Source: Psychrobacter sp. P11G3 (GTDB taxonomy: Bacteria; Pseudomonadota; Gammaproteobacteria; Pseudomonadales; Moraxellaceae). Taken from it: DNA of 64,000 nucleotides. Location: positions 1,550,001 through 1,614,000 of the forward strand of contig NZ_CM003596.1 in assembly GCF_001435845.1 (NCBI RefSeq), read 5' to 3'. Below are positions 1 through 64,000 of the stretch, in pieces. The translations under genes were made by a program, and so were the position numbers. Within the stretch, counting starts at the first letter, position 1. Each line of letters starts with the position of its first letter. The notes beneath the pieces are model-generated. The model was given only the letters and a program-made list of their open reading frames with translations. It did not search any database and was not told the DNA's origin.

Positions 1-1
1 T

Positions 2-85
2 GGTGGAAGAGAGCTCGATACTGCTGCGGCTGCCAAAGATCTTGGTGTGACCGAAGCAGCTTTAAAAGCGGCCTTACCCAACTAA
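2..85 (+). CDS. C-terminal end of an unidentified protein (partial)
   Basis: An open frame entering from the left edge encodes 27 residues ending in DLGVTEAALKAALPN and a TAA stop. The Ala-rich AAxxLGVTEAxLxxAL ending is reminiscent of C-termini of small secreted bacterial proteins, but too little is present to name a family. A hairpin terminator follows 11 bases after the stop, which supports this being a real gene end. Confidence 0.6.
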   Translation, partial: GGRELDTAAAAKDLGVTEAALKAALPN

Positions 86-96
86 GATTGATCTCG

Positions 97-126
97 TTAA
101 CCCTTTCAGACCGGTTAAGCTTTTTT
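97..126 (+). terminator. Rho-independent terminator of the leftmost gene
   Basis: Arms TTAACC (97-102) and GGTTAA (113-118) are followed by GC and a run of six T at 121-126. It lies directly after the stop of the partial gene at the left edge. Confidence 0.7.
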
Positions 127-146
127 ATGTAGGTCTCGTTTTATAA

Positions 147-187
147 AACCTACAAGCGACAATAATGATTTGTGGTGCTTGTAGGTT
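147..187. repeat. Perfect 11-bp inverted repeat (stem-loop)
   Basis: AACCTACAAGC at 147-157 is exactly complementary to GCTTGTAGGTT at 177-187, with a 19-base loop. No T-run follows on the + strand, so it is not a classical terminator in that direction. On the minus strand the stem is followed by a short TTTTATAAAA stretch. It sits between a terminator and the YHYH lipoprotein gene; it could be a regulatory hairpin or a small mobile palindrome. Confidence 0.6.
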
Positions 188-310
188 GGGTAAAATTCTA
201 GTCGTCTCTATTCTTTATCAGACTCATTAAAACTTACTAATTATTAACAATCAATTTATATTATTTCTATACGGAATTAATCAACTATTTATATAAAGGG
301 GATACTATTT

Positions 311-1327
311 ATGCAACTTTCTACTGCTAAATTTAGCTTAAGCTGCTTAGCGCTGACACTCGCATCAGGCGGGCTTTTCGCTTGTAGTAGTGACGTGTCG
401 AACACTAGTGAAAGTACGTCTACCAGTGTATCTAGCAAAAATGCAGACAATGTGATGCCATCGGTACAACCGTCTTATTTTTTGAGTGATGGCTTGGTTG
501 AGCCTATTAGTAAGGTGTCATGCTCATTGTCAGATGGCAGCACTGGTGAATGCTATAAAATCGTTACCGAAAATAAGCCAAGTGACGTTGGTATGGGGCC
601 GTGGTGTCCGAGCAATATTACAGATGATGCCTCAAAAGGTGGGATTTGGCTAGAAGGCGGCGAAGTCCATGATGTTGATGGCGAGTTCGTTAAAAACTTA
701 GCAGAGTTCTATGGCGACAGCAACTGGAATATGTATAACAAAACCACTGGGAAAATTATAAAAACATCAACGCTTGAGGACTGTGTCGCTGCGGCCAACC
801 CCAACGTCGGTGCAGAGTATCGTAACTATTGTGTGGAGTGCCTGCCAGAGTACGCCGCAGATTTGACCGATACTTTCTATATACCAGTGACGCCAAAAGC
901 CTCAGCAAGTATCACTGAGTTCGGTGGCCCAGGCCCTCAATCGAGAGGTCCATCGGTACGCGGTATTGCCTTTAATGGTGTACGTTTTGATGCGCCAGCA
1001 CCTGTCAGTAATATCTTAGGCGCTTATACGCTTGCGCCGTTCGATGATGCAGGCGGTCATATTAATCCTCACGCCGGCTACCATTATCATGCTGCCACTG
1101 GACTAACGACTAAGATTGAACAAGACGACGGTCATGCACCAATGATAGGTTATGCACTTGATGGTTATGGCATATACGCTAATACTGATACAGAGGGTAA
1201 TGAATATACCGATCTGGATGAAGCACGTGGACATTATGATGATGTGAGAGGGTATCACTATCATGTGGACAAAGCAGGCAATAACAACTTCATCAACGGA
1301 CTGCGTGGTGTGTATGCTGAAGACTAG
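311..1327 (+). CDS. YHYH domain-containing lipoprotein
   Basis: A 338-residue exported protein. The N-terminus is a lipoprotein signal peptide with lipobox GLFAC (Cys25), so the mature protein should be membrane-anchored outside the cytoplasm. A Ser/Thr-rich linker follows. The C-terminal half carries two copies of the family-defining YHYH motif (residues 257-260 and 315-318) embedded in Gly/His/Asp-rich sequence such as HAGYHYHAATG, the hallmark of the YHYH family (PF14240). The biochemical role of this family is not established; paired histidines suggest metal binding (inference). The next gene starts inside its last codons, so the two are probably translationally coupled. Confidence 0.85.
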   Translation: MQLSTAKFSLSCLALTLASGGLFACSSDVSNTSESTSTSVSSKNADNVMPSVQPSYFLSDGLVEPISKVSCSLSDGSTGECYKIVTENKPSDVGMGPWCPSNITDDASKGGIWLEGGEVHDVDGEFVKNLAEFYGDSNWNMYNKTTGKIIKTSTLEDCVAAANPNVGAEYRNYCVECLPEYAADLTDTFYIPVTPKASASITEFGGPGPQSRGPSVRGIAFNGVRFDAPAPVSNILGAYTLAPFDDAGGHINPHAGYHYHAATGLTTKIEQDDGHAPMIGYALDGYGIYANTDTEGNEYTDLDEARGHYDDVRGYHYHVDKAGNNNFINGLRGVYAED

Positions 1328-2144
1328 TTTGTCATCAACGACGGTTGCGTGCTTAGCTGCATTTGGACTGAGTATCGTGAGCGTCAATGCGACTGCCCAC
1401 AACCCCAATACCTCGACTTTTATACTGTCGAAAGCGGCTGATGGCAAATATTTGGTGCGTCTAGATGGTGCTTTGACTGGAGTAGAGGCGCAAATTAACG
1501 AAACGTACTCGACCGACGCGTATAAAACGGCGGAGGAGTTTCAGCAGTTAGCCAATGAGCACTTTGTTAAGTCATTGACTTTATCTATCAATGACCAGCC
1601 CGTTAAAGTAGTGAACCCCAGTGTACATCTGGGCCACGGCACACAGTTCTCTGCCGAGGCGCAGGGTATTGGCGATACGGTCGAATCTATTGGTTTGACC
1701 AATACGTTCTTTAAAGACTTGCATGGCAACCGAATGACGGTCGTATTGCTGTCTGACCAATTTCCAAAGACGCAATATACGCTTAGTGATAGCAATGAGC
1801 ATCATTTAAGTCTAAAGTTGGTTGATGGTCAGTGGCAACAAAATAACAGCGATGCATTGCCTATGACAGCTGATGCTGCTCAACCGCATACTCATGATGG
1901 AAGTGGTCAAGAGGTGGTACATCATCATGACGAAGACGGCCATGACGTAGATAATCATTCGCATGAATCTGCTGATGATCTAGCACTAGATAGTGTTTTA
2001 GGTGATGATAAAATAAAATTAGCAAGCACGCCGACATTGGCTGCAGCAGACAAGAGCTTGTTTGGTTCTATCTATGTATTGGGTATTGGTGCTGTAATAG
2101 CATTGCTGATAGGTGCAAGGTGGTTTTTTAAGAAGAAACAGTAG
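1314..2144 (+). CDS. His-rich exported protein with C-terminal membrane anchor
   Basis: A 276-residue protein starting at the ATG 14 bases upstream of the preceding stop. It has a signal peptide ending near NATAHNP, a roughly 150-residue beta-rich lumenal domain of no family I recognise, then a His/Asp-rich stretch (THDGSGQEVVHHHDEDGHD) and a C-terminal transmembrane helix (YVLGIGAVIALLIGARWFF) followed by KKKQ. The architecture (periplasmic domain, metal-ligand-rich linker, C-tail anchor) and coupling to a YHYH lipoprotein suggest a joint role in metal binding in the envelope. That is inference; no enzymatic motif is visible. Confidence 0.75.
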   Translation: MLKTSLSSTTVACLAAFGLSIVSVNATAHNPNTSTFILSKAADGKYLVRLDGALTGVEAQINETYSTDAYKTAEEFQQLANEHFVKSLTLSINDQPVKVVNPSVHLGHGTQFSAEAQGIGDTVESIGLTNTFFKDLHGNRMTVVLLSDQFPKTQYTLSDSNEHHLSLKLVDGQWQQNNSDALPMTADAAQPHTHDGSGQEVVHHHDEDGHDVDNHSHESADDLALDSVLGDDKIKLASTPTLAAADKSLFGSIYVLGIGAVIALLIGARWFFKKKQ

Positions 2145-2233
2145 GAGCATGGCGCGTGGTGTCAATCTAGACATCACGCTCAGAGCTTTTCCCAAACAAT
2201 ATAAACAGGTCAGCATATTTCAAGGCTATTTAA

Positions 2234-3877
2234 TTGAACACTGTGTCTACGCATCTTTTGTCTACGAATCGTACGCCATCGAAATCAACACGTTTTAGAC
2301 ATTTGGCTCTTGCATTATCCATATTTTATCTGTTCTATAACCTGACGACTTTGTATAGTGTTTCATTATATAAACTCTACCCATCGACAATTCATAATCT
2401 CGCCACGCCATTTGACAGCATAATTCCTTTTATTCCAGCTATGATTGTTCCTTATAGCTGGTCGTTGATTTTATTTGTTGTCAGCTTTTTTTTAGTACGG
2501 ACATCCACGCAATTATCTTTATTGAGTTATCGCCTAATCTTAGCGACCATCTTTGCCTGTTTGATCTTCTATTTTTATCCTGCTCGTTTTTCATTCAGTC
2601 GATTGACACCTAATGATTGGACGCAGTTCGGCTATCAGTTTTTACAGTTGGTGGACAAGCCTTTTAATCAGTTACCCTCATTGCATGTCAGTTATGCCAT
2701 ATTGCTTGGCGTGTCATTATGGGATATTGCAGGGTCTAGAAAATCATGGGTTTCAGGGGCTTATCGGTTATTGCTTACTGGCATATGTACATTGATTGCT
2801 CTTTCCACGGTGTTGACATATCAACATCATTCGATAGACATGCTAGGCGGGGCAGTGTTGGCCATTTTGGTGCTTATGCTGTCGAATCGAATCCGTAATG
2901 CACTGGTAATCAAGTATCTGGCAGTGGGTAGTATCGGGTTTTTGTTAATAGCGATTGTAGGGTTTTACTTTGCTAATATGAGTATGATAGCGTCTGAAGT
3001 TGTAGAAGATTTGGCCATTATTACTGCTTCATATTGGTTGATCAGCTTTACAATGTTAGCTTACGCCTATCAACAGGCCAAACCAATGCGGGATGCACGT
3101 TGGTTTCAAAAGTCCAATAGTGGACGACTCACCTTATATACTTGGATGAAGTTTGCGCCGATCATTATCATTTATAACGGTATGTCATGTTTGGGACAGT
3201 GGTATTTTAAAGTTTGCTCTAGAAACCAAAGACATCCACTCACACCATATTCTATCAATGACATGGTCAAAGTGGTTGCTTCAGCTCGATTGATGCAGAC
3301 GGATATAAATAATCACTTAACGTATTGGTTGTTTGGCTGTGATTTACTAGAGCGGTCGCGCTCATTAGAAAATCTGCCGCCCTCGGTTCACCATCAGATT
3401 ATCGTCATTGATTTAGCCTCTGAGATATCTAGCCACGTTTATCATCTTGAAGCAGCTGCTAAAAATATGACGAGTACGCCTGTCCATTATTTATATCTAC
3501 CTCTACTAGACTTGCGGCCATTAAGTGATGTATTGCTCAAAGATTATATTGATTTATTTAAACAAATTGATGCGTTGATACAATCGGCAGAGACACAAGC
3601 GATAACCGCTAATAATGAGAGTTGGGTAGAGGGTAGTCAGGTAGAAAATAATCAGGTAAAAGATAGCCTCATCACGCTTATCAATTTCCATTGCGTGATG
3701 GGGTTATCACGTAGCATCGGCGTGCAAGTTCTATATTTGCTATATTGTGGTACGCTAACTGTCTACAACTATCATTCGTGGATTGAGCAGCATTATCCGC
3801 ACGCGCACCTGAAAGATGCTTATCTGCCAAAGTCATTAGTAGAAACTATGGCCAGTTATAAGTCTGGCACCTATTAA
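2234..3877 (+). CDS. PAP2 / dual-specificity phosphatase fusion membrane protein
   Basis: A 547-residue protein, start TTG at 2234 placed 8 bases after AAGG. The N-terminal part is a multi-helix membrane PAP2-type domain (inositolphosphotransferase/lipid phosphatase superfamily) with PSLH at 148-151 and HHSID at 198-202. The C-terminal part is soluble and carries the cysteine-phosphatase signature HCx5R in FHCVMGLSRS, with catalytic Cys487 and Arg493, and an upstream LLDLRP that may provide the general acid. This matches the known two-domain PAP2/dual-specificity phosphatase architecture. Substrates are unknown; phosphatidylglycerophosphate-like or prenyl-phosphate lipids are plausible. It is a single gene with no obvious operon partner. 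Confidence 0.85.
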   Translation: MNTVSTHLLSTNRTPSKSTRFRHLALALSIFYLFYNLTTLYSVSLYKLYPSTIHNLATPFDSIIPFIPAMIVPYSWSLILFVVSFFLVRTSTQLSLLSYRLILATIFACLIFYFYPARFSFSRLTPNDWTQFGYQFLQLVDKPFNQLPSLHVSYAILLGVSLWDIAGSRKSWVSGAYRLLLTGICTLIALSTVLTYQHHSIDMLGGAVLAILVLMLSNRIRNALVIKYLAVGSIGFLLIAIVGFYFANMSMIASEVVEDLAIITASYWLISFTMLAYAYQQAKPMRDARWFQKSNSGRLTLYTWMKFAPIIIIYNGMSCLGQWYFKVCSRNQRHPLTPYSINDMVKVVASARLMQTDINNHLTYWLFGCDLLERSRSLENLPPSVHHQIIVIDLASEISSHVYHLEAAAKNMTSTPVHYLYLPLLDLRPLSDVLLKDYIDLFKQIDALIQSAETQAITANNESWVEGSQVENNQVKDSLITLINFHCVMGLSRSIGVQVLYLLYCGTLTVYNYHSWIEQHYPHAHLKDAYLPKSLVETMASYKSGTY

Positions 3878-3972
3878 ACAGCGTCTTAATAACTATCGAT
3901 GTCAGTAGGTTTGCGTCTGCTAATTTTGCTTTGTACCTATTGCTTAATCTCTATTCAACTATGGAAGAATCT

Positions 3973-4620
3973 ATGAATACCTCATTGCCTCGCTTGTATT
4001 CTTTTCGTCGCTGTCCCTATGCCATGCGCGCTCGTCTCGGACTAATATTCGCCGAGTTATCAGTAGAGCTACGAGAAATCACGCTAAAGAATAAGCCAGA
4101 GCAGATGCTAGCGATTAGTCCAAAAGGCACGGTTCCTGTGTTACAGCTTTCAGATGGATCAGTCATTGAAGAGAGTGCAGAGATTATGATGTGGGCGCTT
4201 GAGCAAAACGATCCTCAAGGACTGCTAGATGAAAAGGTTTTATCTGAGGCTAATGCACTGATAGCACAGAACGACAATGAGTTTAAGCAGTGGCTCGATC
4301 GCTACAAATATGCCGATCGTCACCCTGAGATGACTCAAATAGAATATCGGCAACAGGGTGAAATTTTTCTGCAGGATTTAGAAGCGTTATTGACTAAGAA
4401 TACGTATCTACTAGGCAATAGCGTAACGATTGCTGATATCGGTATTATGCCGTTCGTCCGTCAGTTCGCTCATGTAGATCGTGATGTCTTTTATAAGTTG
4501 CCGTACCCGAAGCTGCAACTATGGCTGCAACACTGGTTGGCGCATCCATTATTTGTACAAGCCATGACTAAGTTTCAGCCATGGCAGGAAGGCGATGAGG
4601 TAGTGGTGTTCCCTGCTTAA
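3973..4620 (+). CDS. Glutathione S-transferase family protein
   Basis: A 215-residue cytosolic protein. The N-terminal thioredoxin-fold domain opens with LYSFRRCPYAMRARLGL, resembling the CPYxxR active-site entry of glutaredoxin-like GSTs. It is followed by the cis-proline loop GTVPVLQLSDGSVIEESAEI that binds glutathione. The C-terminal half is helical with the GST_C signature VTIADIGIMPFVRQFAHVD. The start at 3973 is chosen because GGAAGA lies 6 bases upstream; an in-frame ATG at 3961 would add four residues without a site. Monocistronic; probable detoxification or redox role. Confidence 0.85.
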   Translation: MNTSLPRLYSFRRCPYAMRARLGLIFAELSVELREITLKNKPEQMLAISPKGTVPVLQLSDGSVIEESAEIMMWALEQNDPQGLLDEKVLSEANALIAQNDNEFKQWLDRYKYADRHPEMTQIEYRQQGEIFLQDLEALLTKNTYLLGNSVTIADIGIMPFVRQFAHVDRDVFYKLPYPKLQLWLQHWLAHPLFVQAMTKFQPWQEGDEVVVFPA

Positions 4621-4667
4621 TATAGCGGGTTCTATATAAGCTGTATAGGGTATCGGTCTTGCTTGGT

Positions 4668-4967
4668 CTATCTTGATTTCACAACGACCACTTTTTGTGC
4701 TGGATGTTTGTCTTTAACAACGATTACTTTTTTGGCTTTAGGTTTTGCTTTCGCTACGACCACTTGCTTGGCCTTAGGCTTTGCTTTAACCACGACCACT
4801 TGTTTCGCTTTGGGCTTTGCCTTCACGACGACTGCTTGTTTTGTCTGATGTTTGTCTTTGACTACGACAACTTGTTGGGCCGCATTCGCTGGACCGATCA
4901 TAGCAAAGCAAGTAGATACGGCCAATAGTGAGCTAATAGCGATTTTTTTCATGTTGAAGTTTTTCAT
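4668..4967 (-). CDS. Small secreted Val/Lys/Ala repeat protein
   Basis: A 99-residue protein with a signal peptide cleaved near GPANAAQQ. The mature part is almost entirely repeats of the form VVVVKAKPKAKQ: about three tight 12-13-residue copies flanked by looser VVVVKDKHQTKQ-like units at each end. It is strongly basic, rich in Val, Lys and Ala, and without cysteine. Alternating beta-prone VVVV and cationic KxKPKAK blocks suggest a surface- or nucleic-acid-binding peptide or an amyloid-like strand, but no family is recognised. Slippage between near-identical DNA repeats could change copy number. Met6 is an alternative start. Confidence 0.7.
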   Translation of the reverse strand: MKNFNMKKIAISSLLAVSTCFAMIGPANAAQQVVVVKDKHQTKQAVVVKAKPKAKQVVVVKAKPKAKQVVVAKAKPKAKKVIVVKDKHPAQKVVVVKSR

Positions 4968-5294
4968 AGTAAGGTCCTTTAGGCTGATTATAAGTAAGCG
5001 TGTTTATTGAATGGTTAAAGGTATCTGAGTTGAACGTCGCTTTATTGAATAAGTAGATAATAGCGAGTTATAGCGTTACGTACTTTTATGAAAGTTAAAG
5101 AAAGGTGACTTTCTCTAGCAGATACTGAACCATTAATACAATCTTAGGAGCTTTTTGCTAAGGGTCGGCAGGCTAGCAACACTCTAGAGACGATACTTAC
5201 TCAACTTTATCTGAAGTCATAGCTATAAAATGAGAGGCATGGTAATTTTTACGTGGATTTGAAAGGTTTTAAGCGAATAGAAGTGATGAGATAT
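4968..5294. other. Non-coding stretch without identified features
   Basis: This stretch lies between the start of the repeat protein (which reads left) and the strong hairpin at 5295-5329. It should contain the repeat-protein promoter. I see no gene, tRNA or convincing repeat here; a small RNA ending at the hairpin cannot be excluded. Confidence 0.4.
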
Positions 5295-5329
5295 AAAAAG
5301 GGGCGACTTAAGATAGGTCGCCCCTTTTT
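5295..5329 (-). terminator. Strong bidirectional hairpin terminator
   Basis: A 13-bp perfect stem, AAAAAGGGGCGAC (5295-5307) with GTCGCCCCTTTTT (5317-5329), and a 9-base loop. Read on the minus strand the stem is followed by a long U-run, so it terminates transcription coming from the small ORFs at 5402-5660. It also has a U-run on the + strand. Confidence 0.8.
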
Positions 5330-5401
5330 ATGTAGGTATATTAGATGCATTATTGTTTAAAAAAGTTTAATTATTTTTCAATAAACCAGACTATTATCAA
5401 C

Positions 5402-5464
5402 TCAATATTCATCAAGATCATTGGCTAAAGCAAACAGCACTCCCCATTTCATAGCGGCTTTCAC
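5402..5464 (-). CDS. Possible 20-residue small ORF
   Basis: A GTG start preceded 5-6 bases upstream by a good TAGGAGAG ribosome binding site encodes MKAAMKWGVLFALANDLDEY and stops. The N-terminal half is mildly hydrophobic. It lies 40 bases downstream of another tiny ORF on the same strand and upstream of a strong terminator, so it may be a real small protein. It could equally be the remnant N-terminus of a lost gene. Confidence 0.35.
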   Translation of the reverse strand: MKAAMKWGVLFALANDLDEY

Positions 5465-5504
5465 GATTTACTCTCCTAAATGATTAGTAAATGAGTAATG
5501 TCGT

Positions 5505-5660
5505 TTAAACCTTACAAGCCGCACTCGCTTCTTTGGCTTTTTCATAGACAGCTTGAGGGTCTAGACCTAATGCTGCGACATCGTTTAGGTACTTTTTAGT
5601 ACCCGCTTCTAATGAGCCTTTCCATTGTGGGTCATTTAATGGATCGGGAATGTCTATCAT
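5505..5660 (-). CDS. Possible 51-residue hypothetical ORF
   Basis: An ATG-initiated frame encodes MIDIPDPLNDPQWKGSLEAG followed by a helical segment ending EKAKEASAACKV. An in-frame stop lies just upstream of the ATG, so it is either a complete small protein or the C-terminal remnant of a larger one. The composition looks protein-like (amphipathic helix, well-used codons). The tiny ORF and terminator downstream make a plausible transcription unit. No family recognised. Confidence 0.4.
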   Translation of the reverse strand: MIDIPDPLNDPQWKGSLEAGTKKYLNDVAALGLDPQAVYEKAKEASAACKV

Positions 5661-5710
5661 AGTGTCGCATAAACACTAAAATTTTAGGCTACTTTTAGCA
5701 GGAAGTTCAG

Positions 5711-6178
5711 ATGTCAGAGTATTTTGCCAAAATCAACTGAGTTCGAGACAGTCAAGAAAGCTATATTGATAATAAATATAGCTGAGGGCACGAATGGATA
5801 TTTAATGGCGGTGTTGTCGTGCAAGCTTCATCTTCTCCTCATGTGGGGACCTTGCCTTATCCTGTTGAGGAAAATGTAGATCCTGAAGAGGCTTTTTTGG
5901 CCTCTCTTTCAGGCTGCCACATGCTTTTCTTTTTATCTATTGCCGCCAAAAGAAAATATGTGATTGATTCATACATAGACAATGCGGTAGGCACTATGGA
6001 AAAAGACAGCGATGGTAAAATATCAATGACTAAAGTGATATTAAAACCGCAGGTTACATATTCGGGTGATAAACAGCTGATAACGGAACAGCTTGAAAAA
6101 ATGCATCATCAGGCGCATGAGCAATGCTTTATCTCCAACTCGGTGAAAACTGAAATTGTTACGGAGATTGTGGTTTGA
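5711..6178 (+). pseudogene. OsmC-family gene interrupted by two in-frame TGA codons
   Basis: From ATG 5711 the frame reads MSEYFAKIN-stop-VRDSQESYIDNKYS-stop-GHEWIFNGGVVVQASSSP and continues open to 6178, a total of 155 codons, which is full length for the OsmC/Ohr family. TGA codons are at 5738-5740 (a Trp position by context, TGG to TGA) and 5783-5785 (an Arg position by context, CGA to TGA). The catalytic cysteine regions (LSGCHMLF and HEQCFISNS) remain. The later GTG at 5819 lacks a ribosome binding site, so the remaining open part is unlikely to be expressed. Read as a recent pseudogene of a peroxide-reducing enzyme. Confidence 0.8.
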
Positions 6179-6370
6179 TATAGGTGGGGTATTGAATTCT
6201 TTATATATATCAAGGTAATTATAAAGTATAGTATGTTTATTCATATTAGCCTCTGTTACTGAGTTGTTAGACAAAATAATTATGGTCTTGATGCTGAACT
6301 AAGATCATCTGAAAAAAGCGTAGGCTAACACCGTATGGAATTTATTATATCTTTATCTCTAGGAAATTAA

Positions 6371-7732
6371 ATGGACATTAAAATATTCTCATTAGAAAAT
6401 CAAAAAAGTAAAATATATGATAGGAGAACAAGGAAGTATTTTGATGAAGTATATAAATCATACGCTACAGGATGTTATCGCTCTGCTACTGTCATGCTTT
6501 GGTCTGTTATAGTTTGTGATATTATATTTAAGCTACAAGAATTAAGAGACTTATATGCTGATGAAGCTGCAAAGAAAATACTTATAGAAATTGAAAGTTT
6601 ACAGAAGGCAGATCCTTATTCTCCAAAATGGGAAAAGGAACTAATTAAGTTGGTATTCGAAAGAACTCAATTGCTAGATACAGCATCAAATCATAAAGTT
6701 ATGATGATTCAAGAGAATCGACACTTATCGGCTCATCCAGTTATTAGTAGTGAGGATACACTTTTTGAACCAACAGAAGAGATGGTGAGAAGTGATATTA
6801 GAAATAGTATTGAAGTTATACTTTGTAAGCCTCCATTCTTGACACAAAAAATCCTATCTACTATTTTATCTGATCTTGAAAAAATTAAAGATATTTTCCC
6901 TGATGATAAATCGCTATTTAATTATTTGGATGCAAAGTACTTAAATTCTCTAACGTCTGAAATAAAAATAAAAATATTCCGCGGGCTATGGAAATTTGGT
7001 TTTAAGTCTGAAGAAGAAAAATCGAAAGAAAATAGAGATGTAAATATAAGGGCATTAAAACTTATATTTCAAAAAGAAAGAACTTCAGTAATACAAGCTA
7101 TTAACCATGAAGTTAAATACTATTCGAGTATATCCAATGAATCTGAAACTATAAAGCATCTAGTCGATTTTATATTTCTGGAAAGAGAAGTTTATTTGGC
7201 TTTAGATGTTTCCGCTCAAGAACTTATTAAACGAGTATTGTTAGATAACTTTTCTTATTTTGGAATCGCGTTTTTTATGTCTGAGTCACCAAGTAAGCAT
7301 TTAATAAAATTAACTGAATGGATTTTAAGTAATCTGTACCAAAAGTATGGAGGAAAAGGGAAGTACATAAATAAAGAACATTTATCAAAATTGAAAAGTG
7401 TCGCAGAAGAGTTCTCACTAGAGGATGAGTATAGAAGGTTTGGTATAGCTTGCTTTATCAGCAGCTATGACTTTGAAAGAGCAGATATGTACTTTAAACG
7501 TTTTATTAATCCCAATCTGGATAAATTTGAAGTTGAAGATTTTAAGGTATTGCTCGAAGGAACTAACAAGAACAATCAGTGCTACTGGAGAAATAGAAAT
7601 GAAAATGAGTCATTAAAAATTCTCCAAGCAGCGAAAGCTAAAATGAATAATGATTTTGATTTTTCAGTTTATGAAAACCTCCCTTTTGATAAAATAGAAG
7701 ATAAAATAGAAGAAATAACAGGTGAAGTGTAA
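6371..7732 (+). CDS. Unknown protein with HEPN/DUF4145-like N-terminal segment
   Basis: A 453-residue soluble protein that I cannot assign to a named family. Residues 20-125 form a helical region ([20 protein letters not shown]) ending in ENRHLSAHP, in which R117-HLSA-H122 fits the Rx4-6H motif, with His after Arg, of HEPN-type ribonucleases and DUF4145-like domains. The remaining 300 residues are predicted helical, Lys/Glu/Ile-rich, with no other motif. The gene is visibly more AT-rich than its neighbours, stands alone, and sits next to a pseudogene and tiny ORFs, all signs of horizontal acquisition. A role in RNA cleavage or defence is inference only. Confidence 0.6.
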
Positions 7733-7909
7733 AAAGATATTCAATCAGGACTGCTAGCTGCTTACTAAGTTATACTTTGCTTCAGATTTTAGCAGACTAT
7801 TACTAACTTTTTATGCGAGCATTGATATTATTTCCATTGGCAAGTTAAATAAACTAAACTTCATCTAAATTTTTTACACTATAATTACTTAGACTCGAGT
7901 TAATGCGTA

Positions 7910-7945
7910 GATTGAAGCAAGTAATGGCTTCAGTCTATTTTTTTT
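7910..7945 (+). terminator. Terminator downstream of the HEPN-like gene
   Basis: Stem GATTGAAGC (7910-7918) with GCTTCAGTC (7927-7935), one G-U pair, followed by TA and eight T. It reads on the + strand and lies about 180 bases after the 7732 stop, just before the convergent OYE gene. Confidence 0.65.
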
Positions 7946-7958
7946 GATTCAATTACAT

Positions 7959-9053
7959 TTACTCTATCGGAGACGGCTTACCATGTGGGCTTGAGCGTAG
8001 ATATTGTTTAGGTGCTTTGACGGTTGCACCAAGCTCGGCCGCCGCATGCCAAGGCCAGTGCGGGTCATACAGGATGCCGCGTGCCAATGCAACCGCATCC
8101 GCTTGCTGCTCCGCAATGATGCTTTGCGCTTGCTCGGCTTCGGTGATTAAGCCCACTGCGACGACGGGTATATTGACGGCTTCTTTTATGGCGGTTGCAA
8201 AAGGCACTTGGAAGTTAGGCTCTACAGGGATCTGCTGGTCTGGGCTAAGTCCTGCGGTGCTCACATGGATATAATCACAGCCTAACGCCTCCAAAGCTTT
8301 AGCCAGCTCAATCGTTTGGTTGAGGTCCCAGCCGCCTTCAACCCAATCGGTTGCAGACACACGCACACCTACGGGCTTTTTGTTTGAAAACTCAGCTCGA
8401 ACCGCTGTAAACACCTCAAGTAACAAGCGCATTCTATTCTCAAGGTTACCGCCGTACTGATCTTCACGGTTATTAGAAAGTGGCGACAAAAACTGATGCA
8501 ATAGATAACCGTGTGCCCCATGAAGTTCAATTAAATCAAGGCCCAGAGCATCAGCGCGTTTTGCCGCATTCACAAAATCACTTACTAGCGCATCAATGTC
8601 ATTTTGATCCATTGCTGTGGGTACAGTAGAGTTTTCGTCATAGGCAAGCGCCGATGGTGCGATCGTTTGCCAGCCATTTACCTCATCAGGGGCAATCGAA
8701 CCGCCGCCGTCCCATGGTTTTTCAGTTGATGCTTTACGCCCAGCATGGGCAAGTTGTACGCCTATTGGCATAGGACTGTACTGCCTGATTGCTGTTAGCG
8801 TTTTATCCAGTGCCGCTTGCGTCCTGTCATCCCATAATCCCAAATCAGCATAGCTGATACGCCCTTGTGGATTGACCGCAGTCGCTTCTAAAATAAGTAG
8901 TCCTGCGCCGCTCAAACTCATTTGGCCCAAATGGATCGTATGCCAATCACTTGCCGCGCCATCGTTGGCAGAGTATTGGCACATGGGTGCGATGATAATA
9001 CGGTTATCTAATGTGAGTTGCCCAAGTTTCAAAGGCGAAAAAAGCTGGCTCAT
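7959..9053 (-). CDS. NADH:flavin oxidoreductase, YqjM/XenA-type old yellow enzyme
   Basis: A 364-residue FMN-dependent ene-reductase that reduces activated C=C bonds with NAD(P)H. Family marks: N-terminal FSPLKLGQLTLDNRIIIAPM, Cys25 in APMCQYSA (the redox-tuning cysteine of the YqjM/XenA class), GVQLAHAGRKAS, the substrate-binding pair H178/H181 in ELHGAHGYLLHQFLSP, SNNREDQYGG, and the C-terminal FMN-binding DAVALARGILYDPHWPWHAA. Length matches the thermophilic-like OYE class. GAGG lies about 7 bases before the ATG. Single gene, convergent with the HEPN-like gene. Confidence 0.92.
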   Translation of the reverse strand: MSQLFSPLKLGQLTLDNRIIIAPMCQYSANDGAASDWHTIHLGQMSLSGAGLLILEATAVNPQGRISYADLGLWDDRTQAALDKTLTAIRQYSPMPIGVQLAHAGRKASTEKPWDGGGSIAPDEVNGWQTIAPSALAYDENSTVPTAMDQNDIDALVSDFVNAAKRADALGLDLIELHGAHGYLLHQFLSPLSNNREDQYGGNLENRMRLLLEVFTAVRAEFSNKKPVGVRVSATDWVEGGWDLNQTIELAKALEALGCDYIHVSTAGLSPDQQIPVEPNFQVPFATAIKEAVNIPVVAVGLITEAEQAQSIIAEQQADAVALARGILYDPHWPWHAAAELGATVKAPKQYLRSSPHGKPSPIE

Positions 9054-9203
9054 GGTGAATCCTCAACAAACACGTCTAAAGGCACTGAAAATAAAAAGAC
9101 ACGTAACATAAAATGCAAAAGCGATATAAATGACTTATATGATTACCGCTTGAATAGTTGGTGGAGATGAATCTTTATTCTTATAGGGCACATTTGAGTG
9201 ATG

Positions 9204-10079
9204 CTAGCTAATATACAAATTACTCTCAATCATATTTTTCATATGTAGTAGGCGAGGGGCAATGTCTTCTTCTAGTTTGGTACGACTAAGGATAAAGCTT
9301 GGTGCGCCGCAGTTAAAAGTGAGCAAGCCTTCTGTCGGGTGCATCAGCGCAATGGCTACCGCATTGACATCCTTTTGCCATTCACTAATTGAAAAACAAT
9401 AACCATAGTCTTCATAGTCTTGAAAGGCTTTATCTAATCCTCGTCTAATCTTTAGCCAATCATCTTTATACTTACTACGAATCGCATTAAGAATAAACTC
9501 TTGCTCAGCAGATGGCATACTCGCCAAGCAAGCTCTCCCCATCGAACTTAGATGAATAGGCAAATAAGAGCCGACATTGCGTTGCATAGTCGTCGTCCCT
9601 TGGCCTTGCACAACGTTGAGATAGACCATCATTAGTCGATCACGAGTAGCCATGGCAACAGCGCTATTGGCATAATCTGCTAGCTCTTCCATATAAGGAG
9701 TCGCAAGGTTATTGATAGAGATATTGGTCATCATGGTATAACCAAAACTTAGTACCCCTGTCGAGAGCTGGTACTTACTACTATTGGTCGATTGCTTTAA
9801 ATATCCCAATTTGACCAATGTATAGGTCAGACGAGTGATGGTTCCTTTAGGAAGTCCTGTTAGCTGACTTAGGTCTTGGTTGCCTAGATAAGGCCGCTGC
9901 GGGGTAAAACAACGCAGCAGCTCTAATCCTCGAGCCAATGCTGTGACAAACTGTCTGTCGTTTTTATCTCTCATCTCTGCAATGGGTTCTAACAATTCAA
10001 TATGCATCTCATTGTTAGTGTCTTCATCGGCAAGGGTATCATTAGTCATATGTCGTCTATTATCCCCAATCAAATTCAT
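9204..10079 (-). CDS. IclR-family transcriptional regulator of the beta-oxidation cluster
   Basis: A 291-residue regulator. After a polar 35-residue leader comes the winged helix-turn-helix (FVTALARGLELLRCFTPQRP, then LPKGTITRLTYTLVKLGYL), then an IclR ligand-binding domain. The sequence is of the PcaR/PcaU/PobR type that governs aromatic or dicarboxylic acid catabolism. An internal ATG at 10049 is an alternative start. It lies downstream of the MFS gene on the same strand. A 14-bp sequence in its upstream region (10229-10242) is repeated in the divergent promoter at 13 kb, suggesting that it controls both itself and the catabolic genes. Confidence 0.88.
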   Translation of the reverse strand: MNLIGDNRRHMTNDTLADEDTNNEMHIELLEPIAEMRDKNDRQFVTALARGLELLRCFTPQRPYLGNQDLSQLTGLPKGTITRLTYTLVKLGYLKQSTNSSKYQLSTGVLSFGYTMMTNISINNLATPYMEELADYANSAVAMATRDRLMMVYLNVVQGQGTTTMQRNVGSYLPIHLSSMGRACLASMPSAEQEFILNAIRSKYKDDWLKIRRGLDKAFQDYEDYGYCFSISEWQKDVNAVAIALMHPTEGLLTFNCGAPSFILSRTKLEEDIAPRLLHMKNMIESNLYIS

Positions 10080-10228
10080 ACAAGCGTTATAAAATCACAA
10101 AACTTTATTATTCATAGCATTCTGTGAGCTAATATCAGCCCACAGTTACCCACTGTCTCTTTGATTATATTATATCAATTTACTTTCACATTCTCATTCT
10201 CAGCATAGCATAACGAGAAACTATTGTT

Positions 10229-10242
10229 TCGCTATGCGGTAT
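10229..10242. promoter_or_regulatory. Putative IclR operator upstream of the iclR gene
   Basis: TCGCTATGCGGTAT here is identical to the reverse complement of 13066-13079 in the acd/ech divergent promoter. It lies 150 bases before the regulator's start and just after the MFS stop, consistent with autoregulation. It is also part of a larger imperfect hairpin with GCATAG at 10203-10208. Confidence 0.55.
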
Positions 10243-10275
10243 GAACGGTAGTAATAGCCGTTACAAGAGGTATGG

Positions 10276-11541
10276 TTAGGCTTCTTGTGGATCGTACTGC
10301 TTTTCTTTAATGAACAAAGTAGGGATAAGACCACATAAGAAATATGCACCTGCCATAAGTAATAAACCTGCGCCGATAGAGTTATGCATGGCCATATAAC
10401 CAATGGCAACAGGAGCAATCACAGAGCCAAGCCGTCCAATGTTAAATGCACCACCGATAGCAGTACCTCGGATAGCAGTAGGGAAACTTTCGGTTAGATA
10501 GGTGGCATTAATGGCATAGGGGATACCATATAAGAAACCAAAGGTGATCATTAACCAACCGATATTTTCTGGAGTATGCATATATACTAGAATAGGAATA
10601 AACAATGCGGTGCCCATCGTACCAAAGGCAAATACTATCTTACGCCCAATTTTATCAGCCATGAATCCAGCCACGACTTTGGCAAACATCATAGTCAGGT
10701 ACGTTCCCGCCATATACAGTGCCATTTCTTTGAACTTGATACCCAATTCAGTTTCTAGATAAGAAGGTAGCCAGTTGCTGACACCAAAATAGCCGAATAA
10801 CAAAAGTCCTGAGCTCATTGACCATAGGATAAACATGATACGGTGTTTCGGATTTTCCATTATCGCTTTGTATGGGTTCTCTGCTTTTTTGAGAGTATCT
10901 AGTGCGCCGCTCAGTTTTAGTGCTCGAGCGTCTTTCCAAGACTGGGGTTCAGGGACTAAAAAGTACATTGATACTGCCAAAAGTATCGGCAAAAACGTCA
11001 GTAGATATAGTGTACGCCAACCATAGCTAGGGATGATCCAAGCGGATACACTGGTGATAACCAATGAGCCTAAAGTAAAACCAGTCATTAATGCAGCAAG
11101 GACGGTGGTTCGATGCTTGGTAGGTACCATCTCTGACATAAGCGTATTGGTAGCGATATAAAGACTACCAAGCCCCAAGCAGGCAATAACCCGCAGCGTG
11201 ACAAACTGCTCATAGCTCTGCACCAATCCACTAAAACCAGACAATATAGAGAACATGCCAGTCGCAAGGACGATGACACGTACTCGGCCAAAGCGATCGC
11301 AAGCCCAACCACCAAAAAACCCACCGATTGCCATCCCAAATAACGACCAACTGCCTAGAGCGCCAGCTTGTACATTGGTCAGTGCAAACTCTAGTTTTAG
11401 GCTGGATAAGGTAAAGGCAAGAATACCGATATCAGCCCCATCACATAGTAAAACTAAAAAACAAAAAACGAAGGCCAGTTTCCAAGGTTGTTTTTGGGTG
11501 GAGCTCATACTTGGATCTGCAGTTATAGCGACACTTTTCAC
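10276..11541 (-). CDS. MFS transporter, aromatic/dicarboxylic acid:H+ symporter type
   Basis: A 421-residue, 12-helix major facilitator. The first helix carries DGADIGILAFTLSSLKLEF, similar to the D-G-x-D signature of AAHS-type acid transporters. The loop 2-3 motif GGWACDRFGRVRV and the loop 8-9 motif FMADKIGRKIV are present. The GTG start is preceded by AAGGA nine bases upstream. Positioned between the IclR regulator and the acyl-CoA dehydrogenase, in the place DcaK occupies in Acinetobacter dicarboxylate clusters, it probably imports the acid degraded by the adjacent enzymes. Confidence 0.85.
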   Translation of the reverse strand: MKSVAITADPSMSSTQKQPWKLAFVFCFLVLLCDGADIGILAFTLSSLKLEFALTNVQAGALGSWSLFGMAIGGFFGGWACDRFGRVRVIVLATGMFSILSGFSGLVQSYEQFVTLRVIACLGLGSLYIATNTLMSEMVPTKHRTTVLAALMTGFTLGSLVITSVSAWIIPSYGWRTLYLLTFLPILLAVSMYFLVPEPQSWKDARALKLSGALDTLKKAENPYKAIMENPKHRIMFILWSMSSGLLLFGYFGVSNWLPSYLETELGIKFKEMALYMAGTYLTMMFAKVVAGFMADKIGRKIVFAFGTMGTALFIPILVYMHTPENIGWLMITFGFLYGIPYAINATYLTESFPTAIRGTAIGGAFNIGRLGSVIAPVAIGYMAMHNSIGAGLLLMAGAYFLCGLIPTLFIKEKQYDPQEA

Positions 11542-11627
11542 AATTTATATCCTTAACGTTGTGAGAATGAAAAACTAATTTAATGCGTAGTGGTAAAAAT
11601 AGAGAGGAACGGTATCAGCATCCTAGC

Positions 11628-11636
11628 AAATACCGC
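11628..11636. promoter_or_regulatory. Possible IclR half-site before the MFS gene
   Basis: AAATACCGC in the gap between the acyl-CoA dehydrogenase stop and the MFS start equals one arm of the palindrome at 13061-13087. The opposite arm is poorly conserved, so this may be a weak site or chance. Confidence 0.25.
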
Positions 11637-11669
11637 CGTGCATTTTGGTGATTGAAAAAGTGGTAGGGA

Positions 11670-12824
11670 TTATTCGCTGGCTTCTTTAATCATATTGCGG
11701 GCAATGATGACTTGCTGAATTTGTGTGGTACCTTCATACAAACGATATAGACGTACATCACGATAAAAACGTTCAATACCGTAGTCTGCGATATAACCGG
11801 CACCGCCATGAATTTGTACCGCTCTATCAGCAACACGGCCACACATCTCAGTGGCAAACATTTTGGCGCATGAGGATTCGGTAACGACGTCTTTGCCTTC
11901 GTCACGCAGACGTGCAGCGTCTAGCACCATGGATTTGGCGGCATAGATTTCTGCTTTTGAATCAGCAAGCATGCCTTGGATAAGCTGAAAGCTAGCAATC
12001 GGTTGACCGAATTGCTTACGTTCGACGGCATAGTTGAGTGCATCATTCAGCATGCGAGTAGCAGCTCCAGTACTGGCTGCTGCAATATGCAAGCGCCCTT
12101 TATCAAGAACTTTCATAGCCGTTTTAAAGCCAACACCCTCAACACCGCCGATGAGTGCATCCGCTGGTACGACGCAATTATCAAAGATCACATCACAAGT
12201 ATGCGCGCCTTTTTGGCCCATTTTTTTGTCAATTTTGCCCAAAGTAATACCAGGCGTGTCACTCTCCACAATAAATGCTGAAATACCGCCAGAGCGCTTG
12301 TTTTGTGGATCAGTACGTGCCATGACAGTGAATACGCCAGCCTGCGGGGCATTGGTGATATAGCGCTTGGTACCATTGATGATATAAGTATCACCATCCT
12401 TAATAGCGGTCGTTTTCAATGAGGCGGCATCTGATCCTGACTCCGGCTCGGTCAAACAGAATGAACCGATGATTTCACCACTGGCCAACCGAGGTAGATA
12501 CTTCTGCTTTTGTGCTTCAGTGCCATCAATCACTAGGCCAGATGAGCCAATACCATTATTTGTCCCTATTAATGAGCGAAACGCAGGGGAGGTACGTCCT
12601 AACTCAAATGCCAGCGTAACTTCTTCTTCCATAGTGACACCAAGTCCACCGTACTCTTCGGGTATGGTCAGTCCAAAAAGCCCTAATTCTCGCATTTGCT
12701 CAATGATCTCTTCTGGAAGGCGGTCATTTTCGGCAACCCAATGTTCCATAGGGACAAGTTGATCGTTGACGAAGTTACGAATGGTTTGGGTGATGTGGTC
12801 GAGGGTCTCTTTATCTCTAATCAT
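11670..12824 (-). CDS. Acyl-CoA dehydrogenase (DcaA-like)
   Basis: A 384-residue FAD flavoenzyme that introduces the trans-2,3 double bond into an acyl-CoA. Visible marks: the N-terminal helical domain, GSFCLTEPESGSDAASLKTTA (FAD/substrate loop), the middle beta domain with GTKRYITNAPQAGVF, RKQFGQPIASFQLIQGMLAD, and C-terminal YRLYEGTTQIQQV with the catalytic Glu. AAGGAAG six bases upstream fixes the start at 12824 rather than the ATG 12 codons earlier. It is divergent from the enoyl-CoA hydratase and shares its operator-bearing promoter. In this context it probably acts on adipyl-CoA or a related dicarboxyl-CoA. Confidence 0.88.
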   Translation of the reverse strand: MIRDKETLDHITQTIRNFVNDQLVPMEHWVAENDRLPEEIIEQMRELGLFGLTIPEEYGGLGVTMEEEVTLAFELGRTSPAFRSLIGTNNGIGSSGLVIDGTEAQKQKYLPRLASGEIIGSFCLTEPESGSDAASLKTTAIKDGDTYIINGTKRYITNAPQAGVFTVMARTDPQNKRSGGISAFIVESDTPGITLGKIDKKMGQKGAHTCDVIFDNCVVPADALIGGVEGVGFKTAMKVLDKGRLHIAAASTGAATRMLNDALNYAVERKQFGQPIASFQLIQGMLADSKAEIYAAKSMVLDAARLRDEGKDVVTESSCAKMFATEMCGRVADRAVQIHGGAGYIADYGIERFYRDVRLYRLYEGTTQIQQVIIARNMIKEASE

Positions 12825-12953
12825 ATGAATCTTCCTTGTTTGATTGATGCCTAATATCAATATCGGCTCTGTGACTGTGCTAAATAATGTGACGTCCTTG
12901 GATAAACAGCATAATCGATGAATTATTAAATTACAATAGTTTTGGTTTAAAAA

Positions 12954-12966
12954 ACCGCATTGCGGT
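12954..12966. promoter_or_regulatory. Putative IclR operator 1 in the acd/ech divergent promoter
   Basis: A perfect 13-bp palindrome, ACCGCA-T-TGCGGT, followed by ATTTATATAATTTAATA, inside the 329-base intergenic region between the divergent acyl-CoA dehydrogenase and enoyl-CoA hydratase genes. It shares the GCGGTAT core with the sites at 13061 and 10229. Confidence 0.6.
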
Positions 12967-13060
12967 ATTTATATAATTTAATACAACCTTTTATCCCGAT
13001 TTTATTCTAAATTATCTATTTTTTCTACTTCACAAACCAAAATAAACAGTATATATTGAT

Positions 13061-13087
13061 ATTAAATACCGCATAGCGATATTTAAT
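13061..13087. promoter_or_regulatory. Putative IclR operator 2 in the acd/ech divergent promoter
   Basis: A near-perfect dyad with 12-base arms: ATTAAATACCGC, a 3-base centre ATA, and GCGATATTTAAT, one mismatch. It lies 67 bases before the hydratase start, a plausible activator or repressor position. Its central 14 bases recur upstream of the iclR gene. Confidence 0.65.
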
Positions 13088-13153
13088 ATTTAAAATAAAT
13101 GCTTTGCTAGAGTGTTTGTACTTTATACAAAAATGATGTTTAAGGAGTCGATC

Positions 13154-13930
13154 ATGGAAGAGCCGCTCATTATTTGTGAGAAAAAAGGAGAGGGCGTGAG
13201 TGTCGTTAGACTTAATCGCCCCAAAGTGCGCAATGCACTAAACAGTGAGCTACGCCAACAAATGGCAGACCTGTTCATTCAATTAAATGATGACTCACAA
13301 ACCAAAGCGATCGTCCTTACTGGTGGTGACAAGGTGTTTGCCGCTGGTGCGGATATCAACGATTTTTTGACTACTAGCACAGTGGATATGTACTTGCGTC
13401 ATAGTGAACGCTATTGGAATGCCATCACTAACTGCCGAAAGCCTATTATTGCTGCCGTCAATGGTTACGCTCTGGGCGGTGGCTGTGAGTTGGCCATGCA
13501 TGCTGACATCATCATCGCAGGCAAGTCTGCCAAATTTGGTCAACCCGAAATCAAGATAGGACTCATGCCAGGTGCTGGCGGAACGCAGCGTTTGTTTCGC
13601 GCGATTGGCAAACATAAGGCCATGAAAATGGTACTAACGGGCGATATGATCAGCGCTGATGAGGCGGACACAATGGGGCTGGTATCTGAAGTCGTTGAAG
13701 ATGAGGCTACTATCACACGTGCCATTGAGATTGCTGAGCAGCTATCACATTACTCTCCCATTGCCTTAGCGCAAATCAAAGAAGTGGCAAATCTAGGTGT
13801 TGATATGCCCTTAGAAGGTGCATTGGCTTTAGAGCGTAAGGCTTTCCAGATTTTGTTCAATACTCACGACCAAAAAGAAGGCGCTAAAGCCTTCTTAGAA
13901 AAGCGTCCTGCGGAGTACAAAGGGCATTAA
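13154..13930 (+). CDS. Enoyl-CoA hydratase, PaaF/DcaE type
   Basis: A 258-residue crotonase hydrating a 2,3-dehydroacyl-CoA. Visible: oxyanion-hole segments AAGADINDF and GYALGGGCELAMHADIII, catalytic Glu in FGQPEIKIGLMPGAGGTQRL. The position of the second crotonase glutamate is Lys (KAMKMVLTG), as in PaaF-type 2,3-dehydroadipyl-CoA hydratases. The C-terminal EGAKAFLEKRPAEYKGH also fits PaaF. AAGGAG six bases upstream sets the start at 13154. First gene of the rightward catabolic run. Confidence 0.88.
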   Translation: MEEPLIICEKKGEGVSVVRLNRPKVRNALNSELRQQMADLFIQLNDDSQTKAIVLTGGDKVFAAGADINDFLTTSTVDMYLRHSERYWNAITNCRKPIIAAVNGYALGGGCELAMHADIIIAGKSAKFGQPEIKIGLMPGAGGTQRLFRAIGKHKAMKMVLTGDMISADEADTMGLVSEVVEDEATITRAIEIAEQLSHYSPIALAQIKEVANLGVDMPLEGALALERKAFQILFNTHDQKEGAKAFLEKRPAEYKGH

Positions 13931-14045
13931 TCCCTAGCCGCGTTAATTCATAAGCACGTGAATTCAGAGCCACATTGTGATCGCTTTTGAAGCAAGTTAT
14001 CACCTTTGAACCGAAATTTCATAGCAAACTATGTAGAGAGTTATT

Positions 14046-15611
14046 ATGACTGTGAACACAATCGCCATTATCGGCACTGGTATTATGGGCATGGGTATTG
14101 CTCAAATTGCTGCTCAAGCTGGTATCCAAGTACTTTTATATGACGCCAAATCAGGCGCTGCTGAACAAGGACGACAATCCTTGCAAAGTACCCTAGAAAA
14201 ACTCACTGCTAAAGGTAAGTTTACCGATGAGCAGCTACAGGATACTTTAAGTAATTTGACGGTACTACAGGAGCTTAGCCAAATTGCGACTGCTGAGATA
14301 GTGGTTGAAGCCATTATCGAAAATCTAGACATTAAAAAACAGCTTTTTGCCCAGTTAGAAGGTGTGGTCACTGCCAATACTATTTTGGCGACCAATACCT
14401 CTTCCTTATCAGTGACCGCAATTGCTGCTGACTGTGATCACCCAGAACGAGTGGCAGGATTTCACTTCTTTAATCCAGTCCCTCTAATGAAAATTGTAGA
14501 GGTCATTCCAGGCCTGTCTACTCAACAATCAGTGGTTGACGTTCTCTCCGATTTGGCCAAACGTATGGGTCATCTAGGTGTGGTAGCAAAAGACACACCG
14601 GGTTTTATCGTCAATCATGGCGGTAGAGCGTACGGTACAGAAGCGTTAAAAATATTGGGTGAAGGGGTAACAACGTTTGAGAATATTGATCAAATTTTGC
14701 GTGAAGGCGCAGGATTTCGCATGGGGCCGTTTGAGCTGTTAGACCTCACTGGTATCGATGTATCGCACCCCGTGATGGAGTCGATTTACAATCAGTTCTA
14801 TCACGAAGCGCGCTATCGTCCACATCCATTGACCCGTCAAATGCTAGTAGGTAAAAAGCTTGGTCGTAAGGTTGGTGAAGGGTTTTATCACTATGAAAAC
14901 GGTCAGAAGTTGTCAGCAGCTACTGCACAAGATCAGTCGTCCGAAGCACTCATATCTGATGCCGTCATCACATCAGTTTGGGTTGGCGCTGATCTGGCAG
15001 AAGACAAAACTCAGCTGGTCGATTACCTAAAGTCTCAGGGTATCACTATTGATGACAACGACAAGCCAAACCCTGATAGTTTGGTTTTACTAGCACCCTA
15101 TGGCGAAGATACGACTAATGCTGCCATTCGTTATCAAGTTAATCCTAAGCAAGCCGTTGCCATTGATATGCTCACTGGACTAGCAAAGCATCGTACTTTG
15201 ATGCCAAGTCTCGTCACGCAGGAAACATTTATCGCACAAGCTTATGCATTATTCAGTAAGGGCTTGGCTGCCAGTGAGGCAACCACACAGCCTATGGTCG
15301 GTGCCACGCTGATTGCCGAAAGCATTGGCTTTGTGGCACAGCGTGTGATCGCTATGGTAATTAACCTTGGTTGTGACATTGCTATGCAAGGGATTGCTTC
15401 ACCTGAGGACATCGATAATGCTGTCAAGCTTGGGCTAGGTTATCCATATGGTCCTATCTCTTGGGGCGATCATCTTGGCGCCTCGCGTGTATTGCTTATT
15501 TTAGAGCGTATCTACGGGCTGACAGGTGACCCACGTTACCGTCCAAGCCCTTGGCTGCAGCGCCGTGCCAAGCTTGATGTGTCATTGTTTACTCAGCAAA
15601 TCACTTACTAA
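14046..15611 (+). CDS. 3-hydroxyacyl-CoA dehydrogenase, PaaH/DcaH type
   Basis: A 521-residue NAD-dependent enzyme oxidising 3-hydroxyacyl-CoA (in this pathway 3-hydroxyadipyl-CoA) to the 3-oxo form. The N-terminal Rossmann motif is IAIIGTGIMGMGIAQIAAQAG; then ATNTSSLSVTAIA, the catalytic-His segment HPERVAGFHFFNPVPLMKIVEVI, KDTPGFIVNHGGRAYGTEAL and C-terminal HAD domain repeats (GRKVGEGFYHYENG; a second pseudo-repeat ends GLGYPYGPISWGDHLG). The long two-repeat form is that of PaaH. It lies between the hydratase and the thiolase. Confidence 0.9.
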   Translation: MTVNTIAIIGTGIMGMGIAQIAAQAGIQVLLYDAKSGAAEQGRQSLQSTLEKLTAKGKFTDEQLQDTLSNLTVLQELSQIATAEIVVEAIIENLDIKKQLFAQLEGVVTANTILATNTSSLSVTAIAADCDHPERVAGFHFFNPVPLMKIVEVIPGLSTQQSVVDVLSDLAKRMGHLGVVAKDTPGFIVNHGGRAYGTEALKILGEGVTTFENIDQILREGAGFRMGPFELLDLTGIDVSHPVMESIYNQFYHEARYRPHPLTRQMLVGKKLGRKVGEGFYHYENGQKLSAATAQDQSSEALISDAVITSVWVGADLAEDKTQLVDYLKSQGITIDDNDKPNPDSLVLLAPYGEDTTNAAIRYQVNPKQAVAIDMLTGLAKHRTLMPSLVTQETFIAQAYALFSKGLAASEATTQPMVGATLIAESIGFVAQRVIAMVINLGCDIAMQGIASPEDIDNAVKLGLGYPYGPISWGDHLGASRVLLILERIYGLTGDPRYRPSPWLQRRAKLDVSLFTQQITY

Positions 15612-15683
15612 TTTGAACGACAAAATATGGTTGTTAAACCATAAAACCATTATTCAGAGTTAAAAATACGACAAGGAAACGTT

Positions 15684-16886
15684 ATGTTAGATGCCTATAT
15701 TTATGATGGATTAAGAAGTCCTTTTGGTCGATATGTTGGCGCATTAGCAACCGTACGTGCTGATGATTTGGTTGCTACCGTGATGAAAGCGTTGGTCGAA
15801 AAGCACCAACTATCTGCTGATATCTTTGATGAAGTGTTGCTAGGCAGCGCTAACCAAGCAGGCGAGGACTCTCGCAATATCGCGCGTAACGCGGCTCTGT
15901 TAGCAGGGTTGGATGTCACTACCCCAGGTCAGACAGTCAACCGTCTATGTGCATCAGGTCTGTCTACTGTTGTCGATGCTGCTCGCAGTATTACGTGCAA
16001 CGAAGGGGATATTATTTTAGCAGGTGGTGTGGAGTCGATGACGCGTGCACCGTTTGTATTTGCCAAGACAGAACAGCCTTTTAGCCGTGACTTCAAAGTA
16101 TTTGATACGACTATCGGTAGCCGTTTCCCCAACCCGAAGATTATTGAGCAGTTCGGCAGTGATACCATGCCGCAGACGGGCGATAATGTCGCGCAGAAGT
16201 ATGGTATTACGCGAGAGGAAGCCGATAAGTTTGCAGCCGCATCGCAAGCCAAGTACCAAGCTGCCAAGCAAGCAGGGTTTTTTGACGATGAAATAACCCC
16301 TATTACCGTACCCCAAGGTAAGAAATTGCCCACAAAAACAGTCACGGAAGATGAGCATCCTCGTGCCAGCTCCAACATTGAAGCACTACAAAAGCTCAAG
16401 CCTTTAAACAAAGATGGAGTCGTCACCGCAGGTAATGCGTCTGGCATCAATGATGGTGCTGCCGCGCTTATCATTGGTTCAAAGCAAGCAGAGAAAAAGC
16501 TAGGTTTTAAACCGATTGCCAAGATCCTATCATCAGGTGCAATGGGTGTTGAACCCAACATCATGGGCGTAGGTCCTGTTGAAGCAATTAAGCTAGCACT
16601 AAAGCGTGCGAATCTGACCCTCGAGGACATGTCTGTCATTGAGATCAATGAAGCTTTTGCTTCTCAAGTGCTTGGCTGCCTAAAAGGGTTGGATATTGAT
16701 TTTGATGATAAGCGTGTCAATCCCAATGGTGGCGCCATCGCTGTCGGCCATCCGCTTGGCGCATCAGGTGCCAGAATTGCCTTGAGTACCGCTCGAGAGC
16801 TACAGCGCACAGGTGGCAAATATGCCGTGGTTAGCTTATGTATTGGTATTGGGCAAGGGCTTGCCATGGTGATAGAACGCGTTTGA
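15684..16886 (+). CDS. Thiolase, 3-oxoadipyl-CoA type (PcaF/PaaJ/DcaF)
   Basis: A 400-residue thiolase cleaving a 3-oxoacyl-CoA with CoA. The N-terminus DGLRSPFGRYVGALATVRADDL resembles the 3-oxoadipyl-CoA thiolase signature rather than the acetoacetyl-CoA type. Catalytic Cys89 is in NRLCASGLST, the general-base His in GGAIAVGHPLGASGAR, and the second Cys in SLCIGIGQG. AAGGAAA precedes the ATG. In context it ends the beta-oxidation of an adipate-like chain, giving acetyl-CoA and succinyl-CoA. Confidence 0.88.
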   Translation: MLDAYIYDGLRSPFGRYVGALATVRADDLVATVMKALVEKHQLSADIFDEVLLGSANQAGEDSRNIARNAALLAGLDVTTPGQTVNRLCASGLSTVVDAARSITCNEGDIILAGGVESMTRAPFVFAKTEQPFSRDFKVFDTTIGSRFPNPKIIEQFGSDTMPQTGDNVAQKYGITREEADKFAAASQAKYQAAKQAGFFDDEITPITVPQGKKLPTKTVTEDEHPRASSNIEALQKLKPLNKDGVVTAGNASGINDGAAALIIGSKQAEKKLGFKPIAKILSSGAMGVEPNIMGVGPVEAIKLALKRANLTLEDMSVIEINEAFASQVLGCLKGLDIDFDDKRVNPNGGAIAVGHPLGASGARIALSTARELQRTGGKYAVVSLCIGIGQGLAMVIERV

Positions 16887-17055
16887 GACTCAAAAGCAAG
16901 CTCGCCCCATTACTGATTATAGTTGATTCAATTTAGAAGAGATGCAAGGCAACCGAGCGCAGATGTAACTGTGATACTTCAAGTGAGGTTAACGCTGTCA
17001 CTCTTTTACAGAGGATTGACTATATCAAGGACAATTTATTATCAAGGAAGATACC

Positions 17056-18744
17056 ATGACAACCATACTCAACGAACACGATAACTACCATCAAGCCGAA
17101 GAAGCGTATGGGTTTCCGTTAATTATCAAACAGCTACTAAACCGCGCCAAGATTGCTTCCACCAACCAAACCATTAGCTATGCCGACAAAGTCACTTATA
17201 CCTATGCTGAGTTTTTTAAACGTATTAATCGCTTGGCTAATGTATTAAAAAATATGGGCTTGCAGGCAGGTGATGTGGTCGCGGTCATGGATTGGGACAG
17301 TCATCGTTACCTTGAAGCATACTTTGCAGTACCAATGTCGGGCATGATTTTGCAAACCGTTAATGTGCGTCTGTCTGAAGAAAAAGTGCTATATACCGTC
17401 AACCATGCTGCGCCAAAAGCCTTATTGTTGAATGCTGAATTTGCGCCGATGATTAAAGACTATCGTGACGATGCGCCTTCTATCGAGCATGTGATGTGGG
17501 CTGATGATGCAGAGGATGACAAAGTAGGTGGTGAGAAAGCTGAGCTGCCTGACTATGTCGATGGCGAATATGAGGCGCTATTAGCAGCTGCTAGTGACGA
17601 GTTTGACTTCCTAGATTTTGATGAAAACACCATTGCTACTACGTTCTACACCAGTGGTACGACAGGTGATCCAAAAGGGGTTTTCTTTACCCATCGCCAG
17701 ATCGTACTACAGACGATGGCAAGTACCTTAGCATCAGCGCTCAATGCCGAAGGTCAAGGCGCGCGCTACAACGATGTCTATATGCCGATGACGCCTTTGT
17801 TTCATGTACATGCGTGGTGCTGGCCTTATGGTGCAACCATGATAGGACTCAAGCAAGTATATCCCGGGAGATATCTGGCACCAAAATTGGTCGACTTGAT
17901 CGAGCAGCACAAAGTCACGCTATCACATGGTGTCCCAGCAATATTGCAGATGCTTCTCAAAGAAATGGCAGAACGCGGTCGCAAATTTGAAGATCTTAAA
18001 CTGTTACTAGGTGGCTCAAAGCTTAACGAAGGCTTGGCAAAGGCAGCTATAGAATGTGGCATAGAGTTTATGTCGGGGTTTGGTATGTCAGAATCGTGCC
18101 CTGTACTGTCTCGAGCAGTATTCGATGACAAAACAGAGTCAATGACGCTAGAGGATAACCTTAACTATCGTTGTCTATCAGGTTCGCCAATTATGCTGGT
18201 ATCGATGGAGATCTGGGATGAGAATGGTAAACCACAACCAATGGATGGCCAGTCAACAGGTGAGCTTGTGATACGAGCGCCGTGGCTGACCCAAAGCTAC
18301 TTTAAAAACTCCGATGCAGGTGATGAGCTGTGGAAAGGTGGCTGGATGCATACTCAAGACATCGCCTGCATGACCGCTGATGGCACGCTAAGCATTACAG
18401 ACAGGCTCAAAGATGTCATTAAATCTGGCGGCGAATGGGTATCCTCGCTTGAGGTAGAAACCATTTTGTCCTTTCATCCGAGTGTGGCTGATATCGCGGT
18501 GATTGGTGTGCCAGATGAGCGTTGGGGCGAGCGTCCCTTGGCATTGATCGTGCTAAAACCAGACCATGTCGACACAAAAATGGAAGATATTTTGGCATTG
18601 GGTCATCAAGCAGTAGAGAGAGGTCATCTGCCAAAATACGGTGTGCCAAGTGAAGTGAGGTTTTTGCCAGACATGCCAAAAACCAGCGTCGGTAAACTCG
18701 ATAAAAAACGCATGCGTTCGATGTACTCAGAAAATCTTATCTAG
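17056..18744 (+). CDS. Acyl-CoA synthetase (AMP-forming)
   Basis: A 562-residue adenylate-forming ligase that activates a carboxylic acid to its CoA thioester. ATP-binding P-loop TTFYTSGTTGDPKGVFFTHR, A5-like GFGMSESCPV, A7/A8 DIACMTADGTLSITDRLKDVIKSGGEW, and the catalytic A10 lysine in PKTSVGKLDKKRMR are all present. AAGGAAG lies seven bases before the start. In Acinetobacter dca clusters activation is by the CoA transferase DcaIJ; here this ligase would do it instead (inference from position). Confidence 0.88.
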   Translation: MTTILNEHDNYHQAEEAYGFPLIIKQLLNRAKIASTNQTISYADKVTYTYAEFFKRINRLANVLKNMGLQAGDVVAVMDWDSHRYLEAYFAVPMSGMILQTVNVRLSEEKVLYTVNHAAPKALLLNAEFAPMIKDYRDDAPSIEHVMWADDAEDDKVGGEKAELPDYVDGEYEALLAAASDEFDFLDFDENTIATTFYTSGTTGDPKGVFFTHRQIVLQTMASTLASALNAEGQGARYNDVYMPMTPLFHVHAWCWPYGATMIGLKQVYPGRYLAPKLVDLIEQHKVTLSHGVPAILQMLLKEMAERGRKFEDLKLLLGGSKLNEGLAKAAIECGIEFMSGFGMSESCPVLSRAVFDDKTESMTLEDNLNYRCLSGSPIMLVSMEIWDENGKPQPMDGQSTGELVIRAPWLTQSYFKNSDAGDELWKGGWMHTQDIACMTADGTLSITDRLKDVIKSGGEWVSSLEVETILSFHPSVADIAVIGVPDERWGERPLALIVLKPDHVDTKMEDILALGHQAVERGHLPKYGVPSEVRFLPDMPKTSVGKLDKKRMRSMYSENLI

Positions 18745-18911
18745 TCAAACAATCTGGTCACCATTAAATCGACTTTGACAAAAGCGAAAGCTTGCATAAA
18801 CCCTAGTGTTTGACTAAATGCTAGGGATGGGGAAGGTGTGTGAGTCACGAGCACCCTGAGTTACACTCATCATCTATATAACAAAACCTGTCTAATAAAA
18901 AGAGAAAAACT

Positions 18912-19391
18912 ATGGAAGCTGCGCCTACGTTCCCAGAAATACAAGAGATTGTCGTAAGCGATGATAATCACCCATTGCATGACTTTACCGTTATTTATCC
19001 TCAGCAAGTGGAATGGGGTGATATGGACTCCTTTGGTCATGTCAATAATGTGGTTTATTACGAATATGCTCAAAACGCTCGTATCTACTACAATAGGCGG
19101 CTTGGTTTATTTAACGAACAAACGTCTTCGGTGATGGCTGCCTCGTCATGTCGGTATTTAATATCCGTTGCCTATCCTGATGAATTATGGATTGGTGTCA
19201 AGGTCAAAAAAATTGGTAATTCAAGTCTGATTCATGAATATACCTATTACAGTACGGTTCAGAAAACTGTCGTTGCAATCGGTGAGTCGGTGTTGGTATA
19301 TCTCGATAAATTGAGCGGGCAAAAAAAGCCTATCGATGAGTCGCAAAAAGAAGCGATTGCTGCGTTAGAGAATATTAATCAAGAAGCGTAA
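18912..19391 (+). CDS. 4HBT-type acyl-CoA thioesterase
   Basis: A 159-residue single hotdog-fold protein hydrolysing acyl-CoA. The 4-hydroxybenzoyl-CoA thioesterase signature is VEWGDMDSFGHVNNVVYYEYAQNARI with the catalytic Asp. It is preceded by a 33-residue extension not usual for the family. It lies between the ligase and the porin and may recover CoA from dead-end thioesters of the pathway. Confidence 0.85.
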   Translation: MEAAPTFPEIQEIVVSDDNHPLHDFTVIYPQQVEWGDMDSFGHVNNVVYYEYAQNARIYYNRRLGLFNEQTSSVMAASSCRYLISVAYPDELWIGVKVKKIGNSSLIHEYTYYSTVQKTVVAIGESVLVYLDKLSGQKKPIDESQKEAIAALENINQEA

Positions 19392-19555
19392 CAGCTAATA
19401 TATCGGTCGAATTATGATTAGGGTTTTTAATTGAACAGTAGTTATTAAGTAGCAGTTAATTTTCATCTAAAAGGATTATTTATTTTTATGGACTAGAGAA
19501 AATGTAGTAGCAATTGGATTGATAAGGATATCAACATAAAACAGGGAAGAAATGA

Positions 19556-20590
19556 ATGATGCTTTATATAAAAAGGCTATCTGTAGGTTTTGCTATGGTT
19601 GTAACATGCGTATCTGCGCAAGCAATCGATCTTGTGACAACAGGTGACACGACTTTGAGTATCGGTGGTTACATCAAAGCAGAAGGTGCTTTTAACTCTC
19701 CTGATGAAGGCGAGTCGGAATTTAAGGGTAATTTACGACAGTCTCGTATCAATGTTAAAACGACCAAGTCGGTAGATGATAAAAAACTCACGGGGTTTAT
19801 CGAAGGTGATTTTTATGGCGATTACGCTAAGGGCGGCTCAAATCTGCGCTTGCGTCATGCGTATGTTCAGGTTGATAATTTGACAGTGGGTAAGACTTGG
19901 AACGGTCAGTTTTTGGCAGTGGCGCCTCTTTCTACGGAGCAGCTTGACTTCTGGGGTACTGGTTTGGGCACGGCCTCTGGTGGAGGTTCTTATATTCGTC
20001 CAGATTTGACGTTGCACTATACTTATAAGGGGCTGCGTTTTACGGCGCAAGATCCTGTTTATGATAATGCGAGCTTACCTGATATGGTGGTCAGCTATAA
20101 AGATAAGATATCTAACTTTGATTATAACGTGGCTGTCACAGCTCGTGATGCTGAGAACGGAGATGGTTCAGATGTGGGTATCGGTGTTTCTTTAGCGGGC
20201 AAGCTGACATTGGGTAAAGATTCACTCCATGCCAGTATATACAATGGTAAAGGCATGGGTGCTTATTCTGCCATCTGTGTTGGAGGACCGCTAGTTATGA
20301 ATGGCGGCGTAGACTGTGATGCTGAAGATGGGAAGCTTATCTCGCAAACTGGCTATAGCGTAGGATATAAGCATCAATTTACCCAAAAGCTGCGTGGCAA
20401 CTTGCGTTATGGTGAGGTAAATGTAGACGATGCGGCAGACACTTCTGCCAATGTAAAAAGTGCAAACCTTATCTATGAGTATTTACCAGATCTAGATTTG
20501 GGTATTGAGTGGAGAAATCAGGACGTAACGACATTCCCATGGATGCCAGCAGGTCAGCAAATTGAAATAATGGCAAAATATGATTTTTGA
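19556..20590 (+). CDS. DcaP-like trimeric outer-membrane porin
   Basis: A 344-residue exported beta-barrel with a signal peptide cleaved near SAQAIDL. The N-terminal mature stretch LSIGGYIKAEGAFNS, the RQSRINVKTTKSVDDKKLTGFIEGDF segment, LRLRHAYVQVDNLTVGKTW, alternating beta-strand patterning and the C-terminal Phe (EIMAKYDF) fit the DcaP family, which admits dicarboxylic acids in Acinetobacter. GGGAAG lies six bases before the ATG; ATG at 19559 is an alternative. Terminal gene of the catabolic run and followed by a hairpin terminator. Confidence 0.85.
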   Translation: MMLYIKRLSVGFAMVVTCVSAQAIDLVTTGDTTLSIGGYIKAEGAFNSPDEGESEFKGNLRQSRINVKTTKSVDDKKLTGFIEGDFYGDYAKGGSNLRLRHAYVQVDNLTVGKTWNGQFLAVAPLSTEQLDFWGTGLGTASGGGSYIRPDLTLHYTYKGLRFTAQDPVYDNASLPDMVVSYKDKISNFDYNVAVTARDAENGDGSDVGIGVSLAGKLTLGKDSLHASIYNGKGMGAYSAICVGGPLVMNGGVDCDAEDGKLISQTGYSVGYKHQFTQKLRGNLRYGEVNVDDAADTSANVKSANLIYEYLPDLDLGIEWRNQDVTTFPWMPAGQQIEIMAKYDF

Positions 20591-20630
20591 GTTGAATAAG
20601 TATGGAGTAGTAGACTTTTATTAAGATAAG

Positions 20631-20664
20631 GCTTTATCCATGCATAATAGGGGTAAAGCTTTTT
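20631..20664 (+). terminator. Terminator after the DcaP-like porin
   Basis: Stem GCTTTATCC (20631-20639) with GGGTAAAGC (20651-20659), one wobble pair, followed by five T. It ends the + strand catabolic run. Confidence 0.7.
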
Positions 20665-20724
20665 CTATAAAATCGCTAATAATGCTAAAGTAGCAATCAA
20701 AAGTTCAAATTGACTAAGGTTGCT

Positions 20725-21552
20725 ATGTCTAATACAGAGTCCAATACAGAAAAACCAATATTCAAACAGAGTATCTCGCTATCAGAGAATAGTGAATATA
20801 TATCTAATGATATAAGCACAGCGCGGTCTGCTTTCTTAACGCTACCAGTCGTTATACAGACTGCACTAGAGCAAGCTAAACGAGTCGTTCTAATTGCAAA
20901 TAATCCTGCTGTCACCACGGTTCAGCTTGAGATGCTAATACAGCCCGACGATGTCTTAGTGTTATTTAATCACTTTATTCACGCTGATTTTTTTGCTAAC
21001 CATCAGTTAGCTAGTTCACTACCTAAGCTGTTGTTTTTTCGTCAGATTGGTGACAGTAAGCTGCATTTTGGCCTACCACCTAGAAGCAATCATATATCAG
21101 TGATGGAGCAAATGTCAGAAACCGCCCCGTTAGGAGTATTGACGAGCAACCAGCCTTATCAGTTTCCAACATTAGCTGATGACCCAAGCCCTAATGACGA
21201 TCCTATCACTACTCATCGCATCTTAGATATTCCTTCGAATATGCAAAAACTATGGTCAAGCCCTACCTATCACAGTGTGCTATCAGAGCGTCATGAAGTC
21301 GTTGCTGACTATCCATACTTTACCGATATTCATTCGTCAGCACCCTCATCAGGTTTTCTATTGTATCGGCTGATGCTGGCAGCTCGAGCATACTTATATA
21401 GTATTCGAAAAACGAAACTGCCATTAGAAGTAGCAATGATCGGTTTCAATGACAATGATAAAACTGCTCATTTTTGGCATGGGCATAACTGGGATTTTGA
21501 ACGTCAGGAAATGAGTCGACCACCTACAGAAGTAACTATTCATCGGTACTAG
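20725..21552 (+). CDS. Hypothetical protein, possibly a GT29-like glycan enzyme
   Basis: A 275-residue soluble protein; the start at 20725 has AAGG five bases upstream. I cannot assign it firmly. The pattern VVLIANNPAV near the N-terminus, a DDVLVLFNHF segment, and the C-terminal GFNDNDKTAHFWHGHNWDFERQEM are reminiscent of GT29-like (sialyltransferase-fold) proteins in bacterial glycan clusters. No signal peptide or membrane helix. It converges on a leftward glycosyltransferase operon, supporting a glycan role by context only. Confidence 0.5.
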   Translation: MSNTESNTEKPIFKQSISLSENSEYISNDISTARSAFLTLPVVIQTALEQAKRVVLIANNPAVTTVQLEMLIQPDDVLVLFNHFIHADFFANHQLASSLPKLLFFRQIGDSKLHFGLPPRSNHISVMEQMSETAPLGVLTSNQPYQFPTLADDPSPNDDPITTHRILDIPSNMQKLWSSPTYHSVLSERHEVVADYPYFTDIHSSAPSSGFLLYRLMLAARAYLYSIRKTKLPLEVAMIGFNDNDKTAHFWHGHNWDFERQEMSRPPTEVTIHRY

Positions 21553-21616
21553 AATGGCGTGACTACTCACCGGTACTAGAATATTGATTAACTAAGTTTT
21601 CGTTAGTTAGAAATAG

Positions 21617-22612
21617 TTAAACATAAGGAGCGTCTGGACGATGAGAAAGCTCCACCTCTTTGTCATTAGGCTCTCGTTGTATGGCTATCGGTAACGACTG
21701 TTCCTCTGTCCAATCAATCAGTTCCATATCGGAAAATTGGGACAACCATCCTGCCATGGGCCAACAGTGCCATTTTTGATAGAAGCGATTGGCATTGACA
21801 ATGATACTGTCCAGATGATTGAGTGGTGGCCGGTAGACACTGTGCTGCTGATGATAAGCGATATCAGCAGTGAGGTAAAAATCGATACCTAATCGACGTG
21901 CTGTAAAGGAAAAATCGGTATCCTCTGCACCATAACCTGTATATTGGGTGTCGAAACCGCCAATTTTATCAAAAGTATGTCGCTTGATAGCGAAGCATAG
22001 GCTCCAAAATGCACCGTAATCCTCAGTCTGTTTGATAGCTGTTTGCTCTGTCCCTACTTGGTTTGAATCAGCTTCATCAAAATTATAACGATAAGGGTTA
22101 TAGACAGACAGCTCGTTTAAAACAGAAAAAGGCAAATGATTGGTTTTTAATAGTGCAATTTCTTCTACTGATAATGGTCGCGTTAGATAGCGCGGTTGAC
22201 CCATCAAAAGCGCATTAGGATATTGCAGAAGCTTCTTATACATTTGCTCAATAAACGTAGGCGCTACGATGCAATCAACATCCAAAAAAATCAGCATATC
22301 GTGAGTTGCCTGCAATGCTCCAAGATTGCGATTATGTCCGATGTCAAACTCTGTAGTTGTAGTATCGCTACCATCATTTACAGCTGATTTAACCGTAGTT
22401 GGTAGTTTCACGATATTTAATGAGAATTCAGCTAACCGATTGCGATCGGCGTCATCGTTGACGATAATGACTTCGGCTGGCTTCACACTGCTATTTTCTA
22501 GACTGCTGAGTAGGTTGTAGAGATGGCGATTACGACCATAGCAAGTCGTAATGACAGTCATCGGTACAATATCGGAATTAGTATTGGAGTTAATCGTTGG
22601 CTGAATGGTCAT
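21617..22612 (-). CDS. Family 2 glycosyltransferase
   Basis: A 331-residue GT-A enzyme. The N-terminal VPMTVITTCYGRNRHLYNLLSSL and AEVIIVNDDADRNRL carry the nucleotide-sugar fold. MLIFLDVDCIVAPTF has the metal-binding DxD-like DVDC, and the C-terminal GYGAEDTDFSFTARRLGIDF is typical of galactosyltransferase-like GT2 proteins (GAED base). The start could also be TTG at 22636. It is the last gene of a leftward four-gene glycosyltransferase run. Confidence 0.82.
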   Translation of the reverse strand: MTIQPTINSNTNSDIVPMTVITTCYGRNRHLYNLLSSLENSSVKPAEVIIVNDDADRNRLAEFSLNIVKLPTTVKSAVNDGSDTTTTEFDIGHNRNLGALQATHDMLIFLDVDCIVAPTFIEQMYKKLLQYPNALLMGQPRYLTRPLSVEEIALLKTNHLPFSVLNELSVYNPYRYNFDEADSNQVGTEQTAIKQTEDYGAFWSLCFAIKRHTFDKIGGFDTQYTGYGAEDTDFSFTARRLGIDFYLTADIAYHQQHSVYRPPLNHLDSIIVNANRFYQKWHCWPMAGWLSQFSDMELIDWTEEQSLPIAIQREPNDKEVELSHRPDAPYV

Positions 22613-22673
22613 CGCTTGTCTTTGCCTCGCTATCAAGTTGCCTTTTGTTTTTAATAAGTCAATATTTAATAAG

Positions 22674-23975
22674 TCAGTCTTTAATTGTTGATTCAGGTGC
22701 TAAGTTGAGTCGAGGGAGTAACCAGTTTTCAAACCAAAGCTTAGTAGTAGAGTAAGCAGTGGTGCTATGCATAAACGCTTGAGCATCTGTTAGCGTAACT
22801 ACGTTGGTTTCCTCGCCGCTATTTTCCTCAATGTTATTTTTTTCAATACTATCAACCGAGATAGTGGGGTGTTGTTTGCTTCGGTAATGAATGGTTTGGG
22901 CAAGAGATTCAGGTTGACCATCATCGACGCTCATTAAGGTTTTAAACTGCTGCCAATTTAGCGCTTTATTTTGAGTAACTAACGCTTCAGCCATGACCGC
23001 TTGTTCATTATGTGGCCTGTCATCAGGCACCACTATGAGCGGCGTATCGTAATGATACGCTTGCGCGACAGCATTTAGGCCACAGGCCATCATCAGATAA
23101 TCGCTATGACAAATGAATGGTGTAACGTCATCTACCTCAGCTGAGATATCGACATAACATCGTTTGTCATCGTCTATAGGCCCGAGAGAGATGATTAATG
23201 CATTGGGTAGCAGTGAGCGCAGCTCTGGTAGTTTTTCGTCAATCGCTTTGTGTCCACCGTAGCCTTTAATAACGGTGATAATAGGTGTTGTAGCTCCGGA
23301 CTTGTCTGTTAATTGAGTTTCGATAGATGGTAAGCTTGTAGTTTTAGGAACAAAAGTTTCATTGTTCACGCTTAATTTTGCCAAAATATCTATAAAGCTC
23401 TCATAAGTGTATGACTCAGTTTTTTGAGAGTAGATAAAGTCAAGATAGAGAGTTTTATTACAGACCCACTCAGATGTCTGGGTAGACTCTAACGCTTTAG
23501 GATAAGGAGCTAGTAAGGCAAGCGCACCAGCAAAAGCACCTATATGTGGCGCATCATCGCGAATACCCGGAAGCCTAACGTAAAGGTAAGGAATACTTGC
23601 CGCACGGCAGAGCATTGCCACCTCGACGCTGACATCAATAATCATCAAATCAATCTTACGTTGAAAGATAGTGTCTAGTATTTGGTGACTGCGTTTTTGA
23701 ATGTCACTATTGCCTACGGGCGAGTAATGTAAGCTGGCTGGTTGCCAATATTCTCCCGCACGACCTACCAATATATCATCGGGTAGTTCGTCTTCTGTAT
23801 TCAAACGTATGATTTGTTGCTCATCAATAGCGGTAAAACGATAGCTAGCTATATCTAAGCTCGTAAATACCGTTAATTGAGCTCTTGCGTTATTAGGTAG
23901 CAATGCAGCCAGTTTGTCTGCCTGTCGGCAATGTCCTGAGCCATGATGATGAGCATAATATCCGATACGCATCAT
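22674..23975 (-). CDS. GT28/MurG-like glycosyltransferase
   Basis: A 433-residue GT-B-type protein. The N-terminal MRIGYYAHHHGSGHCRQADKL resembles the GHGxGH acceptor loop of MurG and monogalactosyldiacylglycerol synthases. The C-terminal nucleotide-sugar site is suggested by CGLNAVAQAYHYDTPLIVVPDDRPHNEQAVMAEAL, as in the GT28 C-terminal domain. It starts on the last base of the upstream GT4 stop (TAATG), so translation is coupled. It has a 50-residue C-terminal extension of low complexity. Confidence 0.75.
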   Translation of the reverse strand: MMRIGYYAHHHGSGHCRQADKLAALLPNNARAQLTVFTSLDIASYRFTAIDEQQIIRLNTEDELPDDILVGRAGEYWQPASLHYSPVGNSDIQKRSHQILDTIFQRKIDLMIIDVSVEVAMLCRAASIPYLYVRLPGIRDDAPHIGAFAGALALLAPYPKALESTQTSEWVCNKTLYLDFIYSQKTESYTYESFIDILAKLSVNNETFVPKTTSLPSIETQLTDKSGATTPIITVIKGYGGHKAIDEKLPELRSLLPNALIISLGPIDDDKRCYVDISAEVDDVTPFICHSDYLMMACGLNAVAQAYHYDTPLIVVPDDRPHNEQAVMAEALVTQNKALNWQQFKTLMSVDDGQPESLAQTIHYRSKQHPTISVDSIEKNNIEENSGEETNVVTLTDAQAFMHSTTAYSTTKLWFENWLLPRLNLAPESTIKD

Positions 23976-25279
23976 TACGATCCCTCAGAAAAGCTAACAA
24001 GATCATTATCAGTTTCAACTGGCGCTTGAATGGCTTGATTAAAAAACTGCAGGGAGTCTTTTGTTAAATCAGACAGCTCATAGCTGTTAATACTGTTGAT
24101 GTAGCTTTCTGAATTGTCTTCTATTAACGCAGTTCTATTTTTTAACGCTGCTCGGTACAGTTCCAGATAGCCGTCTACCATGGCTGACACTGAACAAAAT
24201 TGTAAAGCACGGTCACGGCAGGCTTGGCGTGATATGTTTTTAATCATAGAAAAACCATTGATAAAGGCGGCTTTGTCTTTTTTAGGTACGATGACTCCTG
24301 TCTCTGGGGTAATAATTTCGGCACTGGCTCCAGCATCGAAACCAATGACTGGTGTGCCACATGCCAAACTCTCAGCTAAGGTCAATCCGTATGGCTCGTC
24401 CCAAGTGCTGGTAAATAGCATGGCAGTTGCTCGGCACAAGTAATTGTTAATCTCGTCCTTGGTGACATGACCTACATAACTGAATAGTTTGTCATCGCCA
24501 CTCTTACTGTCTTTAAACAACAAAGGGGCTACTTTTTGATTGAAGTAGTCTTCGTTGCTTTTAGGTCCTGCAATGATAAGTTTCTTCCCAGCTTCCATGC
24601 AGTACCGCATGGCTAAATGAGTGCCTTTTTCAGGGCAGATGCGTCCATACCAGAAATACACCTCGTTATCGCTACCATTAGTATTGCCAAGCGATTCTGT
24701 ATTGGCAGTAAAGGATTCGACGTCGATGCCGTTGTATACCACTTGTGAGGGGACAAACTCAGCGAATAACTGCTGTTGGTGCTTACTAATTGCTGTAAAT
24801 TGAGTAGTTGTACCAGAGCGTAATGTTAAAAGTGCCAAACGTAGCTGTGGAAAAATAGGCGTATGAAAAGTAGTAAAAAACCTTTCGCCAAACGCTTGGC
24901 CTGTCATCATCGGAATATGATGCAGACTGTGGTTATGTACGATATCAATCTCACCGCGCTCATCACGTTCGATAACGTCTCGTAAGGCTATTTGATAGGT
25001 GAGATATTGATACATCTCTTCACGGCCCATGGCGACCGTTTCATGCTCATTATCATAGACCATCTTGTTAAACTCATGACGAGTCAATAATGGCACCAAC
25101 GTTGCTTTCGTCTCGCTATCTTTATGAGCGTAAAGCAATACCTCATGACCTTGCGCCACTAGCTCATCACAAATTAATTGGGTAATCATTTCTAGACCAC
25201 CCGCGTAAGGCTGGGCAATGGGATACAGTGAATGCGCGATAATGGCAATACGTAGCGGTGAATTCGAAGACCTAATCAT
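23975..25279 (-). CDS. Family 4 glycosyltransferase
   Basis: A 434-residue GT-B retaining glycosyltransferase. LRIAIIAHSLYPIAQPYAGGLE is the N-terminal acceptor loop; NEVYFWYGRICPEKGTHLAM and the E-x7-E motif region TWDEPYGLTLAESLACGTPVIGFDAG form the donor site. The start at 25279 has AAAGGTC eight bases upstream; a 39-codon upstream extension is Tyr/His/Asn-rich and unlikely to be translated. Coupled to the GT28-like gene. Confidence 0.85.
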   Translation of the reverse strand: MIRSSNSPLRIAIIAHSLYPIAQPYAGGLEMITQLICDELVAQGHEVLLYAHKDSETKATLVPLLTRHEFNKMVYDNEHETVAMGREEMYQYLTYQIALRDVIERDERGEIDIVHNHSLHHIPMMTGQAFGERFFTTFHTPIFPQLRLALLTLRSGTTTQFTAISKHQQQLFAEFVPSQVVYNGIDVESFTANTESLGNTNGSDNEVYFWYGRICPEKGTHLAMRYCMEAGKKLIIAGPKSNEDYFNQKVAPLLFKDSKSGDDKLFSYVGHVTKDEINNYLCRATAMLFTSTWDEPYGLTLAESLACGTPVIGFDAGASAEIITPETGVIVPKKDKAAFINGFSMIKNISRQACRDRALQFCSVSAMVDGYLELYRAALKNRTALIEDNSESYINSINSYELSDLTKDSLQFFNQAIQAPVETDNDLVSFSEGS

Positions 25280-25452
25280 GTTTTTAAGACCTTTATAGTT
25301 ATAAGCATTATGGCTATAAGCGTTTTGGTTAGTAGAGTGGTGTATAGGGAACCTAGTATAGAAACGATAAAAGACAATAGAATGACCTTGTTTCAAAATT
25401 GGCTTATATAAACCGCTATCTTTATAAGTACTAGTTCTATAAATACTGGCTT

Positions 25453-26964
25453 TTACGAATCGATGGTCTTTTTATCTTTAAATAAAGACGTCGCATAAGA
25501 TGTCGTGATAGTCGTCTTCTTTTCATGGGCTACTTTTAAAGTCTGTCTCAGAACCTTACTCATACTTGGTGTGTCTGCTCGAGCATCAGAGAAATTATCC
25601 ATTGCTACCTTGGCGGCGCTTAGTTTAAGAATACAAACTGCCGCTGCACATATAAATAGTACTGGCGAATAGAGCGGTGAAAATGGTGCTACAACTAGAG
25701 CTGTAATGATATTTAGCACCAACAGCAGTTTTGGCAACGCTGCTATATTCTTAAGGAATAATGACTGACGACTTTGGATATAATTTTGTTTTGGCGTACA
25801 GACAAAAGGTTTTTCTCGTCCCCACAGCACCGGAAACCATGACAGTGCGCCAATCTCCCAAAAATTCAAGTGCATCAACCATGCTCGTACTTTTCTGCTA
25901 AAACGTGGCTGATAGCTGTCATCTATTTGTTTATTGAGAGGCGATTTATCATGGCAATATGCCCACAACCGTCTAAGGATGAAAAAGGCATAACCTGCAT
26001 AAACCACATACAAAGGTGCAAGCATCGACACGTTAGCATTATTTATTAAAAGCATATCAACCATCACCAGTAATAAGCAGATATGCAAAAGAATAAAGAA
26101 TCCTGTGAAATTTACCCAAGCACTCAATTGAGACAGATGAGCACGCATATAGGCTAGACGTTCACTCATACTTTTGGATTGTGAGACATACTGAACTAAA
26201 GAGTGGTACGGGACTGACAGGTAATCCGTGAGCACCTGCATATTGCCGTAAATCCAACGTCGACGTTGACATATTAGATCATCTAGTGTGTTAGGCAGTA
26301 AACCCGTGGCAATGACTTCTGGCACAAACTGACTGCGAAAACCTTGTCGATGCATAAGCACGCCCATCTGAGCATCTTCAGTGATAGAAGCACCTGACCA
26401 GCCTCCTATGCTCAAAAGATCCGAGCGTCGAATGACGGCGTAAGTACCCGTTGATAAGGCGCGAATGCGATTAAAAGGACGATACAAATGATGATTGAAA
26501 TAGTGATTCAACTCGCTATGCGCATCGAGCTGTCCTTCATTACGATAAAACTGCGGAAACTGAAGTAGGGTATGCTCAGGATATTGGGCGATAGCGTGCA
26601 TAATAGAGGCTCTAGCATGTGGTAATGCTTGGTAATCACTATCGACCACCACAATGTGACTACAGTCTGGACTCATCAACCCAAGTGCCAAGTTTAAAGC
26701 GCCCGCTTTGAATCCTTCGACACGATCAATATGATAAAAACGAACATTCAGCTCAGTATCTAAGCTTTCGCAAAATTTGGCTAAAGGCTCATATAACGAG
26801 ATTTCTTGATTGTTGTTGTCAATAATTAAGATCTCATCGCGTGCTTCTTTGATTGCTAATAATGATTTTATCGTTGCAATAACCAGTTCTGGTGGTTCGG
26901 ACCGCGTCATCAATTGAAAACTAAGCGTTTCATGGGTCGATGGTTTTTGAGAGTTAGCAGTCAT
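25453..26964 (-). CDS. Membrane-bound family 2 glycosyltransferase (cellulose-synthase-like)
   Basis: A 503-residue processive-type GT2. Cytosolic GT-A motifs: ILIIDNNNQ, VVVDSDYQALPH (D-D), SITEDAQMGVLMHRQG (TED catalytic Asp), and CQRRRWIYGNMQ (Q-x-x-R-W). At least four transmembrane helices follow (GFFILLHICLLLVMVDMLLI, LYVVYAGYAFFIL, then two near residues 415-450). This layout is that of beta-glucan or hyaluronan-type synthases. First gene of the leftward glycan run; a surface polysaccharide is the likely product. Confidence 0.85.
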   Translation of the reverse strand: MTANSQKPSTHETLSFQLMTRSEPPELVIATIKSLLAIKEARDEILIIDNNNQEISLYEPLAKFCESLDTELNVRFYHIDRVEGFKAGALNLALGLMSPDCSHIVVVDSDYQALPHARASIMHAIAQYPEHTLLQFPQFYRNEGQLDAHSELNHYFNHHLYRPFNRIRALSTGTYAVIRRSDLLSIGGWSGASITEDAQMGVLMHRQGFRSQFVPEVIATGLLPNTLDDLICQRRRWIYGNMQVLTDYLSVPYHSLVQYVSQSKSMSERLAYMRAHLSQLSAWVNFTGFFILLHICLLLVMVDMLLINNANVSMLAPLYVVYAGYAFFILRRLWAYCHDKSPLNKQIDDSYQPRFSRKVRAWLMHLNFWEIGALSWFPVLWGREKPFVCTPKQNYIQSRQSLFLKNIAALPKLLLVLNIITALVVAPFSPLYSPVLFICAAAVCILKLSAAKVAMDNFSDARADTPSMSKVLRQTLKVAHEKKTTITTSYATSLFKDKKTIDS

Positions 26965-27484
26965 GTCTGGTCCTTAAGCATGCGCGATAAATAAGAATTT
27001 ATATGAAGAGAATGTGACTGAAAAAATGTGGCTATAAAAACGTGTCTATAACAAGGTAAGTACTTGTATCCTCACTGATTTGTTTAATACCAATAGATAC
27101 TAATACAAAATTAAGTAAGGGTTTAGTCGATAATTGTTTATGAAGAATTAACTGTGTAATTCTACGTAATAAGAATCGAAAAACGCATACTCTTTTGAAC
27201 GTAAAAAAGTTAATCGATAGGAGAGACTGTTGAATGTACTAGATTTTTAGATCGCTAAAATGAGCGTGAAAAAGATGAGAGCTATAAAACGGATAGGTGG
27301 CAAGAGAAGGGGAAGGATGCATATCGCTGAGCTTATACGCATCATATTAGGCTTAAAGGCGGGAGCAGTTGACATTAAGCAGCGTTAATGACAATTATTA
27401 AAGTGAAAGTTAACGAGGTCAACATCACTGACGTAGCTGGCTCAGTGCCAATCTAAGCCAGTATCTAGCCAGATTAGTACTGTA
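26965..27484. other. 520-base gap without identified genes
   Basis: It separates the membrane GT2 (reading left) from the end of the LysR gene. It should hold the promoter of the glycosyltransferase run at its left side. I found no ORF of protein-like quality, no strong terminator and no mobile-element end. Confidence 0.4.
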
Positions 27485-28360
27485 TTAGACCAGTGCTAAG
27501 TGGGTAATACACCAGTCCCAGACAGCGTCGACAGTCGGTGTGGATGACGAGTTCTTTTTGCGAACGAGATAATAATCTGGCTCGACTGTTAGCGTTGACT
27601 CGCTTATCTGTACCAATCTTCCTGCATTCAAATCCGCTTGTACGAAAGCCTGACAAGCAATCGCAACGCCTTGACCCGCTAGCGCTGCATCTAAAGCCAA
27701 AGCGGTTTGATTAAATACAGCGCCGGCTAGCTTATCTGTGGTACCAAAAAATCGTGGCCAATGATGATGTGAGTCATGGAGCAATGGCATCTCTTGTAGC
27801 GCTTCTATTGACATGGGTAGTTCTCTATTGGCCATTAGGTGAGGGCTGGCTACAGCTACGAGCGTTTGTTTGAACAGCAGATGAGTATCAAATGCTGCAG
27901 GGAATGGTGGGCGCGTCAGGCGTACCGCGATATCTACCTGATCACGATCAAAGTCTGCAATGGACTCGGTCGCTACAGTACGCAACTCGGCATCAGGAAC
28001 CGCAGCAGTCAAAGCCGATAAACGCGGCAATAATAGCTTAGTGGCAAAAGTCGGTGTCACGCTGATAGTAACAGTCTTAGGTTCTCTTAGGAGCTGAGCT
28101 GTTGCTTTATCTAAAATCTTAAAAGCGCGCGTAACTTCTGCAAAGTAAACAGAACCCTGGCTAGTGAGCGCCACGCCTCTTGGTAGTCTTTGAAACAAAG
28201 GAAAGCCGATATGCTCCTCTAGCATTCTTACCTGTTGAGCAACCGCGCCTTGTGTCACAAACAGCTCATCAGCCGCCGCCCGAAAATTAAGATGACGCCC
28301 AGCAGCCTCAAATGCACGCAAGGCATTGAGCGGTGGTAATGTACGATGGCTGTTTGACAC
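27485..28360 (-). CDS. LysR-family regulator (GcvA-like)
   Basis: A 291-residue LTTR. The N-terminal PPLNALRAFEAAGRHLNFRAAADELFVTQGAVAQQVRMLEE helix-turn-helix is of the GcvA/AmpR subtype. The effector domain begins about residue 95 (TVTISVTPTFATKLLLPRL). It diverges from an SDR gene; a long perfect dyad sits in the shared 112-base promoter, as expected for an LTTR site. Confidence 0.88.
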   Translation of the reverse strand: MSNSHRTLPPLNALRAFEAAGRHLNFRAAADELFVTQGAVAQQVRMLEEHIGFPLFQRLPRGVALTSQGSVYFAEVTRAFKILDKATAQLLREPKTVTISVTPTFATKLLLPRLSALTAAVPDAELRTVATESIADFDRDQVDIAVRLTRPPFPAAFDTHLLFKQTLVAVASPHLMANRELPMSIEALQEMPLLHDSHHHWPRFFGTTDKLAGAVFNQTALALDAALAGQGVAIACQAFVQADLNAGRLVQISESTLTVEPDYYLVRKKNSSSTPTVDAVWDWCITHLALV

Positions 28361-28369
28361 TTTGTTTTC

Positions 28370-28396
28370 CTAGACTGTAGATTTTCTACAGTCTAG
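28370..28396. promoter_or_regulatory. LysR-type operator dyad in the lysR/SDR promoter
   Basis: A perfect palindrome with 12-base arms: CTAGACTGTAGA (28370-28381), centre TTT, TCTACAGTCTAG (28385-28396). It begins 10 bases upstream of the lysR start codon and lies 77 bases before the SDR start, so bound regulator could repress itself and control the SDR/EamA genes. No T-run follows on either strand, so it is not a terminator. Confidence 0.7.
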
Positions 28397-28472
28397 CATC
28401 TTTTATTATGATGTTAGGAATTTGATTTTATTAGTTATGATAGATAAAACGATAACTAATGGAGAAAGTTAG

Positions 28473-29189
28473 ATGAATAATATTATAACGACAAAAAAAG
28501 TAGCGCTTATCACCGCAGGCGGATCAGGCATGGGTGCTGCCGCTGCTCGTAAACTTGCAGCAGATGGTTATCATGTCGCTATTTTATCTTCCTCTGGTAA
28601 AGGTGAGGCTTTAGCAAAGCAGCTTGGCGGCATTGGTGTTACTGGCTCCAACATTATTAATGAAGATGTACAACGTTTGGTTGATTTGGCGATGCAACAG
28701 TGGGGACGTATTGATGCCCTTGTGAACTCTGCAGGTCATGGCCCGCGCGCACCTATCTTGGACATCACTGATGAGGATTGGCATAAAGGGCTAGAGGTTT
28801 ACTTTCTTAGTGCGGTACGTGCAATTCGTTTGGTCACGCCAATCATGGTGGCACAGGGTAGCGGTGCTATTGTCAATATATCTACCTCTTGGGTAACGCA
28901 GCCGACTGCGCTTTTTCCTACGTCAACGGCTTTTCGTGCCAGCATTGGCGCTTTTACCAAGATATTCTCTGACGATTATGCGCCAAAAGGTATACGCATT
29001 AACAATGTCTTACCCGGCTGGATTGATAGCTTGCCTGAAGTCGATGAGCGACGTGAGAGCGTGCCGATGAGACGTTATGGTACCTCTGAAGAAGTCGCCT
29101 CAACAATTGCCTTTTTACTATCCGAAGCTGCCGGATATATCACTGGTCAGAATATACGGGTTGATGGTGGTGTCATTCGCTCTGTGTAA
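28473..29189 (+). CDS. SDR-family protein with altered catalytic residues
   Basis: A 238-residue Rossmann protein of the short-chain dehydrogenase family. Coenzyme motif ITAGGSGMGAAAARKLA, NSAGHG (NAG equivalent), and RINNVLPGWI are present. Counting back from PG, the YxxxK motif is replaced by STAFR: Ser for catalytic Tyr and Arg for Lys, and the catalytic Ser position reads Thr or Ser (NISTSW). It may therefore use an unusual mechanism or be non-catalytic. GGAGAAAG precedes the ATG. It is divergent from lysR and followed by an EamA transporter. Confidence 0.85.
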   Translation: MNNIITTKKVALITAGGSGMGAAAARKLAADGYHVAILSSSGKGEALAKQLGGIGVTGSNIINEDVQRLVDLAMQQWGRIDALVNSAGHGPRAPILDITDEDWHKGLEVYFLSAVRAIRLVTPIMVAQGSGAIVNISTSWVTQPTALFPTSTAFRASIGAFTKIFSDDYAPKGIRINNVLPGWIDSLPEVDERRESVPMRRYGTSEEVASTIAFLLSEAAGYITGQNIRVDGGVIRSV

Positions 29190-29315
29190 CGAGTCAGTCA
29201 GTACAAGCCTATTGATACAAGATAGTTAATACCAGACTGTTAATACAAGCAATAAAACACTGTCGACGCTAGCTGTTTGAAAAAAGCAACTCATCTATTT
29301 GTTAAGGCCAATGTT

Positions 29316-30194
29316 ATGTTCCGAGCATATGCTGCACTGTTGCTCCTTGGTGTCATCTGGGGATCGAATTTTATTTTTATGAAATGGGCGACGGCTCTAA
29401 TCAGCCCCTCACAAACCGTATTTTTACGCCTGCTATTTGGGTTCTTGCCATTGGTTGCCGTTGCTTGGCACAGCAAGGTAATTACTCGAGCGCAGTTACA
29501 GCATTTGCCACACTTTATAGTGATGTCAGTGCTCGCAACGTCTTTTTACTATTATGGATTTGTCGCAGGTACGGCGCTATTGCCCAGTAGTATCGCAGGT
29601 CTATTAAGTGGTTCAATCCCTATATTTACCTTTTTGGGCGCGGCGCTATTCTTACCTGATGAGCGTCCGACCAAGCAAATGGCGATTGGACTTGCGCTAG
29701 GATTTGCTGGTATCGCATTAAGTGCGCGACCATGGCAAAGCGCTACTGGTGTCTCTCTCGTTGGCGTTTTGTGGATGTTGGCAGGGTCTTTGAGTGTGGG
29801 TGCATCTTTTGTGTATGCGCGGCGTTATCTATCTCCTCTGAGGTTGCCACCACTGGCGTTAGCTACTTGGCAAGTGGGGTTGGCTGTCATAACGCTTTCG
29901 ATACTCATCGATTTCGATGGTATAACCCAGCTGTCGACAGATACTAGGGCAATGTGGGGAACAATACTTGGTCTGGGTACTTTGGGTACAGGTGCTGCTT
30001 TTTTGATTTATTATTTTATCATTGAGACATTGGGTTCAGTGCGGGCTGCTGGTGCTACTTATATTGCTCCAGTCGTTGCTGTCATCATTGGCGCGGTAAT
30101 CGGAGAGGACATCACCAGCTTAGAAATTATAGCGTTGGTACTGATTTTAAGTGGTGTCCTACTGATACAAACGGGTAGACAGGCTTCAGGTTAG
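29316..30194 (+). CDS. EamA/DMT-family transporter
   Basis: A 292-residue membrane protein with ten predicted helices in two EamA repeats (GVIWGSNFIFMKWATALISP in repeat 1; GTGAAFLIYYFIIETLGSVRAAG and SGVLLIQTGR in repeat 2), typical of drug/metabolite exporters. The start at 29316 has AAGG eight bases upstream. Likely co-transcribed with the SDR gene under the LysR regulator. Confidence 0.85.
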   Translation: MFRAYAALLLLGVIWGSNFIFMKWATALISPSQTVFLRLLFGFLPLVAVAWHSKVITRAQLQHLPHFIVMSVLATSFYYYGFVAGTALLPSSIAGLLSGSIPIFTFLGAALFLPDERPTKQMAIGLALGFAGIALSARPWQSATGVSLVGVLWMLAGSLSVGASFVYARRYLSPLRLPPLALATWQVGLAVITLSILIDFDGITQLSTDTRAMWGTILGLGTLGTGAAFLIYYFIIETLGSVRAAGATYIAPVVAVIIGAVIGEDITSLEIIALVLILSGVLLIQTGRQASG

Positions 30195-30337
30195 CGGTAG
30201 GAGGGGTAGACTGTTAAAAATACAATACGCATACTTATGACAAGCTAGTCGATGATTTCATTCAAGCCTATAGCTGTTACTAGAATTTTCGATACGTTTA
30301 CAGCACTAGCTCCATAGCTCCATGACCAGTAACATGC

Positions 30338-30364
30338 CGACCATCAAATAACAGTCGATGGTCG
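30338..30364. repeat. Short inverted repeat
   Basis: CGACCATC (30338-30345) and GATGGTCG (30357-30364) form an 8-bp stem with an 11-base loop between convergent genes. There is no adjacent T-run, so a terminator role is uncertain. Confidence 0.35.
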
Positions 30365-30427
30365 TCAGCCTGATGAACTCAATATTCTAATTATCTTACA
30401 TTTTTCTATATTCAGATCAGCCTATAT

Positions 30428-31348
30428 TTAAGCAGTAGCAGTGAAATGTTGGCTTAATTCCTGAATATGCTCAGGGCCAATACCGCAGCAGCCACCGATT
30501 AATGAAGCGCCCTGTGCCTGCCATTTTTGTGCCCAGAGCAAATAGGCAGGCGGGGTCAAATCATCACGCACTTCATTAAGCGTATCATTTGCCGCCGCAT
30601 TTTTTGGTTGCGGCGGGAAGGCATTGGCATAAGCGCCAAGTTTGATATGCTGCGCTTGTTTTGCCTGCAGTACAGTTTGTGCGACATCTAGTGCTTGCTC
30701 GATGACATCAGGTTGGCAGCAGTTAAAGAGTATCGCCTCGACATCGAGAGCAGCCATCGTTGCCACGGCTTCCTCGACGGTTTCTCCTGAACGCAGACGT
30801 GGTACATCGATATCCATACTGTCTTCTAAAGTAAAAGCTACCCATAGCGGTTTATTGTCTGTATCTAGCGTATTAAGTAGCTCACGAACAGCGATAGATT
30901 CGGCGATTAGACTCTGAGTCTCAGCGAGCCAAAAGTCTACATACGGATTTAGACCTTTGATCAGTGGGGTGGCGATATCTTCTACATGGTCAGCATCAAA
31001 CAAGTCTGCACGGTAGGAGCCAAACAGTGGCGGTATAGAGCCTGCTACTTTGGTTGCTGTGCCTTCTAGCGTCACTGCTAAACGTGCCATTTCACCTGAT
31101 GCCGCTGCCAAATCTTGTGCTTGTGCCGCAAAGCGCTCCTCGCCAATATGAAAGGGTACTAGCGCGTAACTGTTGGTCGTAATGACTGCTGCGCCGCTCT
31201 TAATATACGCACGGTGTACATCACGAACGATTTCTGGCGCTTCTATCATTGCCAGTGCTGACCATTCAGGTTGACGAAACGGTGCACCGCGCTTCGCCAA
31301 TTCTCGTCCCATGCCACCATCAATAATTGTGGTTGTATTTATTGGCAT
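30428..31348 (-). CDS. Homocysteine S-methyltransferase family protein
   Basis: A 306-residue zinc methyltransferase. The TIM-barrel start is IIDGGMGRELAKRGAPF, the zinc ligands are Cys in AILFNCCQP and the pair in LIGGCCGIGPEHI. This is the pattern of MmuM-type enzymes that methylate homocysteine from S-methylmethionine or betaine. GAAGGA six bases upstream places the start at 31348. Single gene. Confidence 0.88.
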   Translation of the reverse strand: MPINTTTIIDGGMGRELAKRGAPFRQPEWSALAMIEAPEIVRDVHRAYIKSGAAVITTNSYALVPFHIGEERFAAQAQDLAAASGEMARLAVTLEGTATKVAGSIPPLFGSYRADLFDADHVEDIATPLIKGLNPYVDFWLAETQSLIAESIAVRELLNTLDTDNKPLWVAFTLEDSMDIDVPRLRSGETVEEAVATMAALDVEAILFNCCQPDVIEQALDVAQTVLQAKQAQHIKLGAYANAFPPQPKNAAANDTLNEVRDDLTPPAYLLWAQKWQAQGASLIGGCCGIGPEHIQELSQHFTATA

Positions 31349-31526
31349 AACGAATCCTTCTTTATTGTGAGTAGACAAACCTGTAGAGGTGCTGTTGTTA
31401 AATATAGAGTTATTTAAAGGAGCGAAATACTAGGCGTAATAAGCGTCAGATGCAACCACAGGTTGAATAATGTTAACAATTAATCGTGTGGTTGCTTGTC
31501 TGTTTAGAGGAGTTATATCTGTATCA

Positions 31527-32204
31527 CTAAGGCTGGGTTCTTTTCTTTTCAATGACTTGTATCAGCTTGCTCTGCACTGACGATGCATCAGCAGGTGGTC
31601 TAGCAACGGCTGTATTTTTTATAAGCAAGGTATATTCATAATCAGGCTCATAATCAAAACCCTCTATACCACTGTATCGATACTGCCAGTCGGCTTGACT
31701 GCCCACTTGGTCAACTGGCTTTGTTAAAAGGCATGATTGTGGCGCAACGCCTACGCAGTCTACTTGATGGTCAGCGACAATGATGTTGCGTAATACATAC
31801 GGCATGGCATGTACAGTTAGCTGATGCTCGCCATTTGGCTTTGATTGATCGCCTGTTACTTCTATGTCACCTTTAACTTCTATATAGTCACCTACCGCCA
31901 ATTTTTGCATTTGATAAGCATTCTGCTGACCGAAATTAGCTTTACTAATAGATGCGGTATAGGATTTTCCATCTTGGGCTACGATAGTAACTTTTTGCTG
32001 ATTTCTGTCTTGTGAAGTAATACCCGTTACTTGACTGATTATCGCTTCAGCACTGCTTGGTTTTAGGGTGTTTATGAATGAGTTACTGTCTTCAATCTGG
32101 CTGACACTCGTTTTATCATTCGAGTTGGCTTGGTTGTGACTGCTACACGCAGTTAGAGAGGATGTGGCAATGAGTGCCAAAGTGCAAAATTTAATAAACG
32201 ACAT
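31527..32204 (-). CDS. DUF4377 domain-containing lipoprotein
   Basis: A 225-residue lipoprotein with lipobox LTAC (Cys20). The middle (residues 50-125) is a beta-rich OB-like segment (VTIVAQDGKSYTASI). The C-terminal part, DHQVDCVGVAPQSCLLTK then GIEGFDYEPDYEYTLLIK, matches the DUF4377 pattern with two conserved cysteines and the GFxYExxYxY motif. DUF4377 proteins are usually linked to META/HslJ-type envelope lipoproteins, and a META protein is encoded just upstream. Function unknown; envelope stress is an inference. Confidence 0.8.
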   Translation of the reverse strand: MSFIKFCTLALIATSSLTACSSHNQANSNDKTSVSQIEDSNSFINTLKPSSAEAIISQVTGITSQDRNQQKVTIVAQDGKSYTASISKANFGQQNAYQMQKLAVGDYIEVKGDIEVTGDQSKPNGEHQLTVHAMPYVLRNIIVADHQVDCVGVAPQSCLLTKPVDQVGSQADWQYRYSGIEGFDYEPDYEYTLLIKNTAVARPPADASSVQSKLIQVIEKKRTQP

Positions 32205-32324
32205 GACATATCCTTATTATGGTTGATTTAGATACTTGTTTTTAATGCTCTATGAAACGGTCTAGAGCGGTTTTTGTTACTGTTATTGTTTTGATGCTGG
32301 GGCTAGCAGTTTGTTGATACAAAT

Positions 32325-32356
32325 AATGCCTCGCTGATTCATAGTGAGGCATTTTT
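32325..32356. terminator. Hairpin between the META and DUF4377 lipoprotein genes
   Basis: AATGCCTC (32325-32332) pairs with GAGGCATT (32346-32353), followed by T on the + strand and a weaker ATTATTT on the minus strand. It probably ends or attenuates the META gene transcript. Confidence 0.5.
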
Positions 32357-32388
32357 CATAAATTTAAGATAGAACTACGTAATAGTAC

Positions 32389-32895
32389 TTAAGGTGTTTT
32401 TGTTTTAGGAACGGCTTTGAAGTGAGCCGTCTGATTGTCATTCTTGATGACTAATACAGGGTTGTTATCGCTATTTTTACCAAAGCTGTATTTGCCTTGT
32501 ACTGTTGTGGCGGCAGCACTATCAAACTTTGCTAGGTGTTCAGGGCAGGCCATTCGAGTGCTTCTGATTGCGCTCAGTTCTATCTCGCCATTCGTCACAC
32601 TGTATCCTGCGCTCATATTGTTGCACGTATTCATAAGGCTTACCATATTGCGGCCTTCAACAGTCATAAAATCCAGCGTTAGTGGTCTTGATGGATCAAA
32701 AAATAACGCTTCAATCAAGTCTCCATTATTAAGCTTGGCATCTATAAGACGCCAATTATTCGCCTCTAACGTCTCGACTGTGACTGGCTGTACGGCTGGT
32801 TTGGTAACACTAGTCGTCGTTTGGCAACCAGTAGCAAGTGCACTCATAACAAGCGTGGAGGCCATCATTATTTTCATTGTGCTTTTCATAGTCAT
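32389..32895 (-). CDS. META/HslJ-type lipoprotein
   Basis: A 168-residue lipoprotein with lipobox LATGC (Cys24). The mature domain shows the META pattern: an N-terminal NNWRLIDAKLNNG strand, MVSLMNTCNNMSAGYSVTNGEIEL core, and RSTRMACPEHLAKFDSAAATTVQGKYSF. It resembles HslJ-like envelope proteins linked to stress and drug tolerance. Its neighbour also encodes a small lipoprotein. Confidence 0.78.
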   Translation of the reverse strand: MTMKSTMKIMMASTLVMSALATGCQTTTSVTKPAVQPVTVETLEANNWRLIDAKLNNGDLIEALFFDPSRPLTLDFMTVEGRNMVSLMNTCNNMSAGYSVTNGEIELSAIRSTRMACPEHLAKFDSAAATTVQGKYSFGKNSDNNPVLVIKNDNQTAHFKAVPKTKTP

Positions 32896-33120
32896 CTCTC
32901 AAAAAGTAGATAGTTTAAAATGTCTAATATTTTTATTTAAAAGTTAGCGTGTCTGGATTTTAATTATCACAAAGAAGTCATATAACTACAAGGACGCTTT
33001 GATTTTCAAATAAGAAGTCTACAGAAAGGCAATACTCGAAAAGACAATGTTCATAGAGTCAGTATTTAAAAAGGCTAAGTTACCGCCTTTTACTTACATC
33101 GTTCAATAATAATTAAGCAC

Positions 33121-33157
33121 AAAAAAAAGCAGACATCATAGATATCTGCTTTTTTTA
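33121..33157 (-). terminator. Bidirectional terminator of the MDR oxidoreductase
   Basis: AAAAAAGCAGACATC pairs with GATATCTGCTTTTTT with one mismatch; U-runs occur in both directions. It lies 20 bases beyond the stop at 33177. Confidence 0.75.
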
Positions 33158-33176
33158 ACTGTTCTTTAACTTGCAA

Positions 33177-34304
33177 TTAGACTTGAGGCTTGATCAAGTA
33201 CTTCTCACCAGTCGCCTGTTTGCCATAAGCGGCGATTGATTTTAACTGTAGCGCTTCTTCTAGGGTCACTTCATGCGTGTAGCTGCTCGCAAAGGTGGTG
33301 GTGATTTCTTCTGCCACACGTTGACGCATTTTCACGACGGTTTTAGTGCCCAGTTTGCCTAGCGCATTGAACAATAGGAATCCATTCACACCCCAAGAAA
33401 AACCAAAGTTACGGTTTAAGGTGATCGGACCACGGTCTAAGGCGCCATAAATATAAGCTTGTTTAAAGGTATTTGAGCCATAGACGCTGTATTCTTCTAC
33501 GTCACGAGTAATAGCTGCCTCCATACAGTTTAGAATATCGCTGGTGAGCTTACCGCCACCGATAGGGTCAAACGAAATCGTAGCGCCTGTTTCAGTAATC
33601 GCGGCGGTCAAATCAGCAAGGAACGTCTCACTGCTTGAGTTCACCACATACTTTGCGCCCATATCGCGCAATAGCTTTTCTTGCGAGTCTTTACGGACGA
33701 TATTCACCAAATCAACGCCGTCTGCCATACAGATACGGTTTAGCATTTGACCAAGGCTAGAAGCAGCTGCTGCATGTACGATGGCTTTGTGGCCTTCAGC
33801 GCGCATAGTTTCGACCATTGCCAGTGAGGTGAGCGGGTTTACAAAAGACGATGCGGCCTCGGTAGCTGTCGTGCCGTCTTGCATTTCTATGCAGCTCCTT
33901 ACATTGACACAGTGGTATTGACGATATGTACCGCCACCAATCACTGCAACCATTTTGCCCATGAGTGCTTGTGCGGCTTCTGATGAGCCTGCTGCGACGA
34001 CTGTACCAGCGCCTTCGTTACCGACAGGCGTGTCTTTGTTTACCCGCGTTTTGAGTGATGGCATGAATTTCGCAGGCACATCAGCAGTAATGATCGGGCT
34101 GTCATCAGTGCCTGATTGTACAGCGGTTGACATATTAGCGGCGCTGAACATCACACCAAAGTCAGAAGGGTTCAATGGCATGGCTTCCATGCGAACGACA
34201 ACTTCGTCAGCACCGGGTTGCGGCATCTCGATGTCTTTTAAAGACAGGGTTAATTTGTTGTCATCACTGATGGTTGAAACCAGTTGTTTATTTTTATCGG
34301 TCAT
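33177..34304 (-). CDS. MDR-family (zinc-type alcohol dehydrogenase-like) oxidoreductase
   Basis: A 375-residue NAD(P)H-dependent medium-chain reductase. The GroES-like domain contains PLNPSDFGVMF, the common quinone-reductase-type opening (no catalytic zinc cysteines), and VGNEGAGTVVAAG. The Rossmann domain has AIVHAAAASSLGQMLNRIC, a variant of the AxxGxxG loop. The start at 34304 has GGAG eight bases upstream. Co-directional with a GST gene 128 bases upstream; a joint detoxification role is inference. Confidence 0.82.
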   Translation of the reverse strand: MTDKNKQLVSTISDDNKLTLSLKDIEMPQPGADEVVVRMEAMPLNPSDFGVMFSAANMSTAVQSGTDDSPIITADVPAKFMPSLKTRVNKDTPVGNEGAGTVVAAGSSEAAQALMGKMVAVIGGGTYRQYHCVNVRSCIEMQDGTTATEAASSFVNPLTSLAMVETMRAEGHKAIVHAAAASSLGQMLNRICMADGVDLVNIVRKDSQEKLLRDMGAKYVVNSSSETFLADLTAAITETGATISFDPIGGGKLTSDILNCMEAAITRDVEEYSVYGSNTFKQAYIYGALDRGPITLNRNFGFSWGVNGFLLFNALGKLGTKTVVKMRQRVAEEITTTFASSYTHEVTLEEALQLKSIAAYGKQATGEKYLIKPQV

Positions 34305-34431
34305 AAGATTTGCTCCTGCAAATAGTTGGATTTTTAGACCAATCCCTTTACGGCATTGGTCGTTCTTTAGGTTATTGAGCTTTAGTAGTTTTCTTAACAT
34401 GGCTCATTTTTAGTGGCCACACTGTCATATG

Positions 34432-35109
34432 TTATTTAGCGTTTGCGGCTTGGATTAGAGCTTTAACGTGTTGCATAAACTCAGGCATGTTTGCTTGACT
34501 GTCTGCCTGAACGCTTTTTGCAATGTCGGTTTCACTCATGGCTTTGTTCCATTCTTTCATGCCTTCCACTTCTGCCAGTACATCCCCCTCAAGCTGAGTC
34601 GCTCCAAAAGCGTTGACAATAGTGTTGACGTGATGCACATAGATGTCAGCCATGGTGAATTGCTCGCCTGCAATCCAAGGCGAAAATTGACATAAGCGAT
34701 TCATAGCAATAATACCGCGGCCCAATACTTGACGGACTTCCTCTTTGACTGCGTTAGGTGCTTGAGTACCAGAAAATACATATGGAATCAGACGACGACT
34801 TGGTAGCTCAAAATACAGCTCTGCTATTTTCATAATCTGACGTACAGTCGCGCGTTCTGCTGCATCGGTAGGATATAGCGGCTTTTCAGGATATGTTTCT
34901 TCAAGGAAGTCACAAATCACATTGGATTCTGACAGATTAAAACCGTCAGGCATGGTGATCGCAGGTACTTTGCCCACTGGACTGACGGTCAGTAGATCAT
35001 CACTACCAGCGTACAAAAGGTCCTCTTGGAATGGGATACCCTTATATAAAAGAGCGTGTTTTACTATGTTGTAATAGTTGCTTGCAGCAAAGCCGTGCAA
35101 AGTAATCAT
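34432..35109 (-). CDS. Glutathione S-transferase family protein
   Basis: A 225-residue GST. N-terminal GFAASNYYNIVKHALLYKGIPF provides the active-site Ser/Tyr region, the loop VGKVPAITMPDGFNLSESNVI contains the cis-Pro and the Glu-Ser glutathione site, and the C-terminal domain has GEQFTMADIYVHHV. Upstream of and co-directional with the MDR oxidoreductase. Confidence 0.85.
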   Translation of the reverse strand: MITLHGFAASNYYNIVKHALLYKGIPFQEDLLYAGSDDLLTVSPVGKVPAITMPDGFNLSESNVICDFLEETYPEKPLYPTDAAERATVRQIMKIAELYFELPSRRLIPYVFSGTQAPNAVKEEVRQVLGRGIIAMNRLCQFSPWIAGEQFTMADIYVHHVNTIVNAFGATQLEGDVLAEVEGMKEWNKAMSETDIAKSVQADSQANMPEFMQHVKALIQAANAK

Positions 35110-35171
35110 AAGTCATTCTTCCATTGTTGACGTAAAAGTTATTTTTAATCGTGTTTTCATTGCAACGTTTA

Positions 35172-35449
35172 GGGCGTGTTTGATATTTACAAATAGGCAC
35201 TGCTGATTGCTAAAACGGTTCCAGACAAGGCGTAAAACGACGGTAATGCTCGTGACTTAACTAGATTTACAACACAGTATGGGGCAGTTTTAGCATCAGC
35301 TCCAATATAAACAGAAGGAGACGGGACTATTTTTTGCCACTTCATTGTTAAAACATAGACGCTTAGAATGACTAAACTTACTATTTTTAACGTCGAACTG
35401 TCTAAAAAATAGTCTCTGTCAGTGCCATGGTCGAATATCAAGCACGCCC
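35172..35449. mobile_element. MITE, 278 bp, copy 1 (type A)
   Basis: Terminal inverted repeats AGGGCGTGTTTGATATT and the complement of AATATCAAGCACGCCCT match at 16 of 17 positions. The element is flanked by TA on both sides (35170-35171 and 35450-35451), a target duplication of the kind made by IS5-group (IS427-like) or IS630-family transposases. A second copy lies at 58454-58718, largely identical along its length. An 84-codon frame inside (35187-35441, minus) is not protein-like and is part of the element. Confidence 0.85.
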
Positions 35450-35573
35450 TAAGTTAAACACATTATTACTGGTTTTAATGTGGTTATATATAAGGAATAA
35501 CGTGAATCACTATTGCCTTTAAGACAATAATAAAGCGAAAATGCTCACATATTCATCTAAATGGAGAGGTCAG

Positions 35574-36485
35574 TTGGATCAATTACGTGCCATCAAGTAT
35601 TTCAGTAAAGTCGTAGAAACGGGCAGTTTTACTAAGGCGGCAAATGCATTCAATGTGCCGCCATCCTCACTATCTAGACGGGTGTCTGATTTAGAAAAGA
35701 GCTTGGGCGCGACACTGTTAAAGCGCTCGACCCGAATTGTTAAATTGACCGAAGTAGGGCAGGTCTATTATGACGATATGCAGCAAGTATTGGATCAGCT
35801 CGAGCAAAGCAAAGAAACAGTACGCAGTTATCAAACGACGCCGATGGGACGGTTACGCATCAGCTCTATGGTGGGTTTTGGTGAAAAAATACTGCTACCA
35901 CTGCTAGATGAGTTTGGTGAGTTGTATCCAGAGATTGTGCTAGATGTCAGTCTCAGTGATGAATTATCCGCATTGGGACGTGACGATGTCGATATTGCGA
36001 TTCGCGGGGGTTATGCACCAAATGAGCGAGTGCTTGCCATTAGGCTCATGGACAATGGGTTTATACCGGTTGCGTCTCCCAGTTATTTAGAAAAACATGG
36101 CGCACCTAGTCATGTGATGGAATTAAAGGAACATAAAGGCCTGTATTTTAAAGCCCCAAACGGGCCAACGCCTTGGCTCTGCTATGTGGACGATCAGTGG
36201 CATGATGTCTCAGGGCCAGCAGTGGCAATTTCAAACAATGGACCATGGCTAGCAAAAAAGGCTTGTGATGGTGAAGGGATTTTGATGTCCACTCGGTGGG
36301 CACTATCCTCATATCTTGAGTCAGGCGCATTGCAAGAGATTAAATTTGAGCATCCATTAGCAATCACGCAGCATGCTGATATGGCCGTATATCTGCTGTA
36401 TCAAAAGCAGCGCTATCTAGTGCCTAAGGTAAAAGCCGCCGTCGATTTCTTGGTTGAGAGGATAAAAGTAGGAAATGAGCGTTGA
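35574..36485 (+). CDS. LysR-family regulator (CrgA-like)
   Basis: A 303-residue LTTR starting at TTG 35574, which gives the usual MDQLRAIKYFSKVVETGSF opening and is preceded four bases upstream by GGAGAGG. HTH segment SFTKAANAFNVPPSSLSRRVSDLEK; effector domain from about residue 90 (RLRISSMVGFGEKILLPLL). An ATG 11 codons earlier is a weaker start. The divergent neighbour across the MITE is the GST, which it may regulate. Confidence 0.85.
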   Translation: MDQLRAIKYFSKVVETGSFTKAANAFNVPPSSLSRRVSDLEKSLGATLLKRSTRIVKLTEVGQVYYDDMQQVLDQLEQSKETVRSYQTTPMGRLRISSMVGFGEKILLPLLDEFGELYPEIVLDVSLSDELSALGRDDVDIAIRGGYAPNERVLAIRLMDNGFIPVASPSYLEKHGAPSHVMELKEHKGLYFKAPNGPTPWLCYVDDQWHDVSGPAVAISNNGPWLAKKACDGEGILMSTRWALSSYLESGALQEIKFEHPLAITQHADMAVYLLYQKQRYLVPKVKAAVDFLVERIKVGNER

Positions 36486-36584
36486 TGTAAGGGAAGTGTG
36501 TGCTATCTACAACCTCATTACATTCATATTCGTATCGACACCTAAGAGGCTTGAGATACAATCGTTATAGCATGTTATGACAGG

Positions 36585-37358
36585 CTACTCATTATATTCC
36601 TGATTGAAAATAACAGATAGCTCATTGGCAGCTTCTTTCATGACAGGCACATAGCTCAGTAGCTCATCCAAAGATTTTCTGACGGTAGGACTATGAGTAA
36701 ATACCGTAGCAAATGCGGGCTGCTCACCATTCGGAATCGGGACAGCACAGGCGACCATACCAGGAATAAACTCTTCATTATCTGTCCCTACCTGTGTCTT
36801 ACGTACTTCAGCAATGGACGTCATGAGTTGTTTTTTGTCAGTCTGAGTATGGGTCGTGAGCGCCTGTAACGATAGTTTTTCTACAATACGCTCGCACTTA
36901 TTATCTGCCAACTGCGTCAACAATAATTTGCCACTGGCACAGGCCCAGATAGGTATATTGGTTCCGGTAGGTAACTGTATTTGGACAGGCCAGTCAGATA
37001 TCACACGATCGATATACACCACTTCTAAGTCTTGCAACACCGCAATCCCTACCGACTCACCAATTTTGGCTGAAAGCTGTTGTAATATCGCCAATCTTTC
37101 TGCTTTAAAAGGACTGTTTTTCCATAGGTTTAAAGCTAAGTCATGCGTTCTTTTTCCGCAGGTTACTTTTCCATGCAAATCTAATTGGACAAATTGAAGC
37201 GGTTGTAGCTGATTTAACAATCGGTACATACTAGGTACAGGAATGTCCAATGTTTCTGCTAAATCAATAACGCCCATAGGCTTAGCAGATTTGGCCAATA
37301 CTTCTACGATTTGCAAAACTCGCTCGACGCTTGAGCCCTTTTTTTTGACATTATTCAT
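36585..37358 (-). CDS. IclR-family regulator of the 5-oxoproline operon
   Basis: A 257-residue regulator. HTH: SSVERVLQIVEVLAKSAKPMGVIDLAETLDIPVPSMYRLLNQL. IclR effector domain includes GESVGIAVLQDLEVVYIDRV, ACASGKLLLTQL and FIPGMVACAVPI. It is divergent from the DUF1445/pxp operon, 223 bases away, the position of a dedicated regulator. Confidence 0.87.
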   Translation of the reverse strand: MNNVKKKGSSVERVLQIVEVLAKSAKPMGVIDLAETLDIPVPSMYRLLNQLQPLQFVQLDLHGKVTCGKRTHDLALNLWKNSPFKAERLAILQQLSAKIGESVGIAVLQDLEVVYIDRVISDWPVQIQLPTGTNIPIWACASGKLLLTQLADNKCERIVEKLSLQALTTHTQTDKKQLMTSIAEVRKTQVGTDNEEFIPGMVACAVPIPNGEQPAFATVFTHSPTVRKSLDELLSYVPVMKEAANELSVIFNQEYNE

Positions 37359-37581
37359 AGTTCAATTTGCATCCTTAACTGTGCGTTCAAGAAGATCACT
37401 CATCATGTTCATCACATATTTCTGTATTCATATCTTGTCATATCGAAGGTGTTCTGATAAGTTACATAACGATAATCATAGTTCTCGATATATGAAATAA
37501 AATTATAAATAACCATACCAATATAAAACAAATCATAAACTTTTATCTGCTAAAAATAATAAAGCGTAAGAGGTTGTAATA

Positions 37582-38373
37582 ATGTTAGATTTAGCAAATA
37601 TGACGCCGACAGAGGTCAGAGCGTTAATCAGTAACAATGAACTTAACAAGCCGACTTCCGGCATGTGTAAAGGTCATATACAAGCAAACCTAGTCATAGT
37701 GCCCAAAAATTTGGCCTATGATTTTTTATTGTTTGCACAAAGAAACCCAAAGTCTTGTCCTATTTTAGATGTAACAGATGTCGGTAGTGCAGAGCCACGT
37801 CTCATGGCAAAAGGCGCAGACTTGAGGTCTGATGTCCCAAAGTATCGGATATACAAATTTGGCGAATTAGTGGCTGAGGTGTCAGATCTAAAAGACTACT
37901 GGAGAGAGGATTTGGTCTGCTTTCTTTTAGGATGCAGTTTTTCCTTTGAGTCTGCCATGCTAAATGCGTCTATTCCTATTAGACATATTGAAGACAATCA
38001 CAATGTGCCAATGTATATCACAAACATAGAAACTGAGCCTGCAGGACAGTTTCATGGGAAAATGGTGGTTAGCATGCGGCCAATACCTTATCCATTAATC
38101 ACCAGAGCCGTCCAAGCCACCTCTCGATTTCCGCAAGTCCACGGCGCGCCTATTCATATCGGAGACCCTAGTGTCATCGGTATAACCGACATTCATGCGC
38201 CTGATTTTGGTGATGCATCCATCATAAAAGAAGGCGAAGTCCCTGTATTTTGGGCTTGCGGTGTGACGCCGCAAAGTATCGCTATGACTAGTAAGCCAGA
38301 GCTGATGATAACGCATTCACCAGGACATATGTTTATCTGCGACCCAAGAGATGAAGACTTGGCAGTTCTATAA
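37582..38373 (+). CDS. Putative hydro-lyase, DUF1445 (YcsI-like)
   Basis: A 263-residue protein of the DUF1445 / D-glutamate cyclase-like family. Markers: TSGMCKGHIQANLVIVPKNLAYDFLLFAQRNPKSCPILDVTD, FLLGCSFSFESAML, VSMRPIP, GAPIHIGDPSVIGI and FWACGVTPQ, ending THSPGHMFICDPRDE. In Bacillus the homologue ycsI sits beside the 5-oxoprolinase genes, as here. Related enzymes convert D-glutamate to 5-oxoproline, so it may feed or reverse the pathway. Confidence 0.85.
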   Translation: MLDLANMTPTEVRALISNNELNKPTSGMCKGHIQANLVIVPKNLAYDFLLFAQRNPKSCPILDVTDVGSAEPRLMAKGADLRSDVPKYRIYKFGELVAEVSDLKDYWREDLVCFLLGCSFSFESAMLNASIPIRHIEDNHNVPMYITNIETEPAGQFHGKMVVSMRPIPYPLITRAVQATSRFPQVHGAPIHIGDPSVIGITDIHAPDFGDASIIKEGEVPVFWACGVTPQSIAMTSKPELMITHSPGHMFICDPRDEDLAVL

Positions 38374-38554
38374 TTTCTGATGACAAAAGTGCTTTTAAAC
38401 GCATAAAAATAATTAATTTCAAACTACTATTTTAATAAGCCAATCAATAAATTGTCACATAACATTCAACAATCACACTCTACATACATCACTAGGTACG
38501 AATTTTTTATAAAAAATAATTATTCACTTTCACTCTAACGGAATAGCCAATCAT

Positions 38555-39067
38555 ATGAACATCAATTTCACGGATCTTGAAAAACTGATCAAACTTGCAG
38601 AATGCGCCGATATAAAATCTTTAGAAGTCACTGATGGTGATGCACGTATTTCTATCGTTTGCCAATCTGACGACAACCAAAGTAGTGGCAATCATATCGC
38701 TCATACTCCCCACGCAACGGCCTCTCATTCAGAGTCTCAAACCGAAACCGCTCAAAATAGTACGGAGAATAATACCAATGTAGACAGTGATCGTAGTGAC
38801 GAAACTGTGACTACAGAGGTGGAGAAATCCCAAGTAATAGCGCCTATGCTAGGTACGTTTTACCTTCGCTCTGAGCCGACAGCAGAAGTGTTTTTTCAGG
38901 TAGGAGATAAGGTGGAAGTAGGGCAGACACTATGCATCATTGAAGCCATGAAAATGATGTACGAGGTCAAAGCAGAAACTGCGTGTACGCTTAAAGAGAT
39001 TTTGGTCGATGAAGGTGATGTCGTAGAGTACGCCCAGCCCTTATTTGTTATAGAGCCAAACAGTTAA
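38555..39067 (+). CDS. accB: Biotin carboxyl carrier protein of the pxp operon
   Basis: A 170-residue BCCP: N-terminal helical segment, a long Thr/Ser/Asn-rich linker (residues 45-90) and a C-terminal biotinyl domain with EAMKMM; Lys133 is the biotin site. It is followed 80 bases on by a biotin carboxylase. Since no accA/accD is nearby, it may serve the PxpB/PxpC carboxyltransferase-like proteins instead of fatty-acid synthesis (inference). AccB is a family name; the housekeeping copy is presumably elsewhere. Confidence 0.85.
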   Translation: MNINFTDLEKLIKLAECADIKSLEVTDGDARISIVCQSDDNQSSGNHIAHTPHATASHSESQTETAQNSTENNTNVDSDRSDETVTTEVEKSQVIAPMLGTFYLRSEPTAEVFFQVGDKVEVGQTLCIIEAMKMMYEVKAETACTLKEILVDEGDVVEYAQPLFVIEPNS

Positions 39068-39146
39068 AGTCACTCAATAGCCGCTCAATATTGTATAGAC
39101 GCTGCACAAACACTGTATTTGACACTATATTTTTAAGGGAATAAAC

Positions 39147-40493
39147 ATGTTCACAAAAATCTTAATTGCCAATCGCGGCGAGATTGCTCTACGTATTATC
39201 CGAGCTTGTAAGCAGCTAGGCATCCAATCAGTCATTGCGCATTCTGAATCAGACAAAGACTCGTTACCCGTGCGCCTAGCCGATGAAGCAGTATGCATCG
39301 GGCCTGCCAATGCCACGCACAGCTACCTCAACCAAAGAGCGCTGGTTTCTGCTGCAAAAATCACCAACGCACAAGCCATCCATCCAGGCTATGGCTTTTT
39401 ATCTGAAAACGCTGACTTTGCGGCCTTGATTGAAGACTCAGGTCTCACGTTTATTGGTCCCACGGCTGACAATATCAGAAACATGGGCGACAAGGTTGAA
39501 GCCAAAAAACAAATGACGATGGCGGGCGTGCCCTGTGTGCCTGGATCGAATGGCGCATTGCCTGCTGATTCAGAGCAAGTTATCAAGATTGCCAATGAGG
39601 TCGGTTATCCAGTCATTATCAAGGCGGCAAGCGGCGGCGGTGGGCGCGGGATGCGTGTGGTCGAAAAAGAAGCCGACTTACTCTCCGCTATCTCTATGAC
39701 ACAAACAGAAGCTAAAGCCAATTTTGGTAGTTCCATTGTCTATCTTGAAAAATACCTACAAGCACCGCGTCATATCGAAGTGCAAGTCATGTCTGATACC
39801 CACGGTAATGCGATCTATTTAGGCGAGCGTGATTGCTCTATGCAGCGTCGTCATCAAAAAGTCATTGAAGAAGCGCCAGCACCCGGTATCACCGAAGAGC
39901 AGCGCCAGAAAATCGGCCAAGCCTGTGTCACAGCTTGCGAGCAAATGCAGTATAGAGGCGCAGGTACGTTTGAGTTTTTATATGAAAACGGCGAATTCTT
40001 CTTTATCGAGATGAATACTCGTGTGCAAGTTGAGCACACCATCACTGAGATGGTGACGGGCGTTGATATTGTGCAAGAGCAAATCAGAGTAGCTGCAGGG
40101 CTTCCATTGGCATACAAACAAAGTGATATCGCCATTACCGGACACGCTTTTGAGTGCCGTATCAATGCAGAAAACGCGCAGACATTTTTACCAAATGCTG
40201 GACGCATAGACTACTGCCACATGCCAGCAGGGTTTGGTATCAGAGTAGATAGTCATGCTGAATCGAACTACACCGTGCCGCCATCTTATGACAGTTTGAT
40301 TGCCAAGATATGTGTACAAGATCGTTCAAGAGAAAAAGCGATAGAAAAAATGCGTGCGGCATTATCAGAAGCGCAAATCACCGGTATTGATACCAATATT
40401 GGTCTGCATCAGCGACTCTTTGAAGATAAGGTGTTTTGTGAAGGTCAAATGAGCATTCATTATCTGGAACAGTGGATACAAGACAATATATAA
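39147..40493 (+). CDS. accC: Biotin carboxylase
   Basis: A 448-residue ATP-grasp enzyme that carboxylates biotin on [28 protein letters not shown] is the N-terminal signature, the glycine-rich ATP loop is [14 protein letters not shown], and [21 protein letters not shown] and [20 protein letters not shown] hold the catalytic residues. Typical length for AccC. Part of the pxp operon; a paralogue of the housekeeping enzyme by inference. Confidence 0.9.
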
Positions 40494-40560
40494 ATCAGGT
40501 CTTGCCCGCAAAAAAGAAAACCAAATCTGACATTAGTGTCAGAAGCGTCAGAATCAAGAT

Positions 40561-40670
40561 ATAGTCGGTTCAATATAATTTGGATACGAGGAAGGCGAGT
40601 GAAAGTACTACAAGTCGTAGACTCAGCGAGCCTGACACCGTATCCAATTTATAGAGAATTTGACTGTAGT
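40561..40670. repeat. About 110-bp palindrome-ended repeat element
   Basis: The left end ATAGTCGGTTCAATATAATT running into TGGATAC (40561-40587) is imperfectly complementary to the right end starting GTATCCAATTTATA (40640-40670). This makes roughly 27-base terminal inverted repeats around a 50-base GC-richer core. It separates accC from pxpB inside the operon. It looks like a non-autonomous REP/MITE-type element; no second copy is in this window. Confidence 0.6.
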
Positions 40671-40697
40671 AGATAAAAAATAATGGAGCACGTGCTA

Positions 40698-41351
40698 ATG
40701 GAACTACAATGGCAACTATACAGTGAAACCAATCTAGCGTTGTTTTTCCCTAAACCAACCACCTTAGAAAAACAACAAAAATGCTGGGCTTTATCAGACA
40801 GCATCCAGAAAATGCCAGAAGTCATCGAAGTAGTTATTGGCATGAATACGCTCAGTGTATTTATCGTTCCATTAACTTGGGCTGAGCTGAATACTTTCAA
40901 AGATAAGCTATCAGATCTACTCAATGATATCCCTTCAAAAACTATCCAAGGTAAGCACGTCGAGATACCAGTGCATTACGGTGGAAAATATGGCCCCGAT
41001 CTAGCGGCCATGGCGAATGACCTAAATCTCTCAGTTGAAGCCGTTGTCGATCTACATACTAAAGCCACTTATACCGTTTACTTTATCGGTTTTCAGCCAG
41101 GGTTTCCTTATCTTGGCGGCTTGTCTGAGTCCTTATACTTCCCAAGGCATGCTGTACCTAGAACCCAAGTGCCCGCAGGCTCAGTGGGTATAGGCGGCGA
41201 GCAGACAGGGGTTTATCCTTTTGAGTCTCCAGGCGGTTGGCAGTTACTCGGCCAGACGGATACTGCTTTATTTGATTTAACCAAAACCTCTCCGACGTTG
41301 CTTAACGCAGGCGATACTTTGACATTTAAAGCGATTGATATTCATCAATGA
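40698..41351 (+). CDS. pxpB: 5-oxoprolinase subunit PxpB
   Basis: A 217-residue KipI-family protein. Family marks: PVHYGGKYGPDLAAMA, YTVYFIGFQPGFPYLGGL, PRHAVPRTQVPAGSVGIGGEQTGVYPFESPGGWQLLGQT. With PxpC and PxpA it cleaves 5-oxoproline to glutamate using ATP. The start at 40698 has GGAG nine bases upstream; ATG 40683 has no site. Confidence 0.9.
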   Translation: MELQWQLYSETNLALFFPKPTTLEKQQKCWALSDSIQKMPEVIEVVIGMNTLSVFIVPLTWAELNTFKDKLSDLLNDIPSKTIQGKHVEIPVHYGGKYGPDLAAMANDLNLSVEAVVDLHTKATYTVYFIGFQPGFPYLGGLSESLYFPRHAVPRTQVPAGSVGIGGEQTGVYPFESPGGWQLLGQTDTALFDLTKTSPTLLNAGDTLTFKAIDIHQ

Positions 41352-41406
41352 GCGATAAATAAAAAAAGATGTATGAATCAAAAAGATAAAAAAACAGGTG
41401 GTATCA

Positions 41407-42330
41407 ATGAAAATTTTAACCGCAAGTGCCCTTGCCAGTATTCAAGATTCGGGACGACTGGGTTACCGAAGCATGGGTGTGGGTAGAAATGGCGTGATGG
41501 ACAGCTGGGCGCTACAAGCCGGCAACGCTTTGATGAAAAACGAAGCCAACGAACCCGCTATTGAAATAGCACTCGGTGAGCTAACCATACAGTTTGAAGA
41601 AAGCGTCAGTTTTTGCTTAACGGGTGCTTTATACGAGGCCTATCTAGATGACAAACGCATTCCTTGTTATTGGCGTATCAATGCAACAGCTGGGCAAACG
41701 CTCAAACTTTTGCGTCCGTTACAAGGCATGTATACCTATTTATGTGTGCACGGTGGCTTTGACATCGAGCCAGTGTTGCAGTCAGTCAGCACCAATCTCA
41801 AAGCAGGGTTTGGCGGATTTGAGGGCAGATATTTAAAAACCGATGACAGCTTAACGGTAAAATCTGAATCCAGCCTACCTGTGATTGGGGTGGCTCGACT
41901 TGCCCCAACCGAAGTTATTCGAGTGATAAAAAGCAGTGAGTATGATTGCTTCACTGAGTCGTCTAAGCAAGCGTTTGAGACTCAGCCATGGAAGCTACAA
42001 AGCAGTAGCAACCGTATGGGTTACCGCTTAGAGGGAGCTACAGCGCTTGAGTTTAATAAGCCTGTAGAAATGAGCTCACATGGCGTTGATATTGGCATGA
42101 TTCAGGTACCACCACAAGGACAACCGATTGTCCTAATGGCAGACGGGCAGACGACGGGTGGCTACCCTAAAATCGCAACCATGATTCAAGCAGACATAGG
42201 CCTGATGGCACAGATTAGATTTGGTAAAGCCTGTCAGTTCGTCGTTGTGTCGTTAGAGCAGGCGCTGCGTGAACAACAGAAAAGACAACATTACATCGAT
42301 CAAATAAAGGAGTATGCCAATGAAAATTGA
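41407..42330 (+). CDS. pxpC: 5-oxoprolinase subunit PxpC (biotin-dependent carboxyltransferase family)
   Basis: A 307-residue KipA-type protein: SALASIQDSGRLGYRSMGVGRNGVMDSWAL opening, ALGELTIQFEESVSFCLTGA, SSNRMGYRLEG, and GQPIVLMADGQTTGGYPKIATMIQADIGLMAQ. The fold equals the carboxyltransferase part of urea carboxylase. It overlaps pxpA by 11 bases, indicating coupling. Start at 41407 is preferred over the codon three triplets upstream because GGTGG lies five bases before it. Confidence 0.9.
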   Translation: MKILTASALASIQDSGRLGYRSMGVGRNGVMDSWALQAGNALMKNEANEPAIEIALGELTIQFEESVSFCLTGALYEAYLDDKRIPCYWRINATAGQTLKLLRPLQGMYTYLCVHGGFDIEPVLQSVSTNLKAGFGGFEGRYLKTDDSLTVKSESSLPVIGVARLAPTEVIRVIKSSEYDCFTESSKQAFETQPWKLQSSSNRMGYRLEGATALEFNKPVEMSSHGVDIGMIQVPPQGQPIVLMADGQTTGGYPKIATMIQADIGLMAQIRFGKACQFVVVSLEQALREQQKRQHYIDQIKEYANEN

Positions 42331-43057
42331 TTTAAATGCTGATGTGGCTGAAGGCTGCGGGCAAGACGATAAGTTATTGACGATAGTCAGCTCAGCCAAT
42401 GTCTGCTGCGGCTTGCACGCTGGGTCTTATAGCGAGATGCTAGCCACGTTGCAATTGGCAAAAGCAAACAACGTGAGCGTAGGCGCGCACCCTGGTCTAA
42501 ACGATAGAGAGAATTTTGGCCGTATTCATCAACCGTTAAGTGAAGCCGACTATCGTGCTTTATTGGCATACCAGTTGGGCGCAACCAAAGCGCTTTGTGA
42601 CTTGGTTGGTGTGTCATTAGACTACGTAAAACCGCATGGTGCGTTGTACAACCAAGCGGCCATTGATGAAAATTTATCAGATATTTTGGTTAGTGAAATC
42701 AAGCGATTTGATCCAAATCTAAAGGTTATGGGTTTGTCTGGTGGTTATTTGGTTAAATCAGCTAAGAAACACGGTTTAGAAGCAATATCAGAAGTGTTTG
42801 CCGACAGGAACTACGAAAAAGACGGCTCACTGGTCTCTCGTAGTAAAGACAACGCCCTGATAACTGACACAGAAGACGCGGTTAAGCATGTGTTGCAGAT
42901 GATTACTACAGGAACTGTCACCAGTGTTTGTGGTCAAGAAGTACCAGTAGAGGCGCAAAGTATCTGCTTACATGGTGATGGTGAACACGCTATCTTATTT
43001 GCCCAAGAAATAAAGAAACAACTAGAACTCAAGGGTATCACTATATCTGCCCATTAA
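42320..43057 (+). CDS. pxpA: 5-oxoprolinase subunit PxpA (LamB/YcsF)
   Basis: A 245-residue LamB/YcsF-family hydrolase: MKIDLNADVAEGCGQDDKLL, SANVCCGLHAGSYSEM, GAHPGLNDRENFGR, YVKPHGALYNQA, EVFADRNYEKDGSLVSR, and SICLHGDGEHA. AAGGAG seven bases upstream supports the start at 42320. It overlaps the end of pxpC. Together with PxpB/PxpC it forms the ATP-dependent 5-oxoprolinase. Confidence 0.92.
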   Translation: MKIDLNADVAEGCGQDDKLLTIVSSANVCCGLHAGSYSEMLATLQLAKANNVSVGAHPGLNDRENFGRIHQPLSEADYRALLAYQLGATKALCDLVGVSLDYVKPHGALYNQAAIDENLSDILVSEIKRFDPNLKVMGLSGGYLVKSAKKHGLEAISEVFADRNYEKDGSLVSRSKDNALITDTEDAVKHVLQMITTGTVTSVCGQEVPVEAQSICLHGDGEHAILFAQEIKKQLELKGITISAH

Positions 43058-43111
43058 ATATCCACCCATTAATCATTTGATTAAGTCATTCCATACCGTA
43101 CAAGGATGTTT

Positions 43112-44299
43112 ATGAGTACCCTAAAAAAACACAATACCGCCATTTTAGGCGCGGCTTTTCTGATGGCCACCTCAGCCGTAGGGCCAGGGTTTTTGACCCA
43201 AACCGCTACATTCACCGAAAGCCTAATGGCTAGTTTTGGTTTTGTTATTTTAATCTCTATTATTATGGATATTGGCGTTCAGCTTAACGTTTGGCGAGTC
43301 GTCGCTGTCTCCAAAAAACGTGCACAAGAAATTGCTAACTTGGTGTTTCCAGGGGTCGGCTATTTACTGGCTTTTCTGATTATCGCCGGTGGCCTTGCTT
43401 TCAATATCGGTAATATCGGCGGTGCCGGGCTTGGTATGCAGTCGATGTTCAACATATCACCTATTACAGGTGCGCTAATCAGCGGTGTAATTGCCGTTGC
43501 CATATTTTTAGGCCGAGAAACTGGGCCTATGATGGATAAATTCGCACAGTTGATGGGCTTTATTCTTATTGTGCTGATCATTTATGTAGTGTTCAAATCT
43601 GATCCACCTTTAGCAGAAGCGGTCAGCAAAACCATCATGCCAGATAAGATTGATGCCGTCGCTATCGTGACGCTCGTTGGTGGTACGGTTGGGGGTTATA
43701 TTACTTTTTCAGGTGCGCATCGCTTATTAGAAGCAGGTGTGAGTGGAGAAGAGAACTTAGGTTCAGTGACCAGAAGCTCGGTTTCGGGTATTTTGATTGC
43801 CTCTGTGATTCGCGTGTTTTTATTCCTTGCAGTTTTAGGTGTGGTGTCTCAAGGGTTTGCATTAGATCCAGCCAACCCAGCTATGTCGCCTTTTGAATAT
43901 ATTTTAGGCAATGCAGGTAAAGTGATTTTCGGTATGGTGATTTGGGCGGCCTCTGTGACCTCAGTGATTGGTGCTGCTTATACCTCTGTGTCTTTTATGA
44001 CCAACTTTCATCCGTTTATTGAGAAAAACAAACGATATTTCATTATGGGTTTTATCATTATCTCTACACTGGTGTTTGCCACTATCGGTAAACCTGCCCA
44101 AGTATTGGTATTGGTTGGTACGCTAAATGGTCTGGTGTTGCCTATCGCCATGGTCATCATTCTCATTGCAGCCTACAGAAAAAACATCGTTGGCAACTAT
44201 AAGCACCCAGTTTGGATTGCGGTATTTGGTTGGTTGATCGCTATCGTCATGAGTGTTTTGAGCGTCATGACCATTGCCAAATATCTTGGTCTGAGTTAA
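43112..44299 (+). CDS. NRAMP-like divalent-metal/solute transporter (YcsG-like)
   Basis: A 395-residue protein with about 11 membrane helices. The N-terminal helix SAVGPGFLTQTATFTESLMASFG is the NRAMP helix-1 region but reads GPGFLTQTA rather than the canonical DPGN metal-binding form, so substrate preference may differ. Helix 6 region shows SVTSVIGAAYTSVSF. In Bacillus ycsG sits in the same pxp-type operon. It may import 5-oxoproline or a cation cosubstrate (inference). AAGGA lies five bases before the start. Confidence 0.82.
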   Translation: MSTLKKHNTAILGAAFLMATSAVGPGFLTQTATFTESLMASFGFVILISIIMDIGVQLNVWRVVAVSKKRAQEIANLVFPGVGYLLAFLIIAGGLAFNIGNIGGAGLGMQSMFNISPITGALISGVIAVAIFLGRETGPMMDKFAQLMGFILIVLIIYVVFKSDPPLAEAVSKTIMPDKIDAVAIVTLVGGTVGGYITFSGAHRLLEAGVSGEENLGSVTRSSVSGILIASVIRVFLFLAVLGVVSQGFALDPANPAMSPFEYILGNAGKVIFGMVIWAASVTSVIGAAYTSVSFMTNFHPFIEKNKRYFIMGFIIISTLVFATIGKPAQVLVLVGTLNGLVLPIAMVIILIAAYRKNIVGNYKHPVWIAVFGWLIAIVMSVLSVMTIAKYLGLS

Positions 44300-44321
44300 A
44301 AATTACGTAAAGGAATATATG

Positions 44322-44744
44322 ATGGATATCGAGCAAATAACGCGCGTGGTCAAGCTGGTTGAAAGCAGTCAGTTACATGAAGTCACGATTGCAAACAACG
44401 GCCAGTCTATTAAGGTAGTTAATAATTTAGGTGCGCAGAATAATGTGAGCGCTAATTCTATAGAGATCACGCCTACTCATGAGCCTGAACAGACTGGTAG
44501 TGATGTCTTGCAAGTAGGTGCCACTTACGTAGGGCAGGTCTACTTAAGTGAAGACGATGCAACAGACAACTTGGTCAAAGAAGGTGACCATATCCAAAAA
44601 GGTCAAACCGTTTGCTTCATTGATGAATTGACTCGTTTGCAGCCAGTGATTAGTAATAAAGAAGGTGTTGTCACGGCAGTTTTGGTTGAAAGTGGCCAGA
44701 ACGTTGAATACGGACAGCCTATTTTCGAGTTAGCCCATCGTTAA
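44322..44744 (+). CDS. Biotin-carrier-like protein lacking the biotinyl lysine
   Basis: A 140-residue paralogue of the operon's BCCP. The N-terminal MDIEQITRVVKLVESSQLHE and the C-terminal lipoyl/biotinyl fold (GDHIQKGQTVCFIDELTRLQ, GVVTAVLVESGQNVEYGQPIFEL) are intact. Where BCCP has EAMKMM this protein reads DELTRL, so it cannot be biotinylated at the usual site. It may be a structural subunit or a decoy partner of the biotin carboxylase/PxpBC proteins. AGGA seven bases upstream favours 44322 over ATG 44319. Last gene of the operon. Confidence 0.82.
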   Translation: MDIEQITRVVKLVESSQLHEVTIANNGQSIKVVNNLGAQNNVSANSIEITPTHEPEQTGSDVLQVGATYVGQVYLSEDDATDNLVKEGDHIQKGQTVCFIDELTRLQPVISNKEGVVTAVLVESGQNVEYGQPIFELAHR

Positions 44745-44780
44745 AGACCGTTAACGTAGTTTTGATTAAATCAAAATATA

Positions 44781-44818
44781 AACCCTTTAAGCATCATCTG
44801 TCGCTTAAAGGGTTTTTT
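44781..44818 (+). terminator. Terminator of the pxp operon
   Basis: AACCCTTTAAGC (44781-44792) pairs perfectly with GCTTAAAGGGTT (44803-44814), followed by T-rich sequence. It follows the last stop by 36 bases. Confidence 0.88.
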
Positions 44819-44880
44819 ATGCGTTGAGGTTTAGTAGATCTATTTTTAATAATTAGCTTTTTGAATAACTTGTCTATTTT

Positions 44881-44906
44881 GAATAATTTGAATAATTTGA
44901 ATAAAT
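44881..44906. repeat. Short tandem repeat GAATAATTT
   Basis: Nearly three tandem copies of the 9-mer GAATAATTT lie between the pxp terminator and the TonB receptor stop. No function inferred. Confidence 0.5.
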
Positions 44907-44936
44907 AGTTATCTAATATCGAAAACACGTCTTTAT

Positions 44937-47210
44937 TTAGAACTTGTAGTTCACGCCCATGTAAAACGAGCGACCTGCACCAGGTACGGTAGTGCCCCAG
45001 TTGGATCCGGTAGTTAGCTCGTTATTGATACCCATGGTTCTGCCTTGACCCATATAAGACCCGCCCAGTGGCAATGCGTAGTTTTTGTCCAACACATTAT
45101 CAATACCTGCCTCAACGCTAACCGCATCCCATTGATAGCCAGTGCTCAGGTTCAATAAACCGTCACCCGCTGTTTTAACCTCATTACGCGGCGTTGATAC
45201 TTTATTTTTAGCGGCTACAGCAACCATTTCAACTTGGTTTTTCCAGTTATTGTTTTCATGATTGAGCGCAATGCTGGCATTGAGTGGCATGATATTGTAA
45301 AGATGAGAACCTGTATCTTTATTTTTGCCGTTGGTGTAGCTCAGTGATCCAGCCAGTCCCCAATCACCCCAAGCATTAGAGGGTAAGTCGCGGTCAGCTG
45401 TGATGTCGATACCGTATATTCTGGCATCTTGGTTGGTATAACGCATCACGTTATATTGGTCGCTGGTTTGAGTGGTTGCAGCGGTATTGTTTGCTGAATC
45501 CCACTGTACGGCATCAACGTAATCATCGATGTGCGAGTAATAAGGCGTTGCTTTTATGCCCCAGTTATCATCAGCACCGCGCCAGTCAAATGTCATGGAT
45601 AGCGTATTGGATTTTTCAGGTTTTAGATCAGGATCACCGAAATAGCCATTACCATCACCCACAGTGTTATTCATGATAGAGGCCATGCCCCATGTCGACC
45701 ATGTATAACGCTCGTATAGGCTAGGAGTGCGCTCTTTGTGTGAAGCCCCAAATTCGATAGAGCTGTTGTCGCTCATATCGTAGCGGGCAATGGCAGTGGC
45801 GTCGACATTATTGTCAGTGGTGCTACGGTCACTGGCATTAAAGATGGCGCTATCGCGGCCTTGGTTGGTCATCATCATTGAGTTATAACCACTGACCTCA
45901 TCAGCACTGGTGCGTACGTTTTCGTAACGAGCACCCAACTGTGTGGTCCATTTTGGAGCTACTTGCTTTTCCCATTCACCATAGACACCAATGCGTGTAC
46001 GTTGCCCGTTATTTATGTTTTCAAAATCATCAGGCCCCATCATACCAGTACCAGAGGCGGGCCATAAGTCATCGAGTGTATAGTCTTGATACTCAGCGCC
46101 TAGGGTCACCGTACTTTGGTCAGTTAAATCAACGATACCCTTAAGGTTAGCACCGATGGTTTCACTGTCAGTATACATCGGCATGCCAGCAGCGTTGCCA
46201 TATAAGAACTGTTTGTCCTTACCAAAGTTCATATAGTGTTCGACGTCTTCATGGTAAGCCTGTGCTTCTAACTGACCCCAGTTTAACTCACCTTTATAGC
46301 GCAGGTTCACTCTGTCGAGCTGGTTGTCTAGCATGTCCATACGCTGGTTTGGATATAGCTCTTCTGGTACACGTTGCCATAGATAAGTACCTTGCAGCAG
46401 ATGATCACCATTGTGATAAGCCACATCTACAGACTGAGTCTGGCTTTCAAAAGCAGTCGAGCCAACTTCATCTTTCGCCAAACTTTGACCGCTGCCACTT
46501 GCATCAGTATAAGTTTTAAAGTCACCACCAGCATCGTAGTTGTCTGACTTTGCATAGCTGCCTTTATACGACAGGCTTAGTACGTCATTAGCTATGTTGG
46601 TTTCAACGTTTGCGCCGTAGCCGTTGCCATTGCTGCGATAGAACGCACCAACTTCGCCTGAGGTAACGACATTACTGTCTTCTGAAAACGTTGGCTCTGC
46701 TGATTCAACGACGATGGTGCCACCAATACTATTGCCACCGACACTCACGGGTGTGACACCTGCATAAACAGTGGTTTCTTCAACCGCGCTCGGTGAGATA
46801 TAAGATAAAGGTGAGTTCATGCTGTTTGGGCAAGAGGCGATTGAGTCTACACCATCTACCAAGATACGCAGACGGTTATCTGCCAAACCTCTAATTACTG
46901 GTAGGTTTGAGATGCCGCCAGCACTTTGCACATTGATACCTGGAATTTTGGTCAATATGGTTGCGGTATCGCTGGTTGCTGCTTGTTGGTGGTTGATATC
47001 ATTTTGATGAAGTGTCGCAGAGGTACCGAGATTATTGGCTTCTGATGCGCCTGCCGTCACGGTAATAGCTGGCAGGTAAGCCATGGGCATATCGTCATGA
47101 TTAGAATGGTCTTCACCGTTGTGCGCATATGCGCTACTGATTTGAAACAAGGCCGCTGCCAAAACACTAAGTTTTAGTGTAGCTGCCGTACTTTTTGATG
47201 GATGTTGCAT
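44937..47210 (-). CDS. TonB-dependent outer-membrane receptor, probable copper receptor
   Basis: A 757-residue receptor. Signal peptide ends near SSAYAHNG, then a His/Met/Asp-rich mature N-terminus (HNGEDHSNHDDMPM). TonB-box/plug: LPAITVTAGA, ILTKIPGINVQSAGGISNLPVIRGLADNRLRILVDGV. A plug loop with Cys and Met (SIASCPNSMNSPLSYISPSA), GGNSIGGTIVVESA, and a 22-strand barrel ending in Phe (FYMGVNYKF). The Met/His content and the adjacent cueR/copA suggest copper ligands, as in OprC/NosA-type receptors (inference). Start at 47210 follows AGGAC; ATG 47243 would disrupt the signal peptide. Confidence 0.82.
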   Translation of the reverse strand: MQHPSKSTAATLKLSVLAAALFQISSAYAHNGEDHSNHDDMPMAYLPAITVTAGASEANNLGTSATLHQNDINHQQAATSDTATILTKIPGINVQSAGGISNLPVIRGLADNRLRILVDGVDSIASCPNSMNSPLSYISPSAVEETTVYAGVTPVSVGGNSIGGTIVVESAEPTFSEDSNVVTSGEVGAFYRSNGNGYGANVETNIANDVLSLSYKGSYAKSDNYDAGGDFKTYTDASGSGQSLAKDEVGSTAFESQTQSVDVAYHNGDHLLQGTYLWQRVPEELYPNQRMDMLDNQLDRVNLRYKGELNWGQLEAQAYHEDVEHYMNFGKDKQFLYGNAAGMPMYTDSETIGANLKGIVDLTDQSTVTLGAEYQDYTLDDLWPASGTGMMGPDDFENINNGQRTRIGVYGEWEKQVAPKWTTQLGARYENVRTSADEVSGYNSMMMTNQGRDSAIFNASDRSTTDNNVDATAIARYDMSDNSSIEFGASHKERTPSLYERYTWSTWGMASIMNNTVGDGNGYFGDPDLKPEKSNTLSMTFDWRGADDNWGIKATPYYSHIDDYVDAVQWDSANNTAATTQTSDQYNVMRYTNQDARIYGIDITADRDLPSNAWGDWGLAGSLSYTNGKNKDTGSHLYNIMPLNASIALNHENNNWKNQVEMVAVAAKNKVSTPRNEVKTAGDGLLNLSTGYQWDAVSVEAGIDNVLDKNYALPLGGSYMGQGRTMGINNELTTGSNWGTTVPGAGRSFYMGVNYKF

Positions 47211-47412
47211 AGTATGCTGTCCTGAAAACTTTGAAAAACACATGATAAAAGGGATTGTATTTTTGGGTATCAGTCACGGTCAGAGAGAATCAATAGTAAT
47301 AACATCCGGCTGTACAGCGCTATATTTGGTCGTCGGTTATGCTCTCAACGTTTTATCGCCGAGCAAATTCCCAACCATTAAATAGGCTGCCGATATTATT
47401 GATAGTGACTGA

Positions 47413-47910
47413 TTAAGCAATCAGGACAAATGGAGGAGCGCGGGAGAAGGGTCGTAAGAAGTCAGTTGCATAATAAAACTCTATCGTCGACGGTATCGTC
47501 GCTATGATAGTAGTGATTTCTATGGGCTGAAATTCAGGTGGTTCGATGATAAACGGAGTAATCACTGCTGACATGGAGGTACATATGTCACAGCTACCGT
47601 GTTGATGAGTGTTGGGTTTGGAGGTCGTTGTGTTGGTTACTGCTGATTGCGCTGCTGCCTCTGAGTGTGTCAGCATCGATGCATTTGCACGATGCTGCGA
47701 ATGCATACTGTGATCATGAGAAGCAGATACAACAGGTGCAAGCTCAATACAGATGCCGTGACCCAAACTGGCGTTGTTACTCCATAAAGGGGTTAACAAT
47801 GGAGTGGTATGTAACAGCCATGCGAAACATGCTAACAGCATAGCTGTCCACATCATTGCGGGTGATAGCAATGAATAGCGCCGTACAAAATTAAGATGCT
47901 TTGAGAGCAT
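47413..47910 (-). CDS. DUF2946-like small membrane/periplasmic protein
   Basis: A 165-residue protein with one N-terminal hydrophobic segment (AMMWTAMLLACFAWLLH), a His/Met-containing region (SASHDHSMHSQHRAN), and a HQHGSCDICTSM motif with CxxC, ending RPFSRAPPFVLIA. The His-Cys-x-x-Cys pattern and the RAPP-like end resemble DUF2946 proteins found beside copper genes. A start at 48009 is possible but adds 33 residues without a ribosome site; the start is uncertain. It lies between the TonB receptor and cueR. Confidence 0.65.
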   Translation of the reverse strand: MLSKHLNFVRRYSLLSPAMMWTAMLLACFAWLLHTTPLLTPLWSNNASLGHGICIELAPVVSASHDHSMHSQHRANASMLTHSEAAAQSAVTNTTTSKPNTHQHGSCDICTSMSAVITPFIIEPPEFQPIEITTIIATIPSTIEFYYATDFLRPFSRAPPFVLIA

Positions 47911-48099
47911 TATATAGTCATCGCATAAGTTTTGTGCGGAAGGTGTTGATATGAATCGAGTAGATATCGATACATTATAATAAGTTAACTTAACAAAACT
48001 TGTTAACAATACTATTGTAAGTCAATTGACTTGCCTCCTACAAGTGGCGTGCTCTTAAAACTATGCGAAAGTCTGTAATAGTGGGGCTAATTATTTACT

Positions 48100-48492
48100 T
48101 CATTGGCCGTGCCCAAGATCCTCTAAGATAGCGCAATCTGCATTATCATCGCCTGCGCAATGATCAAAAGAGTTCTGTAGCGATTCGACCATCTCCTGCA
48201 ATTGCGCGATTTTTTGGTTTAACGTTTCGATATGCTCTTGTGTCAGTTGCTTAACATCTGCACTCTGACGATTGGCATTCTTGCGCAGATACAGTAACTC
48301 TTTCATTTGCTTGGATGAGAATCCCAAGTCACGAGAATGTCTTAAAAAGCATAGGTCGTCGATATCGTCTTTAGAATACAAGCGATAACCTGAGTTCGAG
48401 CGATTGACTGTTTCTAGCAAGCCAACCTGCTCATAGTAGCGAATCATTTTGGTAGAGATGCCTGATTGCTTTGATGCTTGACCAATATTCAT
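48100..48492 (-). CDS. cueR: Copper-responsive MerR regulator CueR
   Basis: A 130-residue MerR activator. HTH MNIGQASKQSGISTKMIRYYEQVGLL, dimerisation helix, and the metal loop with Cys112 and Cys120 (DHCAGDDNADCAIL); residue 77 is Ser, the marker of monovalent Cu(I)/Ag(I) sensing. Numbering from the chosen start reproduces CueR exactly, supporting 48492 (AGGA eight bases upstream) over 48501. It follows copA after a hairpin and is read in the same direction. Confidence 0.92.
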   Translation of the reverse strand: MNIGQASKQSGISTKMIRYYEQVGLLETVNRSNSGYRLYSKDDIDDLCFLRHSRDLGFSSKQMKELLYLRKNANRQSADVKQLTQEHIETLNQKIAQLQEMVESLQNSFDHCAGDDNADCAILEDLGHGQ

Positions 48493-48524
48493 ATTTATCA
48501 TCCTAGCCTAAAAAGGGACTTAAA

Positions 48525-48562
48525 TAACAAAAGGGTTTAAATAACCTGTGTATTTAAACCCT
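48525..48562 (-). terminator. Terminator between copA and cueR
   Basis: AGGGTTTAAATA (48532-48543) and TATTTAAACCCT (48551-48562) form a perfect 12-bp stem with a 7-base loop. On the minus strand it is followed by TTTTGTTATTT. It probably limits read-through from copA into cueR. Confidence 0.75.
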
Positions 48563-48619
48563 ATATTGATATCCTTTACGATTCTACATTCACTCTGTAG
48601 CGGTTTAGTAGTTCGCTGA

Positions 48620-50878
48620 CTATGCTTTAAAGTACTTGAGGCGTAACGCATTACCCAATACGAAAACAGAAGAAAGTGCCATGGCGGCTGCCGCAAAAAT
48701 GGGTGAGAGCAGGATACCAAAGGCGGGATACAAGACACCTGCGGCAATCGGAATCAAGGCGACATTATAAATAAACGCCCAAGCCAGATTTTGTCTGATA
48801 TTGCTGATGGTGGCTTTACTCAAGGCAATCGCAGTAGGTACGCCTTGCAGACTACCTGACATTAGCACCACTTCAGCCGCCTCAATCGCCACGTCTGTGC
48901 CTGTACCAATGGCCAATCCAACATCGGATTGAGCCAATGCAGGGGCATCATTGATACCGTCACCAACAAATGCCACTCGGCCATATTGTTCTTGCAACTG
49001 GCGTATTGCATCCACTTTGCCTTCGGGCAACACTTCTGCTACTACCTGATCGATATTTAATGTTGCGGCAATCGCTTGGGCGGTATGGCGATTATCACCT
49101 GTAATCATGGCCACTTTTAAGCCTAACTGATGTAGTGCGGCAATGGCGGCATGAGTCGTCTCTTTAATAGGGTCGGCAACGGCAATGATAGCGGCCAATT
49201 GCTGATCAATAGATACATAGAGTGGGGTTTTGCCTTCTTGCCCCAAACGTAGCGCATCTTGTTCAAAAGGCGCAACATCAAGCGCCAATTGTTGCATGTA
49301 ACGATCCGCCCCAATGTGGATCACTTGGCCTGCCACGTTTGCTTGAATACCCAAACCTGTCATCGCCTCAAAGTCAGTGATAGGAAGCAATTGAATATTC
49401 TGTTGTTCTGCAGCTTGAACAATGGCTAAGGCAATTGGATGCTCAGATTTTGCTTCAACCGATGCCACCACACGTAAGACTTGTTCTTTCTCAAATCCTT
49501 GTTGAACTTGAAAATCTGTCAACGTAGGTTTGCCTTCAGTCAATGTACCTGTTTTATCAACGGCCACTACGCTCACATCCTGAAGCATTTGTAGCGCTTC
49601 ACCTTTACGGAATAGCACACCTAATTCTGCACCGCGACCTGTACCGACCATAATAGAGGTGGGAGTGGCCAATCCCATTGCACAAGGGCAGGCTACAATG
49701 AGAACGGCAACCGCATTGATTAAACCAAAGGTTAAGGCAGGGTCAGGGCCAAAAATCAACCAAACTATAAAGGTTAATGCTGATAGAAACATCACCGCTG
49801 GTACAAACCACATAGTGACTTTATCCACCAATGCTTGAATCGGTAATTTAGAGCCTTGGGCTTGTTCTACCATACGAATGATTTGTGCCAAAACAGAATC
49901 TTCACCGATGGCCGTTGCTCGAATATTCACGGTACCGTTTTGATTGATAGTACCGCCGACCACTTGATCGCCGGCTTGTTTTTTCACAGGAACAGGTTCA
50001 CCCGTAATCATAGATTCATCAATATAACTGTGACCGTCAACGACTTCGCCATCGATAGGCACACGCTCGCCTGGACGAATCTCAACTATCATTTGTGCAG
50101 TGACGTTTTCTACAGGGACTTCAATGACTTTGCCATCTTGCTGTACACGGGCTGTTTTTGCCTGCATGCCTACTAAGTGCTGAATGGCCCCAGAAGTACG
50201 ACCTTTAGCCTTTGCTTCAAAATAACGGCCTAATAATATCAAGCTCACAATCATGGCAGCGGCTTCGTAATAGACGTGCACCGTGCCTTCAGGTAACGCT
50301 TGCGGGATAAAGGTCGCTATGAGGGAAAAGCCATACGCTGCGATCGTACCAATCGCCACTAGCGAATTCATATCTGGCGCAAAACGCAATAAGGCTGGCA
50401 CGCCTTTCTGATAAAAGGGTCGGCCTGGAAAGAGTAATACCAATGTGGTCAAAACAAACTGTATCAGCCAACTTTGCTGAGTGCCGAGGTTATTCACTAC
50501 CCACATATGAAAGGCGGGAATCATATGCGAGCCCATTGCTAGAATGAATACGGGCAGTGACAACAGCGCAGAAAGTCCTAAATCTCGTTTAAGCTGATTT
50601 TGCTCCGAGGCTTTTTTATCTTGTCGATCACTTTGGTCTTGTTCTACCAGTTTGGCCTCGTAGCCCGCTTTTTTAACGGCCTCAATTAAGTCACTCGTGT
50701 GTATTTGAGCATCGCCTTTAATCCAAGCGCGTTCAGTCGCAAGGTTTACAGTAGCTTGTTGCACGCCAGCGACTTTGGCCAAGGATTTTTCTACTCGCCC
50801 AACACAAGAGGCACAACTCATGCCTTCAATGCTCAGCACTTCTTGATAAGTAGGGGCTTTAGTATTTTTTGTTTTCAT
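48620..50878 (-). CDS. copA: Cu(I)-exporting P1B-type ATPase CopA
   Basis: A 752-residue copper pump of the inner membrane. One N-terminal HMA domain with EGMSCASC, then two helices, TGE actuator loop in [14 protein letters not shown], the transmembrane CPC in [27 protein letters not shown] phosphorylation site, [10 protein letters not shown] nucleotide-binding HP, and [21 protein letters not shown]. The start at 50878 has GAGG six bases upstream. It is driven by a CueR-type promoter 58 bases before the start and is followed by cueR. Confidence 0.94.
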
Positions 50879-50935
50879 AACAACCTCTGTCGTTTTTAAT
50901 TCTGTTTTTAATCTTATTTTCAAATCTATAGCGAC

Positions 50936-50966
50936 AGCATATAGGTTGACATTATGGTAAGGTCAA
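50936..50966 (-). promoter_or_regulatory. CueR-type promoter of copA
   Basis: On the minus strand, TTGACC (-35; 50961-50966) and TATGCT (-10; 50936-50941) are separated by 19 bases, the long spacer diagnostic of MerR-family promoters. The dyad TTGAC...GTCAA spans the -35 side of the spacer (TTGACCTTACCATAATGTC then AA). CueR bound here would twist the spacer on copper binding to activate copA. Confidence 0.85.
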
Positions 50967-51304
50967 GCGTATTTCTTTGAATACTTTTAAACCCGTTTAT
51001 AGTAGCGTCTTATATTTGGCGTTAAGCTTAAAATAGCTAAATTATGGTTTATTGTTGAAGGTATGGCGGCATTAATTATAAAATAGGGCAGGATAAATGA
51101 CTGATAATAAGATAAACTGCCCAGCGAGCGCTGATAGGGTTCGATAACTCTCGATCAATTCACTGTATTTGGCTGCTAGCGAATAAAACAACAATAATAA
51201 GAAACGCTGCTAGCAATGACAGAGTACGCTGTCAATAGCAGGTGATATCAGCACCGTTGACACAAAATATTTATACAAGACCATTGATATTAAGGCACAT
51301 CACT
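50967..51304. other. Intergenic stretch between copA promoter and NADAR gene
   Basis: Apart from a GGGCAG...CTGCCC inverted repeat (about 51088-51123) and an unpaired TTGACA at 51257-51262, no feature is recognised. It should contain the promoter of the rightward NADAR gene. No toxin-like ORF is present on either strand. Confidence 0.45.
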
Positions 51305-52018
51305 ATGGAAGAAGTACCAAATACGATAGAACAAAGACCCGTATTCATGCCCAAAGTCAACAGTGACAATTTGGTAAAAACGGATATGGTTATGTTTGAG
51401 CGGCATGTGGGATTTGCGACCAGACAAAAGAAAAAATCCATCAATGACTTACAACAAGTCATTCGCAAAAAGTATGGATTTAAGAATGTGTTAGAGCTAT
51501 CTAGTAAATCTGGTAATAAGCTAAGTTTTCCGCTAAGCCCGTTTAGCTTAAAAATTACCGATGAGCATGATGGCAATCCATATAGTGTCGAAAATGCTTT
51601 TCAAGCCAGTATGGTTTTTGAAGATGGTGGTCCTTATGCGGATTTGCTAACAGTAGCGCCAAGACAAGCCCGCAAAGATGAGCGATTGATGACCTCGGGC
51701 GAGCTCATTGGCTACAATTACTTTGGTATGGAATGGGGCGTAGAGCCGTTAACAACATTTTATGATTGGCTGTACGTGAATGCGCTCAAGCAAAACCCTC
51801 AGCTGCATGAGGAAGTAATTCAATATCAAGGGTTTACTGATATTACCTTTAATCCTAAAAAATCTATCCATAGTGCAGCGTATGCGTTGGCGCTGTTTGT
51901 GGCACTGCACAAACGAGAGTTGCTCGATAATGTGGAAGACCCAATGGCATTCTACGATTTATGCAATAATTTTAAAATCAGCAATACTGAGCACCTATTA
52001 GAAGAAGGTTGGATCTGA
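51305..52018 (+). CDS. NADAR-family protein of the DarT1-antitoxin type (orphan)
   Basis: A 237-residue cytosolic protein. MEEVPNTIEQRPVFMPKVN, QKKKSINDLQQVIRKKYG, VLELSSKSGNKLSFPLSPF, NAFQASMVFEDGGPYADLL, YNYFGMEWGVEPLTTFYDWLYVNAL and FTDITFNPKKSIHSAAYALAL match the NADAR proteins paired with DarT1 DNA ADP-ribosyltransferases, which remove ADP-ribose from guanine bases. Here no DarT1 (DUF4433) gene is adjacent: copA lies upstream on the other strand and a MITE end follows. AAGG nine bases upstream supports ATG 51305. It may act as a solitary de-ADP-ribosylase or anti-toxin. Confidence 0.78.
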   Translation: MEEVPNTIEQRPVFMPKVNSDNLVKTDMVMFERHVGFATRQKKKSINDLQQVIRKKYGFKNVLELSSKSGNKLSFPLSPFSLKITDEHDGNPYSVENAFQASMVFEDGGPYADLLTVAPRQARKDERLMTSGELIGYNYFGMEWGVEPLTTFYDWLYVNALKQNPQLHEEVIQYQGFTDITFNPKKSIHSAAYALALFVALHKRELLDNVEDPMAFYDLCNNFKISNTEHLLEEGWI

Positions 52019-52056
52019 TCGTCAAATCAGATCGCTTAAGTTTGCTTGAACCGAAA

Positions 52057-52087
52057 GCTACGATACATAATGTATCGTGGCTTTTTT
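52057..52087 (+). terminator. Terminator of the NADAR gene
   Basis: GCTACGATACA (52057-52067) and TGTATCGTGGC (52071-52081) form a stem with one mismatch or wobble, followed by six T. It lies 38 bases after the stop. Confidence 0.8.
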
Positions 52088-52100
52088 ATTTCTCTATATT

Positions 52101-52152
52101 TAGCCATTTTTAGCCCATTTAGATGACTATCGAGTGAATTGAAGACACGCCC
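52101..52152. mobile_element. Solo right-end remnant of the type B MITE
   Basis: About 52 bases match the right end of the element at 58199-58368: shared TTTTTAGCCCATTTAGA, then GAATTGAAGACACGCCC against GAATTGAGGACACGCCC, followed by TA. The left end is absent, so it is a deleted copy. Confidence 0.7.
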
Positions 52153-52171
52153 TAGTAAACATACTTAAACA

Positions 52172-53062
52172 TTATAGCCAATAGTTCTCTTGGACATAGG
52201 CGATACAGAGATCATAAAATGCTTGAGCTGGGGGAGAGATAGATTTATCAGCAAGTTTAAAGATACCGATTTGCCGGTTTAAAGAAGGGTCAACTAAATC
52301 TATCCAAACGAGTTCCGGCTCATTCGCAGGGAAGGCAAGCTTGGGTAAAGTAGTGATACCTAGATCATTACGCAATAAAGAAAACAGCGATGTGATGTTT
52401 TCTACCGTGTACCTTGCCCTGCGATTGAGCGCTTCGGCTGGCGTGTTTTCGAGTAATCTGCAAGTGCCATTATAAATAAACGGCTGCGCCATGAGTTGCT
52501 GCCATTTTAGCCCGTGCGATTGATTTAACTGGTTGTTTAGCTCATTACTTTGCAGACAGACCACGCCGATTGGGTCTGATATGAGTAAAGTAAAATCTAT
52601 ATTCGTTTGATCAATACTGGTGCAATTGCCTAGTGCCAAATCAATTTCTCCGGCTAACAATCGATTGGCCACACCGACAGAGTTATCATCTATCAGTACA
52701 ATCTCAATGTCAGGATATTTTTTTGAGTATTCAACCAATACGCTAGGTAACAATTTAGTCACTAGCGACGGTACGCTTGCAATCCTAATCTTACCTTTTT
52801 CGCCGGACGCAGAGGCTTTTAAGTCATCTTCTAGCGCTTGATAAACGCTAATAAACTGCTCAATCTTTGGTAAGCAGGTTTCACCGAAAGGCGTGAGTAG
52901 AGCTTTGTTTCCTACTTCAAATAAACGCTGTCCCAAGGTTTTTTCTAATTCCTTTATCGAGGCTGACAAAGCAGCTTGCGAACGGTTAGCACGATCAGCC
53001 GCCGCACGAAACCCTCCTTCTTCCACGACAAATAAGAAATGACGCAATTGCTGTAGCTTCAT
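52172..53062 (-). CDS. LysR-family regulator
   Basis: A 296-residue LTTR. HTH MKLQQLRHFLFVVEEGGFRAAADRANRSQAALSASIKELEK, effector domain from about residue 88 (GKIRIASVPSLVTKLLPSVL). It is divergent from the RidA gene with a 190-base shared promoter containing repeated AATCTATC motifs. It probably controls the RidA/aldehyde dehydrogenase/dipeptidase/BCCT genes. An ATG five codons earlier is an alternative start. Confidence 0.87.
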   Translation of the reverse strand: MKLQQLRHFLFVVEEGGFRAAADRANRSQAALSASIKELEKTLGQRLFEVGNKALLTPFGETCLPKIEQFISVYQALEDDLKASASGEKGKIRIASVPSLVTKLLPSVLVEYSKKYPDIEIVLIDDNSVGVANRLLAGEIDLALGNCTSIDQTNIDFTLLISDPIGVVCLQSNELNNQLNQSHGLKWQQLMAQPFIYNGTCRLLENTPAEALNRRARYTVENITSLFSLLRNDLGITTLPKLAFPANEPELVWIDLVDPSLNRQIGIFKLADKSISPPAQAFYDLCIAYVQENYWL

Positions 53063-53091
53063 ATTCAGACCATTCAAAATTATTCTTTAAT

Positions 53092-53122
53092 AATCTATCT
53101 TAAATGATAGATTAAATCTATC
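53092..53122. promoter_or_regulatory. Putative LysR operator in the ridA divergent promoter
   Basis: AATCTATC (53092-53099) pairs with GATAGATT (53106-53113) around a 6-base centre, and a third AATCTATC follows directly at 53115-53122. The array lies 30 bases upstream of the LysR start and about 130 bases before the RidA start. Confidence 0.6.
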
Positions 53123-53251
53123 AAAATTCAAATTTAATTAGTTAGATTTATCGTTGCTAATTAAGTAGGATAAGTCATGTAGCAATTGGCAGTGATTAAA
53201 TAAATTTCAGATCACTCACTGCTGAAACCACTTATCAAAGGACATGACAAT

Positions 53252-53641
53252 ATGATGACTCACTCAAACAAACAGGCCGTTAAAACCTCGCTTTATGTGT
53301 CTAAAGCACCGTTGGAGTGGGCCATCACTAATAACGGAACCTTGTACACCGCGCAGATTCCTATTGATGAAAATGGTGATGTGGTTGCAGGTGGTATTGA
53401 AACGCAAACTCGCCAAACACTAGACAATCTTAAGCACACGCTAGAATGTGCCAATGTTGGCATGGATGCAGTTCTACAGGTAATGATCTACGTAACCGAT
53501 CGCGACCATCTAAAAACTGTCAATCAAGTCTATGCCGAATATTTTGAAGCACCTTATCCAAATCGGGCAGCACTGGTAATAGCTGGACTGGCTCGTGAAG
53601 AGATGCTGGTTGAGCTGGTCGTATATGCCGCTGTGCCCTAA
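53252..53641 (+). CDS. RidA-family imine/enamine deaminase
   Basis: A 129-residue RidA/YjgF protein that hydrolyses reactive imines formed by amino-acid enzymes. Conserved VAGGIETQTRQTLDNL, VMIYVTDRDHLKTVNQVYAEYF and the catalytic Arg105 in PYPNRAAL are present. AAAGGA precedes the ATG. First gene of the LysR-associated run; suggests the pathway includes an amine or amino-acid oxidation step. Confidence 0.9.
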   Translation: MMTHSNKQAVKTSLYVSKAPLEWAITNNGTLYTAQIPIDENGDVVAGGIETQTRQTLDNLKHTLECANVGMDAVLQVMIYVTDRDHLKTVNQVYAEYFEAPYPNRAALVIAGLAREEMLVELVVYAAVP

Positions 53642-53700
53642 ACTCTAAATGTACTCTAGTCAATAAATAAAATATTTAATACTTTATCAAGGAAGCACTT

Positions 53701-55176
53701 ATGTCAGCCCACACCGCCCAACAGATATTGCAACAAGACCCAACCAAATCACTTTACATCAATGGTGAATGGCAGGCAGGCGTAAATACCGTCGCCAATA
53801 TTAACCCATCTGATATCACTGACACTATCGGTGAGTTCGCACAAGCGAGTAGCGATCAAGTCAAAGATGCCATCGCAGCAGCGCGTCAAGCCCAGCCAAA
53901 GTGGGAAGCGACTCCTTTAGAAAAAAAACAGTCTATCCTACAAGCGATTGGCGATGAAATGATTGCTCGCTGTGATGAGTTAGGTACGCTGTTGTCTCTG
54001 GAAGAAGGCAAGCCATTCGCAGAGGGTCGTGGTGAGATTTATCGTGCAGGTCAGTTCTTTCATTACTATGCGGCGGAAGTATTGCGCCAAATGGGTGATA
54101 CGGCTGATTCAGTGCGTCCTGGTGTCAAAGTTGAAGTTACCCGTGAAGCAGTCGGTGTGGTCGCGATTATCTCACCTTGGAACTTCCCAACGGCGACCGC
54201 TGTATGGAAAATCGCGCCAGCTTTGGCCTTTGGCAACACTGTCATTTGGAAGCCTGCAAATTTAACACCAGCCAGCGCGGTCGCATTGGCTGAAATCATC
54301 CATCGTCAAGGTATGCCAGAAGGTACGTTTAACCTGCTATTGGGTGGCGGATCGTCAGTCGGTGATGCGCTCATCAATTCTACAGACATCGACGCGGTTA
54401 GCTTTACGGGCTCTGTACCAACAGGTCGCAAAGTTGCTGCTGCGACGGCACCAAACTTTATCCGTTGTCAGCTTGAGATGGGCAGCAAAAACGCCTTGGT
54501 CATCGCTGACGATGCCGACTTGCAAGTTGCTATCGATGCAGCAGTGGCTGGTGCGTTTGGCGGTTCGGGGCAGAAATGTACGGCTTCTTCACGTCTCATT
54601 GTGATGGACGGTATTCATGATGCGTTTGTAGAGGGTGTGATTGCCAAAATGAAAACCTTGAAGGTTGGCCATGCGCTTGAAGACGATATTTTTATGGGGC
54701 CTGTCGTCGATGACAAGCAGCTGGCATCAAACATGGACTGGATCGAAAAAGCCAAGCAGTCTGGTGCCAATTTAGCCTTTGGTGGTGAGCGTTTAGAGAT
54801 GCCGCATGACGGCTACTATATGTCGCCTACGTTGTTTACTGAGACGGATAACAGCTGGGATATCAACCAAGAAGAAGTGTTTGCCCCGCTGGCGTGTGTC
54901 TTGCGTGTCAAAAATCTAGAAGAGGCGATTGCGATGACCAATGATACGCGATTTGGTCTGACGGGCGGCATCATCACCCAGAGCTTACGTAGCAGTGCAA
55001 TGTTCAAAGAGCAAGTACAAGCAGGCTGCGTCATGGTCAATCTGGCAACTGCGGGTACTGACTATCACGTGCCATTTGGTGGTCGTAAACAGTCAAGCTT
55101 TGGCCCGCGTGAGCAAGGTCAATATGCCAAAGAGTTCTATACCATCGTCAAGACCGCTTATCAAAAAGCGTACTAG
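53701..55176 (+). CDS. Aldehyde dehydrogenase, alpha-ketoglutaric-semialdehyde type
   Basis: A 491-residue NAD(P)-dependent aldehyde dehydrogenase. SPWNFPTATAVWKIAPALAFGN, FTGSVPTGRKVAAA, catalytic Glu in CQLEMGSKN, catalytic Cys in GSGQKCTASSRLIV. The C-terminal TDYHVPFGGRKQSSFGPREQGQYAKEFYT segment is typical of alpha-ketoglutaric semialdehyde and related dehydrogenases rather than betaine-aldehyde enzymes. It is 59 bases after RidA and upstream of a dipeptidase, so an aldehyde from an amino-acid or betaine-type substrate is likely. Confidence 0.88.
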   Translation: MSAHTAQQILQQDPTKSLYINGEWQAGVNTVANINPSDITDTIGEFAQASSDQVKDAIAAARQAQPKWEATPLEKKQSILQAIGDEMIARCDELGTLLSLEEGKPFAEGRGEIYRAGQFFHYYAAEVLRQMGDTADSVRPGVKVEVTREAVGVVAIISPWNFPTATAVWKIAPALAFGNTVIWKPANLTPASAVALAEIIHRQGMPEGTFNLLLGGGSSVGDALINSTDIDAVSFTGSVPTGRKVAAATAPNFIRCQLEMGSKNALVIADDADLQVAIDAAVAGAFGGSGQKCTASSRLIVMDGIHDAFVEGVIAKMKTLKVGHALEDDIFMGPVVDDKQLASNMDWIEKAKQSGANLAFGGERLEMPHDGYYMSPTLFTETDNSWDINQEEVFAPLACVLRVKNLEEAIAMTNDTRFGLTGGIITQSLRSSAMFKEQVQAGCVMVNLATAGTDYHVPFGGRKQSSFGPREQGQYAKEFYTIVKTAYQKAY

Positions 55177-55282
55177 GGATGTCTTAACAAGAATGCTCGT
55201 CGCTATCTGAACGATGCTGTACCAAAAGGTACTTACTTGCTAAAGATAGCGGCTATCGATAAAAGTATTAAAAGGAATTGAT

Positions 55283-56272
55283 ATGTACCAAGACCATATC
55301 GTTATTGATGGATTACAGTATAGCCATTGGGATCGTGACTACTTTAAGATGCTACAAGCCAGTGGTATCAATGCAGTACACGCAACCTTGGTCTATCACG
55401 AAGACGCTCGCCAAACTATGACCCGCTTTAGCGAATGGCATGCACGCTTTGAGCAAAACTCAGATCTTATATTACCCGTGTACTCAGTGGCTGATATTAA
55501 AACGGCAAAAGAGCAAGGTAAAGTTGGCATCTTTTTTGGCGCGCAGAACTGCTCACCAATCGACGATGAAATTGGTTTGATTAGCGTGATGCGTCGTCTG
55601 GGTCTATTGATCATGCAGTTGACTTACAATAACCAGAGCTTACTAGCGACAGGGTGTTATGAGAAAAATGACAGTGGCATCACCCGATTTGGTCAGCAAG
55701 CCATCGCTGAGATGAATCGTGTTGGTATGATTATTGACATGTCACACAGCGCTGAGCGTTCAACGCTTGAGGCAATAGAAGTGTCATCGCGTCCGATATG
55801 TATCAGCCATGCTAATCCAACGACGGCTCATGATGCACTGCGTAATAAATCGGACACGGTCATTAGTGCCTTGACTCAAGCAGGCGGGTTGTTAGGGTTT
55901 AGCTTATACCCGTTTCATTTGCCAAATGGTAGCGCATGTACGCTTGATGACTTCTGCACCATGATTGCCAATTGCGCTGATAAGTATGGTGTGGAGCATT
56001 TAGCGATTGGCAGTGATTTATGTCTCAATCAACCACAAGCTGTACTTGAGTGGATGCGTAATGGTCGCTGGTCAAAAGCGATGGACTATGGCGAAGGCAA
56101 TGCCAGTAATTCAGGTTGGCCAGATACTTTGCCATGGTTCGCTGGCAAAGACGGTATGGAAAATATCTATAACGGTCTGCTAAAGCACGGTTTTAACGAA
56201 AGTGATGCTGGAAAAGTCATCGGTCAAAACTGGTTCGATTTTTTAGAGCAAGGATTAAAGCCTTTGGCTTAA
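55283..56272 (+). CDS. Membrane dipeptidase (renal dipeptidase family)
   Basis: A 329-residue metallopeptidase of the M19 family. Zinc-site segments: IVIDGLQYSHW, FFGAQNCSPI, MIIDMSHSAERSTLEAI, and PICISHANP, with LAIGSDLCLNQP as the second metal region. No signal peptide is seen, so it is probably cytosolic despite the family name. M19 enzymes in betaine/hydroxyproline clusters act on atypical small amides; the neighbours (RidA, ALDH, BCCT) point the same way (inference). Confidence 0.88.
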   Translation: MYQDHIVIDGLQYSHWDRDYFKMLQASGINAVHATLVYHEDARQTMTRFSEWHARFEQNSDLILPVYSVADIKTAKEQGKVGIFFGAQNCSPIDDEIGLISVMRRLGLLIMQLTYNNQSLLATGCYEKNDSGITRFGQQAIAEMNRVGMIIDMSHSAERSTLEAIEVSSRPICISHANPTTAHDALRNKSDTVISALTQAGGLLGFSLYPFHLPNGSACTLDDFCTMIANCADKYGVEHLAIGSDLCLNQPQAVLEWMRNGRWSKAMDYGEGNASNSGWPDTLPWFAGKDGMENIYNGLLKHGFNESDAGKVIGQNWFDFLEQGLKPLA

Positions 56273-56469
56273 CTAGCTATTTAAAGAGTCATTTTAGTCA
56301 ATGGTTGCTCGAAATCGCTATAAGACGACAGTCGTGTTATAGCGTATATCTGTTTGAAGTAGGTAATTTTAAATTAGATAGGTATGTATAGTGAGGTTGT
56401 TTTATCGCACCCTCATTGCTACCACTCTGATCTAAAACGCAACGTTAGCATAGTATATGGAGCCACATC

Positions 56470-58164
56470 ATGGCCGATTTAAAGGGATTTAATCAAAGTG
56501 AGCAAGGACGCTCAACTCCTGTTAATCAAGGAGTAAGTGAGTCCGAAGCCGCCACTATTTCTACCGACACATTAGGCCTTAAAAACCCCGCATTTTGGTA
56601 CAGTGGCGGATTCATTGTAGCCTTTGTTTTGATGGCTATTTTTGCAGAAGCGCGCTTAGCAAAAATAGTCGAAGTGGGCTTCGCGTGGTCCGTCAAAATA
56701 TTTGGACCTTTTTGGCAGATTTTGCTACTAGCTACTTTTGTCATTGCTTTAGCCGTCGGTGCTGGTCGTACAGGACGTGTGATTTTAGGCAATTTACCCG
56801 TACCTGAGATAGACAGTTTCAAATGGATGGCCATTCTTTTCTGCACACTATTGGCTGGTGGTGGTGTTTTTTGGGCTGCCGCCGAGCCCATCGCGCATTT
56901 TGTGTCAGCACCGCCTTTATACGGTGAGTCAGCCGATCTACAGCAGCGCGCTTTTAACGCCTTATCTCAATCATTTATGCATTGGGGGTTTTTGGCGTGG
57001 GCCATCGTTGGCAGTTTGACTGCGATTGTGATTATGCATTTGCACTATGACAAAGGCTTACCATTGAAGCCGCGTACGTTACTGTATCCAGTATTTGGTG
57101 AGCGTGTGCTGACCGGTCAAACAGGCGCAATCATCGATGCTTGCTGTATCGTGGCGGTTGCTGCCGGTACTATCGGTCCTATTGGTTTTTTAGGCTTGCA
57201 AACCAGCTATGCGCTGAATGAATTGTTCGGTATTCCCGATACGTTCACCACTCAGCTCATTATCATTGTCTTTGCTATCGCGCTCTATACGTTGTCTGCG
57301 ATCAGTGGCCTGACACGCGGTATGCAGCTACTTAGCCGCTTTAACGTTATGTTGGCGTTTGCACTGATGGTCTTTATCTTACTCTTCGGACCGACCAATT
57401 TTATTATCAATGGTTATATCCAAGGTGTGGGTACGATGATTGACAACTTCGTTCCAATGGCGACCTTTCGCGGTGATGAAGGTTGGCTGAGCTGGTGGAC
57501 GGTATTCTTTTGGGGTTGGTTCTTGGGTTATGGCCCGATGATGGCGATATTTATTGCTCGTATTTCACGTGGCCGTACTATTCGTCAATTGATTACCACC
57601 GTCTGTATTATTGCGCCGCTTGTGACGTGCTTTTGGTTCACCGTCGTTGGCGGCTCTGGTCTGGCTTTTGAGATTGCCAATCCAGGTAGTGTGAGTAGTG
57701 CCTTTGAGGGTTTTAACTTGCCAGGTGCGCTATTAGCCGTCACGCAGCAACTGCCATTTCCTTTGATCACCTCGATATTGTTCTTAATCTTAACCACGGT
57801 ATTTATCGTTACCACGGGCGATTCGATGACTTATACCATCAGCGTGGTCATCAGTGGCGAGCGTGAACCAAACGCCATGATTCGTACCTTTTGGGGCATC
57901 ATGATGGGTGTGACGGCGATTGTTTTAATCTCGCTTGGCTCAGGTGGCGTGACAGCATTGCAGTCCTTTATCGTCATTACGGCAGTGCCAGTTTCTTTCG
58001 TCCTGCTGCCTTCATTATGGAATGGTCCACAAATCGCACAAAAAATGGCACGAGAGCAAGACTTATATCGTCCTAACAAAGTAGAGGTAAGACACAAAAT
58101 TAGTGAAGAGAAGCTCGCTAAAGTTGCTACAGAAAAGAAAATCTCTGCAGAAAAAAGCTTATAA
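56470..58164 (+). CDS. BCCT-family betaine/carnitine/choline-type transporter
   Basis: A 564-residue, 12-helix secondary transporter. GGGVFWAAAEPIAHFVSAPP, SQSFMHWGFLAWAIVG, the helix-8 signature WWTVFFWGWFLGYGPMMAIFIARISRGRTIRQ, and TGDSMTYTISVV are present. The polar 35-residue N-terminus and charged C-tail are usual in the family. It ends the LysR-linked run before two MITEs and likely imports the quaternary-amine or related substrate of the pathway. Confidence 0.9.
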   Translation: MADLKGFNQSEQGRSTPVNQGVSESEAATISTDTLGLKNPAFWYSGGFIVAFVLMAIFAEARLAKIVEVGFAWSVKIFGPFWQILLLATFVIALAVGAGRTGRVILGNLPVPEIDSFKWMAILFCTLLAGGGVFWAAAEPIAHFVSAPPLYGESADLQQRAFNALSQSFMHWGFLAWAIVGSLTAIVIMHLHYDKGLPLKPRTLLYPVFGERVLTGQTGAIIDACCIVAVAAGTIGPIGFLGLQTSYALNELFGIPDTFTTQLIIIVFAIALYTLSAISGLTRGMQLLSRFNVMLAFALMVFILLFGPTNFIINGYIQGVGTMIDNFVPMATFRGDEGWLSWWTVFFWGWFLGYGPMMAIFIARISRGRTIRQLITTVCIIAPLVTCFWFTVVGGSGLAFEIANPGSVSSAFEGFNLPGALLAVTQQLPFPLITSILFLILTTVFIVTTGDSMTYTISVVISGEREPNAMIRTFWGIMMGVTAIVLISLGSGGVTALQSFIVITAVPVSFVLLPSLWNGPQIAQKMAREQDLYRPNKVEVRHKISEEKLAKVATEKKISAEKSL

Positions 58165-58198
58165 AGAAGCATGACATAAAAAACTGTGTGATGTTCTA

Positions 58199-58368
58199 GG
58201 GCGTGTCCTCATTTTAAAAATGGTGATAAAAATGAGATAAATTGCCGTCAAACAAGGAAAATAGCGCAAATAATATCGAGATATTAGTCAGCTATTTGAC
58301 GATGATTGGCAAAATTTAGCTGTTTTTAGCCCATTTAGAGGACACTCGTTTGAATTGAGGACACGCCC
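58199..58368. mobile_element. MITE, 170 bp (type B)
   Basis: GGGCGTGTCCTCA at the left end is exactly complementary to TGAGGACACGCCC at the right end, and the element is flanked by TA on both sides (58197-58198, 58369-58370). The internal sequence is AT-rich with no ORF. A broken relative lies at 52101-52152. The shared GGGCGTG tip links it to the type A MITEs, so one transposase family may move both. Confidence 0.82.
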
Positions 58369-58453
58369 TAGATTATTAAACGGTAAATACTAAACTAGCC
58401 TCTATCTATACCGCTGATTTCTTATTTACCGATAGATATTATCATTGAGACTA

Positions 58454-58718
58454 GGGCGTGTTTGACATTCATAAATAGGCACTGCTGATTGCTAAAACTG
58501 TTCCAGACAAGGCGTAAAACGATGGTAATGCTCGTGCCTTAACGAGATTTACAACGCAGTATGGAACAGTTTTAGCATCAGCTCGAAGAGACAGGACTCT
58601 TTTTTGCCACTTCATTGTTAAAAATACATGCTTAGAATGATTAAGCTTACTATTTTCAACGTCGAATTGTCTAAAAAATAGTCTCTGTCAGTGCCATGGT
58701 CGAATATCAAACACGCCC
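58454..58718. mobile_element. MITE, 265 bp, copy 2 (type A)
   Basis: Largely identical to 35172-35449 over its length (for example AGGCACTGCTGATTGCTAAA and TCTCTGTCAGTGCCATGGTC occur in both), with a short deletion near the middle. TA flanks the left side; the right flank reads TG, so the duplication has decayed. It separates the BCCT gene from the unknown gene downstream. Confidence 0.82.
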
Positions 58719-58765
58719 TGTTAACGAAGCTGCTGGCTCGATATATTAGGTAAGGTAGTGAAATT

Positions 58766-60514
58766 ATGAATATGGTTTATACAAATAATGCAAATAATAA
58801 AAGTATCGATGTCAAACCGCCTTCACTGGGTACAGGTTTTCGTACTCGTGATGTGATTATGGATGCCCAAAGATTGGGTGCGATGCATCAAACCCGTATT
58901 AGCTTTGTGCGTACATTACTACGCAAGATTGATAAAGAAAAATGGACGCTCAGTACTCATTTGTGGGATTTAGATGAGAATGGTTATGGCAAAGTTATCT
59001 ATCGTCTACATACGCCAGAGCATCTATATCATCTGGTGGTGTTCTGCAACGAGCTAGCTGATGAAGAACGTAACGATAGAGTCATTGCCCAAAAGTGGGA
59101 TGTGACATTTGGTCTGGTGTTTGGCGAGATAAGCGGAGAGTTACTAGATAACTTACAAGCCAATGTGCCGTTGCAAGAAGCAGGTCGCAACTCTAATATG
59201 TTGATGGTGCTGGCACGTGCAAATAAGAGCGTACGAGTCTTTGATCATATTGTGAGCTCACTCGCTGCCGGTCAGCAACCAGATTTGGATGTGTTGGCGC
59301 AAGTGGGTTATATCTTGCGTACCACGGCGGTCTATGGCAATGGTAAATTTGGTATTTATGATTTTAAACCGTTAGACCATAGCGCAGACTTTGACCAATC
59401 GTTTCGCGCGCAGATGTGTGCCGTGTATTTGCTGCGTGAGTTTAGTCTAGACTGGGTCGATTATTTGGCGCAGAAAAAGGGCAGTAGTAAAGCGGTTGCA
59501 CTGCATCCAGAGATTAAGCGTTATTTGGGGATTGGTAATGCCACTGGTTTGGGTATGGCGCCGTATTTGATTAATCATCCTTGCGTGGTTGATCAATGGC
59601 TGACCACCCGTGAGGAAGCACTGCAAGCGACATTGACTTGTCAGATTGAACCCAAAGAAACGGCGCATTTTGCCAGTTTAATCAAACGTGCTATTCAGCA
59701 TTTTGGCGAGATTGTCACCATCAATGAGCAGCAAATAAAGCTCAATGAAACGGTCGTCACAGAATTAATGGTACTACAAAACAATTTGATGACTACCATC
59801 AATCACTATGTGACATGGGCGGAGTTCTTGCAAGCGCACCATGATTTGAGTCTTGAGAGCCAAGAGGTCATCATTTCTTGCTTGATGGAGCTATATCCTG
59901 AGCGTGTTGATGCGTTTCAAGAGAAAATAAATGCCGATGAAAGCTTGTCGCTACCGAAGGGTAAGGTAATTCAAGATTTGATTGATGTACTGGAGCGCCA
60001 CTATCAATGGGCGATTAATATTGATTTTAGCCAGCCTGAGAATAGTCATTGGTTTTGGTATCGTTCGGTGGATAAAGAAGAGCCACGCCTAGGTGTGCGC
60101 GGGCAAGAGATGGGCGCAGATCGTGAGCTTGCACTAGACATCGCAAGGCAAGCAAACAAGCTGTACTTCGCGCTTAAACAAGTCAACGCTCAACAACTGA
60201 TATCTGAGTTTATTTTAAACCAACCAAAGTACCGCTCAATTGCGCGCCGTGTTTGGACAATGGGGCATAAGCAACTGGGTGATATTCAGATGAATGTCTT
60301 ACACAAAGACGCGTTACCTATGCATCTGTTACGGTGTAAATTGTCGATGTTTGGTGCGACCAAGTTTGATCCGAGATCAGATCGCTGGGTCAGAATCACC
60401 TTGTTCCAAGGCGCACCTTTATTTGCAGAAGTGCATAGTGATGAATGGCTGTTTCCTCTATTACCCGATTTGTCGACAGAGCAGGGAGGTTTGACTCATG
60501 ATCGTATCGCATAA
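58766..60514 (+). CDS. Unknown 582-residue protein paired with DUF3726-like gene
   Basis: A large soluble protein I cannot place in a named family. Residues 20-60 are a helical GFRTRDVIMDAQRLGAMHQTR segment; residues 45-110 contain a compact region (WDLDENGYGKVIYRLHTPEH, YHLVVFCNEL) with alternating Trp/Tyr/His. RLHTPEHLYHLVVF and NATGLGMAPYLINHPCVV look like fixed structural motifs. No membrane helix, signal peptide or known catalytic signature. The next gene overlaps it by 17 bases, so the two products are probably made in fixed ratio. It lies downstream of the RidA/ALDH/dipeptidase/BCCT genes, beyond two MITEs. Confidence 0.7.
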   Translation: MNMVYTNNANNKSIDVKPPSLGTGFRTRDVIMDAQRLGAMHQTRISFVRTLLRKIDKEKWTLSTHLWDLDENGYGKVIYRLHTPEHLYHLVVFCNELADEERNDRVIAQKWDVTFGLVFGEISGELLDNLQANVPLQEAGRNSNMLMVLARANKSVRVFDHIVSSLAAGQQPDLDVLAQVGYILRTTAVYGNGKFGIYDFKPLDHSADFDQSFRAQMCAVYLLREFSLDWVDYLAQKKGSSKAVALHPEIKRYLGIGNATGLGMAPYLINHPCVVDQWLTTREEALQATLTCQIEPKETAHFASLIKRAIQHFGEIVTINEQQIKLNETVVTELMVLQNNLMTTINHYVTWAEFLQAHHDLSLESQEVIISCLMELYPERVDAFQEKINADESLSLPKGKVIQDLIDVLERHYQWAINIDFSQPENSHWFWYRSVDKEEPRLGVRGQEMGADRELALDIARQANKLYFALKQVNAQQLISEFILNQPKYRSIARRVWTMGHKQLGDIQMNVLHKDALPMHLLRCKLSMFGATKFDPRSDRWVRITLFQGAPLFAEVHSDEWLFPLLPDLSTEQGGLTHDRIA

Positions 60515-61223
60515 TGAAATCGTAGCAATGGTGTACAAAGCCTTTACTGGGATGCATCGAGAAGTTGGAGAAGCTGATGTAATCGCTACGATGGTTGCTG
60601 AATTGCAGATGGCAGGCTTGGATGGTGTCAGACACTTTAACAATGCCAGCCCTTATATTTTAACCGAGAGCGATACGCCAATTGATATCATCGATCAAAA
60701 TGCTAAGGCAATGCATTTAGATTTGCACGGTAGTAGCTTGGCTTGCCATTTGCCGACGATCATCGATTACGCTCTTGAAAAAATGGGTGATTCAGCACAT
60801 TTTTATATTTACTTGCAGAACTGTCATAACCGCTGGCTGGCTTATAGCGAGCTGGTAGGGCTGGCGGCCAAAGGCTATGCCTGTTTGGCTAAATGGGATA
60901 ATGGCTCGGTGCCCAAGCATACGTTATTTACGTTGAATCAAGGGTTTGTCTATCCTGACCTTTACTTTTTTGACAAGGCACAGTCAAATTACAATACCAA
61001 TGATATGGTTATTGAGATTGCGACTCAAAACTTCGATATCGAACATGATATCCAGCATTTCGATCGTAAAATATCGACAGACGAGCTGTTTGAAACCCAT
61101 CAGCGCGCATGGAAAGAAGGCATCTATGTCGATGATGAACAGTGGGCGATACTCAAAAAAACGGCAGCGGCCATATTGGTTGAAAATAGTGAAGCATCCA
61201 GTCGCGGCGCGGGCGGAGTATAA
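60498..61223 (+). CDS. DUF3726-like protein
   Basis: A 241-residue protein. The opening MIVSHNEIVAMVYKAFTGMH followed by GEADVIATMVAELQMAGLDGV and the ending ASSRGAGGV fit DUF3726, whose members start with a helix-rich NEI segment and end in a Ser-Arg-Gly-Ala-Gly tail. The function of DUF3726 is unknown. It starts inside the last six codons of the 582-residue gene, so the two are probably partners in one unit. Confidence 0.7.
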   Translation: MIVSHNEIVAMVYKAFTGMHREVGEADVIATMVAELQMAGLDGVRHFNNASPYILTESDTPIDIIDQNAKAMHLDLHGSSLACHLPTIIDYALEKMGDSAHFYIYLQNCHNRWLAYSELVGLAAKGYACLAKWDNGSVPKHTLFTLNQGFVYPDLYFFDKAQSNYNTNDMVIEIATQNFDIEHDIQHFDRKISTDELFETHQRAWKEGIYVDDEQWAILKKTAAAILVENSEASSRGAGGV

Positions 61224-61282
61224 AACCAAACCTGTTAATTACGTGAATTATGTTACGAAACAGATTTTTGTATGGTGAGTAA

Positions 61283-62209
61283 TTAGTCGTTTGGTGCGTA
61301 CGCTATATTCTCATCCCAATATGGCGGCGTGCCATAGTAGTTGGTCATAAAGTCGATAAAGCATCTGACTTTGTGAGGTAGTAGTTTTCTATGGGCGTAG
61401 ACAGCATACAAGCCTAAAGGGCTAGGTTCATATTCTGGCAACACTACGACCAACTTGCCAGTACTTAATGCTTCGCTAGCAATGAAAGTCGGCTGTAATA
61501 TCAATCCTCCGCCTGCAATAGCTGCTTCAACGAGTACGTCGCCATTATTACTATGAAAAACGCTACGTTCTTTGAATTGTTTGGTTTTTAGGTATTTGTA
61601 GATTTGACCCTTAGTTTCGACATTCATATAGCTATAATGCAAATAGCGATGCGACTCTAAATCCTCAAGTTGCTTAGGTGTGCCATGAGCTTTGAGGTAC
61701 TCGGGTGAGGCGCATAACACTACACGAATCGGAGCAATCTGCTTGGCGATAAGCGACGAGCTTTGGAGCTGTCCGATACGCAGGGCAATATCAAAGCCTT
61801 CTTCAACGATATCTACTTTTCGATCACTCAACTGCAGATCAACGGTAACTGACGGATAGCGCTCCTGAAAATCAGTGATGAGCTTTGCCATATGCTTTAA
61901 GGCAAAGGAGACGGGCGCACTGATTCGCAAGACGCCTTTAGGATGCTGCTGTAAGCCGCCTAACTGCGATGCCATTTCATCAATACTCAATAAAATCTGC
62001 TGCGCGTGCGTAAAGTATTGACTGCCAGCTTCTGTCAGGCTGACTTTGCGTGTAGTACGGTTGAGCAGGCGAGTATGTAGTTCCTCCTCTAGCTTTGCTA
62101 CATATTTGCTTACTAGCTGCGGCGAGAGCTGCATCGTAATAGCCGCTTTGCTAAAGCTGCCTTCTGTCACTACCGCGACGAAAGCGCGCATGGCATCGAT
62201 TCTATCCAT
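61283..62209 (-). CDS. LysR-family regulator (CrgA-like)
   Basis: A 308-residue LTTR: MDRIDAMRAFVAVVTEGSFSKAAITMQLSPQLVSKYVAKLEEEL HTH region, RISAPVSFALKHMAKLITDF effector start. A start at 62350 would add 47 non-conserved residues; AGGT six bases before 62209 supports the shorter form. It is divergent from the DoxX gene, which it may regulate together with the dioxygenase. Confidence 0.87.
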   Translation of the reverse strand: MDRIDAMRAFVAVVTEGSFSKAAITMQLSPQLVSKYVAKLEEELHTRLLNRTTRKVSLTEAGSQYFTHAQQILLSIDEMASQLGGLQQHPKGVLRISAPVSFALKHMAKLITDFQERYPSVTVDLQLSDRKVDIVEEGFDIALRIGQLQSSSLIAKQIAPIRVVLCASPEYLKAHGTPKQLEDLESHRYLHYSYMNVETKGQIYKYLKTKQFKERSVFHSNNGDVLVEAAIAGGGLILQPTFIASEALSTGKLVVVLPEYEPSPLGLYAVYAHRKLLPHKVRCFIDFMTNYYGTPPYWDENIAYAPND

Positions 62210-62370
62210 ATTTATACCTATATTTCTCTCGATATCAAATCCATTATAAACAGTATGTTGATAATTATTCAATATAACTGAGCTTACTCTTTTATAGCGT
62301 TGATAGTAAAGTGTGCCTATATCATTTTCGACACTATTTATTCTAATCATACGTTATGGAGTGAGCATCA

Positions 62371-62817
62371 ATGAAATCATCACTATTAAATACTATTTTG
62401 ACATCAAAAGCTGGAGCAGCGGCCTTAGTGCTTCGTGTACCCGTTGGCCTGATTTTAGCAGCTCATGGCGCCCAAAAATTATTTGGTTGGTTTGATGGTA
62501 ATGGGCTAGCAGGTACGGCTCAATGGTTAAGCAGTATGGGTATGGAGCCGGGTTACTTGATGGCGATACTAGCAGGCGGTGCTGAGTTCTTCGGTGGTCT
62601 AGCTCTGGTATTAGGTCTGCTAACCAGACCAGCTGCTTTAGCCGCAGCCTTTACCATGTTGGTGGCTATTTTTTCTGTCCATATTAGCAATGGGCTATTT
62701 GCTGATAATGGCGGTTATGAATACGCATTAACCTTGATGGTGGCTACGCTTGCCCTAGCTATTCAAGGTGGCGGCTCCCTCAGTATGGATAAGGTATTAT
62801 CAGAAAAAGTAGGATAG
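62371..62817 (+). CDS. DoxX-family membrane protein
   Basis: A 148-residue protein with four transmembrane helices. VLRVPVGLILAAHGAQKLFGWF, LAILAGGAEFFGGLALVLGLLTRPAALAAAF and FSVHISNGLFADNGGYEYALTLMVATLALA fit the DoxX/YphA pattern. Often co-located with pirin or LigB-type genes under LysR control, as here. Exact role unclear; possibly redox or quinone-linked. Confidence 0.88.
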   Translation: MKSSLLNTILTSKAGAAALVLRVPVGLILAAHGAQKLFGWFDGNGLAGTAQWLSSMGMEPGYLMAILAGGAEFFGGLALVLGLLTRPAALAAAFTMLVAIFSVHISNGLFADNGGYEYALTLMVATLALAIQGGGSLSMDKVLSEKVG

Positions 62818-62905
62818 GTTTTATAGTTGTAAATGGGGTCATTCAATTTTAGTGAACAAAGCCATTTAATAAGAGCCATTTAAGACAAGCAACCAGGGGA
62901 AAGCC

Positions 62906-63733
62906 ATGACAACACTTTTATCTAATGAGCCAGTCAGCCAGCCTGTACTGTTTATACCGCATGGCGCAGGGCCTTGTTTTTTTATGGATTGGCAACCAGC
63001 GGATATGTGGTATGAGATGGCAATGTTTTTAAAAAGTATTTCTGCTCGTTTGCCTGAGCGACCAAAGGCTATCTTAATCATTAGTGCACATTGGCAGACG
63101 GCTGAATTCAGTATCACCACTGGCAAACAACCTAATCTCATTTATGATTATTATGGCTTTCCTGAGCATACTTATAGTTTGACTTATCCAGCCTTAGGCG
63201 CGCCAGCATTGGCAAAGCAAGTCAGCCGGCTATTGACAGAGGCAGGGGTAGGTAATAAACAAGATGCGGAGCGCGGTTTTGATCATGGCGTATTTATACC
63301 GCTTAAGCTAATGTTCCCTGAGGCAGGTATCCCGGTGGTACAGCTATCCTTGCGTCATGATTTAGACCCACAAGCGCATATAGCTGCTGGTCAAGCACTG
63401 GCGTCACTGCGTACAGAGGGGGTACTAATCGTCGGTAGCGGCATGAGCTTTCATAATATGCGCGGTTATGGCGATACCAGCTTTACTGAACCATCAGAGC
63501 GTTTTGATGAATGGCTAACGAATACTGTGGAATCAGCAGATTCGGATAAACGACTCACGGCCTTGGCCAGTTGGAAAAATGCTCCTCACGCGCTTGACTC
63601 ACATCCATTAGGGGCAGAGGAGCATTTGTTACCGCTTATGATAGCGGTGGGTGCAGCAGGACGTGACAAAGGGCACAAGGTTTACTCCCAGCAAGTGCTA
63701 AAAACGCAATTGTCAGCTTTTCAGTTTGGTTAG
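62906..63733 (+). CDS. LigB-type extradiol ring-opening dioxygenase (YgiD/DODA-like)
   Basis: A 275-residue non-heme metal dioxygenase. Metal ligands and catalytic histidines appear in FIPHGAGPCFF (His19), IISAHWQT (His62), RGFDHGVFIPLKLMFP (His127) and LGAEEHLLPLMIAVGAAG. This is the 4,5-DOPA dioxygenase-like class B fold. AGGGGA precedes the ATG. Co-directional with the DoxX gene 88 bases upstream. Confidence 0.88.
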   Translation: MTTLLSNEPVSQPVLFIPHGAGPCFFMDWQPADMWYEMAMFLKSISARLPERPKAILIISAHWQTAEFSITTGKQPNLIYDYYGFPEHTYSLTYPALGAPALAKQVSRLLTEAGVGNKQDAERGFDHGVFIPLKLMFPEAGIPVVQLSLRHDLDPQAHIAAGQALASLRTEGVLIVGSGMSFHNMRGYGDTSFTEPSERFDEWLTNTVESADSDKRLTALASWKNAPHALDSHPLGAEEHLLPLMIAVGAAGRDKGHKVYSQQVLKTQLSAFQFG

Positions 63734-63940
63734 TATGACTTTTTAATTTCATCTCAAATCATTAGTCTGCATTTTCTAGTCGTATATGGGCTCACCATAA
63801 TGTTATAAAACCCTTACGTTTATCTTATAAAAATTTTGATCAGAGCACGGTATTATTCTAAGGAACAGTAAGCTTCAGGTTGGGTATCCACTTTTACCAC
63901 TCTCATAAGAAAGACAAGTAAACAGAAAAAAGGAATCATA

Positions 63941-64000
63941 ATGATGGCTTTGAACCATATGGTCAAAAGGTTTTGCAAAGCGACAGTCATAATTTTAAGC
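63941..64000 (+). CDS. 5' end of an unidentified gene (partial)
   Basis: ATG at 63941 with AAAAGGA about six bases upstream starts an open frame (MMALNHMVKRFCKATVIILS) running off the window. The basic N-terminus turning hydrophobic suggests a signal peptide or membrane start. Confidence 0.5.
   Translation, partial: MMALNHMVKRFCKATVIILS

Follow-up and report, generated by a model that had tools for sequence, protein, structure and literature searches.

PD-T7-3, the family to which the closest described relatives of the gene studied here belong, is already known to block phages in E. coli, and structures are deposited. The system was identified in E. coli with T7 and gave stronger protection against T-even phages, in a study that recorded remote HEPN similarity in 6 of 21 systems, classed 12 of the 21 as probably abortive and mutated four; its section 7 text assigns PD-T7-3 neither to the 12 nor to the four (PMC9519451). 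A published review table lists PD-T7-3 as a HEPN system (PMC10952713). In a survey of HEPN proteins, the signature is given as Rx4-6H with a polar residue after the arginine, mostly N, D or H, and many families are described with an upstream acidic residue, typically within Ex3[KR] (PMC3710099). The PDB entry 9wxf, named 'Dandelion', holds 12 chains of the Dandelion sequence. Our literature search for Dandelion found no paper, and a 2026 review that came up as a candidate does not carry the word in its main text.

A further relative, BxaP of Akkermansia, has been reported to be structurally similar to PD-T7-3 (PMC10799925). BxaP is a single protein with an N-terminal DUF4145/HEPN hit and a weak C-terminal HEAT hit, acts against T4 and gives an abortive-like phenotype; it sits inside BREX and RM loci, whereas PD-T7-3 is said to be absent from defence islands (PMC10799925).

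Here we describe a member of the family in Psychrobacter sp. P11G3, located in a 64,000-nucleotide stretch of contig NZ_CM003596.1 (positions 1,550,001 to 1,614,000; hereafter the window, which sets the numbering). We document its family membership, the conservation of its motif and the signs of its acquisition. What is new is its address: a slot, bordered on the left by a broken OsmC gene and on the right by an oxidoreductase gene, that holds other stand-alone genes in congeners.

A full-length PD-T7-3 gene in Psychrobacter

The gene and the two parts of its product are as follows.

6371..7732, + strand: PD-T7-3 gene, 453 aa, stop included (ORF; PADLOC PDLC04108; PDB 9wxf)
6371..6841, + strand: N-terminal HEPN domain, residues 1-157 (match to PDB 9wx2, 'Dandelion-hepn', E 7.1e-86)
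6842..7729, + strand: C-terminal part, residues 158-453, presumed sensor or regulator (match to PDB 9wwz over residues 157-452)

The reading frame listed for this gene is intact across 453 codons, and its ATG is preceded by AGGA at six bases. Residues 5-438 of the protein matched positions 3-429 of the 432-position PADLOC model for PD-T7-3 (545.7 bits, E 2.4e-164); for comparison, the copy of P2-EC30, to which our protein is 65.4% identical, scores 558.3 bits. With the E. coli PD-T7-3 (PMC9519451) the gene shares the full-length PADLOC model, the single-gene arrangement and the HEPN signature. In a search of PDB chain sequences, 9wxf was matched across residues 1-452 (668 bits), 9wx2 by residues 1-157 and 9wwz by residues 157-452 (E 2.3e-107), the latter two matches showing that the depositors cut Dandelion in two at about residue 157, with the HEPN domain before the cut and a C-terminal part after it. 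Dandelion and our protein align residue by residue over 1-452 and share both the RHLSAHP motif and the border near residue 157, but the Dandelion chain differs in sequence; over its first ~200 residues, the 9wxf chain seems on visual comparison to be identical to an ORF of the IMG/VR contig L029.

By these matches, the gene belongs to the known single-gene anti-phage system PD-T7-3, and its family is not a new one. The statement of the initial annotation that the 330 residues after the first third match nothing does not hold, as the PADLOC model and 9wxf match the protein along its whole length. The identification itself is ordinary and well-supported. Elsewhere, the protein had no match in NCBIfam, its best match in PHROGs reached only E 0.11, and Pfam returned no family at cut-off, HEPN-type families included. 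A Pfam match to an N6-adenine methyltransferase (PF10237; E 0.029, below cut-off, 35 residues) and PDB matches to a carboxylesterase (E 0.42) and a reverse transcriptase (E 1.3) were set aside as noise.

Conservation of the candidate HEPN active-site residues

Two segments of the N-terminal domain carry the candidate active site.

6518..6532, + strand: D50-x3-K54, holding the candidate for the conserved acidic residue of a HEPN active site (both residues kept in 110 of 110 rows)
6719..6736, + strand: R117-HLSA-H122, HEPN R-x4-H active-site motif (both residues kept in 112 of 112 rows)

The Rx4-6H motif noticed from the sequence is present, as R117-H-L-S-A-H122, and R117 is the sole start of an R-x4-6-H in the protein. 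By itself the motif proves nothing, because at least one R-x4-6-H occurs in 61% of 2000 shuffled proteins (mean 0.93), and we rejected it as stand-alone evidence; it is conservation that carries the proof. A protein search that scored the 8000 candidates sharing most words yielded 112 homologues at E ≤ 0.001, which were aligned with the query in 113 rows. The initial annotation had tied its reading to conservation of R117 and H122, and both, together with P123, are kept in all 112 rows with letters at these positions (query included; one partial row lacks the region). D50, K54, W87 and E88 are kept in 110 of 110 rows, three rows being without the region, and residue 118, directly after R117, is H in 104, N in 7 and Y in 1 of 112 rows. 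A smaller alignment, of the query and 45 selected homologues, placed the same residues among its invariant columns.

R117 and H122, position 118 and D50-x3-K54 fit the HEPN signatures, the last as a variant with D for E. Across the 46 aligned members, the sole HEPN-type entry among the 25 of 34 Pfam families listed was HepT-like_2 (2 members, best E 0.085). The HEPN label of the protein thus rests on the conserved residues (R117/H122 and D50/K54, invariant where covered), on the deposited name of 9wx2 and on the published table (PMC10952713), and in these respects the HEPN reading of the initial annotation stands. Very probably, to judge from its sequence, the product of this gene cuts RNA with its HEPN domain.

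In the C-terminal part, a TPR protein was marginally similar to the PD-T7-3 family profile (E 0.024), and 1 of the 46 members matched a TPR model (E 2.9e-7). These matches make a helical-repeat sensor plausible, and we take the suggestion no further.

Acquisition and spread of the gene

The gene had been described as distinctly AT-rich, and this is so: its GC content is 30.0% (GC3 22.9%), the lowest among the 48 non-overlapping ORFs of at least 150 aa in the window (mean 44.5%, sd 3.3). Its distribution in the genus is sparse. At E ≤ 0.001, the family profile matched 6 of 105 genomes, own included: the own copy, which is the single one in this genome; a member in G055; three distant proteins in G043, G063 and G093; and a very short one in G086. 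The G055 member (L054:10504-11808) is 33% identical over 429 columns, scores 478.8 bits in PADLOC and is the only close full-length relative among the 104 other congeneric genomes; lying as a single gene among chromosomal genes, it is probably a separate acquisition. The G063 protein, the only one of the three distant proteins that we scanned, matches PD-T7-3 over most of its length with 56 bits. This more distant relative (L056:9752-11116, 454 aa) has an RNKSAHP motif and a sub-threshold DUF4145 match, and it sits among chromosomal genes adjoining transposase-like ORFs.

None of the 112 homologues is identical to the query. A match was found in 1 of 50,697 phage records, namely ORF1 of P2-EC30 in the P2 Z-region, and in 141 plasmid records, 6 of which cover at least 80% of the query. 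DNA matches occurred in 15 of 5,426 complete E. coli genomes, 14 of them over at least 80%. We inspected three of these 15 copies. The first is flanked by tail fibre assembly and tail sheath genes in a P2-like prophage, the second adjoins an inovirus Gp2-family gene and an IS2 transposase, and the third, which is shortened, belongs to a Rac-like prophage that also has recE and kilR. From viral contigs 23 loci were retrieved, L029 being the one read, and a single-sequence genome scan added two further matches, in Catenovulum and Providencia.

Whereas relatives lie in P2-like and Rac-like prophages, the Psychrobacter copy occupies a chromosomal slot with no prophage genes noticed adjoining. By eye and unaligned, we noticed no counterpart around it to the repeats annotated around the P2-EC30 copy, and the repeats flanking it are short, mostly imperfect pairs with no convincing attachment or terminal repeats. 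Scans of the window with Rfam (gathering threshold) and for tRNAs returned nothing, and thus no tRNA attachment site was found. A promoter scan was uninformative, with 6 promoter-like sites against 9.7 in shuffles, and searching the own genome for HNH gave no hit. Given its low GC content and its sparse distribution in the genus, the gene is by these signs horizontally acquired; with the full-length PD-T7-3 match and the relatives in prophages, this bears out the earlier suggestion of an acquired defence gene.

The slot between the OsmC and oxidoreductase genes

The edges of the slot and the features near them are listed here.

5711..6178, + strand: OsmC-family gene at the left slot edge, interrupted close to its start by two in-frame stops (PF02566, E 1.2e-15)
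6222..6352, + strand: leader segment common to G026, G088 and G004; ends 18 bases before the PD-T7-3 start codon
7907..7945, + strand: hairpin and T run, terminator-like; 12-pair stem, in a flank common to congeners without the gene
7959..9053, - strand: oxidoreductase gene, 364 aa, convergent; right slot edge (ORF list)

The neighbouring pseudogene reported by the initial annotation is the OsmC-family gene; its PF02566 match falls on the open part (5819-6175), and congeners carry longer open copies. The right edge is a gene whose product we take to be an Old Yellow Enzyme-like oxidoreductase. At E ≤ 1e-120 this gene is present in 18 of the 105 genomes, counting the own one; a nineteenth genome, G095, has the 3' end of the gene at a contig end. 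The adjoining DNA was read in 17 of the 19 genomes, G042 and G026 breaking off at contig edges. We define the slot as window positions 6184-7958 (~1.8 kb) and its counterparts in loci L052, L053, L069-L073, L075, L076 and L079-L085.

In eight congeners, the slot holds seven other stand-alone genes, one of them for an unrelated HEPN protein. This is a 435 aa protein of G063 and G095, whose copies agree at 432 of 435 residues; it carries the NCBI name HEPN domain-containing, with some relatives named Apea-like. Neither Pfam nor PADLOC yielded a family for it, and the R and H of its RNELVH-type motif are kept in all 119 rows with letters, in an alignment of 120 out of the 145 found. This protein has a conserved R-x4-H motif in common with PD-T7-3 but differs in having no PADLOC match and in the place of the motif, which lies towards the C-terminus (residue 377 of 435) as opposed to the N-terminal third. 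The 279 aa protein of G104, named hypothetical protein, matches PADLOC RTasHEPN weakly (E 0.00041) and keeps an R-x4-H in 18 of 18 rows. G004 has a 368 aa PIN_12 protein (E 8e-33), and the slot protein of G002, 559 aa long, is of the DUF6119/TIGR04141 kind (E 1.1e-137 and 3.6e-142), described as 'sporadically distributed'; our literature searches found no paper tying DUF6119 to defence and nothing relevant on Psychrobacter hotspots. Three further occupants have no clear Pfam, PADLOC or NCBIfam family.

L071:1741-3066: G043 slot protein, 441 aa
L072:1528-2229: G003 slot protein, 233 aa
L075:2792-3880: G088 slot protein, 362 aa

These three are candidate defence genes of an unknown kind. The remaining slots were labelled by eye: that of G079 holds a 102 aa ORF followed by a LysR-like gene, that of G037 a transposase-like ORF, and those of G094, G057, G059, G035, G058 and G023 a LysR-like gene; in five of these six an oxidoreductase module and a transposase-like ORF lie further left, G058 being seen in part. 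Near the slot of G079 (L082), at ~5.7 to 3.8 kb to the left of its oxidoreductase gene, lies the gene of a 622 aa protein that by eye resembles an ATPase bearing a TOPRIM-like part and may be an OLD-like defence protein.

In total, the 17 slots hold a HEPN, HEPN-like or PIN protein in 5 cases (own included), TIGR04141 in 1, an orphan in 3 and regulatory-looking, small or transposon-borne genes in 8. As a modest control, the DNA to the right of the slot is collinear with G094 and G057 over 5.3 and 5.2 kb at ~94.5%; to the left, the alignment spans 2.4 kb for G094 (85%) and 0.7 kb for G057 (87%). We tentatively read the slot as a chromosomal Psychrobacter hotspot whose flanks stay fixed while the stand-alone genes between them may be exchanged, with no evident recombinase of its own, and in which anti-phage nucleases, of unrelated HEPN types and of the PIN type, may be over-represented; we hold this reading at somewhat less than even confidence.

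The leader at the left edge also precedes other genes in G026, G088 and G004, with a second gene between it and the named slot gene in G088 and G004. Its position just upstream of unrelated genes gives the impression of a shared leader behind which the cargo is swapped.

At the right edge, the initial annotation had given the gene its own terminator. A hairpin with a T run does lie at 7907-7945 (-16.5 kcal/mol, z -3.8; the terminator scan found 1 site against 0.7 expected by chance), but its stem is part of a flank shared by congeners that lack the gene, and we therefore regard the stem as a property of the site. This flank (7811 or 7821 to 8000) is common to 9 of the 104 other congeneric genomes at 74-77% identity, and a profile search found a PD-T7-3 family match in none of these nine. 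In three of the nine that were aligned, the stem-like sequence is kept and the long T run is absent. Nine aligned rows fall into two flank types: one with the 7907-7938 stem (window, G094, G057 and G104), and another (G063, G043, G088, G004 and G002), of which all but the differing G043 have a hairpin-like GCTCAA...TTGAGC stretch. Among the aligned rows, the long T run occurs in the window only.

Further left, a ~160-base stretch of the window (5505-5668) matches many places in many congeners and is the end of a longer reading frame in G063; at 5668, the window lacks ~200 bases that G063 and G095 have. A small protein encoded at 4668-4967 (- strand), which begins with a signal-like segment and contains repeats of the VVVVKAKPKAKQ type, is conserved in G063 and G095.

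A proposed mechanism and its alternatives

We consider it likely that the gene is an acquired PD-T7-3 defence system, in which a HEPN RNase would be restrained by a C-terminal sensor until infection releases RNA cleavage, with a probably abortive outcome. Other HEPN RNases act as dimers. Residues 1-157 would form a metal-independent HEPN RNase, likewise acting as a dimer, with R117 and H122 as its active site, helped by D50. The ~295-residue C-terminal part would keep this RNase inactive, and would release it on sensing a phage product or a phage-induced state; the released enzyme would then cut RNA and stop the infection, most likely with the loss of the cell. For the Psychrobacter copy, we infer the RNase activity, the autoinhibition, the trigger and the abortive outcome.

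HEPN effectors in defence are mostly suicidal, which counts against direct immunity. Under that alternative, which keeps the same family and the same RNase, phage RNA would be cut selectively and the cell would survive; we judge it unlikely, yet it deserves more weight than the others that follow. Direct immunity was reported for 9 of 21 systems, in a text that places PD-T7-3 in neither group (PMC9519451). Against it, the structural relative BxaP showed no growth at MOI 2 while phage replication was blocked (PMC10799925).

In a further reading, the gene would be a decaying passenger, functionless in its Psychrobacter host. It does adjoin the broken OsmC gene, and a close full-length relative exists in only 1 of 104 other congeneric genomes; but the 453-codon frame is intact, the invariant residues are present, and a 453 aa protein, 95% identical, exists elsewhere (P0001), which leaves this reading very unlikely. 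We find it scarcely probable that the HEPN domain serves as a binding module without catalysis and that defence comes about by another route. Some HEPN proteins without the motif are still effective toxins (PMC3710099), but R117, H122, D50 and K54 are invariant where covered, and binding alone would hardly need that. A toxin whose antitoxin has been lost or hidden, as might be imagined from the HEPN toxins of MNT-HEPN pairs (PMC3710099), is barely credible, since the ORF list of the window shows no evident partner gene beside the gene, the neighbours differ among the 3 inspected of 15 E. coli copies, and PD-T7-3 is described as a single-protein system (PMC10799925).

Discussion

With the PD-T7-3 gene at 6371-7732, a validated single-gene phage defence with solved structures is extended to Psychrobacter, and four invariant residues (R117, H122, D50 and K54) are pinned down as targets for mutation. 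The address of the gene is more interesting than its sequence alone could reveal. The slot presents a case of gene exchange with no evident integrase, and its address is of wider use, because several of its occupants carry RNase-type signatures and together provide a short list of candidate defence genes. If the hotspot reading is true, the unnamed occupants of the slot would be candidates for new one-gene defence systems.
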